This document shows, piece by piece, positions 1 through 64,000 of a stretch of 64,000 bases of DNA; the stretch's first letter is position 1; every line of letters begins with the position of its first letter. The stretch is from Gyrodactylus bullatarudis (taxonomy: Eukaryota; Platyhelminthes; Monogenea; Gyrodactylidea; Gyrodactylidae): the NCBI GenBank assembly GCA_012064415.1, contig SSNU01000208.1, positions 711,725-775,724 of the forward strand, in the 5' to 3' direction. The notes below the pieces were generated by a model. That model was not told the DNA's origin. It was given only the letters and a program-made list of their open reading frames with translations, and ran no database searches. The translations under genes were made by a program, and so were the position numbers.

Positions 1-129
1 GAGTTTGTCCTATGAAATTTCAACATGAAAATTAATCATAGTGAACTAGACTATGGATTTAACAGAAATTTTAATTACTTTTCATAAAAACAACAAAGAT
101 TAACTCATGCAAAAAGTAATTATTAAAAT

Positions 130-261
130 GGGTTTGTTGAGGAAGCAGTTTCCAGATTATAAAAAGAATAAATGGAAATTATTTCAATTTTATTCTCCAT
201 AATTTGACCCGACAATAGAGAACATTTTCGTTTATCTAAATGTGAATCCCTCAACAAACCC
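130..261. repeat. 13-bp inverted repeat at the 3' end of the KH gene
   Basis: The sequence gggtttgttgagg (130-142) is repeated exactly, inverted, at 249-261. The pair spans the proposed last intron and exon of the KH gene, so the splice acceptor lies inside one arm. It could be a small hairpin-type MITE or a structure affecting 3' splicing. Confidence 0.5.
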
Positions 262-1059
262 TGGTGGATTTCCAATACAAAATTTACTCTAATACAACAC
301 AGTTTCATCTTACCATATGCTCCACCCATTTGATTAGGATCTTGTTCTACTCCATAGTTTGGATCCATTCCGTATGCAGGATAGCCAGTTGGAATTTGTT
401 CAGTATTAGGAATGGCTGGTGGATATCCCTGAGCTACTGGTGAGTTAAGAGGAGCTCCACGACCACCACGTCCTCTCGGGGTACCCATATGACCACCTCT
501 GCCTCTCTGAGGTGTCATAGATTGATCAGAATTCTGATCGGGAGCATTAATAACTCTATGAGCTTCAGAAAGAGCTGTATACATGCAATAATATGCCTCA
601 ATTGGCTGACCATAAGCATCTATCTGAAGATGAAGTTTTTGCTTGAGATGGGAATACTTTGAATCTCCTGTTTCTAGAAGTTCTTTTTCCTTAGTTTCAT
701 TTCTCATGGAACCCTGTCCAAGAATTGACATACGAGTTCTAGTTGTTTCTTGCAGCATCTTCAGAGTGTTGGCCTTTGGTCCGAGAATTTTACCAACAAA
801 ATTTGTCATTGGATACCTGTCATTAGGAATATTTACTTTGACTCTGATCTTGATCTTTTGGTTGTCGACCAAATCTACAACATCAGCAATGTTTCCACGA
901 ACTTTGTAGATTTCTACAATCGAATTAATAAAGAATAACAGTACCTGTTTCTAAGAGATTAGTCAAATTTGGAAAGTGATCTCTGTCAAGACGTGACAAT
1001 TCTTCTTCAAGAGCATCAGCAAGTGGATTAGGCTTGTTTTCTCCTTTTTCGGCCATCAT
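232..1059 (-). CDS. STAR-family KH-domain RNA-binding protein (KHDRBS/quaking-related type)
   Basis: Likely a nuclear RNA-binding protein involved in splicing or signalling, by analogy with Sam68/KHDRBS and Drosophila qkr proteins. Two exons are clear: 945-1059 starting at ATGATG, and 314-913, separated by a 31-nt intron (914-944). The protein opens with a Qua1-like stretch (LADALEEELSRLDRDHFPNL). A maxi-KH domain follows, with VGKILGPKANTLKMLQ and TRMSILGQGSMRN, then a Qua2-like helix around TALSEAHRVINAP. The C-terminus is rich in RGRGG repeats, proline and tyrosine, as in Sam68-like proteins. The KH GXXG loop reads GPKA rather than GPKG, which is unusual. The 3' end is uncertain: exon 2 ends at a good donor (gtaagatg), and one possible last exon (232-260, intron 261-313) adds about 10 residues, but the true last exon may lie outside the window. 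Family call is firm; the orthologue is not. Confidence 0.85.
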
Positions 1060-1297
1060 ACTGGAAAATTAGAAATATGGCTAATGCAATATTTTTATTT
1101 AAACAAATCCAAATATTTTTTCTTTTTCAATGTTTTATTTAAAATCATCTAGCATTTTTGAATAATCAAATTATTCCGAAAATATAATAAACTATCAAAA
1201 ACTGGCTTTTAGTCAATAACAAACCTACTTGGTTAATAAAATATTAATTATTACTTTAAAATATCTCTATGATATATATATTTTGGGACAAATAATC
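1060..1297. promoter_or_regulatory. Head-to-head upstream region between the KH gene and PANK4
   Basis: 238 bp separate the start codons of two divergently oriented genes. It is AT-rich with no recognisable motif. It probably contains both promoters and 5' UTRs (inference from geometry only). Confidence 0.4.
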
Positions 1298-4200
1298 ATG
1301 AACTACGCTGCTCCAATAGAATTCAGAGGCCTTAACGAAAAGGCAAGAAATTATGCCGGATTAAATGACTGTGTTGTCCTAGATATTGGAGGATCATTAG
1401 CCAAGTTAGCCTATGTTGTAAAATACTCACACACTATTCATATACCCAAAGCAAATGATGAAATAAACCGAAAATTTCATGCATTTGATTATCAAGAGGC
1501 TGAGAAGGAAGGATTCAGAATTTGCTTTGTTAAATTTGAGACTAGCTACATCCAGGATTGTATTAAATTCATTAAGAACAATATCTTCAATAATCAGACT
1601 AATTATGTGAAGAAAACTTTGAAAGTAACAGGCGGAGGAGCCTATCGATTTGTCAATATTATCGAAGAAGGACTCAATGTAGAAATAGAAAAATTAGATG
1701 AAATAAACTGTATTGTTAAAGGAGCTGAGTTTCTTCTCGCCAACATTCCTGATGAAGCGTTCACTTATAATAAAAAAATGAATCCAGCAAAGTGTTTTGA
1801 GGTCTCCTTCGTTCAGCCATATCCCTTCCTTTTGGTAAATATTGGTTCCGGTGTGAGTATTATCAAAGTTGATGGACCAAATTCATACCAAAGAGTGGGA
1901 GGAACTTCCATTGGCGGTGGTACATTCTGGGGCTTAGCCAGTCTACTGACTAATGGCAAGTACAACTTTGATGAAATGTTGAATCTAACCAAGGATGGAG
2001 ATCACAGAAACGTTGATATGCTCGTTAAGGATATTTACGGACAAGGCTATGATAAACTAGGCTTACCTGGTGACGTCATTGCCAGTTCATTTGGATTAAC
2101 TGCTAGGAATCCAGATTCACCCAAGACAGACGCTGATGTTCTTAAATCATTGTTAATTACAGTTTCAAAGTATGTTAAATTTGGTCTTATTCGCTAGCAA
2201 CATTGGCCAATTGTCTTATCTGTATGCGAAGATTCATAATTTGACCCGAATTATCTTTGGAGGCTTCTTCATTAGAAACAATCCGATTACAATGGATGTG
2301 AGTTTTCTAACTTGGTCTAAAACAGGATATATCAAGATTTTCTAGTAATTTGGACACTTGGGTAGAATGCTTTCGGTGTAAATGCTAGTAAAAACAGAGT
2401 TTAGTTCATCAGTATTATTATTATTACATTGGAAATGCCACTACCGGGATTGGAACGCTTGGTTTATTCTGTAGTTCTAGGATGGATCTTTAGGAAATTT
2501 ATTGCCGTATATGATCCTGGAATATAGTTGATAACAAGTCATCAATAAAAACTTGTTGATGATAAGAAAAAAAGACCATGGATTTCGTAGATTTGATCAT
2601 TATTAGCCTTTATAATTATATATCTTTGGCCTTTACGGGTTAATCTAAAGCTATGTTTTAATAAACCAATTCTGGGATTATTTAACCTGCGAGATAGATG
2701 TTATATATATGGATGGGAGTGATACTCTCTTCGGGACAAAGTAGTTAAAACCTTTGGAAAACCGGGTTTATTTGTTGAGACTATGACTCAAATTTGAAAG
2801 TTTTTATATGAAACTGAAATTGGGGCAAGATTATCGACTATTTTTAAAACAGTAAATGGCCTATTGCTCTATATATATTTCATGTATAATAAAGATAAAT
2901 TAATTCATCTACAGAAAATCTCTTATGGTGTTAACTTTTGGTCACAAGGGGAAATGAAAGCCTTCTTCCTACGCCATGAGGGTTATCTAGGAGCCATTGG
3001 TGCATTCACCAAATGCCTGAGGGAATTCTCTCCAAATCTAGCCAATAGTTCGTGGGATGAACATTATCGTATCATTGAGCAGAATGACACATGCGACGAA
3101 GGTAGCTCAGATATAAGAAGCGACATTATCAAATCAAAGTCAATGGATGATTCATTCAATGCATCTCTCACACAAAATGATCAACATCAAAGTGTTTTGA
3201 TTAGCCAGAGAAAATTCTCCTTCAACGACTTGAAGAATATTGAATTTCTTGAATTTGAGTCGAATCTGGACTCATCATTGGTTACATTTCCACTGCTTGC
3301 TGAGCCAACCATGTATCGACCGGATACCCTAGAAATATCCCATGACATTGAGGCCAGAAATTATTGGCTAGACTCTGTTCAGGTACATTTTATTCATGTT
3401 TCCATTTAAATTTTCATTCAATATCTTTATTAATGAGATTTTTCTATTCTATCTGAACTTTAAGGGTTTAACGAGAGAATTTTACATGAAAATTTTCATC
3501 TATCGAAAAAACATAATAATTTTGAATTGAAATTTCCTGATATCTTGACCAAAACATAATTTGCTTGTTTTCAGGTTGAATTAGAATTTAAAATTATGCC
3601 AAACTCATTATTTTCAATGCAAAATACAATCAATTCTAACCAGAGTTCTATACACTTGAAATCTATTGGAACCTATTCTTTCTTAATTTTCATGAACTAA
3701 AATGTGAAAAGAATTAAACAGAATTAGAATTGAACAGAGGTCTCTGAAAAAGAGCAATTGTGAATGGTCGAAAATAAGATGAAAACCAAGATACATTTTT
3801 TCCTCTTCTAATTAGTTATAACTTATAACTGATTGGCCAACTATTCATGAAAGTAAAACATTTTGTGAATACGCCCGGAGATGGAATTATTGTTAGAAGA
3901 AGAAATCGTATGATTTACTTTATTCATCTGGCAACTAAATTTCGTGACCTAGTTCATTTTCAATTAATGATCTTACACAGTGTGATATATTCGAATATAT
4001 TCTTTCATGATTTGTAAAATATTATCTTGAATGAATTCTTAACTAATATCATTTTGAAGAATTACCACTGATGATGCTTCAAGAAATGTACATTTGGTTT
4101 TAATATATCTTTTTTAAATTTTCTAAAATATTCGAATAGTTATTTAGCTTATTTTTAGTTTTTCTGTAAATACTGAATATCATTGATTATGCACTTTATA

Positions 4201-6235
4201 TAATATTTATTAAACTCCTCTCTGGCCGCGCTATCAACTGGTTTATAAATTTATTTTGATTACCATCTTTTGGTGATTTGCGGTAGTAATCTCTGTAGCT
4301 TGTAACTTTACTAGGGGTAAATATAAGGGTTTTTCAAAACTATTAAGCATAATTTTGTGAAAATTATAATGAACTTTAGTGGCAAATTTCGTTATGAAAC
4401 ATATGACATTAAAAGTTGCACATTTCTACCACCTTTCTCTTGGTAGGTTTTCTATGCCAAAACGTCCAAGTTGCTCTCCCTGAAAAATAGCTTTTATTAA
4501 TCTTGAGAGCTTTGTTCTGTAAAAATGTATCCCGAGCAAATTTTAGATATTCCTCCCTGATTTTGAATACTTTCTGAATATTAATAGAATTATAAGTTTC
4601 GTCCTTATTTGGTCTCGTTAGTCTGCCACAGTCAGGGATTTTTTAATTTGTGAGACTTTCCATTTCATTCAAATTCTGAATTCTTCCTTCACAACAGTGT
4701 TCATACTGTAAAGGATGAAATGCTAATATCTACTAAGCATCTACTCTTATATTATTTGAAACAAAGTATATAAATATAAATTTCTCAAATAATCTCAAGC
4801 ATAATCTGTTGACTACTCAATATTTCTCAATTTCTATCTAGAGATTAGTGAAAAATTTCCACCAAAAAGCAATTGAAAGTCAAGGAAACTCGAATGAAGC
4901 AATCTTGAGAGCCAATAAATTTAAAGATTCCTATTCAGCGTCCCTGAATGAGAAGAGGGAAAACCCTAGTGAAAAGGGAGCCTTCACTGTTCGTCGTCTG
5001 ATCGATGATATGCTCAAATATTTGAGATCCTATGATTTCCTCGATCCATTCATGGATCAAAAGAAACTGGACAACTCTGAAGCATTGGCTGTTGTTAATC
5101 AACGAGTTGAATATTGTTCTCAAATATCCAACGTTAAAGACCGACATTTGAACATTTTCAAGGGCGTCTTTGCTGGAAACATTTACGACTGGGGATCCTC
5201 TGAAGCTATTCAAATATTCTCAGCCGAATCTTCGGATTCCTTTTTGAAACAATTTGAACAAATGATGGCCAAACTGCAGGTAAATTATCTTATTCTAATA
5301 ATTCATGTCCTCTAAAGTTTTTATTAAAAATAAGAAAATAAAGTGGTCAACATGAAATAGTATCCAATGACGGAATCTGGTGAATAACTTCGTTAGTTTT
5401 CAACCTACCCATCTGAACGAAAAATACCAATATCAATTTGAAGAGGAAACAATTCTTTATTCAACGATATATGGTGTAGTTCTCAAAATATCATTGTATA
5501 AAATAACATTTAAGCATCTTTTTTTCGGAAACCAAAGATTGTAGGTTGAAAACTAACAAACATTGGATATTTTTTTATGTCGACCATTAAAGATGTTAAA
5601 TTTAGTAAATACCACTATTCTACTTGTTAAACAAAAAAATACACGGAGAGTATGTTTCTGATGGAAATTTCTCTCTCTAGGAAAGACCATGGCTCATAGA
5701 TGACTTTGACAAGTGGATGGTGTATTATGAAAAGAATATGGATAAAATACGTTCTATTCTCATATTCGTGGACAATTCCGGGCCAGACCTGATACTCGGA
5801 ATAATCCCTCTAGTTATAGAAGCATTAACATGGAATAACAACTCAACCAGGGTCATTATAGCTGCCAATCAAGACCCATCCATCAATGATGTCACAATTA
5901 AAGAGTTGACAATACTCATTGAAAATATCAGCAAATTTTTGCCCGTCATCAAAGAGGCTCTTGAGAAGGAACAGTTGATTCTAGTCAGTAATGGAAGTGC
6001 CTCACCCTTTTTGGACTTTAGAAAGATCTCGAAGGAGCTTGCCAAACTTACAGACAAGTACAAAACAGACCTTATTATCATCGAGGGTATGGGACGAGCT
6101 GTTCATACTAACTTGTACGCAAAATTCACAGTTCCCTCATTGAAATTGGCTGTGATAAAAAATTCTTGGCTAGCTAATCGTCTTGGCGGTGCCCTACTCA
6201 ACGTAGTCTTTAAATTTGAAGCAAATCCCTTGTGA
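1298..6235 (+). CDS. PANK4: Pantothenate kinase 4: PanK-like domain plus DUF89 phosphatase domain
   Basis: Five exons join in frame to 810 residues (human PANK4 is about 770): 1298-2169, 2198-2297, 2915-3382, 4842-5279 and 5681-6235. The N-terminal half is a type II pantothenate-kinase fold (VVLDIGGSLAKLAYV, TGGGAYRF, LVNIGSGVSI, GTSIGGGTFWGL, and IIFGGFFIRNNP across the first splice). The C-terminal half is the DUF89 metal-dependent phosphatase (RPWLIDDFDKW, FVDNSGPDLILGIIPLV, IEGMGRAVHTN, LAVIKNSWLANRLGG). In PANK4 proteins the kinase half is regarded as degenerate, and the phosphatase half acts on phosphopantetheine-type metabolites, restraining CoA synthesis. The first intron is only 28 nt and shifts the frame if retained. 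Intron 3 (3383-4841) carries a hammerhead-like motif. An in-frame TTG extension upstream is ignored in favour of the ATG at 1298. Confidence 0.95.
2170..2197 (+). other. 28-nt micro-intron in PANK4
   Basis: It starts gtatgt and ends cgctag. Removing it joins SLLITVS to NNIGQLSYLYAKIHNL, restoring the conserved PANK4 sequence. Reading through gives a stop at the intron end. It is one of nine introns of 24-34 nt in the window. Confidence 0.93.
4064..4098 (+). ncRNA. Hammerhead-ribozyme-like motif (PLE remnant) in PANK4 intron 3
   Basis: Read on the + strand: stem I 5' strand ACCA, core CTGATGA, 8-nt linker TGCTTCAA, core GAA, palindromic stem III ATGTACAT, cleavage nucleotide T, stem I 3' strand TGGT. 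Stem I pairs perfectly over 4 bp. Stem III and its flank (AAGAAATGTACATTT) are identical to the hammerhead of the PLE at 46.8 kb, so this is probably a solo remnant of that family. Stem II is essentially absent. Self-cleavage is predicted, not shown. Confidence 0.6.
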
Positions 6236-6448
6236 TAACCAATAGCTGTAGTTTATTTACTTTTTGATTATCTATGTACCTTGTACTGATCAGAGTGTTG
6301 TGATCTTTTTATCAAAAGTTTAGATTATTTGTACACCTCTATATTTAATTATTTATCAATTGAATAAGAAAGAAATTAATTTCCTCAAAACAACAAAAGA
6401 ATGTTTTACATCAAGACAAGTTAAAAAACGTTCAGAATGAAAGAGGAA

Positions 6449-8562
6449 TTAGTTGTCAAACTTGTAAAGTTTTGTCCCACAGGGAGCGGTTGGATCTTCC
6501 TTGAACATGAAAACCATGCCGAAAATATTCCTTCGTTTGGGTAAAATTGATATTACCTAAAAGATTGAGAAAATCAAAATTTAATTTAATTTTGATACAC
6601 AAACGAGGCTGTAACTAACAAGTGAAATGGCTACCTGTTGCAGATTGCGTGAAGATTTTATTCTGGAAAAGATTTGGTCAATTTCTGAGGGCAATTGGAA
6701 GTCGTTTATTTGAATGTTCATCTCTTGAAGGCGGTATATCTAAATAATGAAAATAGATAGATAGGATATCTACTTTAAAGTAAGCATAAAATTACCTTTT
6801 TAACTGTAGATATTTTATGTCTGAACAAGTACAAGTCCAAAGAAATCTCCAACATGTTATCCAAATCATTGACAGATATCAGCTCAAACTCCATGTTCAT
6901 GAAAAATCTCGATATATCTGTAATGGAACTGGATGCTTCATGCAAACGGTCGATATAATTCATTGATAGGTATCTATTATCAGGTCTCATATAGAGATCA
7001 TTCGGCCAGTCTATTGATATCGAATTGTACACTTCATCCGGCAAAAGATCGGGTACTGGCTTAGTATCTTTGGTAAACTTACCCTTGACTTGTGAATTGA
7101 ACGACATTAAATGATGAGATTCCTATACAGTACATTTTGAATTTAGTTACTTACAAGTAGGTGACATGAAAATACAACCAACTTACATTGGATGAAATCC
7201 TCATTGAAGCAGAGATAAAATTGATCTCATTCGTAGATAACAGGTAATTGTTGTTATCATCCAGTCCTACAAATTCGAGTATATACACATACATATTTGA
7301 ACAAACATTGAAAATGCATTTTAACCAACTTGAAGTGTTCTCATAGGGATTGGCATCATCTCCACGTACTCTATCAGATGTGGAGAATACCAAATCACTT
7401 TCGAAAATATTCAAATCTTCCTCATTTGTGCAAAATTTTGAATCATATGCCTTCAGGATAGCATCGTGAATGTCTTGGCTAGCATTCAATGTTATTGGTA
7501 ATTCTTTGTTCCGGCGTCTAGCCAACACCTGGATATGACTAGAGACTTGTTTCCTTGTCCGAGCTTTCCCAGTTCGTAATTTTATATATCTGGCGATTAA
7601 TTCATTTCTTCCTAATGTAAAAAATAAGAATAATAAAAAAAATTTCTACTCTTCCCAATGTAGTGTACAATGTACATACGTAAAATGTTAAAGGTTAAAC
7701 TGAGGTGGATATGAGTCAGGCAGCCCAAAAGATATTACATCACATTTGAGCACATCTGTTACTCTTACATCCATTAATTGGACTCACAGTTTTTCCCTCA
7801 GTTTACCTTTCATCTAAACGTACATTTTTACACAAACATATATTTCTATATATTGTGTAACATAATTCGTTTTCATTCACATGGGACTGGCGTGTATTAT
7901 TTACAAGGGGGTGGATGGGTTGCAGTTGGTTAGTTTTGAGAAACTTGAATGCATTAGTTTTTTATCTTCCTCTATTTTAGCCTCTATGTTGTTTAATGTA
8001 ATCAAACTTTGGTGAAAGAGCAATAATCATTATTTATGTTTTATATTTAAGGTGGATTAATTCAGTAAAAAGGATTTAATCTGTTTAAAATGATAGATTA
8101 TGACAGGATGAAAATGGAGTTTCCCTCCAGGATGTGGAAAAAATATAAGCTTATAATTTTAATTTTTATATTATTTTAAACTAGACCATGGGTAATTTAT
8201 TAATCGAAATCTATTACCGGCCCGGTAATACCGGGTAATAGTACCCACAAGCAAAATTGAAACAAAAATTTCATAGAGAAAGAAAAAAAAGATAACGATT
8301 ATTATACGTAAGTGAAAATTGAAACTATTAAGAATTATCTTGAATGAGTATAAAAAAGGGGAAAACATCAAATTGAGATATATCTTTACTTACCAAACAT
8401 TTTACCTTCATCTGACAAAATAAGTTTGCGACGACCACAGGGAGGATAAATTGTCAATGCTTCATGAAAGCTTTGTTCAATCTCGAACGACCAGACGCCC
8501 TCTTTATTAAATGAGCATTCGAGGTAATTTTCATCATCAAAATCGACCATCTTATCTCTCAT
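6449..8562 (-). CDS. TEAD: TEAD/Scalloped transcription factor with divergent coactivator-binding domain
   Basis: DNA-binding effector of the Hippo pathway. Five exons encode 377 residues: 8394-8562, 7187-7611, 6796-7122, 6635-6739 and 6449-6556. The TEA domain is nearly invariant: [35 protein letters not shown], then across intron 1 [15 protein letters not shown] and [15 protein letters not shown]. The rest should be the YAP/TAZ (Yorkie)-binding beta-sandwich. It is unusually divergent, short and acidic, keeping weak similarity near the end ([15 protein letters not shown], ending GTKLYKFDN, compared with the usual HIYRLV-type terminus). Start chosen at 8562; a second in-frame ATG follows three codons later. 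Intron 1 is 782 bp. The gene converges with PANK4 and diverges from PACRG. TEA identity is certain; coactivator binding is inferred. Confidence 0.93.
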
Positions 8563-8901
8563 CTTTATTGTTAAATCAAGTTCAAACTATTCTAACTTGA
8601 ACTTATTCAAACAAAATTTTCAAGAAATCATTTGAGATATTTTTGAAAACAATGGCGCAGTTTTGCGGCAAACTAAAAATGTATAATAAATATTTGATAA
8701 AAGGATTAACGCTTCTTGGCACATTGGAATTGTCACTAGTCTAAATTTATCGTGGCAAATCCAGTGTGACAATTAGAGTTTTCTGTCAACGTCTATATCA
8801 ATTCGTGTTACGGTAACACTGTTACCTTGAACTTTCAAATTTCAATCAAATCGTAACTTGAATGAATTTTGTAGTTTTCAATTTTTTACATTTAATCTTA
8901 A
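8563..8901. promoter_or_regulatory. Shared upstream region of TEAD and PACRG
   Basis: 339 bp between divergent start codons. It includes a short inverted motif cgtgttacggtaacact near 8803-8822 but no recognised promoter element. Both promoters are expected here from gene orientation. Confidence 0.35.
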
Positions 8902-9618
8902 ATGTGCAACAACGAGAATACCGACAACATTCAGCTTTTGGGCACAAATGTATCTCTTCAAGAGAAACAGTTGAAAGCATTCACCATTCAAGCTGATCAA
9001 CAAATTTGGGATATCGGCAAGCCAAGGTCAAATAAAACCTTTAAAAATCTCCATCCTACTAAATTTCGAGAATTGTACCGACGAGGGAGGTTAACATTTA
9101 TAGCAGATCATACTTCAAACAGTTATTCCAAGCTGTGCTGGAAGACTCCCTTCCAAGATCAAGATTTTCGTGAGTTATTACCACTGGTGATATCGGCGTT
9201 TGCTGAGAACAACATTGTCTACTATCGTTTTGCATTTTATGCCTATGTCGATTTAATGAGACATGGCCCACTTGACCGTTTAATCGATACAATTCCTTTG
9301 ATTGTAACCTCTCTAAAGAATTTGTTATCATATTACAATATAACTCTGGTCAGTAGAGTAATTGATGCCGTCAATGTCATCAACAAGGTCCAACGACACA
9401 TGGTGCCAATATTAATACATCACTTTCGACCGGTTCTTCAATACTTGAATCCATATCTGGAGGCTAGCAAGGGCTGTTTCAGGCACAGCATCTATAAACA
9501 GGATCTCATCGATCGAATACGCATCATTCTCGATGAACTGGTTTTGAATTCGGGAGCAGAAAAGGAGTCTGCTAACAAGATCATTCGTAAAGCTATCCCA
9601 ACATTTCAGCATCATTAG
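8902..9618 (+). CDS. PACRG: PACRG (parkin co-regulated gene) family axonemal protein
   Basis: A single-exon gene of 238 residues. PACRG is an armadillo-like inner-junction protein of ciliary and flagellar doublet microtubules. Similarity runs along the whole protein: FRELYRRGRLTFIADH near residue 55, then WKTPFQDQDFRELLPL, an FYAYVDLMRHG segment, helical repeats around LIDTIPLIVTSLKNLL, VQRHMVPILIHHFRPVLQYL, and a C-terminus with KIIRKAIPTFQHH that corresponds to the family ending (VVPTYES-like). It is divergent from vertebrate PACRG but the length (about 240-260) matches. The ATG sits just after an AT-rich tract. Its presence argues for motile cilia or flagellated sperm. Confidence 0.85.
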   Translation: MCNNENTDNIQLLGTNVSLQEKQLKAFTIQADQQIWDIGKPRSNKTFKNLHPTKFRELYRRGRLTFIADHTSNSYSKLCWKTPFQDQDFRELLPLVISAFAENNIVYYRFAFYAYVDLMRHGPLDRLIDTIPLIVTSLKNLLSYYNITLVSRVIDAVNVINKVQRHMVPILIHHFRPVLQYLNPYLEASKGCFRHSIYKQDLIDRIRIILDELVLNSGAEKESANKIIRKAIPTFQHH

Positions 9619-11938
9619 TACTCAAGAATTGGTAAGATAGTGAGAAACTTTAACTGTATCTCAATATGATAACTTTATTATAATAATTTGAAAATAAAAT
9701 AAAAATGTATTACATCTAAAGAGGATAATATTGAAATGAAAATTATTAAGAATAGATTTGATTATCATTCAAAACATTTCTTATTATCCAAAAATAAAGA
9801 TAGATGAGCTAATTTTGTTGATTATTTTCCGTCAAGTCGCTAGACAATTATTAAATTTAGATAAAACCCAAAAATATTTAGACTAAGGGTATGGATGATG
9901 AAAAATTAACATTGTATTACAATGTTAAATCAATTCGTCAAGAAATTACATAATGAATACACAACGAATACATGATAATTTTGACCCTAGAAATTATTCA
10001 TGTTTTCCGATATTTGATTATTGTAAATCACTGTTTTAATTTCTCTCAAGCAATATATGGCCAACATCGTGATATATTGCACTTCTTTTTCGATAAGAAA
10101 ATAAACTACTCTTGAGTATATTTATTTTTGAGGACAAATCTCGTATTTATTGATTCAGGGATAAGTTATTGTTGTAGAATACTTATTGGCCAATAGAATT
10201 ATCCCATTAGGTCTATTTTCATTGGCCAATCAAGGAGGAGTTATTAATTTGGCAAAGTTTAACTCTGGATGAATCAAGATGAATAATTTTGACCTTATAA
10301 CCCCCCCCCCCCCGATATCCCAATCTCCCACAAACGAGAGGACTGATTAAAAATAAGGAATATTTATTGTTTTCCTTTGATAGACATCTACAAAAAAGTG
10401 TATAGATGAAAAAACAATTTCCTATTTCATATCCTAAATGTGTAATACACATTGTGTGTGAGTGTTTGAAAAACTTTGTATTTTATTTTAATCAACTTTC
10501 ATTGTATAATGATGGTGCGTACAAGTGAGAGAAATAAATGAACAACATCACATCTCAGTTCTGAATTTCTCTACCCACACTGTAAATCTGTACCATATGA
10601 ATTTGATGGAGAATTGAATTTCATTAATGAATTATACAGGATAATAAAATGTCATTAGAGAGTGTATTTTTTTCTTTCAGAGACAAAATAGGAAAAAATT
10701 AGATTCAGTGCCAATACAATATGAGAGGGGGGCATAAAAGGGTACATTTTTGAACAAGGAGTGAAACTGCGCAATAAACCATTGAGCGATACAAAACAGA
10801 AAAAAAAAACTGGGGAACAGAATTCTGGTGTGTATATTTAACATTTTTTATAACACGAAACAGCCATAGAATTAAAATTCATACAATAAAAAAATGATTT
10901 ATTCCAAATTAATGAATCCTACGATACATTAGAGTAAACAAAAAAACTGCAAGCTACTGGTTATCGTGCATAATTCACTCTGTTTTTCCAAACGTTTATG
11001 ATGAATAAAAATTAAGAGGTGGTCTTGGAAGGAATCCATCAGCTAAAAGAAAGGCTCTGAATTTACTTGGATTTGTCAATTTGGAGATTATATAAATATG
11101 TTTTTTTTTCAAATTAGATTTGTTTAATGTAACAATTTCAAAGTGTACTGCAGATATTAGTTTACCCTTAGAAACTAAACGCCACATGTGGCGAACTGAA
11201 ACATGATTTCCATACAAGTACACAAAATGTCTTTTAATGAAATCTTGCAATTTTAGCCAAAACATGATTGTAAATAATACATTGGAATGAAATTAACTTG
11301 GAAAATGGAATCTAAAAATTTCGTCCATTCTTGAGCCTTAAAAGTCAATTGAGATCTCTTCAATTACTATTGACAGTGATGTAAGAAATGAAAGAATAGG
11401 TAGTTAAATAAAACTTACTTGGGTTTTACCTAAATAAATTCATAGCCTAATCATCCTACAGAACATACTTTGTGTATATCATTCATGAAATAATAAATTT
11501 ACTAGAATTTACTCTCTCATTTCTTATTCCATCAAAGAGAGATAATAAGTTTCCCTTTGCATTTTTCGCTCCAAAAAATACAATTCTTTTTTTCCATACT
11601 TGGGTAATAAATTTACACAAAGGAAACCATGTCAAAATTATAATTATTACGTCTCTTTAATGTTCCCCCTCCTTTTTTTTACTTGTCAGTTTTAATTATG
11701 GGATACTAAGCAGTTATATTTGTATCTCTCTTTTGTTGATAGAAAGCCTATTTATTTTTATTCTACGATACAATTTTAAAATTGAATCCGTTAGATTTTA
11801 AGAAAAAATACATATCTACTTCAAAGTAGTTACAAAACAATATAGATAAAAATTAAATTCCCTCCGAAAATTTAAAACAAAATCTAGATAAACCGTATTT
11901 TTTAACATTCAATTGTTGAATATTTTATGTATTAGAAA
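9619..11938. other. 2.3-kb intergenic region, AT-rich, no convincing gene
   Basis: The region holds the PACRG 3' UTR, a 15-nt poly-C run around 10301-10315, several A/T tracts and a perfect CTACTT-NN-AAGTAG palindrome at 11816-11829. One 89-codon reading frame on the minus strand is listed separately. No RNA gene or full transposon is recognised. Confidence 0.6.
10996..11265 (-). CDS. Possible small ORF of unknown function (89 codons)
   Basis: An ATG-initiated frame of 89 residues, basic and hydrophobic (HVSVRHMWRLVSKGKLISAV). No signal peptide, repeated motif or family resemblance is seen. Length alone is not significant in DNA of this AT content, and there is no visible splicing partner. 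Treat as doubtful. Confidence 0.15.
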   Translation of the reverse strand: MFWLKLQDFIKRHFVYLYGNHVSVRHMWRLVSKGKLISAVHFEIVTLNKSNLKKKHIYIISKLTNPSKFRAFLLADGFLPRPPLNFYSS

Positions 11939-13639
11939 ATGTTGGCAAAAAGGTGTGTCCTAATTCATCCTCAACAAATTCGTCATCTCTCTTCAATATC
12001 TCATACTTTGGATGTGAAAAATGAAATACTTGAAAAAAGAGATAACTCACTCCTGGGTGGTGGTAAGAGGCGAATCATTGCCCAGCATAGCAAAGGCAAG
12101 CTAACTGCCCGGGAGAGGATTAAAGTACTAGCAGACCATAATAGTTTTATTGAATATGACCGATTTATGGAGCACGACTGCGTAGATTTTGGAATGGAAA
12201 AGGAGAAATGTGCCGGCGATAGTGTTGTCACGGGACGCATCAAAATAGCTGGTCGGGAATGCTTTGTTTTTAGTCAAGATTTCACCGTGTTCGGTGGCAG
12301 TTTGAGTGCAGTACACGCAAAGAAAATATGCAAAGTTATGGATCAAGCAATGCTAGTCGGAGCGCCAGTTATTGGATTGAATGACTCAGGCGGGGCTAGA
12401 ATTCAAGAGGGGGTCGCATCGTTAGCTGGCTATGCTGAGATATTCCAGCGTAATGTTCTGGCCTCAGGGGTCATCCCACAGATATCTGTTATCATGGGAC
12501 CATGTGCTGGAGGGGCTGTTTACTCTCCAGCCTTGACTGATTTTACGTTTATGGTCAAAAGTAGTTCCTTCATGTTCATCACTGGACCTGATGTTGTCAA
12601 GTCTGTCACTAACGAGAGTGTCACACAAGAGGAATTGGGCGGCTCAAAGACCCATACAACAATCTCTGGTTGTGCTCATGGAGCATTCAACAATGATATC
12701 GAAACTCTGAGCATGATAAGGGATTTCCTTCTCTATCTGCCCAGTTCGAATAGGCACAAATCCCCTATCTACAAGTGTACAGACCCTGTTGATAGACTTG
12801 TACCGTCATTGAACACAGTGGTACCCTTGGAGCCGAATCAAGCGTATGATATGAAAAATGTTATTAACGAAATCGTTGATGATTCAGAGTTCTTTGAACT
12901 AATGCCAATGTACGCAAAAAACATTCTTACAGGTTTCGCGAGGATCAACGGCAGCACTGTAGGTATTGTGGCTAACCAGCCAAAAGTAGCAGCCGGCTGT
13001 CTGGACATAAATGCATCAGTGAAGGGGGCACGTTTTGTCCGATTCTGTGATGCATTCAATATTCCTTTAATCACATTTGTCGATGTTCCTGGCTTCTTGC
13101 CAGGCACTTCACAAGAGATGAATGGAATTATTAGACATGGTGCAAAACTCTTGTATGCCTATGCTGAGGCAACAGTTCCAAAGATTACCGTCATCACAAG
13201 GAAAGCTTATGGTGGAGCTTATGATGTTATGAGCTCTAAACACCTGAGGGGAGACATCAACTATGCTTGGCCAACAGCAGAGGTACGTCTTGATTATTTC
13301 GCTAGAGAAAACTGTACTTGATCGATTTGACCCTTTTGATTAAGTTCATTACACACAGTTTATTCTACAAACAGTAATAGATCGATAAAATCTATATTTT
13401 AGGTTGCTGTAATGGGTGCCAAGGGAGCAGTTAACATAATCTTTAGAGATAACAAAGAAGATCACGAAAAGGAGTATGTCAAATCTTTCTCGAATCCGTT
13501 CCCTGTCTCCTCGAGGGGCTATGTTGATGATATACTCGAGCCAGAAGAGACCAGAAAGAGAATTTGCAAAGATCTTGAGATGTTGTCCAATAAGATACTA
13601 GTCAACCCATGGAAGAAGCACTCAAATTTACCTCTGTAG
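11939..13639 (+). CDS. PCCB: Propionyl-CoA carboxylase beta subunit, mitochondrial
   Basis: Carboxyltransferase subunit of biotin-dependent propionyl-CoA carboxylase, which makes methylmalonyl-CoA in the mitochondrial matrix during odd-chain fatty-acid and branched amino-acid breakdown. Two exons (11939-13282 and 13403-13639, 120-bp intron) give 526 residues, close to the usual 539. Diagnostic blocks are [35 protein letters not shown], the oxyanion-hole region [49 protein letters not shown], the second-domain block [35 protein letters not shown] and the terminal [11 protein letters not shown]. The N-terminus ([20 protein letters not shown]) is basic and hydroxylated like a mitochondrial presequence. 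[10 protein letters not shown] followed by [13 protein letters not shown] after the intron supports PCCB rather than MCCC2. Confidence 0.96.
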
Positions 13640-13867
13640 ATAACTATACTTAAAACGATAAATGGACACACATAATTAAAAAAAAGAAGAGTTTTATTTA
13701 TAAATTTGGCATAGGAAATCTTTCTATGTTATTGAGCTCTGATTCTGGGGATTATATCTGGACGTCTGCAAGTCTGTTATGAGAAATGGGTCCATGTGTG
13801 TGCTCATGTGTGGGTCTTCTCCTGATCTAAAAGGGTTTGTGATTTGGCGAAGATTCTAGGTTATATT

Positions 13868-16800
13868 TTACACCCATGATGTCCAACCTTCATACATTTG
13901 AGAGAGAATCTTTGGATCTGTAGCCTCCTTGACGAGCTCTTCTGCTGTGTTTTCGTTCTTTTCTAGTTTTGTGGAAATTCCACTGAGAATTGAATTCAGC
14001 TCTTCTATTTGGCGATAATCGGTACTTTCAGTGTAGCATAGCGGAATCTATAGTTTTGAGTAAAAAAAATGTGAAAGAAGCTAGAAACAAAATATTGACC
14101 AATGAAATCATTGTTAATACACATGCTGACGTTGACCAATCAGAGAATTGTTAGAATTAGTTATCAAAAATTTAGTACTCTATAGTGCCAATTTGGTTCC
14201 TGTTATTTCCTAATTATATCAAACATTGTAAAGACTTTATAAAATAACTCACAATGGGAATGTTTATTATTTCAGTAATCCGTTTGAGTGATTCGGCAAT
14301 TTTACTCTTGAGATTATCATTTAGAATTGAACCAGAATTGATGACAACCTGAACACCATTAACGATGGGTAACATAATCTCAATGATGTAGTGTTTTGTT
14401 ATAATCTCAGATATGCTGAGTGCATCATCGGATTCTGTGTCGCCAGTCGAGTGTAGCAGGATGTTTTCAATTCTCTGGACAATTGAATTATAGGTGGATG
14501 CAATGCCGTAATTTGCAAAATGAAAGCGTTGAGTCAAGTTACTCGATGTGAGATCGAATATTTTCTTGGAGTTTAGTCTTTCATAGACTGCTTTCAGGCA
14601 AGTTCCCAACTTTTTCACAATCCTATTGTCAGCTCTTTGATAGTGGGTCTTCTCAAGGATCTCTTCAAGACTGGAAGCTTTGCGTATAATCTCAACGATA
14701 TTGACAAGTTGTCTTTCTGGGGTATGACCAAATTCTTGATGGGTTTCCTCATGATAATAAAAGTGCTTCAACATTTCCTGGACACTGAGTAGCTTCTTGA
14801 GTTGAATTTGTTTCGAAATTAAATTGGCCTTGACTGATTCGTATCTGGCTTGGAACATGAACAAATTGTATTGAGAGAGAGCCAATTCAATATAGCTCAA
14901 AGACATGAAGCCGTTCTCAACAAAGAGGTCCGTCCCCCTGTAGGCATAGTCGTTGAGGAAGGTCTGAAACTCCATAAGCAAATATAAATGATTGTTTTGG
15001 GCGTATTTGAAAAAGTCCAACATTAAAACGAGAATGAACCGAGATATAAGGGCTGTGTTCTTCATGAACACTCCAATGAAACCGTCAAACATGTCCGATA
15101 CATTGACTGATATCCATGATGTCTCAGGGTCGACTTGTTTGAAATGCTCCACAGAAATCTTTTTGGTATCATAAAGATTCCTCTCACCTTCGATGAATAA
15201 CAGGACAGAGTTAATTACTGACAGAAGACCGTTACGGTAGATTTCAATGGACCAATCACAAATAGATTCAGGCCTGAGTATATCGTTCAGATCGCCAAGT
15301 TGAACTTTTGCCTGATACAAGGGCTCCAATAAAAGATTGAGGATTCCACAATTCTGGCGGAAGAATTCATTATTCAGGTTGAGTACTTTAACATTTTTAG
15401 AGAGACTGGAAGTGAGCCTTTTTGAGGCGGACTTGAAGGTGTCTCCGATTTTGGTGAAAATGTCGACAAATGAATCAGAAGCCTTAGTCATTGATCCAAT
15501 GTCGGAAATTTTGATCTGGTCCGGATTCAGGAAGGTAACAGAGTCCCTGAGAATGGCCAGAAATTCAATATTACCCTTTGTTGGCGTGCAAACGTCTAAT
15601 AGGACTGGAAGATGGTTATCAAAGATTTCTTCGCGTAAATTAAAGAGGGTCTCGATAATTTCAAATGTCACATTGCTCTGACGGAAGAAATCCCGAGACT
15701 CCACAGGCAATGTCAGCTGGAGAAACTTTTGCATGTAATAAATCTGAATAAGGTTGTTACGCGAATGAAGGCAGAGGTTTTGCTCATTTTCCATGGCGAA
15801 AATTTCGAATATTTTCACAATGAAATTCATTATAATCATATATAGATAGGTTTCAAGGTTTGTATTAATCTTCATTGAGAAGACCTCTTCATTGTCGAGA
15901 ATGAAATCCTCTGCAGATGCTGATAACTGGCGATAGTTGACGTCGATCAGTTGTATATCAGAGTTGATATAGTCACAAATGGTCTTTATCACTTGGAATA
16001 TGTTATCTGCAGTCTTTGGATCAAAGGTTTCAATGAGCGTTGTGTCTGTCTCCCTGTCTAGAGTGTTAAAAATATCCTTGAGGAAAAGATTGATTGAATT
16101 ATTTTCAAGGAATATCTGGTAATGTTGGCTAATGGGAATTGGATCATATAGAGTGATATTTTCAAGATATTCTCTTGCATAATTGGCCAGGACTCGAATA
16201 TGACTACGTTGGTAGAGGGAGTCGAGAATGGAGTTGTTTGTTTCATCTTTTTTGGAAAACTTTTCAAATGTGTAAATGAGTTTGGTTAGCTCAAGGTAGG
16301 GTGAAGTCTCGGATAATAGGTCAATGGCAAAAGGAATAAAGAACCTCTCATGGGCATCCGTCTGGTAGTTGGTCTGTGTGTAGAAATCCTCAAGGTATTT
16401 GCCGAACTAATAAAATTAAAGTAGAGGTGAAATCAGAGATAGAGAACAATAAAAATTTTTGGATTCTGACGAAAATCTTAATTCTGGATCAAGCTTCAGA
16501 ATTTATACTTTTCCATTAGTTTTTACAAGAGAATTTGGTATCAAAATATGTAAAATAAGATTTGGAACGGTAATAATTATCGGATTTTATCAAGAATATT
16601 ATATTTGAGTCTGAACTCGAATATTTTAAAATAAGATTATTACCAAAAATATTGCTTCAAAAAAAATTTTATAGTCTAAAGAGTTTTAAAATCTAAAATT
16701 CTGTTTTTTGTGGAAGTAAAAAGGGTAGTGTAGAATCTAACAATAATATTCTTGATGAGGTTCGACAATATTATCGTACAAATGACTTTTAATATCATCA

Positions 16801-19800
16801 GTCAGTTGTGAAAACGTTGAGAGCATTTAAATAAATAAGAAAGGATGCCGAGAAAATTTTGAGGAATAAGCGCTTTATTTCAGGCATACTCTTCAGCCTC
16901 TAACATGCCAAATATATAGTAAAAACGAAGAAAAAATATATAAGTAAATCTGATTGGCTCTCTTGTTGATCAGGGTTGGAGGGCATTTGCATTGTTTGTC
17001 GAGTTATCTCAATGTCATAATTGTTAGGCTTTTTAGAGGTGATTGACTATACCCACCCTATGTGTCCCACCCTATATTTGGCATGTAAGAGGCTGAAGAG
17101 TATGCCTGAAATAAAGCGCTTGTTCCTCAAAATTTTCTCGGCCTCCTTTCTTATTTATTTTTACATATGATGTTTTAATGAACCAGAATTTTTGTCCAAA
17201 TCCAAGTCTTAAATTTGTACTGCACTGTGGAAGCATGTAAGGGACAACTAACCTGATATGATTCAATGCATTGTAGGCCGTCTTGCTTTTGTTTCATATG
17301 GATGGGTTCATGCATAATTCGTTGGAGGATGATTTTGAGGGATTTGGAATTGTCCCAGTTAATATTGAGGCATTCCTTGAGGCGTTTGATGAAGGCGGTC
17401 AGGTTGCCGAATGGTGCCAATGTCCTCTCGATAACATTAGTTAGTCTAAAGGGTACATTCTCAGGGATGCTCATTTTCTTTCCCATTTCATAGGCAATGC
17501 TAAAGTCGATGTGGATCATTTCCCCTGTCATTAGATTAATGAGGACGTTGTCCAAATGACGATCCCCAAGGCCGACAATATAGCCAGATGTTGAGGTGCT
17601 GGCGGTGGAATGAGAAAATCTCTGGAATATCGACCACCAGTGTGCATTGGACTGGGCATTGGCCCAGAGTTCATTAATTAGGAGACGTTTGTTAGTACTC
17701 TCCTTGAGCTCTTCATGAATGGTGAGGAGTTGTTTCTTGGAGAGTTGTTGACGAAAGGTACGGAAATCGTTGTTAATATTTGTCATGTTAATCTTGCAGT
17801 TGTTCTCTGTCAAGTGTTTCTTGGCGAACATGAAGAAGATCTTGACAGAATTGAAATCTTTGGCCTGCTCCGGGTGATTCTTGGTAAGGTATTTGGCAAA
17901 CGACTTTCGATATATGGACAAAAGTGATGTGGCACCTTTTACTATACGAATGAGGGAGGAGAATCTGCCCATTCGGATAATGTTATAGGTTGTCATTGAG
18001 TAGAGGGGATTCAGTTTACTGTAGAAGAGGTTTGAGAAGTCAAAACTTCTCATGATGCTAACATCAATAATGGACTGATCAAAGCTCTTCAACAGATACG
18101 AGTAACAATGGCCGTTTTCACACTAAAAAAGTAATATAAATGAAGAAATAATGAGAAATAATTTTAGTCAATAAGCAAGAGAGTCTCAGGAATAGTAGAA
18201 TCAAATATCAGACATAGAGTTTTATGAAAATTGTAATGATATGTTCTATTCGAAGATGTATAAGGCAATTTGGTACCCAATCTTCGAATAGAACATATCA
18301 TTCCACTACTCTGTCTGATATTTCATTCTACTATATTCCTGTGTCAGTATATAATTAGATATAGAAGAAGGCTTACAGTGAAAGTGATCAGTTTTGGCTT
18401 TGTTTTTGATGAAATTACAGATATCTTCTTATGGGCTGATTGAAACTTTAATAGGGGATCTGAGTTATTGCCAGGTAGGTATAAATGGGTGAATTGATAA
18501 TTCTCCATGACGTGGGAATAATCACATAGGAAATTATCGACAGTTTTCTTCCTCATCAGGTCACTTTCGATCCAGGAGAGATTGTAAAAGTCTTTCTTGA
18601 ATCTCATCAACTTTTCAAAGATGGAACTTATTTCAAAGTTCTCAAGGTTCCCTTCGAATTGATTGTAAAACTCTTCTAGGTTATCCCTGAGACATAACTT
18701 TGTTCTGGTCCATTCAGTAAAGGTGACATCAAAGGTTGATGTTTGCGGCTTCTTTTGTATGATTTTGTCGAGAAATTCAATAGAGTTCAACAAGACTCTC
18801 TTGACATAAACCTTGATGTAATGATCAAAGTTTTCTTTCAACTCAGAATTGGACAGCTTCCCATTCGGACGAAAGAGTTTATTGTAATAATTAAAGTTGT
18901 TCTCCAAGTTGCTGAGAACCATTTCAAAATGTTTCATGATCAATTGTTCGTTGGTAATGTAGAGATATTTAAGTTCACGCAGGAATAGGTTTGTATCATA
19001 GACGATGCTCGATATTTGATTTATGTCCTGGGAGTTTTTTGTTGAGTTTAGGGTGAACTTTCGAAAGATCATCCTGGCTCGTTTGCTATAGTCCTTCATA
19101 CTGCATAAAGGATAGAGGATGTGGTTGACAAAGGTCTTGAGGAAAACGGCTCCTTCCCCTATCTTTGAGGACATTTGATAGGCGAGTATTTCGAGGAATT
19201 CCCCAATACGTATGGCACAATGGTCAGAATTGAGCCTGGCAAAGATCTCCGATAGGGTGTAGGCCCAAGAGGTGAAAGCATTCGTTGAGTCTATCTGGAA
19301 TATGCAATTAGATAGATGAATTGCTGTATGATTATTTGTCAAGAGGTCCAAGAGTTTTAGACAGGCTGTACGTGATTCGAGAGTGTTCTCATTTGGGCCA
19401 ATAAAGCTGAGATATTTGGTGAAGGAGTTTTCTGTATTCTTTGTAAACTTTGTTACCTTGGCATAAATCTCTTCGACAAGGTCTATTGACGTGGACAAGA
19501 GATATTCATGTAGCTGATCATAGCTCATTGTGTAAAAGACGCGTTGGTGGATAAAGTCGAACAAGTGGGCAGAGACTAGAGTCTGCTTTGAATCGGGCCG
19601 GGTGAAGTCGGTGAAAATCCGTTCGGTTAACTCATCATGGTTGATATTGAGGAAGTCGGACATTTTCTTCAATACTCTGGATTCCTCAAACATATTTTGA
19701 TCTATTTTGTTGAGTTCTCTTTCAAGTATGTTGAAGGACCATTGGCCATAAGTGTACCAGAAATTGGAAGATTTATTAATGCTGAATTTGAGGGATAACT

Positions 19801-22800
19801 TGAAGAAGCATTCAAAAATGTCTTCCTTTGTCAGGTTGACTGAGTTTTCATCGAAAGATGATTCATTAGAGAGAATAATCGGACGCTGGTTGAACCATGA
19901 ATTTTCCGACATTCTCACTAGACGCATCATGGCCTCTTCAGTCGAGAGACTCTGTTCTAAAATATTTTCATCCAACAAGATCAACGAGTTTAGATAACTT
20001 TCAATAGTTTTATTGATAAGGTCAGCATTCTCGGTTTTGTTGTGATCTTCCAGCTCGTTGGCAATGAATTTGGTCATAGTCCTTATTGCATCTGGAGGGG
20101 AAATGGCCAGTTTTATTTTCATCCTCAAGGGATCTTCATTTATTGAGTCTGGAGGGGTTTTAGATAAGAGTTGATCGAGGAATATTGGATTATTGGCCAA
20201 AGTATCCACAATCTGATGAAGGTATTCTTGTCTTGCTGACTCTGCTGTAACATGTGGAATTCTTCTCAACTTTTCGACAAGATTTGTACTCGAAGAGAGT
20301 TTTAACAAGTTTTGCTCAACAAAGTCTCTAGAAGAAAGGCCGAATGTGGGTAGGATGAGAATGGTCTGGGAATGGTCAGAGGAAAGGCCACACTGGAATT
20401 GATCGAATATCTGAGAGGGATACACCTCCAGGAGGGAATGAATGTAGGCATTAGATTTTTCTGACAAACATTTATGATAATGGCCTTGAAGATTCGACAT
20501 GATGTACTCCTTTCTCCATTGGTATAACAGGTAATTTTCCATATTTCTATTTGACTCACAGTTACAGTCGATAGTAACGGACTTGTTATCCCAATTCCAT
20601 TTGGATAGACTTTTGAGGCATTTAACTTTGGAAGAGTTGATCTTGGTCTCATTATCCGTGATCCTGTCATGATTACCAGAGTAAAGTTGAAGGAATACAT
20701 CGTATTTTGAAAGGTAGGCTTTGAGTTTATCTGAGACTTCTGAAGAGGTGGAAGCCTCATCTAACAATTGAATGGCCTTGTCAATATTTGTGCAGAGTAG
20801 TTCCTCTAGAATTGCCAGATATCGATAACCAGGTGAGAAGATGACAACTTCTTCAATGAAAGACTTCAGCTCATTGATGGCGCCAAACTGATAGAGACAA
20901 TCAGCCATGGTCATGATGAACTCATCTATTTCAAGGTAGGTTTTTAGCTCCTCGAAAAAGGGACGATTTGTCGTCATATTGAGGTCATAAAAAAGGTTAA
21001 TTCCGTTCCATAGAACAGTGGCGCAAGTAGATTTGAACTTTTGAACATTTGGCAACATTGAATTGACTAGAATGATGAGACGGCGAAATCTATTGAACCT
21101 TTCAATGATGGGTGAGACACTTTGGGTGAAGACTGTCTTGACCATCGAGACAGGTCGATTGACGTCCAGTGTGAAGGAATCGTCAAATTTGAAGATTGAC
21201 AACTCAAAATTCCTGACGCAGTAGTCAAACAGGCGAACTTGATGTATTTGATGGGATGGAGATAGGGAGAAGAAGGAGTTTTGTGCCAGCTGTGATGGAT
21301 TACTTGCAGCATTCGGTTGGTTAGCTGGAATCTGGGGGAGGAATAGGAATGAACGCATGGTTAGCTCTAATTGCACAAAAAATTTCATCAATGACCCAAT
21401 GGGTACAGTGAATTTGAAGTTGCTCAAGTAAATAAAAGTCATCCAGAATATTATCGTGTCCACGTTGCCCTGGCAAAAGTCAAAGTTGCCAAATTTCGAG
21501 TTATCCCTTGAAAAGGGTAAGATGAGGAAGAGATTACGCCGGATGAAATCACGGGGATTGGCGCTAAAGTTGAGGACTGCCTCCTTGTTGGCAAGAGTTG
21601 TACCGCGTAGGAATAAAAGAGATCCTGTCGTTATAGATGAGATGCCGGGAAAAGAGGAGAAGTTGGACAACCTTTCCAGACTATCAGGGTCATGAGATTT
21701 GAGGTGAATGCTGAGTGCTGTGGTCTTGTAGAGTTCATGCATGGAATAAAAGTAGTGTAGCTTATTGAGGGAATACTTTTGCTCTGATTTAACGTCGATA
21801 ATATCGAGGAATGCTGAGAACTTGAGGCCAATAGCTCGTAATTTGTCATCCGGAAAGTTGGTTAGAATCTTTTGGCACTTGAGAAGGGATGCTTGTAGTC
21901 TGTTTTGATGAATAATCTCCACTGGAATTGTATAGACAAAGTCAATAATCTTTTTAATGAGGGTGAAATCTGAATCGTAATAGTAGAGATTTGTGTTCAA
22001 GAGGTTGAAGAGTAATCCCGTCAAGGTGTCCACAATCTGGTAGAGTCTATTCTCCTTCATGTAATCCAGGATGAGGTTGTATTCCTGGAACGTGAAGAAC
22101 TTTTGCAAAAGGAACTCTTTCAAGTATAGATGACTCTGTTCATACTTGCAAGTGATTAGTATTAATCTGAGATGAACAATTCGTACTTCTTTTGGCGATT
22201 GAAGGAATAATTTGTTAAACATCATCTTTGGCAAGTTATTGACATTGATCACTCCGTCTTTGATAGCCTCGTAAAAGATTAACAATGCAGTGAATAATAC
22301 TATGTGGTTGTCATCTTTGAATTGTATTGTATTGTTTATCTTTATTTCCTTGATTCGTTTCATCAGAAGTGTACAAATAAGTTGCCTTATGGACAATAAT
22401 TTTGGATTTTTATACAATTTGTAACAGATTAGAGTAAAGTATTGAGCATCACTGGTATTGTGGTTAGTCTGATACCTGAGCAGGATACTTTCCAACAGTT
22501 CCTTTGTCAAGTTGAACAACTTTTCAGAGGTTTCCAGATATCCAATAATGATAGAGTTGAGGAATTCCTCACAAGTCTTTAATTCGAGGCAATAGGATGG
22601 AAGGGGTTTACCATGCAATGTTGATAACAGAGAATCGCCAATTTCTTCAATAACTGAGATATTTGAAGGATTCCTATTGGCTCTGATAACCTCAAAGAGG
22701 GTGGTGAATAGTTTGTTGATAACCTCTCTGGATATATTCATACGATGTGTGTAGGAACGAATTTTTTGTAAAATCTTCAAGATATTTGCATCATAGTTTA

Positions 22801-23770
22801 TTTCATGGCCTTGATTATAACGCTGACATGCAATCATCTGGGAGGAAATCAACGACAAGTCGATAAACATTTGAGTACTTTGGGAATCGGGTAGGAAATT
22901 TGTAACCAAATTATCAAACTGCTGTTGAAGATAACCGGAAAATTTTTGGTAAAAGGCCTCTGAGGTGAACGACCATCTGTTCATCTGTCCGGAGAGAATT
23001 TCAATTAACAAGTTCAAGTTAACACCTTCATTGAGGTTAGCTGAGCAACCGAGAATGTACTTGTAGAAAATATCCCATTTCTCTTTGAACAATTTGCCAA
23101 TTGTGAGATCACGATGTGGGTACAATTTGATTGCGAGGACATTTAGAATCTTCATGAGAGTCTGATGGGAATGTGTTACTCTCAATAGATTGGTAATGTT
23201 ATTCAGAAAATGAAAAAAGGTGACTTCATCTGTTACTTGGAACGTGCAGTCCTCTTGGGAAATGATTTCGAGGAAAAAGTTTAGAATCAAGGAGTCAATA
23301 TTATTCTTGCCGGAGATCAGGGACAAGGCAGCTAGGACCATTTTATCCGACAGATTAGTCTGATATTGTAAACGCGAGTAAATCTTTAAGTTGGCCAGAT
23401 AAATGTCATGTGGCAAGCTTTCTTCTTCCAGAATATTCTTGATCAGATCATGATATGGCTTAAAATTTGAACAGTGTACATTTTGATCAGACAATATCTT
23501 GAAAATCTCTTGACCAATGAAACCTCGCATTGATGTTTCCAGTGTTAGGGAAGCATAATTTTTGAATAGTTCTATGGATAGATTTGATAGGCTGACTCCT
23601 TTACTATCAGTCAGGGGTTGCAAATCATTAAAGATTTTCTGGCGTATTGTAGCCATACGATTTATATGGCTGGATTGAATTTCAGTCCGGTCAACGTCTG
23701 TAGAATTTGAAACTTCGGCTAAGAATTCCGTCGGGATAAAACCTTGACTTGAACATTTCTCGATTAATTT
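13868..23770 (-). CDS. SMG1: SMG1-type phosphatidylinositol-3-kinase-related protein kinase
   Basis: Kinase of nonsense-mediated mRNA decay (phosphorylates UPF1). Four exons in phase 0: 18377-23770 (a single 5.4-kb exon of helical HEAT/FAT sequence), 17253-18122 (kinase core), 14253-16406 and 13868-14047. The kinase core contains GLGDRHLDNVLINLMTGE with MIHIDF (catalytic and metal-binding loops) and PFRLTNVIERTLAPFG, closer to SMG1 than to ATM, ATR, mTOR, DNA-PK or TRRAP. About 700 residues separate the kinase from the terminal FATC motif (LSQMYEGWTSWV followed by stop), the hallmark SMG1 layout. Without upstream exons the protein would be about 2,830 residues counting from the ATG at 23656. 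The 23770 acceptor also joins in phase to an ankyrin exon (see next entry). Introns 16407-17252 and 18123-18376 each hold palindromic repeats. Confidence 0.92.
16861..16900 (-). ncRNA. Hammerhead-like motif, left arm of the SMG1-intron element
   Basis: On the minus strand: stem I GAGG, core CTGAAGA (position 7 is A, which the core tolerates), 8-nt linker GTATGCCT, GAA, stem III ATAAAGCGCTTAT, cleavage nucleotide T, stem I CCTC. Stem I (GAGG/CCTC) differs completely from the TCACA/TGTGA of related arms yet still pairs, which is covariation. Confidence 0.6.
17089..17128 (+). ncRNA. Hammerhead-like motif, right arm of the SMG1-intron element
   Basis: Same motif as the left arm in inverse orientation: GAGG, CTGAAGA, GTATGCCT, GAA, ATAAAGCGCTTGT, T, CCTC. 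The single arm difference (A to G in stem III) converts a U-A pair to a U-G wobble, so the pairing is kept. Confidence 0.6.
18187..18340. repeat. Long imperfect palindrome (MITE-like) in an SMG1 intron
   Basis: An inner perfect 21-bp inverted repeat (starts atgatatgttctattcgaag) has a ~24-nt loop. Outside it, a second arm pair (ggaatagtagaat and its complement attctactatattcc, plus atatcagaca/tgtctgatat) extends the fold over about 155 bp. It fills most of the 254-bp intron 18123-18376. No ORF; foldback MITE by structure. Confidence 0.75.
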
Positions 23771-23835
23771 CTGAAAATAAATTGTATAGATTCAGATGGA
23801 TTGAGTTGTTTATTATTGGAAAATATTAAACCTAC

Positions 23836-24289
23836 CTCTGGTATGAGAGATATATCTGCACCAAATTGCAAGAGATTACTAATTGTCATCTTCATGGAGC
23901 TTATCATGGCAAGCATTAACGGGGTCTCCCCCTTATTCGTCAGGCTGTTTACATCCATCCCACAATTCAAGAGTATTCCAACACAAATGCAATGGCCACA
24001 TTTCGCTGCAAAGTGGAGACTATTCCAGCCAAACTAAAAATGGATTAACTTTAGAAAATCAACATACCGAAGTAACAGCCTCAATATTACATTTGAGATC
24101 AATAATTTTATGGACAACTGAACGATTTCCAAAATAACTGGCATATATTATTGGTGTAACATCATCATGCTGTATTCCATCGAGCATGGTACTGAATTTT
24201 CGATTGATATCAAGATCTCTACCCAGGTTGAAGACTTTATTAGATTGGCCTTTTTTAATGGCAACAAGGAACTGGTCAAATACATCCAT
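23836..24289 (-). CDS. Ankyrin-repeat module, apparently the 5' exons of the SMG1 transcript
   Basis: Exons 24069/24068-24289 and 23836-24033 encode 140 residues starting MDVFDQFLVAIKKG, with ankyrin-repeat consensus in three units: DDVTPIIYASYFGNRSVVHK, GWNSLHFAAKCGHCICVGIL and GETPLMLAMISSMKMTISNL. They are separated by a 34-nt intron (24034-24067). Exon 2 ends at a good donor (gtaggttt), and the acceptor at 23771-23772 (ttttcag) opens directly into the frame that contains the SMG1 start region. The join is phase 0 and stop-free (DISLIPE then KLIEKCSSQGF). SMG1 orthologues I know of have no ankyrin repeats. Alternatives: a separate short ankyrin gene stopping 28 codons into the intron, with SMG1 starting at 23656, possibly by trans-splicing to the same acceptor. 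Confidence 0.7.
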
Positions 24290-24415
24290 AGTTTAACTCT
24301 GCTGTTGATTTATGACAATTTTTTCATAAAATCAATTAGTTGTAACAAAATATAGACAGATTTTCTTTTGTTTATAGGGATTTACATTGTGAAATTTTCA
24401 AATCAAATTAAAATA
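24290..24415. promoter_or_regulatory. 126-bp region between divergent ankyrin-SMG1 and XKR start codons
   Basis: A very short AT-rich spacer. A pyrimidine-rich tract ending tttatag at about 24370-24377 resembles a splice acceptor in front of the XKR ATG. It may mark a 5' UTR intron or a trans-splice site. Nothing else is recognised. Confidence 0.35.
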
Positions 24416-25939
24416 ATGCGTTTTATTATAGACCGGCAGTATTACAGGGATGTGTATATTGTCAATAATAATTATGGATTCCTATCCAAAGAATGTACAG
24501 AGATAGATACTATGGATGGCAACTTTTCTACAAATACTAATCATAGGTTCTCAAGGAATCATGAGAAAAAAATTATGAAACGCTTTATAGAGAATCACCA
24601 GTTCACTTATCGAAGCTTCTTTTTTCTCCTTCTATCCCTGCTCAGTTTCATAGCTGACTTAATTTCTGACAGTTATCTGGTTTATATCTACTATAGGAAA
24701 GGGGAAAAATTCTATGCATATTTAACCTTGTTTTTTCTAATATTTCCTTCAATTGTTGTAACTTTGTTCTCAGCTGCCTGGTATTCGATCGACAAAAAGA
24801 CTCAAATTGAACCGGATCGTTCACTCAAGGTGTGGATTACTCGCCTTGTCTTTCATTTTCTTCAGATTGCACCCCTAATCCGTCTGATCGACTCAGCCTA
24901 TTATGGATTTAAAAGTCTAGCCAAGGATATTACAATTGAGGAAAAATACAGATACCTCAAGTTGATGTTGTACGAAGAAGTGGATACTGCAATGTTACGT
25001 CTTATTGAATGTTTCCTTGAGAGTCTTCCACAACTTCTCCTTCAACTGTACATACTCTTTTCACAGCCTCATACGATTAATTCAGCCACCTACATTGCTC
25101 AAGTGATATCGTGTGTATTTAGCTTGTTCTCAATTACCTGGTGTCTCACATCGTATCAGACTTCATTTAGACAGACAAAGGATGCCAGTCGTAAGGTTGC
25201 TTCAAAGGGTTACATCTTATACTTTTGTTGGAAGTTTTTCGTCTTGAGTAGCCGGATATTATCACTGATATTATTTACATCATGCTTCTCTTTTCAAATA
25301 TCTTTTGCCTTTTTGGTCTTTCATTGGCTGATCACATTCAATATCTTAATGTTGTTTGGCACCAACTTTTGTAACAAACTGAGTTCAGCCTGGAATGAGA
25401 GATTATTTGATCTGGTCCTGGGGCTAATTTTCATCTTTGACATTCTCAATGTACGCAACGGTCATAGTAGAATTTGGTTCTTATTTTGGTATACAATCCA
25501 CTTCCTACAAAATATCTGCATTGGCCTGCTATGGTTATTCCAACCAGTCGTCACCTGGACAATGAGCATAGATAACTCAGTTGAATTGTTCACTCTCAAA
25601 TTATTCCGAGATAACCAGCCAGCAATAATTAATAAATTTCCCAGACTCATCATCTTAATGGTTATCTTGACAACGTTTCTTGTAGGAATATTTTTTATGA
25701 ATATGTACTATCTATTTGGACATCCATCTGGTAAGATCAAATGGTGTCTCTCAATATCGGAGTACTCAAGGAGGATCAGTCAAGATCGGAAGGCTTCCAC
25801 AATGACAAGTTATACGATCAATCCTGTGGATCTAAGTAAAACCAAAAATAACAACATGAAATATGAGCCAGTCTCCTATGATGATAATTTTATACGATAT
25901 AATGATTTGAAATATATTGATGAAATTACTTTGCAGTAA
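24416..25939 (+). CDS. XK-related (XKR) multipass membrane protein
   Basis: A single-exon gene of 507 residues. XKR proteins include apoptotic phosphatidylserine scramblases (Xkr8, C. elegans CED-8) and the Kell partner XK. The sequence shows about eight to ten hydrophobic helices, starting with FFFLLLSLLSFIADLISDSY and YAYLTLFFLIFPSIVVTLFS. Family blocks follow: HFLQIAPLIRLIDSAYYG, ECFLESLPQLLLQLYILF, SCVFSLFSITWCLTSYQ and a C-terminal helix FPRLIILMVILTTFLVGIFF. The start is the ATG at 24416; an upstream in-frame TTG is not used. A cytosolic tail of about 70 polar residues follows the last helix; no clear DEVD/DETD-type caspase site is obvious in it. Which XKR subfamily is unresolved. Confidence 0.9.
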   Translation: MRFIIDRQYYRDVYIVNNNYGFLSKECTEIDTMDGNFSTNTNHRFSRNHEKKIMKRFIENHQFTYRSFFFLLLSLLSFIADLISDSYLVYIYYRKGEKFYAYLTLFFLIFPSIVVTLFSAAWYSIDKKTQIEPDRSLKVWITRLVFHFLQIAPLIRLIDSAYYGFKSLAKDITIEEKYRYLKLMLYEEVDTAMLRLIECFLESLPQLLLQLYILFSQPHTINSATYIAQVISCVFSLFSITWCLTSYQTSFRQTKDASRKVASKGYILYFCWKFFVLSSRILSLILFTSCFSFQISFAFLVFHWLITFNILMLFGTNFCNKLSSAWNERLFDLVLGLIFIFDILNVRNGHSRIWFLFWYTIHFLQNICIGLLWLFQPVVTWTMSIDNSVELFTLKLFRDNQPAIINKFPRLIILMVILTTFLVGIFFMNMYYLFGHPSGKIKWCLSISEYSRRISQDRKASTMTSYTINPVDLSKTKNNNMKYEPVSYDDNFIRYNDLKYIDEITLQ

Positions 25940-26092
25940 AACAGATTTTCTACATCATTACATAAGGATGCCACTATAGAATTACCTGATTATAGTTAAT
26001 TAAAAGATTAAAATTCAGACAATTCAAGAAATTGAATGCCGCCAGTGGAGGAATAAAAAGAAAATATTCATTAGAGATATACGTCGTATATT

Positions 26093-29000
26093 TCATACAT
26101 TGAGTTTGCTAATGACATATTTATAGTTGTCCTTGATGTGTTGATCATTCGGAGATAATCTGACGAGCTCTTCAAAACAATCTGCTGCTGTTTTGTAATT
26201 GGCCCTCTTGGCATAAACCACGCAGAGATTATGTCTAGCTTGTATATTATCCGGGAAGAATTCAAGGCCAGATTTGAGTAACTGGAAGAAAATTACAAGT
26301 TATAACGGCGTGAGTGGATGAATATGGATAGAACTAACCCTTTCAGCATCTTCAATTCTGTCCAGGTGAGTCATGTAGAGATCGCTGAGGAGAATGTATG
26401 ACTTGATGTGGTCATCTCTTCGTGAGATCAACTTTTCCAAATATGGAATTGCCTCTAGAGGTCTACTTAATTCGTTGACCAATAGTAATGCTAGATTGAA
26501 AAGGCCACCAATGTGATGCTGATTTACCTGAAAAGAGTAAACGTAAAATTTTAATGAATAGAGAAAAGTTGAATCATAGTTCTCTTACTAGTAAAAGGTC
26601 TATATAGTCCTTGTAGGCTTGAAAATAGTCATGAAGATCAGTAGAAATCATTGCCTGTGAAAAGAGAATTTGTTCCTTGTCATAATGATCCAGGAGTATT
26701 AGTTGAGAGTTTATACGATAGGCCTCTCTTAGATGACTTGTATCGGATGACTTGGAAAGGACACGTGCCAGAGCTAAAAGGGCATGTTGATGACTTGGTT
26801 GTATGTTGAGGGCCTTTTTAAAATAGTCGATAGACTCATCTAGAGATATATTCTTCTCAGTTAGCACAACACCAACCTAAATAAGAAATGATAATTGATC
26901 AAATTTCATTGGTTGATTGAATACTCAAATGTGCATACAGAATATGTAATAAACCTGTCAGAAGTGAATACAATAGTTAAATCAGTGAATAGTTGTCTTA
27001 ATTAATCTGTGGATCATCTCTTCATTTTAGCTTCAAATTCAATTTGGTAAAAAATTTTAAAAAACAAAAAGTTAAATTATGTATATGTTTGTTTGAATCA
27101 CTAAATGAATTGAACAAATAAATTTCATAAACTTAGCAAATGAGCTTGGGAAGCTTTTAGGATTTTATTATTGTTGAAATTTCTTAGGAGGTATGGCTTA
27201 TTGGATCAGAACTAAAACTAAAACTAGAGATAAAATTATAAATGTGATGTAGTAAAACATAAAATAATTTTTGTTTTGAATGATTTTCTTTACAATTATT
27301 GTGCGAATTCAAATTTCTAACAATTAAAAGGTGAAATGACTGATCTTTAGATTCCATTGATTTAACGCTATTTCCTTTTTACTGAGACATTTTCTGGTGC
27401 TGAAAATCATTAATTCAATGGATTTTACACTAATTAATCAAAATTTTAAGAGAAATTATAATCCACATAGTTGAAGAATTTACCCGATTCTCCAAACACC
27501 ATATAAGGTGGAGATTTCTTTTCAAAAATTGATAACTTATATTCAAAAACATACTCACAAGCAATGATGATGTTTAAAACAATTTTATTTGGAAGTTATG
27601 CTTAAAAAATCAATCTTAAAGTGGTTATTGGGATGACTGTAGTTGGTCAATTTTTGTCCAAATGATAATAAACAAAACTCACATTGTAATAGGCATCAGC
27701 ATCATTCGGATCAGATTTAACGGCCTCTTTAAACTGGTCTAGAGCCATATCCAAGTCTCCCCTAAGATGATATAAAAGACCCAATTTTTTATAAGCGGCA
27801 GGATTATTCTTTCGAAAGGTTAGGACCCTCTTTAAAAGATTCTCCCCTTCGTTATGATCTTGGGTTGAGTTTGAATGTTCAATTAGTAAGCCGGCATATT
27901 CAACAAAGGCTTGCAGTTGTTTGGGTTCAACTCTGGTAAAATAAACTTGATTCTTTTTTGGCTTAGGCATCAAATCAATCGCCAGTTTGTAGGCATCTTT
28001 GGCCAAATGAATTTTATTCAATTTCACATGAACTCTAGCCACATTTATATGCGCTCCGACATCATTGGGCTGTATTCTAAAAGTTGTAATAATTAAATAC
28101 ACAATCAGGACATAAAATTAGCTCTTAAAAAACCTACTCGACCGCCTTGGTGTAGTGAGAGAGGGCCTCTTCAAGATACTGATTCCCGCGTCCCTCAAAG
28201 ACATGACCGAGATTGTTCCACATTTTTGCATTCTTCGGATTGACATCAACACCTGATTTGTATAGGCTATATTCATTTTCCCAGTCATGGACCCGATTGA
28301 ATGTCTTGAATGAGTACACTCCGACCAATAGGATTATGAAGAATTTGAATATTTTATCTCTAAATTAAATAAATAAAGCCTTATCTTACAAGTATTTAAA
28401 GTAATTCTCCATCAAGTCGAGAGATAAGCCCATTAAGAGGCAAAATCCAAAACTGGGAATATACAAGACCCTTTCAGCCAGTACAAAGCCAACTGGAAAG
28501 AACATGTTACTCGATGGTATAAAAGGAATAAAATGGAGAATTAGAGATAATCCAAGAGTTGTAGCAACCTTCTTATCAGTCATTTTAATGGTTTTCCAGA
28601 TGAGAAATCCAGTCATACTGAAGAAAGCAATGGTCCACAAGTTTCTCTGGTCAAAAGTACTCTCTACCAGGGGTATGGATCCCATACTCCAATCGCAACA
28701 GTAACTGGTTGGTATTGAGACAAAATAAAAGTTTAAGGCCCACAAGTATGAGTAGGTTAGCCATCTTGTCAAGGGATTCTTACAGTAGGCGGCAGGGTTG
28801 GAAAACTCTGAGAAAGAAGGCAACTTTGTGGACATGATACTAATTCGAAAGTAGATGATTGACACGAGAATGGAAAGGAAGCAAAACGACCTTGGAATAC
28901 ACTTGAAAGCAATTTGGGAAATATTCCCATCAATGGAGAAGTAATTTTTCATCACTTCATAGGCCATGCAAACTCCAATAATTGTGATGCATTGCTCTTT

Positions 29001-29613
29001 GCACAGAGTTCCAATGAATATTAAGAGGAAATATTTGAGCAATAATTTGGGGTCTTCTACAATTTAAATAAAACATCAAAATTACTGAAATAGGAAACAT
29101 TTCTCTGTAATTCTTCGTTGAATGTAATGAATGTTCCAAGAAAAATTAGGGCAGAGAAAAGTTCTGCCCGACCGACAACACCAGTGACGGCCTCTACGTG
29201 AACAGGATGACAACCAAATATTATGGAGGAGAGAACAGAAGCTTTCTCCGAAAGAAATAGGCGTGAAAATCTAGAGTTAATGCCAAGAATTACTTTTGAA
29301 ATGATTTAGTTACAGCTAAATGAAGAATTAAATTCACCAAGTGATAGCCCATAGGGTCGAGCTTATGAAAGTAGTGATTGAGGCGGAATGAGAGAGTAGT
29401 AATTGGCCTATATGAGCCATGACTTTCTTCTTTATACATTGGGGTACCCCAAAAATCATTTTTAAAAATGTCAATCAAAGGCTTATTAGAAATCACATTT
29501 TGATTGGTAGTAATAGCAGCTGTGTCATCGAAAACCAGATCACATTTTAGAGAAAATGAATATAGAATAAATATAAAAGGTAAAATTATACTCTCAAAAT
29601 GAAAATCATTCAT
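26093..29613 (-). CDS. TMTC-type transmembrane and TPR-containing O-mannosyltransferase (one apparent frameshift)
   Basis: An ER multipass protein related to TMTC1-4, which O-mannosylate cadherins. Exons: 29086-29613, 28390-29056, 28138-28359, 27683-28076, 26589-26876, 26339-26527 and 26093-26281, giving about 825 residues. The N-terminal half has LVFDDTAAITTNQNV, SYRPITTLSFRLNH, GYHLVNLILHLAV, then CHPVHVEAVTGVVGRAEL and LCKEQCITIIGVC among hydrophobic helices. The C-terminal half is TPR repeats (NAKMWNNLGHVFEGRGNQYLEEAL, NDADAYYN, QHALLALARVLSK). Introns of 29 and 30 nt interrupt it. Around 29294-29297 (a T4 run on +) the frame slips. One extra base there would continue AVTKSFQK into VILGINSRFSRLFLSEK and make the summed coding length divisible by three. 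It may be a sequence error or a true lesion. Confidence 0.88.
27619..27642 (+). repeat. 24-bp dispersed repeat, copy 1 (TMTC intron)
   Basis: aagtggttattgggatgact plus tgtag-type end. It matches 32593-32616 (in an intron of the unknown gene) at 23 of 24 positions. Confidence 0.6.
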
Positions 29614-29805
29614 AAATGCAATACTTTAATAAACAACATAAACTTTCAGTTCAGTCGTGTTTAAGCTAGCTATGTTGTAGTGGGATTTCAAATATTTTGT
29701 ACTTTTTAGCAAATGCATATTTACTCAGTAGGTTCTTTTATTGTCGATCTCAGTGGAACGTGATGATAGTTTATTTTAAGTGGAGATTTCTTTCTTTTTT
29801 TAACA

Positions 29806-30336
29806 ATGATTAAACTAACTCTTATACTATTATCCTTCCTAGCCAGCACATTATCTATTCAGTGTCTGGTTAGATATGACCCAAAGGAAAACTTCCGAAT
29901 TGTATCGGGATGTAATTTCTGTCTGAGAATATCAATGGATAACGAACCGTTCAAGTTTGTATGCACAAAAGATTCAGGAGATAATTTCGAAGCTCTCATC
30001 GAGAAATTACAAGCGATTGCTGAGAACATTGAAAAATCACCCGAAACATTGAAATCTATTGAAAGCTCACAGGTAAACCAAAGAAAATTATTTTAGATTG
30101 ATGATATGCTTGGGGGAATTTCAAACGAAGGATGCGAAAATGCTTGCCAGGGTCTTGAGTTTTGTGAATTAAATAAATCTGATGGCATGATCGCTCATTG
30201 TTGTCAGAGAGAAAACTGTTTTTTTGGAGAACCATACGATATATGTTCAGAATATAAATATGTAGATTTATTGAAAAGCATACACGAGGAAGGAATAATA
30301 GAAGCTCATCTCCATCATGATGAAGAAAACGATTAA
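29806..30336 (+). CDS. Small secreted cysteine-rich protein, unknown function
   Basis: Two exons (29806-30072 and 30097-30336) separated by a 24-nt intron (gtaaac...ttttag) encode 168 residues. The N-terminus is a clear signal peptide (LTLILLSFLASTLSIQ). The mature protein has paired cysteines near both ends (CLVRYD, GCNFCLRI, then NEGCENACQGLEFCE and AHCCQRENCFF). The CC-x4-C ending recalls ET-type or three-finger-like extracellular modules, but the rest does not let me assign it. The middle is a charged helix without cysteine. The gene lies head-to-head with TMTC (192 bp apart). Intron read-through ends in a stop at the acceptor. Confidence 0.8.
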
Positions 30337-30470
30337 ATTTGAAATATTAGTTCAACTCTATTAAAAACTTGAAAAGTTTGTGTATATTTAAACCAAAATA
30401 TTGTAGAAATTTAAAAAAATATAAACAAAAGCCAAAATATAATTTTTTTCAATAAAACCCTGAATATAAA

Positions 30471-33400
30471 ATGAGAAAACTAGTATTGAAACACTTTGAT
30501 CAGATAATTGATGAATATCTCTATGAGGATGATGAATCAGCAATTCAAGAAGTACTAGATCGTTACAGGTAAAGAATAAATTGATAAATTGAGCAGATCT
30601 CAGTCTTGTTTTGAAGGGTTGATTCCAGATGATAACGAAATCATTGAGAATGAAAGGGAATCCTTTTCTGCCAAAACTTTGACTCCTCGAAATTGTAGAA
30701 ATTCAATTGAAAAAAATCATCACGATTGGTCAGACAACACGCTTAGTTATCGTCGGGAGAACTCTTTTTTTATTCCTAATCAGAAAGAATTAAACTCAAT
30801 TAGCTCATCTCTTACGAGCACAAAGTCTAGTGATCGTGTTAAACTTGAATCGATGAATTTGTTGGTGAAAATACCTTCTTTTGAAATATCCACCTGTCAG
30901 ACTTGGTCAAACAAGAAGAACCAAAAGAAACTCAACACTTTGCGAAGTGGTATCCTGTTGAATCTTGACTCAAAGAATGAGGAAATATTCAACTTGATCT
31001 GCATTTTCATCTACAAGGGGTTTTCTAATAGTCATTCCAATGCAAAAGAATTTCATAGTCTAATAACTGAGAAAATCCTACGCTACTTTTCGGCAGGATC
31101 GTCAACCCTGCAAAACTTTTCGTTATCTGATATGAATTTTAATCGGATTCTTAAACTAACTACAATCCTGATAGACTTTTATTTGAAAACTGGGTCTAGA
31201 TCTTCCAGGATGACGGAAAAGATTAGTAAAGACATCATACACGAATGCCTTGATTCTTTACTCGATCAGAGCTTGAGTAATGCTAATATAAACCAAACAA
31301 AACGTACAACACCCCCACAAATACAGTCTACTGATGCATTAACATGCAACCATCTATTTGCCTTTATAGACCCAAATTGTGGATGGCTAAAAACATGGAT
31401 GGTAAGTATGATCGATTACAATTACACTTTAAAGTACAGTTCTCTAATGAATACTCTTTTAGAAGAATACAACATTCCGGGGACACATTGTTGAGATCCT
31501 GAGTCACAAGGATAATAAAGTATTTATGAAAGTTGTTCAATCCTCTATTGTCCTGTTATCTAAGATGTATATTGATAGGATCAAGAATCTTCCCTCTGAT
31601 GCATCCATGCTCTATTATTTGTATATGGTTTATTCTACTAGCTTCGTTTTAACCTTGATCAAATATAAAATCACACGGCTCCTGTTTAAGAAGAAACCCC
31701 AATTATCCGACAAGAAGATCAGCGTTCAAGACTATCTGTGTAAGGTTGTCCAGTTCATCAGTAAACCATGCCAGATCAAATTGAAGAATCAAGACTTTGA
31801 ATTTGATCTATCGAATTTATTGTACACTCAACTCATCTGTCTCTCAAGGCACGAGGAAACAGCTGTCAAGTGCTTCTTTCGAATGGAGAGGACCAATGAG
31901 AGATACCCTTTCACCTTACGTCCGACACTTGGAGATCTCTTGGAAAAGTACGACTACGAAGCTTATCGGAGACAAAATTCATTTGTTTTCTTCCAGCAAA
32001 TCCTCCGATTATCAAGGAACCTTGTCAAATACCCAACTATGAAGCGGGAGGTCTCTCATGATCGAGGATTAAAGCGAGTTTATTCTGCCAAATGAATCAA
32101 TAAATAATCTAAACATGAATTTTTATCATATATAGAAGACTTTTATTAAACTTTCTCAATATAACAGTGCAACAGATTAGCGATTCCCTTGTCCTGGACA
32201 CCTTCCTCTTGACATTCAAGCTGACCAAGGAAATCTTTACCGATATGGATAGTCAAGTTGAAATGGACCTGGTGGATCTTCTTCTTGATGCCATAGAAAT
32301 TAACAGGGAGCTAAAGTGAGTCTTAAAATATTTATACTCACGAAAGTACTCATTATCTTCTTTAGTAAGACTAGGTACACACACATGAAGATTTTATTCA
32401 ACTTTCAAATGAGCCATAGATCAAGTTCTCTAAGTCGTCGAATAATAAGCAAATTTCGCTCTTATTTTCTGGCTTGAATCATTGAAAATAATCATTTATG
32501 ATTAATTAATTAATGGAAAGTATTGTAAAAAAATTGCCTCAATTTCATTGGTTTATAAGATTCCTGTCCTTTTCGAGATTTCGGCCAACTTCAAGTGGTT
32601 ATTGGGGTGACTGTAGAAACTCACTTAATGTTCAGCATATTCAAGTTTTAAGTGGTTCATTCATTGAAAATTGGGCGGTGGTTTGACAATCCAAGATTTT
32701 AAAGCATGAATGAAATAAGGAAGATGAATTTTTGAGATTTGCTTCAGTACAAAATCAGGCCTAGAGTTTATAATTATATTACCTATCTCACTTTGCTCTT
32801 ATTATTAGACGATAATAAACTCTCCTTTTAGACTTGGAAATGTCATTCAAGAACGACTAAACTATCTGATAGTATCCTTTGCAAATTCAGTCAGGTGCCT
32901 TGAAGTTTTTATCAAAGACAACCTCGTAAACGTCATTATGGATGATGTTCTTTTCAATCCGAAAATGATTATCCCCAAAAGACAACGCAAATGTCTCTTC
33001 TACAATCTCTCCCAGTTCCAGTCATGTCAACTGCACTTTGCCAAAAAGGGCTTGTATAAATCAGTAATTATGACGAACCTCTATGAGGAGTCATTCACAC
33101 GTGGCCTCGCTCAACTGCTCCCCTTAATAGCATATCCGTCTTGCTTGAAAAATGCACTGATTCTCACTCCGAGGAATAATGAACTGATCCTGGGTACAAG
33201 CAACTCTTTGGCGTTTCTCTTTTACACAATTAGCCCTAAAGATGTCAAATCTTTATCCTCTTTCCCAATGAGACATGAGTACCTTCAGTTTGCCAATCAA
33301 GTTCTTATCGTGCAATCGTGCTTGATTGAATTTAGCTGTTTCTTGCTAGCGTTCAAGACACATTTGAATAGTTTTCTGAATGATGGACAAACAGTCTTTG

Positions 33401-36400
33401 ACGAGAACAACATGCAAATTCAGCATTTACTCGCAAGAATATCCATAATTGGAGGAAACAAGGAAAAGTATCTACCACCCCTGGAGGTCTGTGACAAGTG
33501 TCCCTTTGACAACTTCATCAACGACTATAAACAGAGCCTGAAATATCTGAGGAAACAAATTCCCTTTTCTTGTCGTCATATGAAGGGTTCAAGTAGTAAA
33601 CCTTTGAAGGAGGAAAATCATCTCAGCTTATTTCCCAGTGAAATAAGTCCACAACTCTGGAAAGAATTCGAGACATCGCCTAGCATCCTCTTCACTTTCC
33701 AAATGACCCAGCATAACTTGAAGGATTTCTTCCTTACAATCATGAAGAGAGTTTATGGTTACAATCATAGGGATGGTGATGTCAACGAGTTGAAATTTAT
33801 CAAAGTTGATAATATCACTAAAATGGCGGCAATCAAATTTGTCAAGTAAGCCTTGTTCTCCTCATAAACTGGTCTCATTGGTCTGGGTTTTATTAGGTTA
33901 CAAGAAAAATAATGTGACTAAATATATGTGACTGTATATATTAGGGTAATGCAACTTTTTACAACTTTATCGGCTATTTACTCATTCTATAAAGAATTAA
34001 ATTTTGAGAATTGAATTTTACTACGATAACTGATAAAATTCACGTTTTTGAGTAATCTGTATGACTTTTCGGATGGGGATTATTCTGATATAGTTATTTG
34101 AAATCCCTTCACTAGATATCCTCATTCTTTTCTGAAAATTTTATGCGTTTTAAAGGATTTTTGGAAAATGGGATTTATCAGTATCAGAACGAAGAAATTT
34201 TTTGATTTAATTTATGGAAATCTTTTTTTCTGTACAGAAGCATCCAACTTGCCAAATCGTCCCAAAAGTTGATCGGAAAAAAATATTTTGTATTACCTTA
34301 ATATTTTTTATGAATTTCAGCATAAACAATCAATGAAAATAAAGTTGGGAATCTATGAAAGAAATCCCGATATTTTCATCAAGAATTCGAATTTGTTAAA
34401 AATTTTTTGGAATCCTACTCATGTTGCCCACTCTAAACATTTGAAGAAAAAATTCTGAAAAAAAATTTTTTTAATGAAAAATATGGTCATTTTTCAAATT
34501 CCCATTTGGCGCAAAAATCCCATTTTTTCGAACTTTGAACTGAAAATTTTTATTGTTTTAAGAGCTGGAGAGTGATCAAAAATAGATTTTCAGGATCAAG
34601 ATTAGATTATAAAGCTGAATAGCACCGTCAAATTATCGACAGTTTCCCCATTCTCGAGAGATTTTGAATTATCGAAATTTCATTGATTTTCAAGTAGTGA
34701 AAATGATCAAAAAAACGAAATTCCGCTCCCAAACGATAATGTGATTATGCATAAGATCAAATTCATTTGAATTGATTTTTTTGTTTAATCCTGATCTTGA
34801 AAAAACTCTTTTGATCAACCTCCAACTATCAAAACAATAAACATTTTCCAGATGAAGTCTGACATTGTCTGGCTAAACTTTGACTACCTACTCTAATGTA
34901 ATATAATGATTTTTGTACAATTGTACATTTGGAACTTTTTCATTGTTTATCAAAACGTCAACATAAGATTTAGATTTTTATTTAACTAAAAAAAATTTTG
35001 TCCACTTTGACTAGTCCCTTTTTATTTTACTTAGCTATGGTATATTTCTCGGATGCTTTGAAGTAAAACACAAGAGACAATATGAAATTGACTTATCAAA
35101 ATTGCTCAAATACTTCTCCAACCTTAATGAGCAATCACCAACAGCATCTCAAAATAATAGTAAGTTATGCATCCAGCCCTATCATGCATGGGCGGATAGG
35201 TAATCGGCTCACCTTGAGAATGTCATTTGAGTGAATCATTTTTTCATTAGGTAGCTACGTCAATTGTTTAATCTGCTGGATCTTCCTCGTAACGATGGGT
35301 GATCAAGCTAGGACATATCAAATCTACAAGGAACTCTATGGTAATGTCAAGGAATTCGAGGCGCTCCATCGAATATTTCAGTTCAAATCATACATTGTGA
35401 GTAAGAAATATCTATAGATATCCTAACCTCGACCAAACCCAACCCTATACCCCTTTATCGAGTTTTGCTGCCAATCTTAAACATTCCAAATGACCCTTGT
35501 GATGAGAATTTTTTTTTCAGTCTGAAGGTAAGAACCTTCAGAATAAGAATATTGGCACCTTGGAGGTCATGGAGAAGATCAAGATAACTATGCAAAGCAA
35601 ATGTACCAGAATATGTAACATACTTAAATTGGCCAACATTCCCGAAGAACAGGTTCGTTCATCTCCATTAATAATGAGCGACTCTTTCATAAGTAAATTA
35701 TAATTTTTGTTATGGGTCTCGGTATAGGTATTGGGTAAGTGAGAAGAGCAGGCATTTTAGACTAGGACTTGGGTAAACCATAATAATTAATGTCGGATAG
35801 ATTTTTTTAAACATTGGTTTTGAGCTGGGTCACCGATGTCATGAGATTTAATGTAGAAAGATGCCAGGGTTTTTTCTCACAAATAAGGCCTTTATTTCGG
35901 ACATACTCATCAGTGTGATACATGCCAAATATATAGGTTTTAAGAATTAAATTATTGGTTGAAATTGTTCTTAAAATTCGATTGGATCATACCTGTTGCA
36001 AGGTATGCAACATTATTTAGTAAAATTGGTCTTTTGGATGTTTTATTGTTTTTGGGGCTAATTATAATTATCTTATAGTAATACAGAATAGAATTACAGT
36101 TGTGCCCCAGTTTTGGTGTATTAGAAATCGCACACCCCAATTTTCCTATGAAAAATAGATTTTTCTCATCATAGATCTACTTGAAAGTAGAACAGATTTT
36201 TTGAAAGATAATTCTTTTGGCCGAAATTTCACAATTTTTTAGCCGAAAATTCTCAATTTTTTAGTTTATGGTCTCAACTTAAAGAGAATTTTCTCTTGAA
36301 TCGATCAGTACCACTGAACCCTATTGAATTCGTCCACTGAGCATAAAAAATCTTGAAAATAAACGTTGATAAAAAAGGCAATGTGTCACCTTTAATAAAA

Positions 36401-37333
36401 AAAAGTTCAATAATTATTATAGTTTATAATTATGGGTTTCAATTTATGTTCAAACATTCTCTATGTTTAGCTTCATTAATTAATTACATCTTCGCGTCTA
36501 ATTAAAAGTCAATGACGAATTCTATCAAAAGTCGTTTCAGTGTCTTGATCTGAAAAACTATTTTTCATAGGAAAAATGGAGTGTGCGATTTCTCATACAA
36601 CAAAACTGGGGCACAACTGTTTAACGAAAAATTGTAAACAGCAACACAATAATTTTCATTATGACCCCTTAATTAACACCATTTACAATTTTTCGTTATA
36701 ATTCTATAGGCTGTATAGTAGGCATGGTCGGCGGATTTAAAAAAAGCGAAAATCGAATAGCTCGGGCTTTCAAGTCCTTCTAATTTGCTCAATTAGACAG
36801 ATGACAAAATTTCATCTTGATCGGACAAAGTTTAGAGGGTCCTTTTGGATCAGGTTTCGTCCAGATTTCTGAAATTTTTAGATGCGAATGACATGACTAC
36901 TTATAAGTCAATTCGATCAATAGTTTTCTATTCGATATAGGCACATTGAAAACTATAGATTAGTAGAGTCTTTGATTTTAAATAATGAAATTTATTTAAA
37001 AAAACCTAGGTCAATATCTGTGCTCTTAGGCTATCACTCAGACCTTATTCCTACTCCCCAGAATAGAAATACAGTATCGAAAATACTTGACAAGATGGAG
37101 TTTATCTCATTATTCTCTCTTTCAAGATTATAATCCACTTTCTCAGTCAACTGTTCTTCAACTACCTGAACTATCCAGAAATTAGCAACTTTGCCATTAT
37201 GATATTTGCAAAGAGGTTCAATTTAAATCTGATTTCAGACATGTTCTGCGGTGTTATCAGTACCCAGGAAGATTCATGGAATCGACTATTGATCGACCAA
37301 AAGCTCGTTACGAATATTCGTGCAAGTCACTAG
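30471..37333 (+). CDS. Large (~1,090 aa) alpha-helical protein of unrecognised family
   Basis: Exons in consistent phase: 30471-30568, 30597-31401, 31463-32077 (donor uncertain; 32050 also fits), 32176-32315, 32832-33845, 35035-35159, 35251-35396, 35521-35652 and 37127-37333. They total 1,093 residues. The first intron is 28 nt. The N-terminus is acidic (HFDQIIDEYLYEDDESAI), followed by a serine-rich low-complexity stretch. Long stretches of amphipathic helices then run to the end (for example HIVEILSHKDNKVFMKVVQS and IIHFLSQLFFNYLNYPEI), suggesting an armadillo/HEAT-like scaffold. There are no membrane helices, zinc motifs or enzyme signatures. Codon-level order and clean splicing argue it is real. 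I do not recognise the family. The last two long introns are packed with repeats. Confidence 0.72.
32593..32616 (+). repeat. 24-bp dispersed repeat, copy 2 (intron of the unknown gene)
   Basis: Same unit as at 27619-27642 with one substitution. The flanks are not clearly alike, so the parent element is unknown. Confidence 0.6.
34548..34846. repeat. Imperfect foldback repeat (MITE-like) in the unknown gene
   Basis: The arms ttttattgttttaagagctg...gtgatcaaaa...ggatcaagattaga (34548-34612) and their diverged complement (34760-34846) make a ~300-bp palindrome. The motif gatcaRgattaga recurs in the MITE at 40240-40518, so the two may be one family. Located in intron 33846-35034. Confidence 0.55.
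35815..36010. mobile_element. Solo PLE arm with hammerhead motif
   Basis: About 190 bp resemble the left arm of the PLE cassette at 40.5 kb in order: a gagctgggtcaccgatg block, caaataaggcctttatttcg, gtgtgatacatgcc, tatatagg and gattggatcatacctg. No opposite arm and no coding sequence are found nearby. Probably a truncated insertion in intron 35653-37126. Confidence 0.75.
35877..35918 (-). ncRNA. Hammerhead-like motif in the solo PLE arm
   Basis: On the minus strand: TCACA, CTGATGA, linker GTATGTCC, GAA, stem III ATAAAGGCCTTAT, T, TGTGA. Stem I pairs over 5 bp. Stem III is shorter by one base than in the 40.6-kb copy but still palindromic. Confidence 0.6.
36096..36620. mobile_element. 525-bp MITE with ~60-bp terminal inverted repeats
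   Basis: The left end (acagttgtgccccagttttg, continuing to about 36158) is matched by the complementary right end (to 36620: aactggggcacaactgt). Only a few mismatches occur over ~60 bp. The interior is non-coding AT-rich DNA with a CTACTT-GA-AAGTAG palindrome at 36177-36190. Superfamily unknown; the target duplication is not obvious. Confidence 0.8.
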
Positions 37334-37614
37334 TTTCATTGAGTTTTGAATCTTTGGAGTTTTATCAGTCATCTTTTATTTGTTTAGCTCAACACTTTTG
37401 ACAATATTTCCATACGTGATGTAGTGGAAAGGTTAAGACAAGTCCCCTGATAGAAAACCCAGTACATTTAATAAAGATCACACTTTGAGAAGAAATAAAT
37501 CTACGAGATAAATAATCGACCCAGATAAATCAAAAGTTAACTATATTGATTATTATTATTTTAATTGTTGTATAAGAATTACATCTCCTTTCTCGATGTT
37601 AACATTCTGTGAAA

Positions 37615-38001
37615 ATGACGATCAAGTTCCACCATCAGATTATTCTTACAATCTTCTTACTAATGAGTCATCTCACATGTGATATGTTGTGTTCCATCAA
37701 TGTGTTGAATAGTATTCTTGATAAGAAGTTGAATACCACTTCAGAGGAAGAATTCGATCGGCTGATGGATGAATCTCTTGAGGAAATCAAAAAGTGCCCT
37801 GACGACGGATGCATCAAAGGTTGCTCCATAAAGTTGGTGGAGAACTCCTATGAATTTGATGATTTTATGCGTGGCATGTTCGAGTGTATTACTGGGTGCA
37901 CTAAAGATTTTGGTCCCACAGTCAAGTTTAAAACTGAGGTTATGGACGAAAACAATAACCAGGCGAAAAATTCAATTGCTGACTTGCCAACTGAACTCTA
38001 A
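37615..38001 (+). CDS. Small secreted cysteine-rich protein (CxxxCxxxC...CxxxC family)
   Basis: 128 residues beginning at the ATG at 37615, with a signal peptide (HHQIILTIFLLMSHLTC). The mature part has one domain: an early C, a charged helix, then CPDDGCIKGCSIKLVENS, and about 20 residues later FECITGC. The same spacing recurs in the proteins at 38711 and 48746, so these form a local family. No known domain is recognised. Acidic tail. Unspliced; 280 bp downstream of the previous gene on the same strand. Confidence 0.75.
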   Translation: MTIKFHHQIILTIFLLMSHLTCDMLCSINVLNSILDKKLNTTSEEEFDRLMDESLEEIKKCPDDGCIKGCSIKLVENSYEFDDFMRGMFECITGCTKDFGPTVKFKTEVMDENNNQAKNSIADLPTEL

Positions 38002-38710
38002 ATCATAATAATAATTATTTTCCTATTTATAAAATTGAATTTTTCCAACCTTAAAAGACCCAGAGAAATTTTTTATGGTTTCACTGATAACGAAAATGCA
38101 AAAAACTGAGTTTTAGTTCAAGAGATATTGCCACATTTTGTTAATGGCAGGCATGGTTCCTTCCATTTTCTCTTTGATATCTGTAAGCGGATGTTCAAAC
38201 TACTAGATAGAGGTTCTCACACTTGTAAGTGTAAGAAATATGACCAGTAAAAAATTGAGAAACAAATGAAATTCATCTTATGGGTTCAAATTTCGGCTAT
38301 GATTACTGACGAGTTTTAATGAAGATAGAAGTTGGTCATAATTTAACTCTCTTATGGAGTTGAAACTTTTGTCAGAAATCAAAAAATGTTACAGTTGGAG
38401 TTATGATAATCACTCATAATTGAAATAATTCAGGGATAATTTTTCGATCAACATACGATCCGATATAAATTTGGCTTGTTTATATGCTAGGACTTTTGAG
38501 TAGAAAATTGAAACGGTAAACTTTTAACAGGTAAGACAGGTTTTTGATTTTGATAATCCGCAAAACTTCAAAGATAACGACAACTGAAATGATATGTAAT
38601 TACACCATAAATTACATTAATATATATATATATACATGGAAGAAAAGAAGAAAGTTGATAGGAAAGTATCTTGATTAGATTTTACATACAAGGCAATAAT
38701 TACAGCAATA

Positions 38711-39070
38711 ATGAGAAACTTTACAAGGCGATCCTTCTCCATACACCGGATCTTGTTCATAAACATTGTATTGTTCAGTTTGATTTTCTTATCACTTGTA
38801 AACTCAGATAATCAATGCATTGTTCGGGCACATTTGAAAGGATTCAATAAAAAATTCACCAACTCAGAATGCTTCGAAGATGTGGATTGCTTCAGGGGGA
38901 AACTGGACAGACTAAAAGAGCTCCTGCTCACGTGTGATAACTCGTGTATCAAGTCATGTATCCTAAGGATAATGGACATTCATCAAATGACATTAAGAGA
39001 GTATAGTCAAGAGCTCAGGGCGTGTTCTGTTCAATGTGCTAACGAGACTAATTTGTCGGATGAATTGTAG
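38711..39070 (+). CDS. Small secreted cysteine-rich protein, paralogue of the 37.6-kb gene
   Basis: 119 residues. The hydrophobic segment ILFINIVLFSLIFLSLVNS acts as a signal peptide, followed directly by the domain: QCIVRA, CFEDVDCFRG, then LTCDNSCIKSCILRIMD and, 22 residues on, ACSVQC. The cysteine pattern equals that of the gene at 37615 and each half of the gene at 48746, though sequence identity is low. Unspliced. A tandem-duplicate origin with 37615 is likely. Confidence 0.75.
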   Translation: MRNFTRRSFSIHRILFINIVLFSLIFLSLVNSDNQCIVRAHLKGFNKKFTNSECFEDVDCFRGKLDRLKELLLTCDNSCIKSCILRIMDIHQMTLREYSQELRACSVQCANETNLSDEL

Positions 39071-39681
39071 GATGAATGGTTTTGTATAAAAACAGAGAGG
39101 TCTACACGATTAAAAGGTCAACTATGTAACAAGAGAGTAGAATCTAATATTTGCTGTATATTTGAGTTCTACGCAATTTTAAATACATGTTTTTGAAGTA
39201 ATGTGTACTTGTAACCTAGAAAGAAATTATAGAATCTAAGTGTCTAATAATTAGACTCTAATCCATTCAATAAATTAATTTTGAAATTGTACATCTACTT
39301 GACAGTAGCTATACTAATTATAAATTCATTCATGTAACATTATTCTGAGAGAGCACAAAAATCAATGAATACTAATTATTCAGTGCTTCAGTATTGCTTG
39401 AAACATTTTTTACATTTTTGAAAGAGATAAGATTAATGATTGTACAATTTATTTATTAAAAGTAAATCTACTTTTCCACAGAAAGCCAAGATTAATTGTT
39501 TAATTTCTCTCTAAAAATAAAAAAATAACTAGATTCTATGTCATCCGAATAAAATGACAGCAGTTGGAAAGGAAGAAATTTTTCCTCCTCTAGCTTAATT
39601 GGACCAATTGGAATAAACACTACTGATTGGTTAGTAAGGAAGAACCATACTTGGATAACCAATTGGAACTGTGTGTTGAGT

Positions 39682-42600
39682 TTAGGTCTTTTTGTTGGAT
39701 TGTAAAATTGACTCTTGTAAATCTTGTGGAAGCCTACTGATAAGTAAATGTAAATGCTCATCTATTTTCTGTTTATGGGACTCTTTGAAAAAGTACAAAT
39801 AGCCGTCTTCGATTCTAGTCTAAAAAAATTAACAGTCATGTTTTAACAAATGGAGATGAAGAAAATATCTATCTATCCCTTACTCTGAGATTTTTGAAGT
39901 GTATGTAAATATCAATAATCTCTAGTTCACTGCAGCCACTCTCCCTGAGATATTTGCTCATGTCCAATGAGCACACTTTATCTACGTATATTTCGTTAAT
40001 ATCCTTTTGAAGACATTCTTCGGCCCTTGACATCCAATTGGAGAAATGTGATGTTGACCAGAAACGTCTAACGGAGAAGGAAATCGTTTAAAGGTTTTTT
40101 ACAAAAAGTTCAATATTTTTCTCCGAGAAGTCAGGAAAAATATATTTTTCGAATTCCATAATGAAATAAGCCAATAAGCTGTGAATTTTTTTTTAATTTC
40201 GAAAATAAACCAAATTTCCACTTTTTAACCTAGGAATCTACAATTTTTATCGATTTCAAAGATTTGAAGCAGTTAAATGCAGATATTCGAGATCAGGATT
40301 AGACAAAAAATTCGAATTCGGCTGCAGAAATTCGTCATTTTTGAGGGAAATCGGAAAATTTGAATTTATTGATTATCACGAAGGGAAATGATCCAAAATT
40401 TAAAAGCTTAACAGTAGATTCCTTTCTTCCTTCACGGCCCAATTAGAATTCTCTGTCTAATCCTGATCTCGAATATCAGCATTTAACTGGTTCAAATCAT
40501 TGAAATCGATAAAAATGTGGTGTTGAGAGATGTACGGAGACATCGGTTTTAAGCTGAGTTACCGATGCAAAGTTCATTTCAGAGAAGAAGAAAGAGATGC
40601 CACAATTTTCACAAATAAGGGCCTTTATTTCGGGCATACTCATCAGTGTGATACATGCCATATATATAGGGTTATAACAAAAATAGGAAATAAAGATTAC
40701 TGGTTCTTATTTTTCAATTTTGATTGGCTCATACCTGTTACCAGGTTGGAGCATCATAATTTGTAATCATAAGGTTGGATAGAATGTCATGTTCGTTAAT
40801 TGCATTAGCTATACCTACCTTTCAAAGGGGATAAGACATCAACACTAATTCAAAGAAAGATAAATGAAGTCTTTTCCCAAACCTACCCTGAAGGAACCTT
40901 ACGAATGACCTTCCAAACTTCAAAATGTTTACCAACAAGGCAAAAGACACGATTGATAAAACAAAGATAAGCCATGTAGTCTACAAGTTTACTTGCGCTT
41001 GTAAATCCGAGTATATTGGCCAAACCAAAAGACGTCTAGAGGATAGAATCGAAGAGCACCTCTACACTGGCCAAACTGCAGTGAAAGAGCATCTGAGGAC
41101 ATGCAAGGCAGATGTTTCCAACGAAAACTTTGAAATTATCTATAGACCAACCGGAAACAATGTCCACGCACTTAAAGCAGCTGAAGCATACCTTATAAAC
41201 CAACAAAAACCAAACCTTTGCATCCAGAAAACCTTTGCCAAGCCGATTAACCTCCCCAAACCAAGAGAACTAAAGTCCCCGGCATCCCAACCCCCCGCTA
41301 GGAAGAGGAGGAGAGAAGAAGTAGAGACGAACCAACAAATTACCGATTTTTACCAGGCAACACAATAAAAATCTGATAATTCTGTTTTACACCCCTTTAT
41401 TACCAATCCCTATCTACACCCTGACTACTAAAATATAAATAATAAGTACAGTTGATGCAATTAACGAACATGACATTCTATCCAACCTTATGATTACAAA
41501 TTATGATGCTCCAACCTGGTAACAGGTATGAGCCAATCAAAATTGAAAAATAAGAACCAGTAATCTTTATTTCCTATTTTTGTTATAACCCTATATATAT
41601 GGCATGTATCACACTGATGAGTATGCCCGAAATAAAGGCCCTTATTTGTGAAAATTGTGGCATCTCTTTCTTCTTCTCTGAAAAATTTAGTGCATTTTCG
41701 AAATTCAAAAACGGCCTAATTTTGGTCAGATGGGATTTTTTCAGAAAATTTTTTAAAATTTCCAAATCTTATTGGCTTATTTCATAATGGAAAAATTAAT
41801 TTTTTCCTGACTTTCCGGAGAAAAATATTGAGATTTTTGTAAGAAAAATAAATTCTCATCTTCGTGTTAACTACATATTTATATTGAGGCCAGAATATTG
41901 TATACTTTGAGGGTTGTTAGTAACACCGTGTTACACATCATGAGATAAATGAGATCAGACTTTCTTAAACATTACATTCCTTACAACAAAGTTTGAGATC
42001 ATCTAGCTTTTCATAGACAAGAAAAAAATGTCCCAACCCACCCCACTACTTCTCCAATCTTATCGTCAAACGAATCAATAAGAGCTAAGAAATATAAATG
42101 TTTAAAATAAAATAAACAGTATATTATTCCACTGATTGATTTTGCTAAGGAAATACGTAAAAATATTGATACTTTAAGCAAAGAAAAACATCTTATCTTA
42201 CATGAAACTGCATATGTAAATTTTTTCTAAAATTTATCTTGTAATATTTGATGAATTTAGCTAGTTATTTCGAAAGGTAATCCAATTGGAGACTAACTCA
42301 TAGAGTCGTTTTGTATTGCCTTGGAGCCAGGAGTAGTTACTTTTTGCTTTAACCTCGTTAGCTGAATAATATTCGAGAAATTCATGGATCAATACATGTT
42401 TGAACTTTGGAACATCCTAAGAAATGTTAAAATCATATGTCATTGAGAAATTGTTGAATGCTTCCAGGGAAAAGGATTGAAATTAGACTACATCAAAATT
42501 AAAGTTGGAAAATATTAAAACCCTTTCAGTACCGTGGCTACATTTTACCAAAAATAAAAATAAGCTCTAAATTTCTGTTAACTGAAGGCTAATGTTTCTG

Positions 42601-45600
42601 AAAGTTAGTTTATATAATCTTACCAACTTCGACTTTATGATGAACTTTTGAGATTACTTCTAAGTAATTTCTAAGATTATGATCCTAGCGATCGAAAATT
42701 AGAAAATATTACTTTAATTTAAAGTGGTGTTTTGGGCAATCCAAGTATCATGAAACTACAGAAAGTTACTATGATATTAAGCATATATTAAAATATCTAT
42801 AATCTAATTATCTCCGACCATAATTAAACAAGAGTTTAGTTATTATTGATTTAGTTCTGTATCCAAGTGGCTACATTGGTACTATAGGGATAAAAAATTT
42901 GAACACCTTAGAAAAAAATTTTTTTTGCTCTTTAATTATCTAGATATAATTTCGAATTGTATAATTCATATTTCATTATGATGGATTACGATCTAGAGAC
43001 AAGACGTGATTTCACTGGTGTATTAACCTCTACTTTAGTCCTCCTGCCTGACGCAGATTATTCGGAGTTAGAAGAAATGGATTGTGCAGATGATTATGAA
43101 GCAAGTGATAAAGAAGTTGAAAGTGACGAGGACGAAATTCAACTGGAAGATTTTCCTGCATCAGAAGAATGGCAGAAAACTAACAATCTTGATTCGTACA
43201 GAATCGAGTATTTTCCATATCCTACTCAAGGTCTACACGAGTCCAAATTTTTTTTCGAGATTTTTTTTTCGTCTGATATTATCAACAAAATTTTATTGGA
43301 GACAAATAAATATTCTTGCCAAAATAATTCAAGTTTGCCCATTACGTCACAGATGCTGATGAAAACACTTGGCTGTTTCATATATATGGGAATAGTCGAT
43401 AACAAACGAATTCATTTAGCGTGGGACGTTGATGTCGGAATACCAGTCATTCAAAAAAATTTAACACGCAACAATTTCAATACCACCAAAAGGTTTTTAC
43501 ATTTCAATGATAACGAAAAGTTGATTACTAACAGAAATGATTGCAACTATGACAGGCTGTTTAAAATCCGACCCATTTTGGATATATTTAGGAAAAATTG
43601 TCTTGAAATTTATGCTACTAGTGATCAGGCGATTGATGAACTAATTATTCCTTTCAAAGGTAAAATCAGTTTCAAGCAATATCTTCCAAATAAACCAAGG
43701 AAGTGGGGCATCAAAATATTCTCTCGAAACAGCTCAGATGGTATGATGCACGACTTTTTTGTTTACACAGGATCTAAAGTTATTCCGGATTCGAAATTAG
43801 GTCCCTGTAGCCAAAATGTCCAAAAGCTAACACAGACTCTAGATCCTAATCGGAAGTTTTCTCTTTTCTTTGATAATTAGTTCTCAACAATTATTAGTTC
43901 CATATCCAGATATCGTAAAAAATTATAATAAAAACATGGGTAATGTCGAAAAGTTTGATATGCTTATGTCATTTTACCGAAATGAGCATAAAGTTAAAAA
44001 GTGGTATATGAAGGTGTTTCACTGGATTTTAAATGCGTCGCTGGTTAATGGTTGGCTTTTATACTCAAGAGATTACGAGGATCATAATTTGGATCCAAAG
44101 AAAAAGTTGGATTTGATGGAGTTTTCAATGATAGTGGGTAAAAATTATTTGACACAGACACGAAATAACCAAATTGGACAACCAAATAACGAGAACACTA
44201 ACACAGAACACGAAATTTATGAAGTTCCAAGAAATAAAAGAGGAAGATGCTCGATCTGTAGGGCTTTCACCCCTGTCAAGTGTAAAAAATGTGAAAGTTT
44301 TTTTTGTCTTTTGGAAAATAGAAATTGTTTTTCTAAACATACAAGTTAAATAAAAAATGTTAAAAAAAAAATCTTCAAGCTCAAAATTTATGAGAAAAAT
44401 TTTAGTACCCTTCAGTACCAATGTAGCCATATGGAACAGGTCAAAATTATGATCTTGATCGTGAATTTTGACTTTGATTTTTTGACATGTTCATCTATGT
44501 GCCATGCAGATTAAACTGTGCAATTTTCAAAAAAATCGGATGAAATTTATGGAGTTGGTATTGAAAGGGTTAATCTGACTTGGAATCGAGCAAACTAGTT
44601 GCAGAGTTAACGAAGAAGAGTTGAGAATAAAATCAGTGCTTAACTCTTGAATGCATCGGACATGTAGGTATCATGATCACTGATGATTAAATATGAATCT
44701 GATGTAGCTAATTCGTATAGATAGACCAAGTGTATGCTAAATAAAATTTCAGTATGAAATAGCCCGACAACTTTTCACTCGACATCAGATGGTGTTGGTT
44801 TTATAGAAAATATTTCGCTTTTTTCAAATACACATTCAAAACCCCACATTCAAAAATTTGATCAGAAAAAAAATTCGAAAAGAAGGGTTTATTCTTGCTT
44901 GCTTTATATTAGTTACATGTCCCAGAAGACCTACCTTCAAGAGGAGTAGAGATGAAAGGGATAAATTTTTGACAGTTATTACGGACTTAGAAAGATGAGA
45001 TTTAACTCACCCTAAAAGGACTTATATCCTCTGAGCTGGGAAGTAGTAATTTCAAATAATTCTCCTGAAAAGAGAAAAAACAATTATTTATAAATAAGAG
45101 TACTCTATAGAAAGGATAGGACCAACTAGGGGGGAGATTAGTTGTCTTGTTAGTTCATTGAAAAAGTCTCGGATTCTTTCGTAGAGGCAAATCTGAGGGA
45201 TTTTCGACTCGATGAGGGTGTTGAGAAACTTGTTGAAGTTGTTGATTTTCTTCAGGTCAAACTTGTTCAAGGAGTAGAGGCCCATTCGTTTAGGATCTTG
45301 GAATGTCCCCTGTGGCCTTGTTTGGTATTTTGAGAGGTCAATTTCAAAGTTTTCCTTCACCATGATCAAAAGATTTGGCCAATGGCCGAGGGATTTCATA
45401 AAGAATGGATTTGTAACACCAAGGATGATGGGAAAATTCCTGGAATTATGGGAAAAAACATGAGAGGGTTGTATTTTCCCTTAGATTTCTCTCCAGATTT
45501 ACTTGAGCTGTAGAGTTGTATTAGTGAAGTCTCGATAATCTGAATCATGAATTGTAAAAAAGGGACGATATTCACCAGAAAAGTTGAGCGGGGCAATTGA

Positions 45601-48600
45601 ATTGATCAGTAAGTTAACGATGGTACTGCTATCTTTTGGACTGTAGCAGCGGACTAGTAGAGGCTTCATTGAAGATAAAAATAAAGATTTACAATTCATT
45701 GAATGATGATCAATTGGGAGGTTCTCTCTTACCTGACCAGTAATGACAATTTCCCAGAGATTGTGAAGTTGAAAGAGGATAGGTCGTAGCAGTTCTAGTA
45801 GATACTCATCACTTATATGGTCAACATTACCAGTGGATGAGTTTGAGTCGAGTTCATTGTGGTTATTAATGGGCTAGAGGGAAATGTAGTTGGTATTTAT
45901 TTAATTACAAGGAATTCATCGATTATCGATTAGCCAATGAAAAAATGATCAAGAGGTTCACATAACAGATAGAATACTTTATTCACAAATAAGTTTTATT
46001 TTTAAATTATACATGATTATAACTATCGAATAGCTTCTCTTAATTAATTATGTCAAAAATGGAATATTTTTTGTTTTTGTAGGTACATAAGAATAGGTAA
46101 TTTTATTCACTAGATGTACATTTCTTTATGGTTCATCAGTAGTGACACATAAATAATGATAAAAGGTGATGGCTTCAGTAATGATGTAAGGAGACGACTG
46201 GTTAATCTTATCGATCAACATTATGATAATATACAATTGAAAATTGTATTTAAAACTCAAAGATTATTCAGTTTGATTCATAAGGATTTACTAAAACCTG
46301 AAGAAAAGACTCTTTTAATTTACAAATTCCAATGTGACTGTGGAGCTTCTTATATAGGTCGTACAATTAGGAAATTATCAACAAGATCAAATGATCACCT
46401 CAAGAAGGATACAGCTGTGACCAGACACATCAAACAGGAGAATCATGAAGCTTCAATTTCCAATTTCTCAATTTTGTATAAAAATGCGGGTGATGACAGT
46501 ACGGATTTGTGGGTGAAGGAGAAATTCTTCATCAATCACTTTAAGCCAAATCTGTGTGTTCAAAAAAACTACTCTTATAACCTTCAATTACCCTGGCCTA
46601 TGTGAGCTTTTTCACCTTTCTCTTCACTGTTGCTATTTATTGAAGAGTTTTGGTGTTTTTTCAGCTCACATTATATTCTTATATTTTTCAACTTTTACTA
46701 TACTTCTTTCAAAATCTGTAAAATATTATTTTCAATGATTTCTTAACTTTTATCATTATTTTTGTGTCACTACTGATGAACCATTAAGAAATGTACATTT
46801 AGTGAATAAAATTACCTATTTTTATATACCTACAAATATGATTCTAAGCGGATTTTCGGACGTTTTAGATAAATTACGTGAATCATATCATCGCCAAAAA
46901 TTTTTATTTTATTTTTATTTTTTCAATGATTCAAGAATACATTTTGTTAGATATGGATACATAGTTAGATATTAGGGTAATACAAAATTTTATTTTCCCC
47001 GAACAATGCTCCATGCCTCAAACAAAAATTGATGTTTTAACCGAAAAAAAACAAAATAAAAATTTTTCATGTTCATGTGAAAAAAGACTCAATTTTTGAT
47101 ATTGCAAAAATTATTCAATTTTGTCCTTTCTCGTAGTAAAATTCATTGAAAAAATCTTGACGCGTGTTCAAAAATTGTCATTTTCAATCGAGATTTTTTA
47201 ACAGACTCGAAAATGTATTCTTTTATAGGAAAAAATGCATAGTTTTCTATCTTCAAAATGAGATTAAGGCTGGGAAAGTTGAAAAATTTGGCAAACAAAA
47301 GACAACTTTGAAGTTACCAACTAATGGCAATATGAAGCTAGATTATGTGGATCCACTTTCAATAAAAGGAAAGAAAAATGTGGACATTCTGAAATTTTGA
47401 GCTGGTGCCAAATTCTAATTTTTTTGAATTTTGGACACAAAAACTAAGCAAGGAGACCAAATTTACTAAATAGAGTCTGATTATTAATCTCAGAATCGAG
47501 AAGGAGTTGAATACTGCCAAATGATCGAGTAGTTTTTACTTTGAATGCATTGGTTCCATCACTTGAAATAATTAAAAGATGGTTGACTTAGAGTAACAAA
47601 TCACTTAATATTAACCTTATTATCTTATCTATTACTTGTACTTGTATAAATGTTTATTTTTAATGAAAAATTAATTGAATACTTTTCATCATATTACTAT
47701 TACTACTGTTAAATTGATTTTTTTTTCATTTTTTATATTATGTATAGTGAAGTGAAACTCACATAATCGATATTACAAATGATATCATGGCCATGTTTTA
47801 TGTTGCCATGTTTGATGATTTCAAAGTCGATAGAGGTCTCGTCTGTGTCATCACTACTGCCAGTCATGCTGAGGGATTCCAAGTAGTTCGACTGAACTGT
47901 GAATAGTTCAGAGTTGTTGTGTGTTTTCCTCGGGATGAACAAGGTCAAAACAATGCCCACAATGGGTAAAGATAGTGTTTGATTGGTGAACGGCTTCGGC
48001 CATTTACTCATCTCAAGGGCAAATGTCTGTAAGAGAATTTCTCCCGTCTTAAAGTATAACGGCCCAATGATATCAATTGTGCGGATGAATAAATCTTTAA
48101 AGTGGTACGCAGATAATATCACAATTGACTGGAAAGAAAATGAATAATTTTTCTCATGTTTTTTCAATCCAGTTCATTCAGACAAAGGATTTTTATGAAT
48201 GGTCTGCAACTCTCTTCAAAATAGAATTCTCTCTTCACTATTATATATCCGAATAAAATTTACAACTTCCATTAAGATTAATTGCTACTAGCAATTTCAA
48301 ACTATAAGATAGAATCACTTTGACTCCATTATTGAATTAGTTTTATAGAACTATCAAAAAGCAAAAGTCAACTACAAAGCTACTCACTGGCCATGTTCAC
48401 TTAAAATTCTACTCGTGAATCTACTTTCAAGTAGGATTTTTTAAACTCATTGATTATTAACTCTCGACTAGATGTCTATCAAACACATAACCACATACGA
48501 CATTATTCCTCAGAATATGTATATCAGTCAAGAGACCTCATTACTTTCTCGATCTTTTCTCATATATCTTAATGTATAAATAAAACTATTGCGTTTATAA

Positions 48601-49937
48601 ACATTAGTAATAACTATTGGAACATGAAGAAATACAAGAGATCAAAAGATTCCACTTTTAGGTTTAATGATTTCGTAGCAATCCATTTGTAGTTCATACT
48701 GATTCGATATAAATTTGATAAATAAGCAGAAAATAGTGTGCGAGAATGCAGACTTTAATCAAGTATCTCCTGATAGGGTTGAGCCTTTTACTTGGAGAAC
48801 AAAGGGCCTGTACAAAGGGTCTATTGCAATTTTTCCTCAACGAAGCTAAAAACATTCACTGCTATGAGGGAAAATGTCTGGAAGATCTCAAGAAATATAT
48901 TGACCAGGAATTAATAAATAATTGCCCGGATAGTTGTGTAAGAAATTGTTGTATTGCTGGCGTTAATGATTCTTTCTCAATAACAGAACTTTTGGAATCA
49001 ACAGGTGAATGTGAAAAGATTTGTGGCGGAACCTGTTGGCAGTTGGTGTTGGGTAATTTCCTCAGGAAATCTATCGACAACAAGTGTCCATCAACACAGT
49101 ATGACTGCTATGAGCAGATACGCAAGGAATTCATTGAAGAGATCAAGTATTGCAAGGAGGATTGTTTAACAAAGTGTTGGATAGAAGCTATGCTCAATAC
49201 TAACAATTACTATAGTTTCTCAATAAAGTCAAAAGGTTGTGTTAATCAATGTTGAAATAAATTATCAACATTCACACAATGATGATAGTCATATTTTCAA
49301 GTATCATGCAAGTTTCCCCTTAAAATACTTTATACGATAAAGACTTGGGTATAACATTTCTAAAATGTAAAAATATTTTTAGCAACAATAGACACAACCA
49401 AAAGACATAAAATCAATATTTTTCAATAATAGACATGACAAGGAGAATCAAGCTAAGATCAGGCTCAGAAAGAGTCTGTATATTCAACTCACTTTCTGAA
49501 GATAATTACGCTTAAGCGAGGCATCTTTACATTGACGAAAATAAACATAGCCGAAGCAATACGATCCGACAGGCTGCAAGTTGATAGGGAAATATTTGTG
49601 ATAATCATAACTGTTGATGAATTTATTAACAGTGGTCGATTTGAAACGAAAATAATAACTCGTATCACCGATAGCGGTACAGTGAGAATCGGGAAAGGAA
49701 GAATAGGCAATGACAGATTTCTAAATGAGAGTAAAATGAGAGGAAAAGATACTTCTTGGTCTGTGAGAGCCAGAGAATTTGGATAAACAGTCTATTAAAT
49801 CAAAATAAATTAGCATAATCTACCTCGATAACTTGTCCAAGATCAATATCAAAGTTTACTACGCATATTCCCAGTATCCAATTGTGAATATTATCTGATA
49901 TGAGACTTTCAATGAAGTTCTTATCTTCTAAAGTCAT
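39682..49937 (-). CDS. DENND6: DENN-domain protein 6 (DENND6/FAM116), Rab GEF
   Basis: Eleven exons give 618 residues (human DENND6A is 608): 49824-49937, 49753-49791, 49493-49720, 47763-48128, 45733-45873, 45503-45663, 45127-45439, 45011-45064, 42298-42416, 39884-40067 and 39682-39819. Phases agree throughout. DENND6 activates Rab14 in endocytic recycling. Diagnostic blocks: WILGICVVNFDIDLGQVIE, SSFPDSHCTAIGDTSYYFRF, CFGYVYFRQCKDASLKR, TLSLPIVGIVL, HNLWEIVITGQ, YRPFFTIHDSDY, FPIILGVTNPFFMKSLGHWP and a terminal LISRLPQDLQESIL. Exons 2 and 3 are bordered by two 32-nt introns; exon 2 is only 39 nt. The four long introns (2,230, 2,594, 1,889 and 1,364 bp) contain a PLE cassette, a piggyBac relic, a second PLE cassette and a nested gene. 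Confidence 0.95.
40240..40518. repeat. MITE with ~75-bp inverted ends, inserted in the left PLE flank
   Basis: The left arm (caatttttatcgatttcaaa...gttaaatgcagatattcgag...atcaggattagac) is matched by the complement at 40455-40518. The interior has no ORF. It shares the gatcaggattaga core with the repeat at 34548-34846. Confidence 0.75.
40609..40651 (-). ncRNA. Hammerhead-like motif, PLE-A left arm
   Basis: On the minus strand: TCACA, CTGATGA, linker GTATGCCC, GAA, stem III ATAA-AGGCCC-TTAT, cleavage nucleotide T, TGTGA. Stem I pairs over 5 bp. Position 10.1/11.1 could form one G-C pair; the rest of stem II cannot pair. Confidence 0.65.
40905..41368 (+). CDS. PLE-type GIY-YIG endonuclease domain (PLE-A)
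   Basis: An uninterrupted frame from the ATG at 40905 to 41368; conserved sequence also precedes the ATG from about 40812. Motifs are the PLE form of GIY-YIG: HVVYKFTCACKSEYIGQTKR (CxC zinc ligands, YIG, Arg), HLRTCK, and the metal-binding Glu in KAAEAYLINQQKPNLCIQK. The C-terminal tail is basic with an RKRRRE nuclear-localisation-like cluster. No RT domain is attached. All catalytic positions I can identify are present, so the domain is not visibly decayed. Confidence 0.8.
41609..41651 (+). ncRNA. Hammerhead-like motif, PLE-A right arm
   Basis: Exact inverted counterpart of the left-arm motif, downstream of and in the same sense as the GIY-YIG frame. It would cleave a readthrough transcript just 3' of the coding region. 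Confidence 0.65.
42521..44569 (+). mobile_element. Decayed piggyBac element in a DENND6 intron
   Basis: The ends ccctttcagtacc (42521) and its near complement ggtattgaaaggg (to 44569) are piggyBac-like terminal inverted repeats. TTAA is found directly on the right (44570-44573) and two bases away on the left (42515-42518). A second ccttcagtacc copy at about 44409 may be a subterminal repeat. About 2.05 kb in total. Confidence 0.85.
42978..44349 (+). pseudogene. piggyBac (PGBD/DDE_Tnp_1_7) transposase, internally deleted and frameshifted
   Basis: The N-terminal part reads through EWQKTNNLDSYRIEYFPY, DQAIDELIIPFKGKISFKQY, PNKPRKWGIKIFS and RKFSLFFDN (start of the second catalytic block), then meets a stop at 43878. 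The frame resumes shifted with VPYPDIVKNYNKNMGNVEK and LMSFYR, skipping the central catalytic stretch that normally lies between (roughly 100-plus residues). The end has a C-rich zinc-binding motif (GRCSICRAFTPVKCKKCESF) typical of PGBD. Not functional as it stands. Confidence 0.9.
46108..46144 (-). ncRNA. Hammerhead-like motif, PLE-B left arm
   Basis: On the minus strand: CACTA, CTGATGA, linker ACCATAAA, GAA, palindromic stem III ATGTACAT, cleavage nucleotide C, TAGTG. Stem I has 5 perfect pairs. The linker cannot form stem II. Confidence 0.65.
46156..46605 (+). CDS. PLE-type GIY-YIG endonuclease domain (PLE-B)
   Basis: 149 residues from an ATG inside the left arm. MIKGDGFSNDVRRRLVNL corresponds to the PLE linker between RT and endonuclease. 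Then come LIYKFQCDCGASYIGRTIRK (CxC, YIG, Arg), HLKK, RHIKQENH and the Glu in WVKEKFFINHFKPNLCVQKN. No stop or frameshift is seen. The protein contains nothing upstream of the linker, so it could be translated as a free nuclease domain; function is unproven. Confidence 0.8.
   Translation: MIKGDGFSNDVRRRLVNLIDQHYDNIQLKIVFKTQRLFSLIHKDLLKPEEKTLLIYKFQCDCGASYIGRTIRKLSTRSNDHLKKDTAVTRHIKQENHEASISNFSILYKNAGDDSTDLWVKEKFFINHFKPNLCVQKNYSYNLQLPWPM
46768..46804 (+). ncRNA. Hammerhead-like motif, PLE-B right arm
   Basis: On the plus strand: CACTA, CTGATGA, linker ACCATTAA, GAA, ATGTACAT, T, TAGTG. It differs from the left arm only in the linker and the cleavage nucleotide, both tolerated positions. Confidence 0.65.
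47127..47215. repeat. ~90-bp dispersed repeat (inverted partner at 51112-51208)
   Basis: Blocks cgtagtaaaattcattgaaa, attgtcattttcaatcgaga and cagactcgaaaa occur here and in reverse complement, in matching order, at 51112-51208. Non-coding, in a DENND6 intron. Confidence 0.6.
48746..49255 (+). CDS. Secreted protein with two cysteine-rich domains, nested in a DENND6 intron
   Basis: 169 residues; signal peptide LIKYLLIGLSLLLGEQRA. Two copies of the local cysteine domain follow. Copy 1: CYEGKCLEDLKKYI, NNCPDSCVRNCCIAG, GECEKICGGTC. Copy 2: CPSTQYDCYEQIRKEF, YCKEDCLTKCWIEA, KGCVNQC at the very end. Spacing matches the single-domain proteins at 37615 and 38711. The gene is unspliced and lies on the strand opposite to its host, in intron 48129-49492. 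No known family is recognised. Confidence 0.8.
   Translation: MQTLIKYLLIGLSLLLGEQRACTKGLLQFFLNEAKNIHCYEGKCLEDLKKYIDQELINNCPDSCVRNCCIAGVNDSFSITELLESTGECEKICGGTCWQLVLGNFLRKSIDNKCPSTQYDCYEQIRKEFIEEIKYCKEDCLTKCWIEAMLNTNNYYSFSIKSKGCVNQC
49721..49823 (-). other. Two 32-nt micro-introns around a 39-nt exon of DENND6
   Basis: Introns 49792-49823 (gtagat...aatag) and 49721-49752 (gtatct...tttag) frame the micro-exon TVYPNSLALTDQE. Ignoring the second intron leaves a long open frame in the wrong register, so automated gene finders may mis-call this start. Confidence 0.92.
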
Positions 49938-52900
49938 TCAAAAAACTGAATAGCTATAACAAAAATTGAAGCCATAGTAACGGAAAATTTAAAATTAAAT
50001 TTAAAAACTTGTTGAGTTTGTTTAAAAACATAGTTTTGGTATTTACTCACATTTTTGTATGTAATTATACTTACAAGTAGATACATGATTAACACGAAAA
50101 ATTATCATTTTTCTTATTTTAGTGGATAGTGATTAAATGATTAGACGGATGACAATCAACAAGTGTCCTCTTGTCAAAATCCAACACGTGTTAGTGTACT
50201 TACTTATTTTTTAACACCTTCAAAATGACTTCTTTCAGTCATTCAGAATGTAGTCAACATATTGTCATAAAATAATATTATAATAAAATATATGACAATT
50301 AATGTTTTTATTTAATGGTGCAATAGTAATATTAGTTTTTCATATAAATTTTTTCCTAGTAAAAATGCGGGATCTCTCTCTTTCAACTTAATTTTAATTG
50401 AATAAAACATTTGACCTTTTGACCCGGCAATATCGTCGAAATTCCAATGAGCCGCAAGAAATTTGTCTTCTCTAAAATGTAAATGGATGTAGAGAAGATC
50501 ATAGCTTGGACTAGTTCGATGAAATCTAATTAAAATCCTGCTGTGAGGCGACAGGTTAACTCGAACGAAATGTATTATGTACGATATTCGATAAAAAGGT
50601 CAATCGATTCGCAAAAGCTATTTAGACTGAACTAAAACTAAAAAAGTTTCATTCCATCCTTATACATCTACATTTAATAACTGTCAGCCCTCAAGCAGAA
50701 AGAGTTGCCTGATATAATTTGTTATAATCAAGAAAATCTTCCTGATAAAGACAGTATTCCCCCTCAATGTCTTTTGGAATGTTCAAAATAAAGACACCTG
50801 CTATCCGGAGTAACACAGGAATCGTCATTATGACTTTGATACATTTATGAATGATATTAGTTGTTATATTCAACTGAGTAAACTAGATAAAAATGAGGCT
50901 GATTGGAAAGCAACGTGATGAAATAATCATTCTTCAGTCAAAATTTCATTGTGAAATTCATTCTACGTTGAAAATTCATTCAGAATAAAAATTGTACAAC
51001 TAAATGTATTGATCGAAAATTTTGAATATTGTTGAAGAAAGGGTTTCTATTAAAAACTTTCTAATATGTATTAGAGAAAGTCTCACTTTTCTTAGCCTCA
51101 ATATCATTTATTTTCGAGTTTGTTCTGGTATACAAAATCTCGATTGAAAATGACAAATTTTGAACATGTGCCAAGATTTTTCAATGAATTTTACTACGAA
51201 AAATAGGGTTTTTTATTGAGTCAATTTTTACGGACTGGGAGATGTGTGTCTTTATCATTTAAAAAAGGGAACATTAACCTAAAATATATATATTTTTTAA
51301 TGAAAAAAGAATATTGTAATACAATTAAAAGACAAGAAAAAATCTTCCAGAGTTTAGTAGCAATCTATTAAACTTTTCCTACAATTATATTATATTAATA
51401 ATAATAAAAGGAGAACCCTACACGTGTCAATATTGCTGGAGTGAATGTGTAATTGAAATGTAAATGAATGAATGAATTAAAAGAGAGATAGTTTAACTAG
51501 AATTTATTATTATAAAAAAGACAATACAAGACCAACTTGAAGTAATACACACAAACAGTAAGAAGAAGAAGAAAATATTTACACACACACAGAGGAAGAA
51601 AAAGATTCTTCTTAACTCTTTAGCCAATTTGTATGTGTGGAAGAGAAACATGTCTTTTTCTGTTGTCAATGATTTTTATAAATTGATAAACAAATTCAAA
51701 CTAAAGGAAAGCAATATTTTTCCATGCTGTAAAAATCTGCTTTTACCAAGTTTAGGGATGGTTAATGGGGAAAAAGATGTATGTTTATTCTGGAATTATC
51801 TACAATCCAGTTATGTATGAGAATCTTGGCCACTTTTACCTACTCAGCAAGTAGAAGGCATGACTTTTTATTACCTCAATACTACATTCATTATAATCAG
51901 ATGTAGTAAGAATTCATTGAAGACTGAGCACCAATTCAATTTTGAGCTTATTCAGATTTCAACACAAAAATGATCTTCTTCTATGTGTTCACACTGTAAA
52001 AATGCTTAAATTATAGCAAGAAGAATTTGACTTTAAAATTGAGAAACAATTTCAATTGAATTTTCTTAAGGTCCAATTGGAAACGTTTGAGATTCAATTA
52101 ACCAAAATAAATTAGAAATTTTTATTTGGATTTTTTTCAAATTTCAATCAGAAACTTTTGAAAACGTTCTGAAAATGGAACAGAAGTGTATTGCTATAAT
52201 CCTGGGGTCAGTCCAATAAAAATTCTCGTCTAGGAACCATAAATCTAAGGAGGGAAGATATTCTTTGGTCTTTTCTCTTCTTCTTCTTCTTCTATGGTCG
52301 CAAATCTTGAAACTTTTTCACTTTACATGTGAACTTTTGAAGAAACTTTTGTTCTTATTAAAAAGTATTTTTATGAGATTAAAAATGTCTCCCCTTTTTC
52401 ACCTGTAGATAATAAAATTAATGTCTATCCAGTGTATCAAGATTTATCCCTCCATCTATGCATCTCATATGATCATAAAGGGGTCCCAGATAATAAATAC
52501 ACTAATATAATAATCTCAATACAAATAATTCATTGTAAATGCTGTAGCAGTAGTAACCCATATATGGGAAAGAGAGAACATTTGAAAAGTTAAATGTATA
52601 ATACCATTAGTATTGCTACACTGTCTCTCTCTCTCTCTCTCTCTGAAGAAGAAAGAGAAGGTGACACTTTAAAAAGTGAGTAAACAAATTCACAATTCGG
52701 TTGACACTACTCTCTTTAATATACAAAGTGGAATAAAATTGTTCATGTTAATGATGCTGAATGGTTTTCAATAAAAGATTTATTCAGTAGAAAGAGCACG
52801 CCAAATTAAATGTTATCTAAAATTTTAGTTTTTTCTTTGAAATTATACATTTATTAATTCAATAAGAAATCATTTTCATAAAGTAAATTATCACAAAATA

Positions 52901-53100
52901 AGTTTTATAAATAGTTAAAGTAACAGATCGACCTCATCCTTGGAAAATCGGCAGTATTTGGCTCATAAATAGTCAAACTTCACTATTTCCTTTACTTGAG
53001 TTAGGAGCAGTCAAAAAGTCAAATACTGAAATTCCGTGATATTTTCAAAAGAATATTCGATCAAAAAGATAAGATTAATGAAGGTGGGGGTAAAGAAGGG
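49938..53100. other. 3.1 kb without a recognisable gene upstream of DENND6
   Basis: AT-rich DNA. It holds a CTACTT-type palindrome (50083-50096, one mismatch), a 60-codon minus frame at 50691-50873 with no other support, part of a dispersed repeat (51112-51208, inverted copy at 47127-47215) and purine/pyrimidine tracts such as a TTC repeat near 52270. The DENND6 promoter should lie at its left edge. Confidence 0.55.
52620..52646. repeat. (CT)n microsatellite
   Basis: An uninterrupted TC/CT dinucleotide tract of about 24 nt, followed by a GAAGAAGAAAG purine stretch. Confidence 0.9.
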
Positions 53101-53149
53101 ATTTTGAATAGTCAATTTTGGATCTTATATGAGCAATTATAGATTTGAG

Positions 53150-53520
53150 ATCGTTAAGATTGTCACATTCATTAAGGGAGAATTTTTTTTCTAAAAGTTT
53201 AAAGTGAGGAGCTAGGAAATATGGAGATTGTTTAAAAATGATTCAGGAAGACCGTTAGGTAGCATGATCCTACATTTATTTCGGTTGATTTCCAGTCCCA
53301 TTGAATTAAGAGATTCTTTAAGTGATTTAAAGTAGTTATTGATTTTAAAAATATCCATAACATTATCTACTGGAAAGACAAATTTAATATCATCCGCAAA
53401 TTTAAAAAGACGACCAATATCATCTGCCACCTGAATATCAGCCATACATAAGTTAAAGAGAAGCGGTCAAATATCCACTTTATCAAACAACTGCTGATTT
53501 GAAAATATTTTTATTGAAGG
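53150..53520 (-). mobile_element. LINE reverse-transcriptase fragment, minus strand
   Basis: A minus-strand frame contains KFADDIKFVFPVDNVMDI (RT catalytic YADD-type block) followed by NYFKSLKESLNSMGLEINRN and a K(C)-type motif, as in Jockey/CR1-like LINEs. Truncated on both sides. Opposite in orientation to the next LINE. Confidence 0.7.
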
Positions 53521-53639
53521 GATCAAATCCTGAGATTTGGTATCCCAACATTAGACAAAGGATTTGACAGAAACTCTTCGTTATTATGGGATATCAGACG
53601 ATCTGAAATTTGGTACATATCCAAAATTCACAAATTTTA

Positions 53640-55500
53640 GCTTAACTTAAACTGAACTTATGGGCTCATTTTATCATTGAATTCAGCGTATTCTGAAAAT
53701 TTCACAATATCAGCCATGTCTCTTGAATAAAATTTCTCTGGACCTTCAAGAGTTAGCAAATATTTCAATATGAAAGCATTCAATAGGAAATAAATAGTTG
53801 GTAAAAGTATATTTAGATTTATGGCACTATAGCTTTTCGAAAAATCAATTATTGATGACTTCAAGCCCCAACCGTCGAAAGCTTGGAAGAACCTCAAATA
53901 TTTAGCAAACAAGTCTGAATCTGCTTCAAATCTATCAACTACTTCTGCAGATTCCTTGAACAAATTTTTTCAATCAGTTTTTTTTCCACTCAGTTAGAAG
54001 TTAAATTCCTCTCAACAAATTCAGCGATTCCTCCTATCATCTCGGCTGATATGCTAGTTGACCTACTCCTTGACTCAAAATCAAAGAAACGTAAAGATAC
54101 TTTCTTTAACTCAAATGAGCTCCTTCTCTCGTTACCAACCTGTTTTTTTGTGAATCTCGCCATTTTCCTGACCCAAGCCATTTCAATTAATCTAATTCCC
54201 TGTGAATGGACTTGCATTAAAATAACACCAATACCCAAAATATTTAATCCTCAAGCTGAACCAGATTATCGACCTATCTCCAATCTACCTATATTTCTCA
54301 GCCTGGTCGACTCAATATCTCTCCACCTACTTTCGCCATATATCAGAATTGAATCCATGGATCCCTCACAGCACGGTTTTGTGAAGGGCCGAAGCACCTC
54401 TACCAATTTAGTCTCCTTTTTCAACAAAGTTGATGAGCTAAGACATAGAATTGTTATTTTCCTTGAAATCTCAAAAGCATTTGACAAGCTTCTTTTCAAT
54501 ATTATCCAAAATTCCCTTAGGGACAATGAAGTCAACCCTTTTCCTAATAAATTGGATTAGAAATTTTCTTTCATCCAGATCCCAGGAAGTACATTTCAAT
54601 GGCCAAATCTCTAGTTCCACCAAAATCACCTCATGAGTTCCCCAAGGCTCAAAAATTGGCCCACTGTTATTCAATCTAGTTTTCTCAACCATTAAACGAT
54701 CCTCCTCAGACGTTTTTTACTATAAATATGCCGATGATCTGAAAGTCCTAATCCCAAATTTTTCTAATGAACTTATAGTTAAACCACCTAGAGACTTTAT
54801 TGCTTAAAATCGGACTATCAATGAACCCTACCAAAACAAAATTTATGATTTTGAAGACCGCTAAACCCATAACCGAACTTAATCCTGTTTTTTCTCACTT
54901 GGTTGTTAAAAGAATCAAGGACCTTGGTTTAACCTATGATCAATCACTATCCATAAAATCACATGTGAGTGAGCTTTTGAAGACTTTCCTTATCACAAGA
55001 TTCATTTCCTCCTCTCAGCTCAAACTCAAGATGTATAAAAGTTTCATTTTATCAAAATTTGATTATTGTGCTTCCCTTCTCGGAATCACCATTGAATCCA
55101 CAAAAAAGAACGAATTCAATACCGATTTCTCGCCTCCTGTTATGGGCCCCTAAGTTATAAACAATGTCTCAAATTAACATCTTTATACCCTATCTGGCTC
55201 AGGAGGCTCTCAAGCTCGCTGATTCTCTATAACACTTATAAGCCACAAGATGATTCACCAACTTATAATACCAGAAACTCTAGAAAATATTCAATTCTCC
55301 TTGGCAACATCCTCCCTCTCCAAGCCAGATTCAAACTTGTACTTAAAAACATCCCCGTCACATCCATCAAATCCACATGTGCTTTCCTCCAAAGACTCAT
55401 TCCAGAGGATGGAGACCTGTTCAGAAACTATTTTCCTTAATATTGTCTTTTATATGTATATTTTGTAACAGATTAATAAATACATTTCTATTCCAAAAAA
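53640..55500 (+). mobile_element. Degenerate non-LTR (Jockey/CR1-like) LINE, 3' part
   Basis: Plus-strand frames with stops and shifts give, in order: a pre-RT region (AWKNLKYLANKSE, ADSLNKFFQSV), RT blocks (ITPIPKIFNPQAEPDYRPIS, QHGFVKGRSTSTNLVSF, EISKAFDK, VPQGSKIGPLLFN, YYKYADDLKVL) and the thumb/C-terminal part (KDLGLTYDQSLSIKSHV, YKSFILSKFDYC, YNTRNSRKYSILLG). Motif A reads E where Asp is expected, and TGA/TAG stops interrupt the blocks. It ends in an AATAAA-like signal and a short A-run near 55477-55500. Confidence 0.85.
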
Positions 55501-56059
55501 ACTAATAGTGACGAAATTTTGCAAAATTATACTTAAGTCGCCCATCGATATGATAAATTTATACTTCAAGCGTTGCAATATTATCCCACCAAATTTCCCT
55601 TCAAAATACCTTTCCATAGTTCTGGAATAAGATAAACAAAATTTTCAAATTAAAAACGTGTTTTAATGTTGTATATTTATAATTTTAACTTGAATTGACA
55701 TTATTTCTTACAAAATTTTGCAAAAAAGGCTTAAATTCAGAAATTTTGGTTCTGAGATAGTCAAGTAGTTTTTTCAGTGGATGAGACGCTTGTAACCTGA
55801 AATCTCTTCAACTTTATCTGAAAACCTCAGCATTCTTATTGTTCCAGATCTGAAAAACCTGTAGAAAAAATCAAACTTTAAAAACTATCTGCTAAATTAA
55901 GGGACACTTCTTTTCTTTCCGTATAATTGCAACAAATTATATTCCGAGCCGCTAGATTTTCAATGAATTTTTAATACGTTTTTTTACTAAAATTTTGAAT
56001 ATCTTTTTTGCTGATAAAGCTTCAAGTGTTTTTTCAATGAAAATAGTATAAGAATCACG

Positions 56060-56283
56060 TTAACCCTTTCGGTGCCGAGACTATTTCACAATTTGTATGA
56101 AAACCAAAATTTAGCTATGAAGATACCAAGTTATTTGGCCAAAAATATACCTAATGCAAGTTCACATTGTGAGCTTCAATTTAAACTTTAATTAATCCAG
56201 AAACCTATCATACTGGTTGAGTTATGAAGGTTCAAAAAAATTGGAAAATGGACATATATGTCCATCGGCACCGAAAGGGTTAA
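56060..56283. mobile_element. 216-bp piggyBac-type MITE with TTAA target duplication
   Basis: TTAA at 56060-56063 and 56280-56283 bracket an element whose ends, ccctttcggtgccga and tcggcaccgaaaggg, are perfect inverted repeats. They resemble the ends of the piggyBac relic at 42521-44569 (ccctttcagtacc). The interior is non-coding. Confidence 0.93.
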
Positions 56284-56815
56284 GATTATTTCTGTTAAAT
56301 TTTGCTATACCCCTATGCCTACAAGAGAATTTAGGGAAAATCGGCAATGCACACAACTATGCATGGGATTGCAAACAAATTTTCATTTATTTTAGATCTC
56401 ACACATCATTGTTATCAGAATTATATGTGGAAATTTCACGGAAAACTTTGATTTAATAAAATTTTTAAATTTGTTACATATCTAATGAAGGCATTAGATT
56501 CAATTGCAACTGGCTTTGGTTGAATTTTCCAGCTCTTATTACACAAACACACATTACCATAAGGAGAAATAAATTACATTCTCTAAAGATTGACAAAGAT
56601 GTTCAGACAGATGAAATCAAAGTCTCGCTACTAGTAATGGAACAGACAGAAGAGAGTTGTTTGGCAATAAATTTCCCTATTCCATTACCAATTAATCCCC
56701 TATTTTAGTTGAATATACAATAATAAAAAAAACAAATAGAGAGACAGTTTATTGTGTCGAGAAAGAAAGAGACCCATTACACACAGTAATTCAAATTTTC
56801 AAAATCCAACTCTAA

Positions 56816-57328
56816 ATGACATCACTATATGCACATTTTAATTTGAAAGAGTGGATAATTTACGATTGCAAATGTTCCCTTCCTCACAAATGTTTGATCA
56901 CGTTCCTTCCCATTTTGTTTTTGTCTTTTTGGTTAGCCCACCACCTAAAGTCACCAAGTGTTCCCCTCTTCATCCAGCTATTGTACATTACAAGCATACA
57001 CAGTTGTCAGAATGAAAAATTACAACTTTTTTTCAGTTTACCCAGAATCGTCACATTTTATGATATGATATATTTTGTTTATTGGCACATTCTCGAGTTA
57101 ATTTTTTTCAAAAAAAAATCACATAATCTCATATCTCTCTCAAGTGGGAAGAAAAGAATCATTAGGGGGTTTGTTTACAAACAGAGAGCATTTTTTTATT
57201 GCCTCTATTATCTAATCGAACGATGGTGGCTGGAGAGAAAAAAACATTTCAATGAAATTATTATTTTACTACCACCGACAAGATTAATTAAACTATTGGA
57301 CCATGAATTAATTTTTCAATTCTCATAA
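56816..57328 (+). CDS. Doubtful 170-codon ORF
   Basis: ATG-initiated, hydrophobic and basic, with no signal peptide followed by a domain, no repeats and no resemblance to a known family. In AT-rich DNA an open frame of this length is expected about once in a window this size. Likely non-coding; recorded for completeness. Confidence 0.15.
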   Translation: MTSLYAHFNLKEWIIYDCKCSLPHKCLITFLPILFLSFWLAHHLKSPSVPLFIQLLYITSIHSCQNEKLQLFFSLPRIVTFYDMIYFVYWHILELIFFKKKSHNLISLSSGKKRIIRGFVYKQRAFFYCLYYLIERWWLERKKHFNEIIILLPPTRLIKLLDHELIFQFS

Positions 57329-59223
57329 AGATTAATCTTGTAGATAACTAAAGACTTTTTCGGCATGTTAAAGAGAAATAACCCATTAAAATTAGTAAAT
57401 ATGTTTTTTTTCTATTGTACAGAAATTATGCCAAAATTTTCCAATCAAGAGTAGTTTGAATAGAGCGGGAGGGAGGGGAGCGAGGAACACGGGAAAAAGG
57501 AAGTGAAAATTTCCATGATTCTCCGAGAAGAAGGAGAGAACCCCGTTCTTGTCTTGGGGAAGGAGCCAAGTCACACATCTTACACGTGTTTTACAAACTT
57601 TTTTATTAATTTTCCCTATGGAAGCAAAACAGGGTATAATAATTATTATTTTCAAAATAATACTCTATGCGAATCAAAGAACTCGAATTTCCTTTTTACT
57701 GCCTGAAAATAAGCTATTTATCGATGTTTGGCTTATATAACAGGTATTAGAATAAACCTAGTGTAAGCCTGTTTGTGGGTGAAAACTTTAACATATATAT
57801 CCCTGCTCACAATGGAATAAAATATTTATTTTATGTACAAATTTATTACAATGTGTGAGTTGATTCTCTGACAAGATTAGATAAACACCTGTACACTCAA
57901 TTTCAAGTTTATAATTTTGATACATTTTTCTCACTCTTCTTATTCGTTTGGCATGAAATTACTCTCGGTTGAATATTCTCAAAGAGATCTAAAGTCTCTG
58001 ATAATAACTCGCATTAATACGCTGATTACGAATCTTCAGTTGTTTTAATGCAATTACGTTTTATCCATGATGCTGGGAAGTAGGTTTTCAAATGGACGTT
58101 TTAAACAAAAATTTGAAATAAATCAACTTTCTTTTTTTGAATTAGAATAGAACGAGTTTGAGGAATGATAGAGTTCTCTGCATATTCCCTATCGAATGGG
58201 TGGTAAGCCAGCTATTTTCCAAAGTTAAATTCAAGAGCCAGGAGCTGTATTAGAGAAGGTTTTCTAATAAAAAAGGGTAATTCTAACTTGCTTGTTCATG
58301 TTGAAAGAAGCAGATTTATCATCTCTCTTGTTCACATTTATTTTTAATATTGAACTAAACGTCAATTAAAAACAGAACTCCTTCTTCTGTTTGTTATTAT
58401 TATAATTTTATTTTATCAGAGTTTAAGTAACCAGGTAGCTCAAATGTTTACATTTCTGATTAAAAAAAAAGAGAGAAATATTCAAACCACAGTCCAGAAG
58501 AGAAGAGAAATTCTTTTTAATAAAAATATCTACACACACACACACAACATAAGACTCACAAGGAGTAAAGAGAGATAAAATTTCAACTTTACCCGAGTAA
58601 GCAATGACTACTTGCTCAGATAAAAATGTGCAGATGTTTTGTATACTATACAACTTAAAGGAACAAATGGATCTCTTCCCCTCACTCTGCTCAACCATCA
58701 CCACCACCCCTCTGTTGTATTTAAATATTATATTATATTCTTCTCTTAACTCAGTGAGGAGAGTTGATGTTGGGAAACTATGTTGAGCAGGTGAAGGAGA
58801 GATTCCAATCCTTGAGGTCTCACTGCACTGAAACGAGAAAGAGTAAGGAGATTATATAGATGGATATTCATAAAATGTGGATAAGATGACATCTGAGTTC
58901 GATTATAGTGATGAGTTTGTATCAAAATACAAAACAAAGATACAGACAATCTGTAATTTGTGTACTAAATGTATTAGACAGAGAAAGATAGAGTAAAAAG
59001 GGTTGCTTCTTTTTTTTTCAAATATACTTTTTATTTGTTCATTTTTTTGTTCTGTAATAAGAACTCTTTTCTAGGCATTTAAAAAAAACAAGGGATAGAT
59101 CTTATTTTTTCTTTCTTTCATTTAACAATATATAGAGGGTCATGACGTAAAAAAAACAGAAAATTTATTAATAATAAAGAATAGGTTCAACTATAGGAAG
59201 GAAGGTAGAGGAAGAGATAAACT

Positions 59224-60623
59224 TTATCCAAGATTCTGTTTAACTGGGAAATTAGTTGGATTATGTTGGTTATAATAGGATCCGTTGATTAGGTTAGAAT
59301 TATTATTGGTCGGGTAGCCGTTATTAGACGAAGTACCATTGCTAGTTCCCGAATAGAAGGAACCATTTGTTGAGGAATTATTGACAAAGTAGTTGTAGAC
59401 ACAACTGGGATCTGTGTAAAAGTAGCCAGAGTGTAGTTCGTCCATTTTCTTGTTTGACGGGTCACTGGAGTCAAGCCAAAAGTCTGATTTTGTAGGACTG
59501 CTACACTCGAATGGAGGCTCCAACTTGAGACTATCATGGCCATTGTAAACTTGATTCATGAGGGCCTGAAGACTTGGACGTAGGTTGGGTGGAGTACCAG
59601 AGGTTGACATTTCTGTCTCCTCCAATGTTCCCACTAATGAAGGGGATGTTGTTGATTGACTTTCATTCTGTGGCCCACTTCCAGAAGTCATGGAACTGAC
59701 GCTCATCAAATTCGTAGAGTTGAGTAGATTCTGGTGAAGGTTGGTTGTCTGATTTGGCGATGAACCTGAGGTATCTGATCTGTCTAGGGATTGTTTATAA
59801 TAAATATTATTGTGTTCTGTGTAGTAAGAATTCTGAAAGGGATTCGTTTGATGGTATCCATCATAACTGGGTGTTGAAGGTACTGTTGTAGATACTGAAT
59901 TAACTGTTGTTGGCACTGACACTGTCATCTGATGATCACTTCCGTTAACTTTGATGGTGGAGGACGATGAAACTGTAGGTTTACTATTATTTGTTTGAGG
60001 ATTATTCGGTGGGCATAACGAAGAAGGTGTTTCATTTGCAACCTGGGCTGTCGACTCAAGATAGGACTTCATGTCGCTATCACGTTTCTGTCCAATCAAC
60101 TGCAAGTGATTTATAAGTCTCCTCTTAAAGTCTTCAATATAATTCGGGACGTTTATATTTGAGGTATTGGCATTCATCGGCAAATCTGATTGAGTCGATA
60201 TGAACCGGGAAACTTCCGTAAGACATTCATGGAAGCCGAGTCTTCGATTTTCTGCTGCCCTTGTCTCTGCCATAAGAACGTAGCCTTCTTGATGAAGACG
60301 TCGAAGGAAATCGACAGTGATTTGGAGTATTTCTGCCTTTTCCAGTTTTGCTGAATTCTGTTTGTTACACGCGTCAGGAACGAGTCTCTTTAAATCACTT
60401 AAACTCGTATTAATCCTGTCCCGACGACGTTTCTCGATGATCTATCATAGAGGAAGGAGGTTTAGATATAAGTTTGAAATTCAAAATGTGTGAAGTATGA
60501 TATAGGACTTACACCTCGACGTTTCTTCCTGTCAGAAGAACAAAAGTTTGAGTAAGGAGAGCCGAGTTGGTCATCAAAAAAGTCATCCTCTTCAACTGTA
60601 TCACACTTTAATCCACGTTTCAT
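59224..60623 (-). CDS. Hey: Hey: hairy/E(spl)-related bHLH-Orange transcriptional repressor
   Basis: A Notch-responsive repressor. Two exons (60513-60623 and 59224-60441, 71-bp intron) give 442 residues. The intron splits the basic region exactly as KKRRG then IIEKRRRDRINTSLSDLKRL, followed by helix 2 (SAKLEKAEILQITVDFLRRL). Glycine rather than proline in the basic region is the Hey signature that separates it from Hes/hairy. The Orange domain follows (RLGFHECLTEVSRFI ... RLINHLQLIG). The C-terminal 270 residues are Ser/Thr/Asn-rich low complexity. The usual YRPW motif near the C-terminus of Hey proteins is not visible; the protein ends FPVKQNLG. A Su(H)-like site lies next to the ATG. Confidence 0.95.
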
Positions 60624-63600
60624 ATTTCCCACAATATTATGCTCTGATTACAGTTAGAATGGTAAATGTTAACGAATTATTCGTTTGATCTGATCACAAT
60701 TTTCCAAGTTGCCGGCGATTATTTTATATGAAAATTTATGAATCTCCCCTCTGATTGGTTAGGATATTCTCCTCTTTTCTTATTGGCCAAAAATACTTTA
60801 TGCGAATATATCGATGTACACACGCGTAGTATACAAATATAGCTGCGGATATATTGTGTATAATAATAAAACTGAAGAGGGGAGGGAGAGAGAGGGCGCT
60901 GGAATTGATTATGTTGTTTGCTGGGTTAGGGAGAACGCATCTTTAACGCCTAGTTACTCCCTTTCTTACTCATTCTTTTCTCTTGACAGATTTTGAAAGT
61001 TTCCTCATCTAAGGTGAGAAACCATGGAGGAGAATGAGGTGCCAATGGAAGATGACACAATAAATCAGTTCAGATATTGTACCTCTTTTGTCTGAGTTGA
61101 GCTGATAGAAAAATTCCATGTGTCAAATTTCTTCCTTTTTCTTTATTATTATTTTTTATTACAAGGTAATAATAACTCGGTGATTAGATAAGGATCTCAA
61201 CCTCTTTATCATATTCTTAGCCTCTTATAAAACTAATTAGTTACCAAAGACAAAATCTTGGATCGAAATTAATTTCTTGATAGTCATTGATTATTAGTCA
61301 AGCATGTATATCAAATTTAGTTTCTTGAGCAAGTGTAATTTGTTTAATTTTACTGTCACCAAATTATTTACCAAGGAATTTAAAAAATATTATTAAAATC
61401 ACTTCCCTATTTTTCAGATCTGTTTTTGAGAAAGGGGGGGGGTCAAATAATTCCCTTTCCATGAAAAAAAACCTTTTATTACAAACTGATTATGAATGAG
61501 CGTAGTAAAACAAATAATACCCCCATGATTTATGTGTTTATTTCGAGCTCCATTAGGAGTAGTATGAAAAAATTGAATTATCCCTCCTTTTTTTAAGAAT
61601 AAATGTACCAGAACAAGTTGTTCTTCTGACAGATTCATTCATGAGACATAATTTATGACACAATAGAATCACTTTGAGAAACAATTCACAATGTACTATG
61701 CAGTAGTGTAAACTATAATCGTTCTTGTTTCTCTTCTAATTACTTTATAATTGAGAGTGTAACATCTGGAATAGAGAGAGAGAATTTAATTTATGAGATG
61801 AAAGCCTCGAAAGATGGCTGTCTCATTTTCTATGACAGCCTGTATTTTTTTTCAAAGCCCATTCGAAATTATTTAATCTGTTCTAGGTTACTCTTGAGAT
61901 CAAAACCAAAATTATTCGAGTCTCACTACCAGATAAATTGTTGAAATAAATCTGAAGAAAGTGGCCCATTTTCGAAATTCTTAAATTTGTGTCTGTTTTT
62001 GAATTTTTCATTTTATTATATATTATCACTTGATAGGGTACGGTGAAATTTTCAACCTCACTTTTGTACCAACTTTTCTGATAGAATAATCAATTCAAAG
62101 TAGTTTTTTGTATTGAAGAATGTGTCGAAAATGATTCACCATTATGTCATTCAGTTTTAAAAATCCAGAGTTTTTCAAATACCCGCTCAATTTTCAATGA
62201 ATTTTTACTACTCAATCATTAGAATCCGGAATAATTTGGCCAACTGATGAATTTCTTAAGTTTTATCTTCAAAAATAATAATCTTATCATAAAGAATACC
62301 TGTTTCTATATCATGTTTGTTGGATATTGTGGGAAAGATGGGCATGGAAGATGACTTTCACGCTTTAAAAATATGCAGAACATGATCTGAGTACTAAATT
62401 ATATCAGAAATGTAAGTTTTAGAGCACAGCTCAATTTTTAAAGCTATCAACATTACAATTCTCGAACAGATTTTAGTAATAAACAGATAGAGAGGATTTT
62501 ATTCATGTGAAAATCTATTCTCTCAGAACTATCTGAGAACAAGGGTAGAAATTCTCAAAAAAGTCGAGGGGGTTAATACTTAACACGGGGTGGAATAATA
62601 TTAGATTCATATAAGGTAGGTTCTGTACCCACTAAGCCATCCTGATACTTAAAATACTTGTATATTCGGTTAAATATGCTACTAAGAAGTTGAGCAGTTC
62701 TCTAATGTAAGTACTTCCATAGTCTATCATCCAGTTAATAAATAATTCATTAATAATGTCATATATGGGTAGCGTCGGGAATATTTCTAAATTCACTCAT
62801 TTTAGATTCAATTTCCTTTTTCTCATAACCCCTTGCCAGTGTTTTAATTGGAAAGGAATAAATTTTTATCATTAAAGAGTACCCTTTATCCTTGATACAA
62901 CTTATGGTTGAAGTTTACTTTTTATGTCTTCAAGGTGGAAACTTGATTGAAAAAATCTTCCCCTACCCTCTTAACTTTATGAACAGGTCATAAGGGGGTT
63001 CTTTTGGGGGAAGAGTCCTATCCAACTATCCCTACAGTAATTCTCTATCCTAACGACCTGGTTTCTTACGTCCCCCTCTCCAACCCCTCATCTTATTTTT
63101 ATGACTTCATATTTGAACAATCGTGATTATGATGCTATACTTAGTTGCTTGATTTGATCTGTTTCTTTCTTTTGTTAGTTTTATTAGGGGGAAAATCATA
63201 GAAAAGCACCTGTCTAATAAAATGTAGCATCAGCCCGGTGGTCAGGTCGTCCAGTTTTACCCAAAACTGACTTAAAGTGGTTTACACTAACAAGTTTTAT
63301 TAAGAACGTCAACGTTGACTCAGAAATTAATCGCAAAACATTAATACTCTTGAAATATCTTGACATATCTGAGAGTCAAATTTCGATTTCTTGGTATTCT
63401 TTTGCTGCTTGAAAATGACTTAAATCTGTTGGCTCTTCCTTCAAGAATTTAATGGTAAAAATTTAATCCCTCCGAAGTTTAGGCTTTTCAACAACCTATC
63501 TTCAAGGGTAAGGATTCTTTACTAAAGAGCGACTGTCTAGTCCTAATTGGTACATTTAAAATAGGGTTTGAGAAACCAAAAAATAAATTAGAATCTATCG

Positions 63601-64000
63601 AACGACTCTATCAAAAAGATTTAAATCTATAAATTACTTTTAATCAACAAATATTCAAGTATTTTAAAGAATCTTGGTGTCTACTTTTACGATTTGAAAA
63701 TAAAACGCACATTTTTTAAATTTTAATCCTTTAGATGATAATTTTTTTTCAAATTAGTTTTTTTCTGATCAATACAAAATTTGAGCTCAAAATACAAAAA
63801 AAATGTAAATTCGATTGCACTGATTACGAATCTACAGTTATTTCAACGCAATTACAATTTAAGTCCAGGAGTTACTTCGATCAGAAATTAGGCCAGTTAT
63901 TTATCCAAAAATAGGCTATCCTGAAAGCTTTAGAGTTCAGGCGATTGTATATTTTAATTTTTACGAGCATGATTGCTCGATAAAAGGGATCTATGAAAAA
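60624..64000. other. Hey upstream region and gene-free end of the window
   Basis: 3.4 kb with no convincing coding frame. It contains the presumed Hey promoter, a G8-type run near 61434-61441, scattered A/T tracts and a dispersed ~35-bp repeat at 63820-63853. No transposon ends are recognised. Confidence 0.5.
60626..60632 (-). promoter_or_regulatory. Su(H)/CSL-type site adjacent to the Hey start codon
   Basis: GTGGGAA on the coding strand, in context T-GTGGGAA-A, fits the high-affinity Su(H)/CSL consensus YGTGRGAA. It ends 2 nt before the ATG, so it is in the 5' leader. Another T-GTGGGAA-A on the plus strand lies near 62330. Function is inferred from Hey being a known Notch target. Confidence 0.4.

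Follow-up and report, generated by a model that had tools for sequence, protein, structure and literature searches.

Mobile elements of the Gyrodactylus bullatarudis genome hold thousands of predicted small self-cutting RNAs of the hammerhead type. We consider it probable (about 0.8) that these are self-cleaving hammerheads of type I topology, located in the terminal repeats of Penelope-like elements (PLEs), with a pseudoknot in place of stem II and dimeric cleavage.

Eight hammerhead-like motifs with a near-absent stem II

All eight motifs that had been noted in the window, the 64-kb stretch of DNA analyzed here, are present on the strands assigned to them. The first base of CTGA is at 4068+, 16896-, 17093+, 35913-, 40646-, 41614+, 46139-, and 46773+ (the positions given originally are the low end of each motif). 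Each motif follows the described order of CTGANGA, a linker of exactly 8 nt, GAA, stem III, one nucleotide, and the complement of stem I. The CUGANGA ... GAA core, a feature of type I hammerheads, is thus present in all eight, stem III begins with an A-U pair, and position 17 is H, not G.

4054-4098, + strand: predicted ribozyme; pseudoknot strand TTGAAG 4054-4059, pairing with linker CTTCAA; stem I ACCA 4064-4067/TGGT 4095-4098; core 4068-4074; linker 4075-4082; GAA 4083-4085; stem III ATGTACAT 4086-4093; predicted cleavage after 4094
16861-16909, - strand: predicted ribozyme; pseudoknot strand GGCAT 16905-16909; core 16890-16896; linker 16882-16889; stem III 16866-16878; predicted cleavage nucleotide 16865; stem I GAGG/CCTC
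17080-17128, + strand: predicted ribozyme, inverted partner of 16861-16909 and of the same family; GGCAT strand 17080-17084; core 17093-17099; linker 17100-17107; stem III 17111-17123
35877-35926, - strand: predicted ribozyme; GGCAT 35922-35926 with linker ATGTC, one G-U; core 35907-35913; linker 35899-35906; stem I TCACA/TGTGA
40609-40659, - strand: predicted ribozyme; GGCAT strand 40655-40659; core 40640-40646; linker 40632-40639; stem III 40615-40628; predicted cleavage nucleotide 40614; stem I TCACA/TGTGA
41601-41651, + strand: predicted ribozyme; GGCAT strand 41601-41605; core 41614-41620; linker 41621-41628; stem III 41632-41645; predicted cleavage nucleotide 41646; stem I 3' strand 41647-41651
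46108-46153, - strand: predicted ribozyme; pseudoknot TTTATG 46148-46153 with linker CATAAA; core 46133-46139; linker 46125-46132; stem III 46114-46121
46759-46804, + strand: predicted ribozyme; pseudoknot decayed by two U-U mismatches (TTTTTG/CATTAA); core 46773-46779; linker 46780-46787; stem III 46791-46798; stem I 3' strand 46800-46804

The linker ends form a G-C or T-A pair or none, with G-T in the inverted pair at 16896- and 17093+, so the expectation of at most one closing pair holds in all eight copies, and a hammerhead-type architecture with almost no stem II is confirmed for the window. Stem III is largely self-complementary, as its description as a palindrome implied, but imperfectly so in some copies (AUAAAGGCCCUUAU has A-C mismatches, and the 13-nt form has a bulge). 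The window contains 11 CTGANGA-N8-GAA strings, and nine of these pass a test for a stem I of at least 4 bp and two closing stem III pairs: the eight motifs plus a decoy at 38306+ with a poor stem III and three of six upstream pairs. Against these nine, 100 first-order Markov simulations of the window yielded a mean of 0.05 passing strings and a maximum of one.

Covariation between the linker and the sequence 5' of stem I

We found that the linker is complementary, in a single register, to the 5 to 6 nt immediately 5' of stem I in seven of the eight window copies, although no single copy is significant alone (linker-shuffle p 0.02 to 0.09). The complementarity does not feature in the original prediction. 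We therefore turn to a set of 61 distinct motifs selected on stems I and III only, in which 36 have at least five of six pseudoknot pairs, compared with at most seven at any of 12 other offsets. Overall, 270 of 366 possible pairs form, a total reached in none of 5,000 shuffles (164.5 +/- 10.9), which nonetheless overstate independence because the copies are related. The covariation score is 0.696 (shuffled, 0.230 +/- 0.027; slid, at most 0.291), and 130 cells are changed on both sides, against 56.8 +/- 6.5. Two of five covariation measures do not discriminate, namely, the number of pairs altered in both strands (6; shuffled, 6.0) and of further pair types (24, reached in 15 of 500 shuffles). 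Compensated versions occur at loci L112 (GACAT/ATGTC) and L035 (GTCGGT/ACCGAC, one nucleotide closer to the core). Watson-Crick pairing of loop II with the stem I side, together with compensatory change, is thus found in these sequences.

The sampling bears on these counts. Copies were picked for linker diversity from the first 100 matches listed, not at random, with L049 to L098 found through protein matches; one table of 47 loci lacks L017, whose linker is 19 nt long. Loci L001 to L008, four of which are the same sites as L029, L048, L030, and L031, were excluded from that table and from the set of 61; L001, L006, L007, and L008 score 2, 2, 0, and 6 of 6 pairs. Fewer than five pairs form in the common register in 25 of the 61 copies; some of these are decayed, some GA-N-C-NNN-Y copies pair one position shifted, and others (L120, L122, L133, L135) have no good upstream partner. 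The chance-like motif L048, which has no stem III, also reaches five of six pairs. Among the 37 of 146 motifs that fail the stem test, 24 still have at least five pseudoknot pairs, but most failures are decayed copies of the same families and so provide no clean control. Taken alone, several of the helices are weak (UUUAUG/CAUAAA, -1.8 kcal/mol; UAAAAG/CUUUUA, -1.5 kcal/mol).

A genome-wide pattern permitting all 16 combinations of two families' pseudoknot strands gave 332 matches; by eye, the first 100 comprise 52 TTTATG/CATAAA, 44 TTGAAG/CTTCAA, four with one mismatch, and none crossed, which reflects linkage, not independent events, because only two lineages are involved. A similar search with GRCAT/ATGYC found, in 100, four A-C mismatches and only one compensated A-T. 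Downstream pairing, suggested by a GGCAT 3' of stem I in the GTATGCC family, was rejected as a general feature: the downstream complementarity of 59 distinct motifs (3.67) falls inside the permuted range (mean, 3.50; maximum, 3.77), whereas upstream complementarity (4.91) lies outside it (mean, 3.56; maximum, 3.98).

Because the linker-flank pairing covaries over the 61 distinct copies, these are, as predicted from sequence, hammerhead-type RNAs with a stem II of 0 to 1 bp and a loop II pseudoknotted with the flank of stem I. A plain hairpin formed by upstream strand and linker around the core, competing with the active fold as a timed or regulatory off-state or binding a protein, would yield the same covariation, and the excerpted account of an Anolis PLE, in which the ribozyme appears to be aided by the PLE protein (PMC11167929), is consistent with such a role. 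We think this improbable, in that stem I, core, and stem III all remain available alongside the pairing, which is placed at the usual stem I-loop II contact, and the common register suggests a geometric constraint. In the portions of PMC3088659 drawn on here, such a pseudoknot is predicted in about 40% of hammerheads, and shortening it by four nucleotides cut the rate more than 100-fold in one tested case. A pseudoknot that belongs to the active fold remains our preferred reading.

Linker length, stem I, and stem III

Genome-wide, the pattern CTGANGA-N{1,30}-GAAATGTACATNT has 437 + 438 matches, and the reversed-pattern control has none. Linkers of 1 to 7 nt account for five matches and those of 9 to 38 nt for 20, of which 19 are within 30; by subtraction, the linker is exactly 8 nt in about 851 of the 875 ATGTACAT matches. 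Neither of the two sequence outcomes named beforehand as telling against the motif occurred: linker length does not vary freely, and stem I does pair, with different sequences, as proposed. Of 68 distinct copies selected independently of stem I, 44 form at least four of its five pairs, against no more than 10 when slid; these counts are lowered by 13-nt stem III copies that are followed by T and were read as 14 nt.

One closing pair is present in 45 of the 61 distinct copies and none in 16, with a stem II of 2 bp or more not found; this length is usual rather than strictly defining, because one natural hammerhead has a stem II of 1 bp (PMC3088659, in excerpt). In an engineered minizyme, stem II is replaced by an unpaired linker. 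The original prediction had proposed such a free 8-nt linker here, with stability coming from the dimer alone, and the 16 copies without a closing pair, those without a good upstream partner, and the engineered stem II deletions on record are compatible with it. A free linker would not covary with the upstream strand, however, and in most copies the greater part of the linker is complementary to the sequence flanking stem I, so that we regard this proposal as highly improbable and favor the pseudoknotted form.

The inner tetramer of stem III is self-complementary in nine of 10 types seen at least twice and in seven of 17 seen once. As a hairpin, stem III is predicted to be unstable in seven of eight tested types, and as a self-duplex it has -6.5 to -13.6 kcal/mol. 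G is absent at H17 in all 60 copies (stem III lengths being taken from stem I), which is weak evidence because the flanks are themselves G-poor (5 G in 433).

Abundance and detection

Three patterns, with the core built into them, give about 2,650 matches in 77 Mb. The three families first described are not the full set: a third large group, CTGANGA-GANCNNNY-GAAATANA, has 1,075 matches. A pattern with a normal stem II (GTCC-N6-GGAC) has 252 matches in the same genome. Even with the limit relaxed to E <= 5, Rfam detects no hammerhead in the window; in six loci it detects no 8-nt-linker copy at E <= 1 but finds the normal-stem-II copy in locus L055 at 36.8 bits; a possible reason is that standard covariance models have stem II built in and cannot represent pseudoknots. 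A descriptor of the form P6-N8-CUGANGA-N2-P6'-GAA could reveal overlooked ribozymes in animal genomes. Viral contigs gave no match, and four matches in prokaryote genomes were rejected (3, 3, 4, and 4 of 6 pseudoknot pairs; 3, 0, 1, and 1 of 5 stem I pairs).

Association with Penelope-like elements

The copies sit in repeats of PLEs, as first proposed, and share the terminal-repeat location of small PLE hammerheads. The corresponding features of the window are as follows.

40925-41368, + strand: truncated copy of a PLE frame, GIY-YIG endonuclease end (40892-41368 matches Pfam GIY-YIG with E 4.9e-06)
46162-46605, + strand: end of a second, divergent PLE frame, with no Pfam family of its own
40577-41683, no strand: truncated PLE insertion; 241-nt inverted arms (98%), one ribozyme per arm
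46076-46836, no strand: truncated PLE insertion; 90-nt inverted arms (94%), one ribozyme per arm
16829-17160, no strand: two short ribozyme arms in inverted orientation, 88 nt each (97%), spaced 156 nt

The GIY-YIG end has at least 150 matches in its own genome, and 17 of the 20 best copies have a ribozyme of the same orientation about 225 to 265 nt 3' of the match; a protein search with this end gave no match at E <= 0.001. A propionyl-CoA carboxylase beta frame of the host genome has best matches that are mostly from invertebrates. The end at 46162-46605 has 10 genomic copies identical over 147 amino acids, the window's own included, and in one identical copy (L071) a reverse transcriptase domain lies upstream. 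In all three long-frame PLEs examined, tandem ribozymes are present, one 5' and one 3' of the frame.

The truncation of the window copies, with their inverted arms, and the decayed pairs in 46773+ and in stem I of L057 would be expected of fossil ribozymes, whose structure was inherited from once active PLEs and which are now inert passengers without a role. We consider this unlikely, since ribozymes are kept at both ends of three long open PLE frames, and the 10 identical frame ends point to recent spread.

A proposed dimeric fold

We infer folding, stacking, dimerization, cleavage, and unit-length processing along the following lines. Stem II would be reduced to one pair (G-C, G-U, or U-A) or none, and linker nucleotides 3-8, 3-7, or 4-8, depending on the family, would pair with a strand ending 6 to 8 nt 5' of the core, a pairing of 5 to 6 nt that crosses stem I. 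This pseudoknot would substitute for the contact normally made between loop II and stem I, probably stacking at the place of stem II; with most linker nucleotides engaged at the flank of stem I, the contact would be retained as base pairs while stem II shrinks. Stem III, originally suggested as a possible dimer interface, has a mostly self-complementary sequence but makes a weak hairpin, so that pairs of copies are likely to join through it into a double hammerhead, in which each core would cut its partner 3' of H17. Two tandem ribozymes flanking a PLE frame may in this way release a unit RNA of 2.7 to 2.8 kb.

It is also conceivable, at slightly under even odds, that stem II is dispensable altogether, with the 5- to 6-bp pseudoknot and a stem III shared with a second copy building the core of an obligate dimer, where the pseudoknot hairpin would present the guide strand of stem I. 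We note that no Watson-Crick closure of stem II is possible in families with linkers such as ACCATAAA (A/A ends), TGCTTTGT, and TGCTTTAT (U/U ends). The natural sequence diversity of the copies makes the role of stem II directly testable. If these RNAs cleave, they represent a heavily amplified natural ribozyme in which a pseudoknot has taken over from stem II.

Comparison with known hammerheads

The nearest precedent, as far as the excerpts of PMC3088659 go, is the metagenomic type II hammerhead of Perreault et al. (2011), which is active with a 1-bp stem II and a 6-bp pseudoknot that is needed for fast cleavage and is rescued by compensatory change. It has in common with the present RNAs the core, a one-pair stem II, and a pseudoknot between the stem I and stem II sides. 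However, its topology is type II, with stem II open, and it is the only example with 1 bp in those excerpts, whereas the Gyrodactylus copies are of type I, with the pseudoknot strand 5' of stem I and a stem II of 0 to 1 bp, and form large PLE families. The canonical type I hammerhead (Rfam RF00163) shares core, stem I, and stem III, but its stem II has 4 bp.

Small PLE hammerheads are reportedly the subject of Cervera and de la Pena (2014) and Lunse et al. (2017). Reviews, in the passages at hand, describe them as type I ribozymes of PLE terminal repeats with a weak stem III and dimer action, without helix III and/or loop-loop contacts (PMC6155905, PMC7761336, PMC6466107). The Gyrodactylus RNAs resemble them in terminal-repeat location and topology; they occur as tandem copies, and their stem III is mostly self-complementary and predicted to be weak, with dimer action likewise predicted here. 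They are set apart from these descriptions by the missing stem II and by a stem I-II contact that is present as a covarying helix of 5 to 6 bp, which, if the RNAs cleave, would limit how generally the absence of tertiary contacts, stated in the reviews, applies to PLE hammerheads. For the Anolis PLE, the excerpted account reports that hammerhead mutants were without effect on insertion in vitro and that no reads end at the cut site (PMC11167929). Axolotl retrozyme hammerheads share the very short stem III, with a palindromic tetraloop in one family, and amphibian hammerhead motifs cleave efficiently as dimers; in the sections of PMC7229834 used here, however, helix II is present (with a U-U mismatch at its base in one family), along with loop 1-loop 2 contacts, and the retrozymes are tandem repeats of 330 to 350 bp, not PLEs.

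Hammerhead-like motifs with an 8-nt linker

All eight hammerhead-like motifs of the original prediction are present in the window sequence (first CTGA base at 4068+, 16896-, 17093+, 35913-, 40646-, 41614+, 46139- and 46773+), and all eight share one layout: CTGANGA, exactly 8 nt, GAA, stem III, one nucleotide, and a stem I complement that matches the 4-5 nt preceding the core. Stem III, described as palindromic, is mostly but not fully self-complementary. Of the window's 11 core strings, 9 pass the stem test, compared with a mean of 0.05 passes and a maximum of one per run in 100 runs on simulated sequence. The ninth passing string (38306+) was set aside as a decoy because its stem III is poor and it has 3/6 upstream pairs.

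The linker was expected to form one closing pair at most, and a single pair between its nucleotides 1 and 8 indeed forms in 45 of 61 distinct motifs (GC 23, GU 14, UA 7, UG 1). A pattern with stem III ATGTACAT and a 1-30 nt linker has 875 genome matches. Linkers of 1-7 nt account for 5 matches, and a search for 9-38 nt gives 20, 19 of them ≤30, leaving by subtraction about 851 of the 875 with exactly 8 nt; some off-length matches begin by chance at a CTGANGA that precedes a normal copy. Among motifs with stem I of at least 4 bp in genomic loci L049-L118, the linker is 8 nt in 60 of 61, the sole exception being a hammerhead of normal design whose stem II hairpin spans 14 nt. The families CTGANGA-GANCNNNY-GAAATANA and CTGANGA-GTRTGYCY-GAAAT have 1,075 and 699 genome matches, and reversed-pattern controls have none genome-wide.

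A predicted pseudoknot in place of stem II

The sequences argue strongly for a pseudoknot that would take the place of stem II. The linker is complementary to the stretch directly 5' of stem I, a feature that the original prediction overlooked. In the window the pairing is GGCAT/ATGCC in five copies (ATGTC in one, giving a G-U pair), TTGAAG/CTTCAA at 4068+ and TTTATG/CATAAA at 46139-; it is lost only at 46773+. No single window copy is significant by itself (linker-shuffle p 0.02-0.09). Among 39 further genomic copies, selected for linker diversity, 21 form at least 5/6 pairs in the same register, and in most families linker nucleotide k faces the base at position 6+k counted back from the core; other paired sequences include TCAAAG/CTTTGA, TAAAAG/CTTTTA, TTAAAG/CTTTAA, CCAGG/CCTGG and GCCGGT/ACCGGT. 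The register is off by one in locus L035 (GTCGGT/ACCGAC) and in some GA-N-C-NNN-Y copies, and some of the GA-N-C-NNN-Y copies examined have no good upstream partner.

For a statistical test we took every CTGANGA-N8-GAA with enough flank from loci L009-L138 and the window (n=146), and, blind to upstream pairing, retained the 109 motifs (61 distinct) in which stem I reaches at least 3 bp and two end pairs of stem III form. In the common register 36 of the 61 form at least 5/6 pairs, compared with at most seven at any of 12 other offsets, and 270/366 pairs are formed versus 164.5 ± 10.9 when linkers are exchanged at random between motifs (0/5000 shuffles as high). On a gapless alignment of the distinct motifs, pairing is 73.8% (45.0 ± 2.3 shuffled), covariation is 0.696 (0.230 ± 0.027 shuffled; slid partners ≤0.291), and 130 cells are changed on both sides (56.8 ± 6.5 shuffled). 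Two measures do not discriminate, namely pairs with a change on both sides (6 versus 6.0 shuffled) and further pair types (24, matched by 15/500 shuffles). Searched genome-wide, a pattern that lets two families combine in 16 ways matches 332 sites; among 100 of these listed we counted by eye 96 perfect, four with one mismatch and none crossed. The pattern GRCAT/ATGYC, with R opposite Y, has 518 matches genome-wide; it adds little, since 100 of those listed comprise, by eye, 95 G/C, one A/T and four mismatched A/C.

Linker pairing with sequence downstream of stem I is unsupported across the motifs overall. We note that in the GTATGTCC copies at loci L039 and L112, GGACTT lies 3' of stem I, the place taken by GGCATC in GTATGCCC copies; the GGACTT may pair with the linker too.

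Comparison with known hammerheads

Rfam reports no hammerhead within the 64-kb window, and none of the 8-nt-linker copies in six loci. It does report a canonical type I ribozyme at L055, another genomic locus (2439-2483, minus strand; Hammerhead_1, 36.8 bits, cut-off 34), in which stem II has 4 bp and stem III (ACGCGCGT) is palindromic. Normal copies with a GTCC-N6-GGAC stem II have 252 genome-wide matches, and therefore both designs coexist in this genome; the L055 type possibly belongs to a retrozyme or another Penelope-like element (PLE) family. From their intact core, the 8-nt-linker motifs are likely functional ribozymes.

According to Perreault et al. (2011, PMC3088659), a pseudoknot between stems I and II is likely used by about 40% of hammerheads; stem II is often two pairs long, and one case has just a single pair. 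That single-pair type II ribozyme, with its 6-bp pseudoknot, is the nearest mechanism: shortening the pseudoknot by two nt lowers the rate ∼20-fold and by four nt >100-fold, a compensatory change restores it, and an extra stem II pair is harmful. Reviews describe PLE hammerheads as minimal forms without helix III and/or tertiary contacts (PMC6155905, PMC7761336, PMC6466107). Our literature search, drawing on partial texts and with two primary PLE-hammerhead papers outside its scope, found no type I PLE hammerhead combining a 0-1 bp stem II with a pseudoknot.

Association with Penelope-like elements

Two PLE frame ends lie in the window, each with at least 150 matches within the genome:
40925-41368, plus strand, GIY-YIG endonuclease domain (Pfam)
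46162-46605, plus strand, divergent frame end with no Pfam match of its own

Both domains, reverse transcriptase and GIY-YIG, occur in L058, a longer relative of the first; L071, a longer copy that matches the second identically over 147 aa, contains a reverse transcriptase domain. In 17 of the best 20 copies of 40925-41368 a ribozyme of the same orientation follows on the 3' side, ∼225-265 nt from the match; in one of the 17 (L057) stem I is decayed. Three elements with open frames (820, 813 and 859 aa) bear an additional ribozyme of matching orientation immediately ahead of the frame. The tandem ribozymes of these three lie at:
C243, 224368+ and 227032+, 2,664 nt apart
C27, 378566- and 375890-, 2,676 nt apart
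C439, 14832+ and 17665+, 2,833 nt apart

Three window insertions are either truncated or free of coding sequence, and each carries its ribozyme arm twice, in inverted (diverging) order; their arms are 88-241 nt long and 94-98% alike:
40577-41683, inverted-arm PLE copy
46076-46836, inverted-arm PLE copy
16829-17160, inverted-arm PLE copy

Such copies carry a single ribozyme on each strand and are unable to dimerise in tandem in cis. Elsewhere in the genome, at least 15 diverging pairs within 2 kb were counted by eye among 100 rows listed. The 16829-17160 pair lies between minus-strand frames 14214-16406 and 17175-18122 (PI3/4-kinase), possibly in an intron, and its ribozyme copy 16861-16909 shares their orientation.

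Stem III self-pairing

A self-complementary inner tetramer (GTAC, GGCC, GATC, GCGC, ACGT, ATAT or AGCT) is present in nine of the ten stem III sequences observed two or more times and in 7 of 17 observed once, a count that is only suggestive because longer stems offer several tetramers. With ViennaRNA, seven of eight stem III types tested are predicted to form no hairpin alone and to self-pair at -6.5 to -13.6 kcal/mol. Such self-pairing would agree with the double-hammerhead mode, which is on record for newt, viroid and PLE ribozymes (PMC6155905, PMC6466107).

Other window features

A near-perfect hairpin at 18227-18309 matches mir-190 on both strands below the cut-off of 48 (28.3 and 24.6 bits), and a plus-strand frame at 53919-54560 has a reverse transcriptase match of 28.1 bits (Pfam cut-off 29.6). 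Between the PLE copies 40577-41683 and 46076-46836 are two plus-strand DDE transposase pieces (42936-43880 and 43843-44349; Pfam DDE_Tnp_1_7, the piggyBac type).
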